10,422 bases of DNA from Beijerinckiaceae bacterium (lineage in GTDB: Bacteria > Pseudomonadota > Alphaproteobacteria > Rhizobiales > Beijerinckiaceae), in contig DAIESR010000285.1 of the NCBI GenBank assembly GCA_027346205.1, positions 1-10,422 of the forward strand, in the 5' to 3' direction. Position 1 is the stretch's first letter. Each line of letters opens with the position of its first letter. Position numbers and translations under genes: made by a program. The notes below the pieces were generated by a model. That model was not told where the DNA came from, did not search any database, and saw only the letters and a program-made list of their open reading frames with translations. Shown in pieces: positions 1 to 10,422 of this stretch.

Positions 1-86
1 AACTCGCCGATCCCGGCTCGCCGACCCTGATCCTCGATCGCGAAGGCGCTGCGGCGCTTTATGTGCTGATGCCGATGCGGGTGTGA
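1..86 (+). CDS. C-terminal end of an unidentified protein (partial)
   Basis: An open frame enters from the left edge in frame 3 and ends at a TGA at 84-86, giving 27 residues that finish ...AALYVLMPMRV. The composition (short hydrophobic beta-like segments, Asp/Arg turns) is typical of the end of a soluble folded domain, but it is too short to assign to a family. The gene's start and function lie outside the window. It runs in the same direction as the T6SS genes but is separated from them by the oppositely oriented caspase gene, so it is not part of that operon. That it is coding at all is likely but not certain, because it rests only on an open frame and plausible codon use. Confidence 0.45.
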   Translation, partial: LADPGSPTLILDREGAAALYVLMPMRV

Positions 87-97
87 GTTTTCATATT

Positions 98-240
98 CCG
101 GTTTTCTGATGAGCTAGATCACGATGATTTTGTATTGAATCAATCCAAAATCATAAACGTGATCGATTCCAAAAGTATAGAGCGGGATGCGGGCGGAAAA
201 CCGGTTTCCACTTTTCCTCATCCAGCTCTAGCGCCTGGAT
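98..240. repeat. Nested palindromic intergenic repeat element (Rhizobiales-type)
   Basis: Three nested inverted repeats share one centre. The inner arm pair is a 31-bp near-palindrome at 124-154 (ATGATTTTG...CAAAATCAT, one mismatched pair). Outside it, GATCACG (117-123) pairs with CGTGATC (158-164), leaving a 3-base AAA bulge. Further out, CCGGTTTTC (98-106) pairs with GAAAACCGG (196-204). The right part, with AAAACCGGTTTCCACTTTT around 197-215, resembles a motif I recall as common between genes in Rhizobiales genomes. That recollection was not checked. The element lies between the end of one gene and the 3' end of the caspase gene, where such mobile palindromic units usually sit. It could form a cruciform, or a hairpin in RNA. 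There is no long U-tract directly after it, so a classical intrinsic terminator role is not shown. Confidence 0.6.
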
Positions 241-267
241 CTGGCTTTTTTCAACGTGCTTGATCTT

Positions 268-315
268 GAAGGCCATCACGCCATGACGACATCACGCCAT
301 GACGAGATGGCCTTC
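268..315. repeat. Hairpin with 9-bp stem downstream of the caspase gene
   Basis: GAAGGCCAT (268-276) and ATGGCCTTC (307-315) are perfect 9-bp inverted arms enclosing a 30-base loop. The loop is made mostly of a tandem repeat. The structure lies 65-112 bases past the stop codon of the leftward caspase gene, so its RNA could form at that mRNA's 3' end. No T-run follows the stem on either strand, so it is not a textbook intrinsic terminator. It may stabilise the 3' end or be a relic of a repeat element. Confidence 0.4.
274..305 (+). repeat. Perfect 16-bp tandem direct repeat, two copies
   Basis: The 16-base unit CATCACGCCATGACGA occurs at 274-289 and again immediately at 290-305 with no mismatch. 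It fills most of the loop of the surrounding inverted repeat. Two exact adjacent copies suggest a recent slippage or duplication event in non-coding DNA. The ORFs that run through it are not convincing genes. Confidence 0.75.
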
Positions 316-379
316 AGCTATCATGAGCATGATCCGCGCGCGCTTGCCGATCGCCTGAAGTATGCTCGCATCGACACTC

Positions 380-2980
380 TCAAAATCCAACGCCGAGCGC
401 GGTGGAGGCACCACCACCGCTACCGCTACCTCCACCACCTCCGCCCCCATGAGAGCGTGAATGGCCCCCGCGTGCGACATCACGAGCGTGGGGCGGTGTT
501 TCCCGTTTGCGCGCTGGCTTGTCATCAGCACGACGATGTTCGCGCGCATGATGGGGCGGCCGCGACTCGCGATGCGCGCGAACTCGGGGCGTCTCTTCCT
601 CGTGGGCGATCGCACCCGGGACACAATGGTCTTCTTTGGCAATCTGGCCGTTTGGACAGACGAGTGGGCACACGCGTGACTTTTGCTGCTTAAGCGTACC
701 GATGAAATCAGCGTTGATCTTCGGCTCCATCTTGGCTTCTTTCGCATCACCGCGGTGCTCGAAATATTGCGTCCAGGCGGCACGTGTGGAGGGCCCAAGC
801 AAGCCGTCCAGCGAACCCGCGTAGCATCCCAGACGCTTCAGCTCGCCTTGCGCCGTGCGGATCTGCACGGGCGAATTGACAGCTGCGCTTGCAGCCTTGT
901 CGAGCTCTTCGAGCGCAGCTTGGACCGTCGGACGCAGCGTCTCGCATGTGAGCTTGTCCTCAAAAGTCGCGAGTTCGACACGCCCGTCGGCACCCTTCTT
1001 CTGCAAGGCGGCGAACTGCTGACCTTCTTGACTGCAGGCTGCTGCTTGCTGCGCCTTCTTTCGATCGAGTGCAGCGATGCGCGCCGTGGCGGCCGATTTG
1101 ACCTCTGCGCAGGTCGTCTTGCCGAGCATGTCTTCGAGCGCTGATCTGTTGTCCGGGGCTACCAAGTCGAGGGATGCTTCATCCTGGCTGCAGGCAGTCG
1201 CTATGGCGGAGAGCTTCTTATCGATCTTGGCAAGGACCGCCGGACATTCGATTTGGCCGCGCAGAGCCTGAAGATCCTTGCGCCCGCTATTGGCGGCGAG
1301 GCCTTTGAACAAATCCTCGTCGCGCCGGCAAGCCGCCGCCTCTTTCGCGTGCACGGCTTCGAGTTTCGTAAGCCGCGCCTGCGCCGTCTCCTTGACATTA
1401 TTGCAAGAGGTCCGATTCAAGAGAGCACGCAGGCTGTCGCCGTCGTTCGGGCCGATAGCGGCCAAGGCCGCATTGTCGCGTGCACAAGCGGCATCGGCGA
1501 CAGCTAGCTCGCGGATGACTTGCCAGGCGGCGGCGATCGTAGCCGGACATTGAGCCTTCTTGCGAAAGGCGTCGATATCGGCGCGTGTGCCGGTCTTGGC
1601 CAAGCCTTGTAGTGTGCTGTTCTCGCTTTGACAGATCTGCGCCTGGCGGGCCCGATCTGCGGCGATCGCGGCGATCTTGTCACGCGCCGCATCCCGCACT
1701 GTGGCGCATGTCGTCTTTGCCATCAGATCGCGGGCTCCAGCCTCGTCCTGCGGCCCCAGCGCTTCGAGCGCTGCGCTGTCGCGGCGGCAGGCTCTGGCCT
1801 CTTGCAGGAGCTGAGCGCGCAGCGCCGCGAGACGCGCTTGTGCCGCTGCTTTGACCTTATCGCAAGGCTTGCTGTCGATGAGAGCCTGTAGCGCATCGGC
1901 ATCACGCGGGCCGACTGCTTCGAGCTTCGCCTGATCTTCTTTGCAGGCTTTCGCCGCTTCGGCTGCCGCCGCGAGCGCGCGCTTTTCGGCCGCGCGCAAG
2001 ACGTCCTGTTTGTGCTGATCGAGCGCACGTTCGAGAGCATCGAGCCGATAGCGCGCCTCGATGCCATAATATGAAGATGGGAAGCGCTTGAGAAAATTCT
2101 CGAAGGAGGCAGGATCGTCGGAATCTTTAATCTTGTTCCAGGCGAAGCGATCGCTCTGGTTAAGCACATAGTCGCTGACGAGCGAGACATAAGTCTCCGG
2201 CCGCTGCTGCCCATGCGTCGCGGCGACCACATCGGCGGCGACGCGGCGGAACAGGGTCTCGATTTCGAGGCCGGGCTGGGCGAGACGACGCAGGAATGCC
2301 GCGGTGAAGGGGCTGTTGCGACCCTGTCCGTCCAGCGCGACGTCGCCCGGCGACGCGGCATAGGCGATGATCAGCCCTTCGCTCTTGTCGATGCGGCCGA
2401 TGCCACGCGTCCGCGATGTGGGTTCGGGGATATCTTCTTGCGGCGCGGGCAGCTTGACCAGGCGCGCCGATACTGGATTGTTGCGGCAGGCATCGAGGAC
2501 CATGATCTTGATGCCATGCGTCCGGTCGAGCGCGGCGCGGACATCGTCGACGCGTACAGTCTCATATTGCAGGCCGATGTCGTCCTTAACCTCAGCATCG
2601 GTCGGCAGCAGATAGTTTTGCCCCTGATACTGCACGGCATGGCCGGCATAATAAAACAATGACGTATCCGCATTCGCCGACATCCGGGCGAATTGCTGCA
2701 AGGCCTTGCCGAAATCGCTGAAATTGGAATCGGTTTCGACGAGCACCTCGAAGCCAAGTTTGCGCAGAGCCGTAGCCACGTCTTCCGCGTCATTCTTGGG
2801 ATTGGTCAGCTTAAGATCGGCGGTGCGATAGTTCGAATTGCCGATGACGAGTGCGACGCGGCGCTCGGCGGTGGCGCCGTTCGCAGTCACGACGAGGGCA
2901 ATCAGGCTCCACGCCAGTAAAGCCACGAGACGGAGCAGTCTGGCTACCGAAGCGGGCATTAATGCCGAAGCGCTGTGCAT
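380..2980 (-). CDS. Exported caspase-family (peptidase C14) protein with seven Cys-pair repeats and a peptidoglycan-binding-like module
   Basis: Predicted 866-residue exported protein. Residues 1-38 look like a signal peptide (Arg-containing n-region, Leu/Ala/Val core, Ala-rich end before AERRVALVIGNSNY). A C14 caspase fold follows at about 39-270, with catalytic His114 (YYAGHAVQ) and Cys165 (VLDACRNNP) and the usual ASPGDVALDGQGRNSPFT block. A linker (about 281-315) with a SFENFLKRFP motif precedes seven helical units of about 50 residues, each with two cysteines 27-30 apart (about 346-690). A peptidoglycan_binding_1-like module follows (about 706-741, LKRLGCYAGSLDGLLGPSTR), then a Cys-rich turn and a basic, His-rich and Gly-rich tail. 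Family knowledge suggests a periplasmic or envelope cysteine peptidase cleaving after Arg or Lys; the substrate is unknown. ATG 2980 was chosen because an upstream TTG at 3067 would bury the signal peptide and overlaps a possible -35 box. ATG 2959 is also plausible. No strong Shine-Dalgarno sequence is seen at any of these starts. The gene is transcribed divergently from the T6SS operon. Confidence 0.87.
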   Translation of the reverse strand: MHSASALMPASVARLLRLVALLAWSLIALVVTANGATAERRVALVIGNSNYRTADLKLTNPKNDAEDVATALRKLGFEVLVETDSNFSDFGKALQQFARMSANADTSLFYYAGHAVQYQGQNYLLPTDAEVKDDIGLQYETVRVDDVRAALDRTHGIKIMVLDACRNNPVSARLVKLPAPQEDIPEPTSRTRGIGRIDKSEGLIIAYAASPGDVALDGQGRNSPFTAAFLRRLAQPGLEIETLFRRVAADVVAATHGQQRPETYVSLVSDYVLNQSDRFAWNKIKDSDDPASFENFLKRFPSSYYGIEARYRLDALERALDQHKQDVLRAAEKRALAAAAEAAKACKEDQAKLEAVGPRDADALQALIDSKPCDKVKAAAQARLAALRAQLLQEARACRRDSAALEALGPQDEAGARDLMAKTTCATVRDAARDKIAAIAADRARQAQICQSENSTLQGLAKTGTRADIDAFRKKAQCPATIAAAWQVIRELAVADAACARDNAALAAIGPNDGDSLRALLNRTSCNNVKETAQARLTKLEAVHAKEAAACRRDEDLFKGLAANSGRKDLQALRGQIECPAVLAKIDKKLSAIATACSQDEASLDLVAPDNRSALEDMLGKTTCAEVKSAATARIAALDRKKAQQAAACSQEGQQFAALQKKGADGRVELATFEDKLTCETLRPTVQAALEELDKAASAAVNSPVQIRTAQGELKRLGCYAGSLDGLLGPSTRAAWTQYFEHRGDAKEAKMEPKINADFIGTLKQQKSRVCPLVCPNGQIAKEDHCVPGAIAHEEETPRVRAHRESRPPHHAREHRRADDKPARKRETPPHARDVARGGHSRSHGGGGGGGSGSGGGASTALGVGF
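893..1945 (-). other. Region coding seven tandem Cys-pair helical repeats within the caspase protein
   Basis: The cysteine pairs are at residues 346/373, 398/425, 450/478, 499/526, 551/579, 597/624 and 649/679 of the 866-residue form. The first cysteines are 46-52 residues apart. A typical unit reads C-(R/K/S)-x-(D/E)-x-x-x-(L/F)-x-x-(L/V)-x, a turn, an acidic/Leu helix, a second C, then V/L-x-x-A-A and a charged Ala-rich helix. Because the protein appears exported, each pair could form a disulfide that pins a helical hairpin, giving a rigid rod between the caspase and peptidoglycan-binding parts. The repeats have diverged at DNA level, so this is an old protein repeat and not a recent DNA duplication. 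Confidence 0.8.
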
Positions 2981-3038
2981 TTTGATAGGCTCATAAGCGG
3001 CGAGCAGGCGCCGCGCCCAGCGAAATTTCTCACAATGC

Positions 3039-3067
3039 AGGATAGAGGCTGCGCGGCGAAGAAGCAA
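3039..3067 (-). promoter_or_regulatory. Candidate sigma-70-type promoter for the caspase gene
   Basis: Reading leftward, TTGCTT (3067-3062) and TATCCT (3044-3039) are separated by exactly 17 bases. The matches to the -35 and -10 consensus are partial. Transcription would begin near 3032, leaving a leader of about 50 bases before the ATG at 2980. That would place the alternative TTG start at 3067 outside the transcript. In GC-rich DNA such matches arise by chance, so this is only a candidate. Confidence 0.3.
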
Positions 3068-3268
3068 TCAAAGCAAATGGCTCCGCTAAACGGCGCGTGC
3101 GGTCTCGCACCGCCGATCGTCTCTCGGTCGTGAAGATGGGCACAGTCGACGCGCAAGAGCCGATCCCGACCAGATGGCGTCGCACTCTCAGCACGTCGGA
3201 TACACCCGATGTGCCAAAAAGCGGTCCGCACTGTCGAGAAAAATCGGCACTGTTTCAAAGAGGTAGAG

Positions 3269-3289
3269 CCTGTTCTCGTGCGGAACAGG
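3269..3289. promoter_or_regulatory. Perfect inverted repeat, candidate operator or leader hairpin for the T6SS operon
   Basis: CCTGTTC (3269-3275) and GAACAGG (3283-3289) are perfect 7-base arms around a 7-base spacer. The site ends 53 bases before the start codon of the first FHA gene. The arm and spacer geometry suits a dimeric regulator, or a small RNA hairpin in the leader. It contains GTTC-N7-GAAC, which is related in half-site to, but arranged differently from, the alphaproteobacterial LexA direct repeat. The binding protein is unknown. Confidence 0.4.
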
Positions 3290-3326
3290 TCGATCACCTT
3301 TTCCAGAATATGCTTGAGGCGGGACA

Positions 3327-3336
3327 AGGAAAGGAG
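3327..3336 (+). promoter_or_regulatory. Strong Shine-Dalgarno sequence that fixes the first FHA start
   Basis: AGGAAAGGAG ends six bases before the ATG at 3343, an ideal distance. It favours 3343 over the in-frame ATG at 3310 and over starts further upstream. The resulting N-terminus, MALVLTIE, also aligns with MALILTIE of the next gene. Confidence 0.8.
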
Positions 3337-3342
3337 CTGGCT

Positions 3343-3840
3343 ATGGCACTTGTTTTGACAATTGAGAAAAGCGGCCATGCGTCCGGCGGCGCCCAAAACC
3401 GTATCCGCCTGGAACCCGGCGAAGCGCTCGACATCGGCCGCGGCGCGGATGTCGATTGGACATTGCCCGATCCGGCCCGGATCATTTCAACCAAACATTG
3501 CGAGATAAGGTTTCGCGGTGGCAAATATTGGCTTTATGATGTTTCGAGAAACGGAACCTTCATTAACCATGACATGCGGCGGCAGCGGGCGGCGCATCCG
3601 CTGAGCCACGGGGATCGGTTCACGATGGGCGGTTATGTTATCGCGGTCACGGTTGAAAACGACGATTTCGAACGGACGGAAATGCTCCTCGCCGAGCTGC
3701 CAGCGGGGCGAGGTCCGAGCTGCGGCTCCACTCACGGACACAGTCAAAAGGAGCCGGCTGATAATTCCGGATTGAGAATGGCGCAGGACAAGACGGCCGG
3801 AAGCGTGCGGTGCAGAGCGGCGTTGTGCAGAGTGGCGTAG
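3343..3840 (+). CDS. Short stand-alone FHA-domain protein, T6SS-associated
   Basis: 165 residues, predicted cytoplasmic. An FHA phosphothreonine-binding domain fills about residues 3-105. It has the family's conserved contacts: Gly-Arg at 32-33 (DIGRGA), Ser49 and His52 (STKHCE), and Asn70-Gly71 with Asn75 (RNGTFIN). About 60 of the first 105 residues match the next gene product, so the two arose by duplication. Unlike its neighbour it lacks the long linker and the C-terminal TagH domain. After residue 110 there is only an unstructured tail ending in CRAALCRVA, partly encoded by a DNA tandem repeat. It is the first gene of the T6SS operon and lies 14 bases before the second FHA gene. Likely role: a phospho-reader that binds a phosphorylated T6SS component, or that competes with or modulates the full-length Fha. 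It could instead be the remnant of a once longer Fha protein, but its intact FHA residues and strong ribosome site argue that it is expressed. Confidence 0.87.
   Translation: MALVLTIEKSGHASGGAQNRIRLEPGEALDIGRGADVDWTLPDPARIISTKHCEIRFRGGKYWLYDVSRNGTFINHDMRRQRAAHPLSHGDRFTMGGYVIAVTVENDDFERTEMLLAELPAGRGPSCGSTHGHSQKEPADNSGLRMAQDKTAGSVRCRAALCRVA
3810..3839 (+). repeat. 15-bp imperfect tandem repeat at the FHA-FHA gene junction
   Basis: The units at 3810-3824 (GTGCAGAGCGGCGTT) and 3825-3839 (GTGCAGAGTGGCGTA) differ at two bases. The unit length is a multiple of three, so the repeat is read in frame as the last residues of the short FHA protein (CRAAL then CRVA), and its final bases form the TAG stop. 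It lies directly upstream of the ribosome site of the next gene. Confidence 0.7.
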
Positions 3841-3843
3841 AGT

Positions 3844-3848
3844 GGGAG
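3844..3848 (+). promoter_or_regulatory. Ribosome binding site of the second FHA gene
   Basis: GGGAG lies six bases before ATG 3855. It supports this start over a possible GTG at 3810, which would lie inside the preceding gene and add 15 residues that do not belong to the FHA fold. Confidence 0.6.
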
Positions 3849-3854
3849 CTCGAC

Positions 3855-5363
3855 ATGGCGCTGATCTTGACCATCGAAAACGAGACGAGCCTCCCCAATG
3901 GGGCGCCAGTGAGCATGCGGCTGACGGACAAACGGAATTTGGACATCGGCCGCGGCGCGCATCTCGATTGGCCGCTTCCTGATCCGACACGCTTCATCTC
4001 CGGCAAACATTGCGAGGTGAGATATCGGGACGACGGCTATTGGCTCTATGACGTCTCGACGAATGGGACATTCCTGAACGATAGCCCGCGTCGGCTGCAG
4101 GCGCCTTATCGTCTCTGCAATGGCGACCGTTTGATCATCGGGTCTTATGTCATCCTGGTCACGGTCGAAGGCGAAGAGGACAAGGGTGGTGTGCCGGCTA
4201 TTGGATCGTCGGGATTGCCGTCGCACTCTCCCGCCACCGGAACGCCTGCTTCTTCCATTCCTTTTTCGCCGCCCTCTTTCACGCCTGCTTTTTCTCGGGC
4301 TACGGCGCCGGTCGAGGCGGCGCCGCCTCAAGCGCAGGATCATGTCGGCGGCGTCGCTGCTGAGGCCGCTCGGAGCGAGGCGAAGCCGCATTACGAAGAT
4401 GTTGAAAGCGGCGAGGCGCGCGATATAGAAGAGGGTGCGGCTTTTAGTGTCGAGCAAGATGCGGCGGTCCCGGTCGGGCATGACGGCTTTGTTGCGGCCG
4501 ACGAAGCGCACGGGCAGGAGCCGGTTTCGGCCGTGCAAGGACCTGAACATGAGCGCGCGCCTGCGTCCGAGAGAGTCGCCGTCGATGCACCAGCTCTGCC
4601 AGCGACCAGGGATATGCCGCAGCCAGGAGCCGACTACGCCCCAGCTGGAGCATCCGCACCGCAGCATGACGCGCCCGCCGCCGATGTTGCGCCGCATGTC
4701 AATGTCGTCAAATTTCCTGGGTCGGGCGGTGGTGCTCAAGCGCCTGGGGCCGCGCCGGAAGCCGCCCCATCAAAGACTGATTATGATGAATTCATTCGCC
4801 GGTTCGCGGCAGGCGCCGGAATTCCAGAGCATGTTTTCGCGCGGCGCGATCAGCTCGAGGTGGCGGAAGAACTCGGACAATTGACGCGGCTCGTCGCTGA
4901 AAATTTGAAGCAGCTGCTGAGCGCGCGTTATGAAGCCAAGCGCTTCACCCGTGCGGCCAGCCAGACGATGATCCAGGCGCTCGACAATAATCCCTTGAAA
5001 TTCGCCCCGACGACAGAAGACGCACTGCGGATCATGCTCGGGCCGCGCACCCGCAGCTATCTCGATGCGCGGCGCAGTTTCGAAGGCGCATTCGACGATT
5101 TGAAGACGCATCAGATCAAGACGTTTTCAGCCATGCAAGGCGCGGTGAAAATGCTGGTCGAGGACTTCGATCCACAGCAGATCGACGCTGCCGCTGGCCC
5201 CAGCAGTGGGATCGGCGCTTGGCTCACGAGCCGCAAGGCCCGGCTTTGGGATCTGTTCGTTGCTCGTTGGCAGGCGAAGTCCTTGCGCCACAAGGATGGT
5301 CTCGTCGATGCCTTCATGCTGTATTTTTCCGAATGCTATGATCGCGCAAGTGACAAATCCTGA
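3855..5363 (+). CDS. tagH: T6SS FHA-domain protein (TagH/Fha type)
   Basis: 502 residues, cytoplasmic, with no membrane segment. The N-terminal FHA domain (about 3-105) has the conserved contacts Gly-Arg 32-33, Ser49 and His52 (SGKHCE), and Asn70-Gly71 with Asn75 (TNGTFLN). A Pro/Ala/Glu-rich, probably disordered linker of about 200 residues follows (about 107-308). The C-terminal domain (about 310-500) is the conserved T6SS FHA-protein region, with the signature NNPLKF at 378-383 followed by PTTEDALRIML and a helical end (FMLYFSECYDRA). Proteins of this kind act in threonine-phosphorylation control of T6SS assembly. In Pseudomonas aeruginosa, Fha1 works with kinase PpkA and phosphatase PppA; in Agrobacterium, Fha binds phosphorylated TssL. 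It is followed after 83 bases by tssL, its likely partner. No PpkA or PppA gene is in this window. The FHA half is duplicated in the preceding gene. The symbol follows the family name used for FHA-type T6SS proteins; fha is an equivalent choice. Confidence 0.92.
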   Translation: MALILTIENETSLPNGAPVSMRLTDKRNLDIGRGAHLDWPLPDPTRFISGKHCEVRYRDDGYWLYDVSTNGTFLNDSPRRLQAPYRLCNGDRLIIGSYVILVTVEGEEDKGGVPAIGSSGLPSHSPATGTPASSIPFSPPSFTPAFSRATAPVEAAPPQAQDHVGGVAAEAARSEAKPHYEDVESGEARDIEEGAAFSVEQDAAVPVGHDGFVAADEAHGQEPVSAVQGPEHERAPASERVAVDAPALPATRDMPQPGADYAPAGASAPQHDAPAADVAPHVNVVKFPGSGGGAQAPGAAPEAAPSKTDYDEFIRRFAAGAGIPEHVFARRDQLEVAEELGQLTRLVAENLKQLLSARYEAKRFTRAASQTMIQALDNNPLKFAPTTEDALRIMLGPRTRSYLDARRSFEGAFDDLKTHQIKTFSAMQGAVKMLVEDFDPQQIDAAAGPSSGIGAWLTSRKARLWDLFVARWQAKSLRHKDGLVDAFMLYFSECYDRASDKS

Positions 5364-5446
5364 GGCGTGTTCGTCACTCGCCGCCGCTTTTCGTTCGATG
5401 CCGATGTGACACCCTTGGCCAGGGCACGCTAATTCCGGGCTAGCCG

Positions 5447-7075
5447 ATGACCGATAAGAACAAAACGCCGGGTTCCGAAGATCGTGTGGATCACACGGTC
5501 TTTCGGCCTGCGCCAGGGGGACGTCCTAAGCCGGAGTCGGCAGAGCTGAAACCGGCGCCCGCTGATCAAACGCCTGCTGATCAAATGCCGCAGGCCAGCG
5601 TGCCCGAGGAACGCACGATCTTCCAGCCTCTCGGTCGAAGCCGTCCGGTGCCGAGAGCGCCGGCCAACCCGCCGCCGGCCGCTCCGTCCGGAAACGAGGC
5701 GGCGGATGGTAAGGCCGCGCCGGCCCGCGTCATGCCGGCTGCGAGCGAGTCCGCGGATCATACGATGATTCGGCCCAATCCGGGTGGCCGGCGGGCACCA
5801 CCGCCGCGCGGTTCGGTCGACCGGATGCCGCAAATGCCGAGCCCGGAGGTACCGCGCCGAGCGACGGTCGAAGAGGTAGAGATCGGCGTCATGAATGCCG
5901 ATCCGATCATGCGGGCAGCGGGACCGCTGCTTCTGCTGCTCGGGCGTCTGCGCGCATCTCTGTCACGGGCCCAGGCGCCGAGTCTCGTTCCACAGATCGT
6001 CGAGGCGGTGCAGAAATTTGAAGCCGAATGTCACGCGGCGGGCGTTGTCACGGAAGCGACTAAAAAAGCGAAATATATTCTCTGCGCGACGGCCGATGAA
6101 GTGATCGCCAATCTGCCGGGTGGCGATCGCATCGCCACCCAAGCGAGCGTGACCAGCCGGTTTTTTGGCGAAAGCTCCAACGTCGAACGTTTTTTCGAGG
6201 AACCCGCGGCCCTCAGCGCCGATCCCAACGCCCTTTATCCGATCCTCCAGTTGCAACATGCTTGTCTGGCGCTTGGCTTCGCGGGCTATTCGCGGACGCT
6301 TGCCGGCGACGCCACGGCGCTGCCGCGGATGCAGCATGAGATTTACGAAAAGATCGCGCGGGCACGGCCGCGCGGCTTCCTGCGCTTGTCGCCACACTGG
6401 AAGGGTCAGGCGATGCCGGCGCAAGCGGTCCGGCTGCGGATTCCGTTCTGGGCCGTCGCTGGCATTGTCGGACTCGGGCTCTTCATTCTTTACCTGACTT
6501 TGCGGAGCCTGCTTGCACTGCAGGCCGAGCAGGTTGCCGCGACAATGGCCTCCTTCAATCCGGCAAAGCCGATCGAGATCAGACGGCAGTCCGCCGTGCC
6601 GCCGCCGCAGGCCGCGCCGCCGACGCGGGCGCAAAGCGCGCAACTCGCGCGCATCCGCAAGATCCTCGGGCCGAACATAACCGACGGCACCCTGGCGGTG
6701 GTTGCGACCGCCAATCAGATCATCATTCGCATTCCCAGCCATTTCGTGTTTCAGCGCGACAAAGCGGCGGTGCTCGCGGGCTTTCGGCCGCTTGCCCTTT
6801 ATATCGCCTTGGCGCTCGACGGCGAGAAGGGCTCGATCAAAGTGCTGGTTCACACCGACAATCGAACGGCCGGCAATGATCGCTATGGTTCCAATTTCGA
6901 ATTGTCTTCCGATCGCGCTCGGGCGGTTGGCGCTGTTCTCAAGCAATTGCTCGCGCAGCCCGAACGGGTCGACGCCGAAGGCAAGGGCAGCGATGTTCCG
7001 ATCGCCTCGAATGCCACGCCGCAAGGACGCGCCGAGAACCGCCGGGTCGAGGTCGTCATTGGCCGCAGCGACTGA
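5447..7075 (+). CDS. tssL: TssL, DotU-family T6SS membrane protein with C-terminal OmpA/MotB-like domain
   Basis: 542 residues, an inner-membrane component of the T6SS membrane complex with TssM. The first 140 or so residues are Pro/Ala-rich, disordered and cytoplasmic, and carry three T-[VIM]-[FI] motifs at Thr17, Thr57 and Thr106. The DotU/TssL domain spans about 150-320, with family landmarks YILCATADEVI (210-220), FFGESSNVERFFEE (239-252) and FLRLSPHWKG (311-320). A transmembrane segment at about 333-353 sends the rest to the periplasm. A short Pro/Gln linker leads to an OmpA/MotB-like peptidoglycan-binding domain (about 415-540), with Asp471 in the VHTDN block, LSSDRA with Arg490, and NRRVEVVIG at the end; Asp471 and Arg490 correspond to the diaminopimelate-binding pair. 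This is the extended form of TssL, longer than the minimal DotU-only form. An in-frame TAG at 5441-5443, two codons upstream, makes ATG 5447 the earliest possible start. The Shine-Dalgarno sequence is poor. The gene follows tagH and precedes tssM by 29 bases. Confidence 0.95.
   Translation: MTDKNKTPGSEDRVDHTVFRPAPGGRPKPESAELKPAPADQTPADQMPQASVPEERTIFQPLGRSRPVPRAPANPPPAAPSGNEAADGKAAPARVMPAASESADHTMIRPNPGGRRAPPPRGSVDRMPQMPSPEVPRRATVEEVEIGVMNADPIMRAAGPLLLLLGRLRASLSRAQAPSLVPQIVEAVQKFEAECHAAGVVTEATKKAKYILCATADEVIANLPGGDRIATQASVTSRFFGESSNVERFFEEPAALSADPNALYPILQLQHACLALGFAGYSRTLAGDATALPRMQHEIYEKIARARPRGFLRLSPHWKGQAMPAQAVRLRIPFWAVAGIVGLGLFILYLTLRSLLALQAEQVAATMASFNPAKPIEIRRQSAVPPPQAAPPTRAQSAQLARIRKILGPNITDGTLAVVATANQIIIRIPSHFVFQRDKAAVLAGFRPLALYIALALDGEKGSIKVLVHTDNRTAGNDRYGSNFELSSDRARAVGAVLKQLLAQPERVDAEGKGSDVPIASNATPQGRAENRRVEVVIGRSD
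5486..5800 (+). other. Three phosphothreonine-candidate motifs in the TssL N-terminus
   Basis: The sequence encodes three spaced copies of a short motif: VDHTVFRPAPGGR (Thr17), EERTIFQPLGRSR (Thr57) and ADHTMIRPNPGGR (Thr106). Each has an acidic residue at -2, a basic residue (His or Arg) at -1, V/I/M then F/I at +1/+2, R/Q-P at +3/+4, and a downstream Gly/Arg turn. The segments between them are low-complexity and differ in length, so the conserved cores stand out. Given adjacent FHA genes and the known Fha-phospho-TssL interaction in Agrobacterium, they are strong candidates for kinase sites and FHA docking sites. Phosphorylation itself is inferred. Confidence 0.65.
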
Positions 7076-7104
7076 GCAATAAGAATGATGAAACGGCATC
7101 CGGA

Positions 7105-10100
7105 ATGAAAGTCGACAGGCTCAGCGCATTGCTTGAAAATCTCCTCGCTCGGATGCCGGTCCGATATCGCGCGGCATCGGCGCAGCTCGTCATCAGCGGG
7201 CTCGGCTGTGCCGCGCTGGCGGGTCTGATCTGGTATGGCGGCCCCCTTCTCGGCTTCGGCGATTTTCATCCGTTCGAGGATGCGGCGCCGCGGCTCGTCG
7301 CGATTCTTCTGCTCGTCGGCATTGTCGCTGGCTTCGTTGCGATTCATCAAAGAATACGCCGCGCCAGCGTCGATCGGCTCGCTGCCGGGCTTGGCGTCCA
7401 GGACAGCGATGCGCCGGTGCTTACCGAGCGCATGCACGAGGCGCTCTCCATGTTGCGTGGCCTATCTGGAGGCCGCGCGAATTACCTTTATGATCTTCCC
7501 TGGTATGTGCTGATCGGGCCTCCGGGCTCCGGCAAGACGACGGCGCTTGTCAATTCCGGCCTGCATTTCCCGCTGGTACGCGGCATGGCGCCGGGTGCCA
7601 TCGCTGGTGTCGGCGGCACCCGCTATTGCGACTGGTGGTTCACCGAGGACGCCGTCCTCATCGACACCGCCGGCCGCTATACGACGCAGGATTCGGACAG
7701 CAAAGCCGACCAGAAGAGCTGGTTCGCCTTTCTCGATCTCCTTAAGCGCAATCGGCCGCGCCAGCCGATCAATGGGGTGCTGATCGCGATCAGTCTTGAG
7801 GATCTGCTGACTCTCACACCGGATGAACTCACCGCGCATGTGGAAGCGATCAGATCCCGGCTCATCGAACTGCAGCAAAGGCTCAAGGTCGATCTCCCGG
7901 TCTACGCCCTTTTCACCAAGGCCGATCTCGTTATCGGTTTCATGGAATATTTCAACGATCTCGACGAAACGGGCCGGGCACAAGTCTGGGGCACGACCTT
8001 TCGGACCAAGGACAAGAAGCGCAATTGTGTCGACCGGATTCCGGCCGAATTCACAGCATTGATCGAGCGTTTGAATCTTGCGCTGCCGCTGAAGCTCGAG
8101 GTGGAGAAAGATCCGACCAATCGGGTTTTGCTGTTTGGCTTTCCGGCGCAGATGGCGGCGCTGCGCAATATGGTCGGCGATTTTCTGGGACGGATCTTCG
8201 ATCCTGCGCAACATCGGGTGAATGCCGCCCTGCGGGGTTTTTATTTCACCTCGGGCACGCAGCAGGGTACGCCGATCGATCAATTGCTCGGGGCGCTCGC
8301 GAAGGGTTTTGGCGCGGAAGGTGTGGCCGGGCCGGTCTATTCCGGCCAAGGCAAGAGCTTCTTCCTGACCGATCTGGTCAAGAAGGTGATCATTGGCGAG
8401 GCCGGCTGGGTCTCGAACCATAAATTCAGCCGTCTTGCCGCCGTCGCGAGCTTCGCCTTCATTTTCGTTCTCACACCGATCGTCGCCGGCAGCTGGTGGG
8501 TCAGCTTCACCCACGCCGGTGATGTGATCCAGGAGAACAAGGACGCTGCGGCGCGCTATCGCAAGCTGGTCGGCAATCTCGCCGCGACGCAGACCGTGGA
8601 TGACCGCGACCTTGCCAAGATCTTACCGGCGCTCGATGCGCTTCGCCTGCTGCCGAATGGCTATGCAAGTCGCGGCGCGGACGCCGCCACCCAATCCGAT
8701 GCGATGGGGCTGAGCCAGACGGCGCGATTGCGCTCGGCGGCGGAGACTGCCTATCATGTCGGCCTCGAGCGCCTTATGCGACCGCGCCTGATCTTTCGCC
8801 TCGAGGAACAGCTCGAGGACCATATCAACGATCCGGAATTTCTGTTCAATGGCCTCAAAGTCTATCTGATGCTCGGCGGCTTAAAGACCGTCGACCGGCA
8901 GCTCGTCATCAGCTGGATGGAACATGATTGGGCGCAGAATCTTTATCCGGGACCGAAAAATGCGGCGGGCCGCAAGGATCTCGAACAGCATTTGATCGCC
9001 ATGCTCGATCTCGATACGGGGGGGCAGCGGCTGACCTCGCTCGACGGACCACTGGTCAAGAAATGTCAGGCGACCTTGGCCCGCGTCGATCTCGCGCGCC
9101 ATGCGTTCGACCTGCTCGTCACCAAGGCCAAGGCTGATTTGGGCGAAGAATGGGTTGCGGCCCATCACGCTGGCGAGGGCGGGCTCGTCGTGTTCGACGA
9201 TACGCTCAAAACGGTCCGCGTCCCTTATTTCTATACGCGCGCCGGCTTCGAGCATGCCTTTCTCGGGCGCCTCGACATGGTCGTCAAAGACATGGCGCGC
9301 GACCGATGGGTTCTCGGCTCGGCCGGTAAATCGGATGCGGCTACGATCCAATATAAGAAACTGCCGGAGCGTCTCGCCGAGCTCTATAGTGCCGGTTTCG
9401 TCGCCGCATGGCAGACGGCGATCGACAAATTGAAGATGCGGCCACTTCTTACCGATCGGCCGGTCTATCCGCTTCTCAATGCCGCCGGGCTGATGACATC
9501 GCCTCTCGCGCGCCTGCTCGAATCGATCAAGGAAGAAACCGATCTCAGGAATTTGCCGCAAGCGCGGACGCAACCGGATAGTGTCGCGCGCGCGGCGACG
9601 TCGATCGCAACGGCGCTCTCACCCTATTACGCGTTGGTCGAGGGGAATCGGGGGCGGCGGCCGATCGATACGATCATTTCGGACTTGAGCGATCTTCGTA
9701 CGAATTTGACTCGTTTTGCTACCGCGGAACGACAGAACGACGTCATGAATCGGAGGCTCGCGGGCGCGACCGAGCGGTTGAGGGGTGACGCCGCCAAATT
9801 GCCAGAGCCTTTCGCGAATCTGCTCGGCGCGGTCGCGTCCGATGCGCGGCGTGAAATGTCTCGAGCTGTGGTGGCTCAGGCCGCCGAGACGCTGCGCGAT
9901 CAGATCACGCTGACCTGTCAGGCGACGATCGCCGGCCGCTTCCCCTTTGCACCCGGCGCGCCGCGCGAAGTGGCGCTCGCGGATTTCATCCATATGTTCG
10001 CGCCGCATGGCTTGATCGACAATTTCGTCAAACAATATGTGCTCGCCTCCATCGACGTCGTGGGCAATACATGGACTTGGCGTCCGGGTACGCCGCTCGC

Positions 10101-10422
10101 CCATCAGCTTCCTTCGAAGGCGCTCGCGGAGTTTCAGCGTGCCGCGAAAATTCGCGATGCGTTTTTTGATGCCGACAGCACCCGTCTGGGCTTTTCGTTG
10201 ACCGTGGTGCCGCCTTCGACCTCGAGCGTACGGCTGGATGTCGATAACACGATCATTGACGGCCGCAACGGTCCGTCGACACTGCAATGGCCGGGCAGCG
10301 GCGCGATGCATCGCGCTGCCATTGTCTTCGAAACATCCAATCGTGCGGCCAGCTCGATCGAGAAAACCGGGGCTTGGGCGTTCTATCGGTTGCTCGAAGC
10401 GGGTCACTTGACGAATGAGGGC
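7105..10422 (+). CDS. tssM: TssM, IcmF-family T6SS inner-membrane protein (3' end cut by window edge)
   Basis: The frame is open without a stop from ATG 7105 to the last base, giving 1106 residues; the C-terminus is missing. Two transmembrane helices (about 28-50 and 62-82) flank a short periplasmic loop. A cytoplasmic NTPase-like domain follows, with Walker A GPPGSGKT at 138-145 and a switch-like DTAGR at 187-191. The IcmF-related block runs to RGFYFTSGTQQGTP, a third transmembrane helix lies at about 444-468, and the long periplasmic part reaches the family's late FPFAPGAPREVALADF region. TssM bridges the inner membrane and the outer-membrane lipoprotein TssJ, and binds TssL. Both nucleotide-binding motifs look intact, which is not true of every TssM. 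From family length I expect most of the protein to be present here. It is the last visible gene of the operon, 29 bases after tssL. No clear Shine-Dalgarno sequence precedes the ATG; the two ATGs at 7085 and 7088 are in another frame. Confidence 0.96.
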   Translation, partial: MKVDRLSALLENLLARMPVRYRAASAQLVISGLGCAALAGLIWYGGPLLGFGDFHPFEDAAPRLVAILLLVGIVAGFVAIHQRIRRASVDRLAAGLGVQDSDAPVLTERMHEALSMLRGLSGGRANYLYDLPWYVLIGPPGSGKTTALVNSGLHFPLVRGMAPGAIAGVGGTRYCDWWFTEDAVLIDTAGRYTTQDSDSKADQKSWFAFLDLLKRNRPRQPINGVLIAISLEDLLTLTPDELTAHVEAIRSRLIELQQRLKVDLPVYALFTKADLVIGFMEYFNDLDETGRAQVWGTTFRTKDKKRNCVDRIPAEFTALIERLNLALPLKLEVEKDPTNRVLLFGFPAQMAALRNMVGDFLGRIFDPAQHRVNAALRGFYFTSGTQQGTPIDQLLGALAKGFGAEGVAGPVYSGQGKSFFLTDLVKKVIIGEAGWVSNHKFSRLAAVASFAFIFVLTPIVAGSWWVSFTHAGDVIQENKDAAARYRKLVGNLAATQTVDDRDLAKILPALDALRLLPNGYASRGADAATQSDAMGLSQTARLRSAAETAYHVGLERLMRPRLIFRLEEQLEDHINDPEFLFNGLKVYLMLGGLKTVDRQLVISWMEHDWAQNLYPGPKNAAGRKDLEQHLIAMLDLDTGGQRLTSLDGPLVKKCQATLARVDLARHAFDLLVTKAKADLGEEWVAAHHAGEGGLVVFDDTLKTVRVPYFYTRAGFEHAFLGRLDMVVKDMARDRWVLGSAGKSDAATIQYKKLPERLAELYSAGFVAAWQTAIDKLKMRPLLTDRPVYPLLNAAGLMTSPLARLLESIKEETDLRNLPQARTQPDSVARAATSIATALSPYYALVEGNRGRRPIDTIISDLSDLRTNLTRFATAERQNDVMNRRLAGATERLRGDAAKLPEPFANLLGAVASDARREMSRAVVAQAAETLRDQITLTCQATIAGRFPFAPGAPREVALADFIHMFAPHGLIDNFVKQYVLASIDVVGNTWTWRPGTPLAHQLPSKALAEFQRAAKIRDAFFDADSTRLGFSLTVVPPSTSSVRLDVDNTIIDGRNGPSTLQWPGSGAMHRAAIVFETSNRAASSIEKTGAWAFYRLLEAGHLTNEG

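Follow-up and report, generated by a model that had tools for sequence, protein, structure and literature searches.

The best-described counterpart of the locus analysed here is the PpkA–TssL–Fha switch of Agrobacterium tumefaciens, in which phosphorylated Thr14 of TssL, within the context DLPpTVVEI, is reported to be bound by Fha (Lin 2014, PMC3953482). In that account, Agrobacterium and Rhizobium share the T14 region whereas distant TssL proteins do not, TssL is nevertheless suggested as a wider target, and R30 and S46 of Fha were mutated (PMC3953482). TssL has also been named as a PpkA substrate in Vibrio alginolyticus, and overproduced PppA is reported to have left TssL phosphorylation in A. 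tumefaciens unchanged (PMC5995506). In P. aeruginosa, S. marcescens, and Acidovorax citrulli, the reported substrate is Fha (PMC5995506, PMC12607579). PpkA and Fha of A. citrulli are described as forming condensates that recruit T6SS parts (PMC12607579), and Fha has other reported partners as well, including PpkA and TagF (PMC5995506, PMC12607579).

The DNA analysed here, referred to as the window, is a whole contig (C391) of 10,422 bases from a draft genome of 2.7 Mb, 579 contigs, and 87% completeness. A caspase-domain gene on the minus strand is followed by four plus-strand genes encoding an FHA-only protein, TagH, TssL, and TssM. TssL (5447..7075, plus strand) is a protein of 542 aa with a DotU domain at residues 153–353, an OmpA domain at 463–532, and a Pro/Ala-rich cytosolic tail formed by residues 1–152. 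It belongs to the DotU family of T6SS TssL proteins, with scores above the cut-offs of both PF09850 (148 bits; cut-off 27) and TIGR03349 (146.5; cut-off 89.95). The PF00691 score was also above its cut-off (35.6; cut-off 27.2), whereas the long-form model TIGR03350 was matched below its own (120.8; cut-off 139.8); the OmpA domain is therefore present, and the protein is not filed as TIGR03350. The tail consists of 83% P/A/G/S/R/E/D/Q/N/K/T and 16% I/L/V/F/W/Y/M/C, a composition from which disorder is predicted. TssM (7105..10422, plus strand; TIGR03348, 947 bits) is cut by the contig end. Ten further genomes from the genus of the window (60–100% complete) were searched for DotU and none had a match, indicating that the T6SS locus was either acquired or mis-binned. 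The host organism of the locus is accordingly uncertain; the locus-level reading is unaffected.

The window resembles the A. tumefaciens switch in having a threonine close to the N-terminus of TssL (T17, against T14 in A. tumefaciens), a TagH/Fha protein with an FHA domain, and a kinase together with TagF/phosphatase in the cluster. It differs in that A. tumefaciens has one DLPTVVEI site, whereas the window has a partial site besides two full ones of the RP type, plus an FHA-only protein; phosphorylation and binding are reported as demonstrated in A. tumefaciens and are putative in the window.

A preliminary description of this DNA had placed three similar threonine cores at T17, T57, and T106 of the TssL tail, and these positions were confirmed, all of them scoring far above shuffled tails. 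Site 1 (5489..5524, plus strand; DHTVFRPAPGGR) contains the core DHTVFRP, with the T17 codon at 5495; site 2 (5609..5629, plus strand) consists of the core ERTIFQP, with the T57 codon at 5615; and site 3 (5756..5791, plus strand; DHTMIRPNPGGR) contains the core DHTMIRP, with the T106 codon at 5762. Relative to the consensus motif [DE]RT[VI][IF]RPNPGGR, the tail holds two full matches and one core-only match: copies 1 and 3 carry the full T..RPxPGGR, and copy 2 retains the core alone. For quantification, a 14-position profile was derived from 100 single-core tails, with the window and seven other multi-core loci excluded, and its null distribution consisted of the highest score from each of 8,150 shuffled tails (163 × 50), giving a 99% level of 5.6 and a 99.9% level of 11.3. 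Sites 1, 2, and 3 scored 26.5, 13.3, and 24.6, respectively, and a score at least equal to that of T57 was reached by 0.06% of shuffled tails, the training set being the same tails that were sampled for comparison. The strict core pattern, which was picked after the sites had been seen, occurs three times in the window tail; in 100,000 shuffles of that tail it was absent from 99,926 and occurred once in 74. Chance therefore does not account for the three sites. Elsewhere, the profile gave 9.3 for the kinase discussed below and 6.2 for TssM, both above the 99% level for tails, and at L220, L222, L212, L213, and L216 the only ORFs of at least 100 aa that scored 11.3 or more were the TssLs. The DNA of the three copies is identical at 22–26 of 42 positions, indicating that the copies are old and did not arise by recent slippage.

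The TssL tails of relatives provide the baseline for these sites. After start and score filters and retention of one tail per ORF, 169 DotU domain lines yielded 163 tails from 162 loci; 138 relative regions had been chosen, with near-duplicates in large genera skipped, and the window and loci from the related-locus search are counted among the 163 as well (L288 and L289 were added later and lie outside the 163). A T-phi-phi-x-P core was absent from 54 tails, present once in 100, twice in 8, and three times in one, the window; the second core of one two-core tail, L099 (TAAAP), is spurious. Counted with the profile, the motif was absent from 42 tails and occurred once in 110, twice in 10, and three times in one. 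The commonest state is thus a single DRTVIRPNPGGRR-like motif near the N-terminus. Single-copy tails such as those of Bradyrhizobium jicamae (L084) and Methylobacterium brachiatum (L085) carry the same motif near the N-terminus, in one copy and with no FHA-only gene found adjoining TagH, whereas the window combines three cores with an FHA-only gene. Among tails from named records, which were picked for likeness to the window TssL, 15 of 24 exceeded the profile threshold, including Bradyrhizobium, Methylobacterium, Acetobacteraceae, Rhodocyclaceae, Thiodiazotropha, and Pseudomonas (as a T-Q-F variant); Pantoea, Burkholderia, Azoarcus, Comamonadaceae, and Rhodobacteraceae were among the nine that fell below it. 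In an alignment of chosen sequences, T17 and P21 were invariant in 17 of 17 TssLs. DRTVIRP, DRTIIRP, DRTVFRP, and NPGGRR had no occurrence in the literature text searched.

This baseline replaces the one used in the preliminary description, which had regarded the window sites as a multiplication of the A. tumefaciens phosphothreonine site. That baseline was not supported: the LPTVVEI context was not found at the window sites, whose contexts are DHTVFRP, ERTIFQP, and DHTMIRP, so that the window is not filed as the A. tumefaciens site multiplied, and the proper comparison is with the single-copy DRTVIRPNPGGRR of relatives. Multiplication itself stands in a restated form, in which the relatives' motif is present twice in full and once in part. 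We infer that the DRTVIRPNPGGRR-type motif would be the functional counterpart of T14.

Several other tails hold two to four T-[VI] cores. The f24 tails (L235, L241–L243) contain DKTVIRAPR plus ESTVFDPG or EATVFDPG, the f18 tails (L168, L175) contain three to four DDPTV-like cores, and L090, a Rhodobacteraceae contig, contains several T-[VI] cores; one pattern among these multi-core tails is KTVFGQPL, present twice. TssL tail sites thus seem to have been multiplied more than once, apparently independently.

When 46 chosen TssLs were placed in a tree with their tails removed, the window formed a single group with two genomes of genus g149 and seven of genus g174 (SH-aLRT 100), and a TssM+TssL+TagH tree of 17 loci recovered the same grouping (100/100). 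The tails of this clade mostly carry two or three cores. In both g149 genomes the tail reads DDRTVFRPNP (or SP), DDNTVFRSPP, and DDRTVFRPNPGGRR, that is, three cores with the middle one altered. The g174 members of the window's type number nine: five have two cores (L212, L213, L215, L218, and L288), three have two cores plus a third, T-V-V, under a loose pattern (L216, L217, and L289), and L219 has a single weak core left. The last core of g149 (DDRTVFRPNPGGRR) and that of g174, L219 excepted, are similar to window site 3, and the first threonine is residue 17 in nine of ten clade members and residue 18 in the tenth (by the nearest start of one pattern). Conservation in close homologues, on which the preliminary description had let its proposal depend, was thus observed for the equivalents of T17 and T106 in most of the clade.

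These patterns speak to the unlikely alternative that only one site matters, the remaining copies having survived neutrally from an old duplication while the tail evolved fast, and the FHA-only gene being an unrelated paralogue. The degeneration of copy 2 in the window, its alteration in g149, and the single weak core of L219 would fit such a history. The first and last copies, however, are retained by most members of the clade, which spans three genera, despite linkers that differ in sequence and length, and within the g149 pair the cores DDRTVFRP, DDNTVFRSP, and DDRTVFRP are identical while the linkers gain gaps (tail dS 0.58); one residue directly after the first core differs. The dN/dS of the whole g149 tail is 0.12, the core sites being too few to set the cores apart from the tail as a whole. 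In L220, copy 1 (GDDRTVFRPNPAPR) and copy 3 (HDDRTVFRPNPGGR) have almost the same local sequence. Five g174 genomes (G538, G524, G461, G429, and G507) hold a multi-core TssL and a second, single-motif TssL, indicating that multiplication is a trait of a T6SS subtype and not of a genome.

With up to three candidates scored per genome, no TssL outside the family matched that of L222 as closely as the g174 TssLs do (E 1e-123 or lower), either in 385 class genomes (next best 5e-71) or in 394 order genomes (next best 7e-105). A plasmid search (89 records, 20 of them among the matches listed) likewise gave no TssL that near, all being under 60% identity. The related-locus search by TssL alone found no relatives, and that by TssL alignment (two peptide patterns) kept 80 loci, among which none was recognised from the clade and many were OmpA-domain matches only. 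The divergent caspase-domain gene that adjoins the FHA genes (380..3067, minus strand; Peptidase_C14, PF00656, 134 bits) encodes a hydrophobic N-terminal segment and is a common neighbour in the window's T6SS clade, with homologues of 62–68% identity over 243–254 aa at L220, L222, L213, L288, L216, L289, L212, L218, and L215 and no match at the clade loci L217 and L219. A literature search on caspases and T6SS showed no such Peptidase_C14 neighbour in titles among the matches listed.

A kinase gene, for which the preliminary description had proposed to look beyond the window, was found on contig C88 (L064), one of two kinase genes returned by a PF00069 search of the MAG. C88 carries a TssM C-terminus at its end, followed by TagF, PP2C, and the kinase, and matches window positions 10244–10414 at 97.7% over 171 nt. 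Given this overlap and the TssM end, C88 most likely lies next downstream of the window and comes from a near-identical strain binned with it; the degree of identity also suggests that the bin mixes strains. The cluster thus includes, via C88, a Ser/Thr kinase, as in the A. tumefaciens switch. The second kinase (C167) is fused to a Usp domain and was set aside by judgement. In both g149 loci (L220 and L222), TagH, TssL, TagF, PP2C, and the kinase lie in that order on one piece. Kinase, phosphatase, TagF, and FHA protein are also the set of the PpkA–Fha systems of P. aeruginosa, S. marcescens, and Acidovorax citrulli; in the available portions of the reports on those systems the substrate site is on Fha and no TssL tail array is mentioned, whereas in the window the array is on the TssL tail.

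For the association between kinase and motif, 139 loci were counted, comprising those of at least 19.9 kb and the window. A kinase or PP2C lay in the stretch at 108 of 122 loci with an RP- or DDPTV-type motif, versus 6 of 14 without (Fisher p 0.0002, an optimistic value since the loci are related by descent); three in-between loci, two of them with a kinase or PP2C, were omitted, and L225, counted as having no motif, has its tail cut by the contig end. An FHA ORF was in view at 102 of 122 loci with a motif and at 10 of 14 without, and this similar frequency argues against a simple one-to-one link between motif and FHA protein, although the other reported partners of Fha, such as PpkA and TagF, soften the argument.

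These counts cut both ways for an unlikely alternative, namely that TssK, TssM, or some other T6SS component docks constitutively on the motif without phosphorylation, with the threonine serving for packing and additional copies adding docking strength. Such docking is favoured by FHA ORFs not tracking the motif, by the 14 motif loci at which neither kinase nor PP2C lies in the stretch (the window among them, as its contig stops before these genes), and by conservation that runs past the threonine to P21, P23, and the GGR run, which is more than FHA domains usually need. The association of the motif with a nearby kinase or phosphatase argues against it, as does the retention in other clades of a T-[VI] core whose flanks differ (DDPTV, LPTVVEL).

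The presence of two FHA genes, as first described, was borne out by domain profiles. TagH/Fha (3855..5363, plus strand) contains FHA and T6SS_FHA_C (PF20232) and scored 268 bits against TIGR03354 (cut-off 120.25), placing it in the TagH family. The second gene (3343..3840, plus strand) encodes an FHA-only protein of 165 aa (PF00498, 62.6 bits) without T6SS_FHA_C; its TIGR03354 score of 101 is under the cut-off and covers positions 1–114 of the 420 in the profile, so it is not filed as TagH. It is a paralogue of the TagH FHA domain, with 55.6% identity over 108 aa. Its residues R33, S49, and H52 fall within columns invariant in 13 of 13 aligned FHA sequences, and the TagH equivalents are kept too; the columns were equated with R30/S46 of A. 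tumefaciens Fha by domain pattern, not alignment. Both window FHA domains thus retain the usual pThr-pocket residues. The FHA-only proteins of L220 and L222 have a DKT[VI]CS stretch in the C-terminal tail, a possible self-binding phospho-site; the core pattern was not found in the FHA-only protein of the window.

Across the 163 tails, the fetched stretch held at least one FHA ORF in 125 cases, two in 8, and none in 38. An FHA-only gene adjoining TagH occurred at three of the 163, namely the window and both g149 loci (L220 and L222), and all three have three cores. The eight g174 loci with TagH in view have two or three cores and no FHA-only gene, and L219 has no FHA ORF in view; L216, L217, and L289 have three loose cores yet one FHA gene, so three cores do not go strictly with the FHA-only gene. 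A correlation between motif number and FHA gene number, raised in the preliminary description, therefore survives only as this partial link, in which three cores accompany an extra FHA gene in the window and g149. General tracking was rejected over the 163 tails: six of the eight two-core tails, the spurious L099 among them, show one FHA ORF. Other loci with two FHA proteins did not qualify as FHA-only cases. At L070, L191, and L067 the second is a C-terminal-FHA protein a few kilobases from TssL, which we take by eye to be cyclase-like; L182 has a short distant one; and L084 of Bradyrhizobium jicamae has two TagH genes in tandem (5221–8310), each with FHA and T6SS_FHA_C.

The FHA-only domains group with the FHA domains of the window clade (100/100), and this nesting within their own clade makes them look like a local duplicate. 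Topology tests gave p-AU 0.425 for the three FHA-only genes as one clade and 0.464 for the window and g149 as sisters. The gene may have been gained once, or gained before the split and lost in g174, and its association with three cores may accordingly be a single event. In g149, dN/dS is 0.17 for the FHA domain of the FHA-only protein versus 0.02 for that of TagH, indicating purifying selection on a gene that is kept but freer. The gene is very unlikely to be what remains of a duplicated TagH in decay, a view that would suit its missing C-terminal domain and the long branch of the window copy (1.02 and 1.74) but not its open frame, the same truncated layout in the window and both g149 genomes, the pocket residues kept in the window copy, or the g149 dN/dS.

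On balance, we lean towards a reading in which threonine phosphorylation turns on three places in the tail where an FHA domain can dock, with TagH as the recruited protein and the FHA-only protein in a tuning role. The window would then appear to be an elaborated form of a known on-switch, as opposed to a system of a new kind. The C88 kinase, encoded downstream of TssM, would act on T17 and T106, and probably on T57. The FHA domain of TagH would bind the phospho-sites and bring the TagH C-terminal domain to the TssL–TssM membrane complex, where assembly would start; two or three sites per TssL would offer more local binding places and thereby make recruitment faster and more avid. Having no TagH C-terminal domain, the FHA-only protein most likely tunes the switch, and could do so by reading the same sites and competing for or capping them. 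We infer phosphorylation, binding, cooperativity, avidity, and FHA-only tuning alike from the genes and motifs. Reversal by the neighbouring PP2C is doubtful in view of the PppA result in A. tumefaciens. The preliminary description had also raised different FHA proteins reading different sites; the near-identity of copies 1 and 3 in g149 speaks against their being distinguished by separate FHA domains. If labour is divided between the FHA readers, the divergent middle site would be the candidate, as the likeliest private target of the FHA-only protein. In a condensate setting such as that of A. citrulli, more sites per TssL could matter. A bolder and rather improbable extension is a T6SS subtype in which TssL would serve as a multi-site phospho-platform, TagH would start assembly, the FHA-only protein would compete or buffer, and firing would need more than one phosphorylation per TssL, which amounts to a threshold in place of a one-site switch.

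Taken together, the analysis provides a sequence definition for a candidate TssL-tail phospho-site well beyond Agrobacterium and Rhizobium, one that reaches several proteobacterial groups in a sample biased towards relatives of the window TssL. The FHA-only cases bear on what an FHA protein does when it lacks the C-terminal domain of TagH. Natural one-, two-, and three-site tails, some of them in one genome, bring within reach the question of a one-site switch versus an avidity threshold in T6SS start-up.
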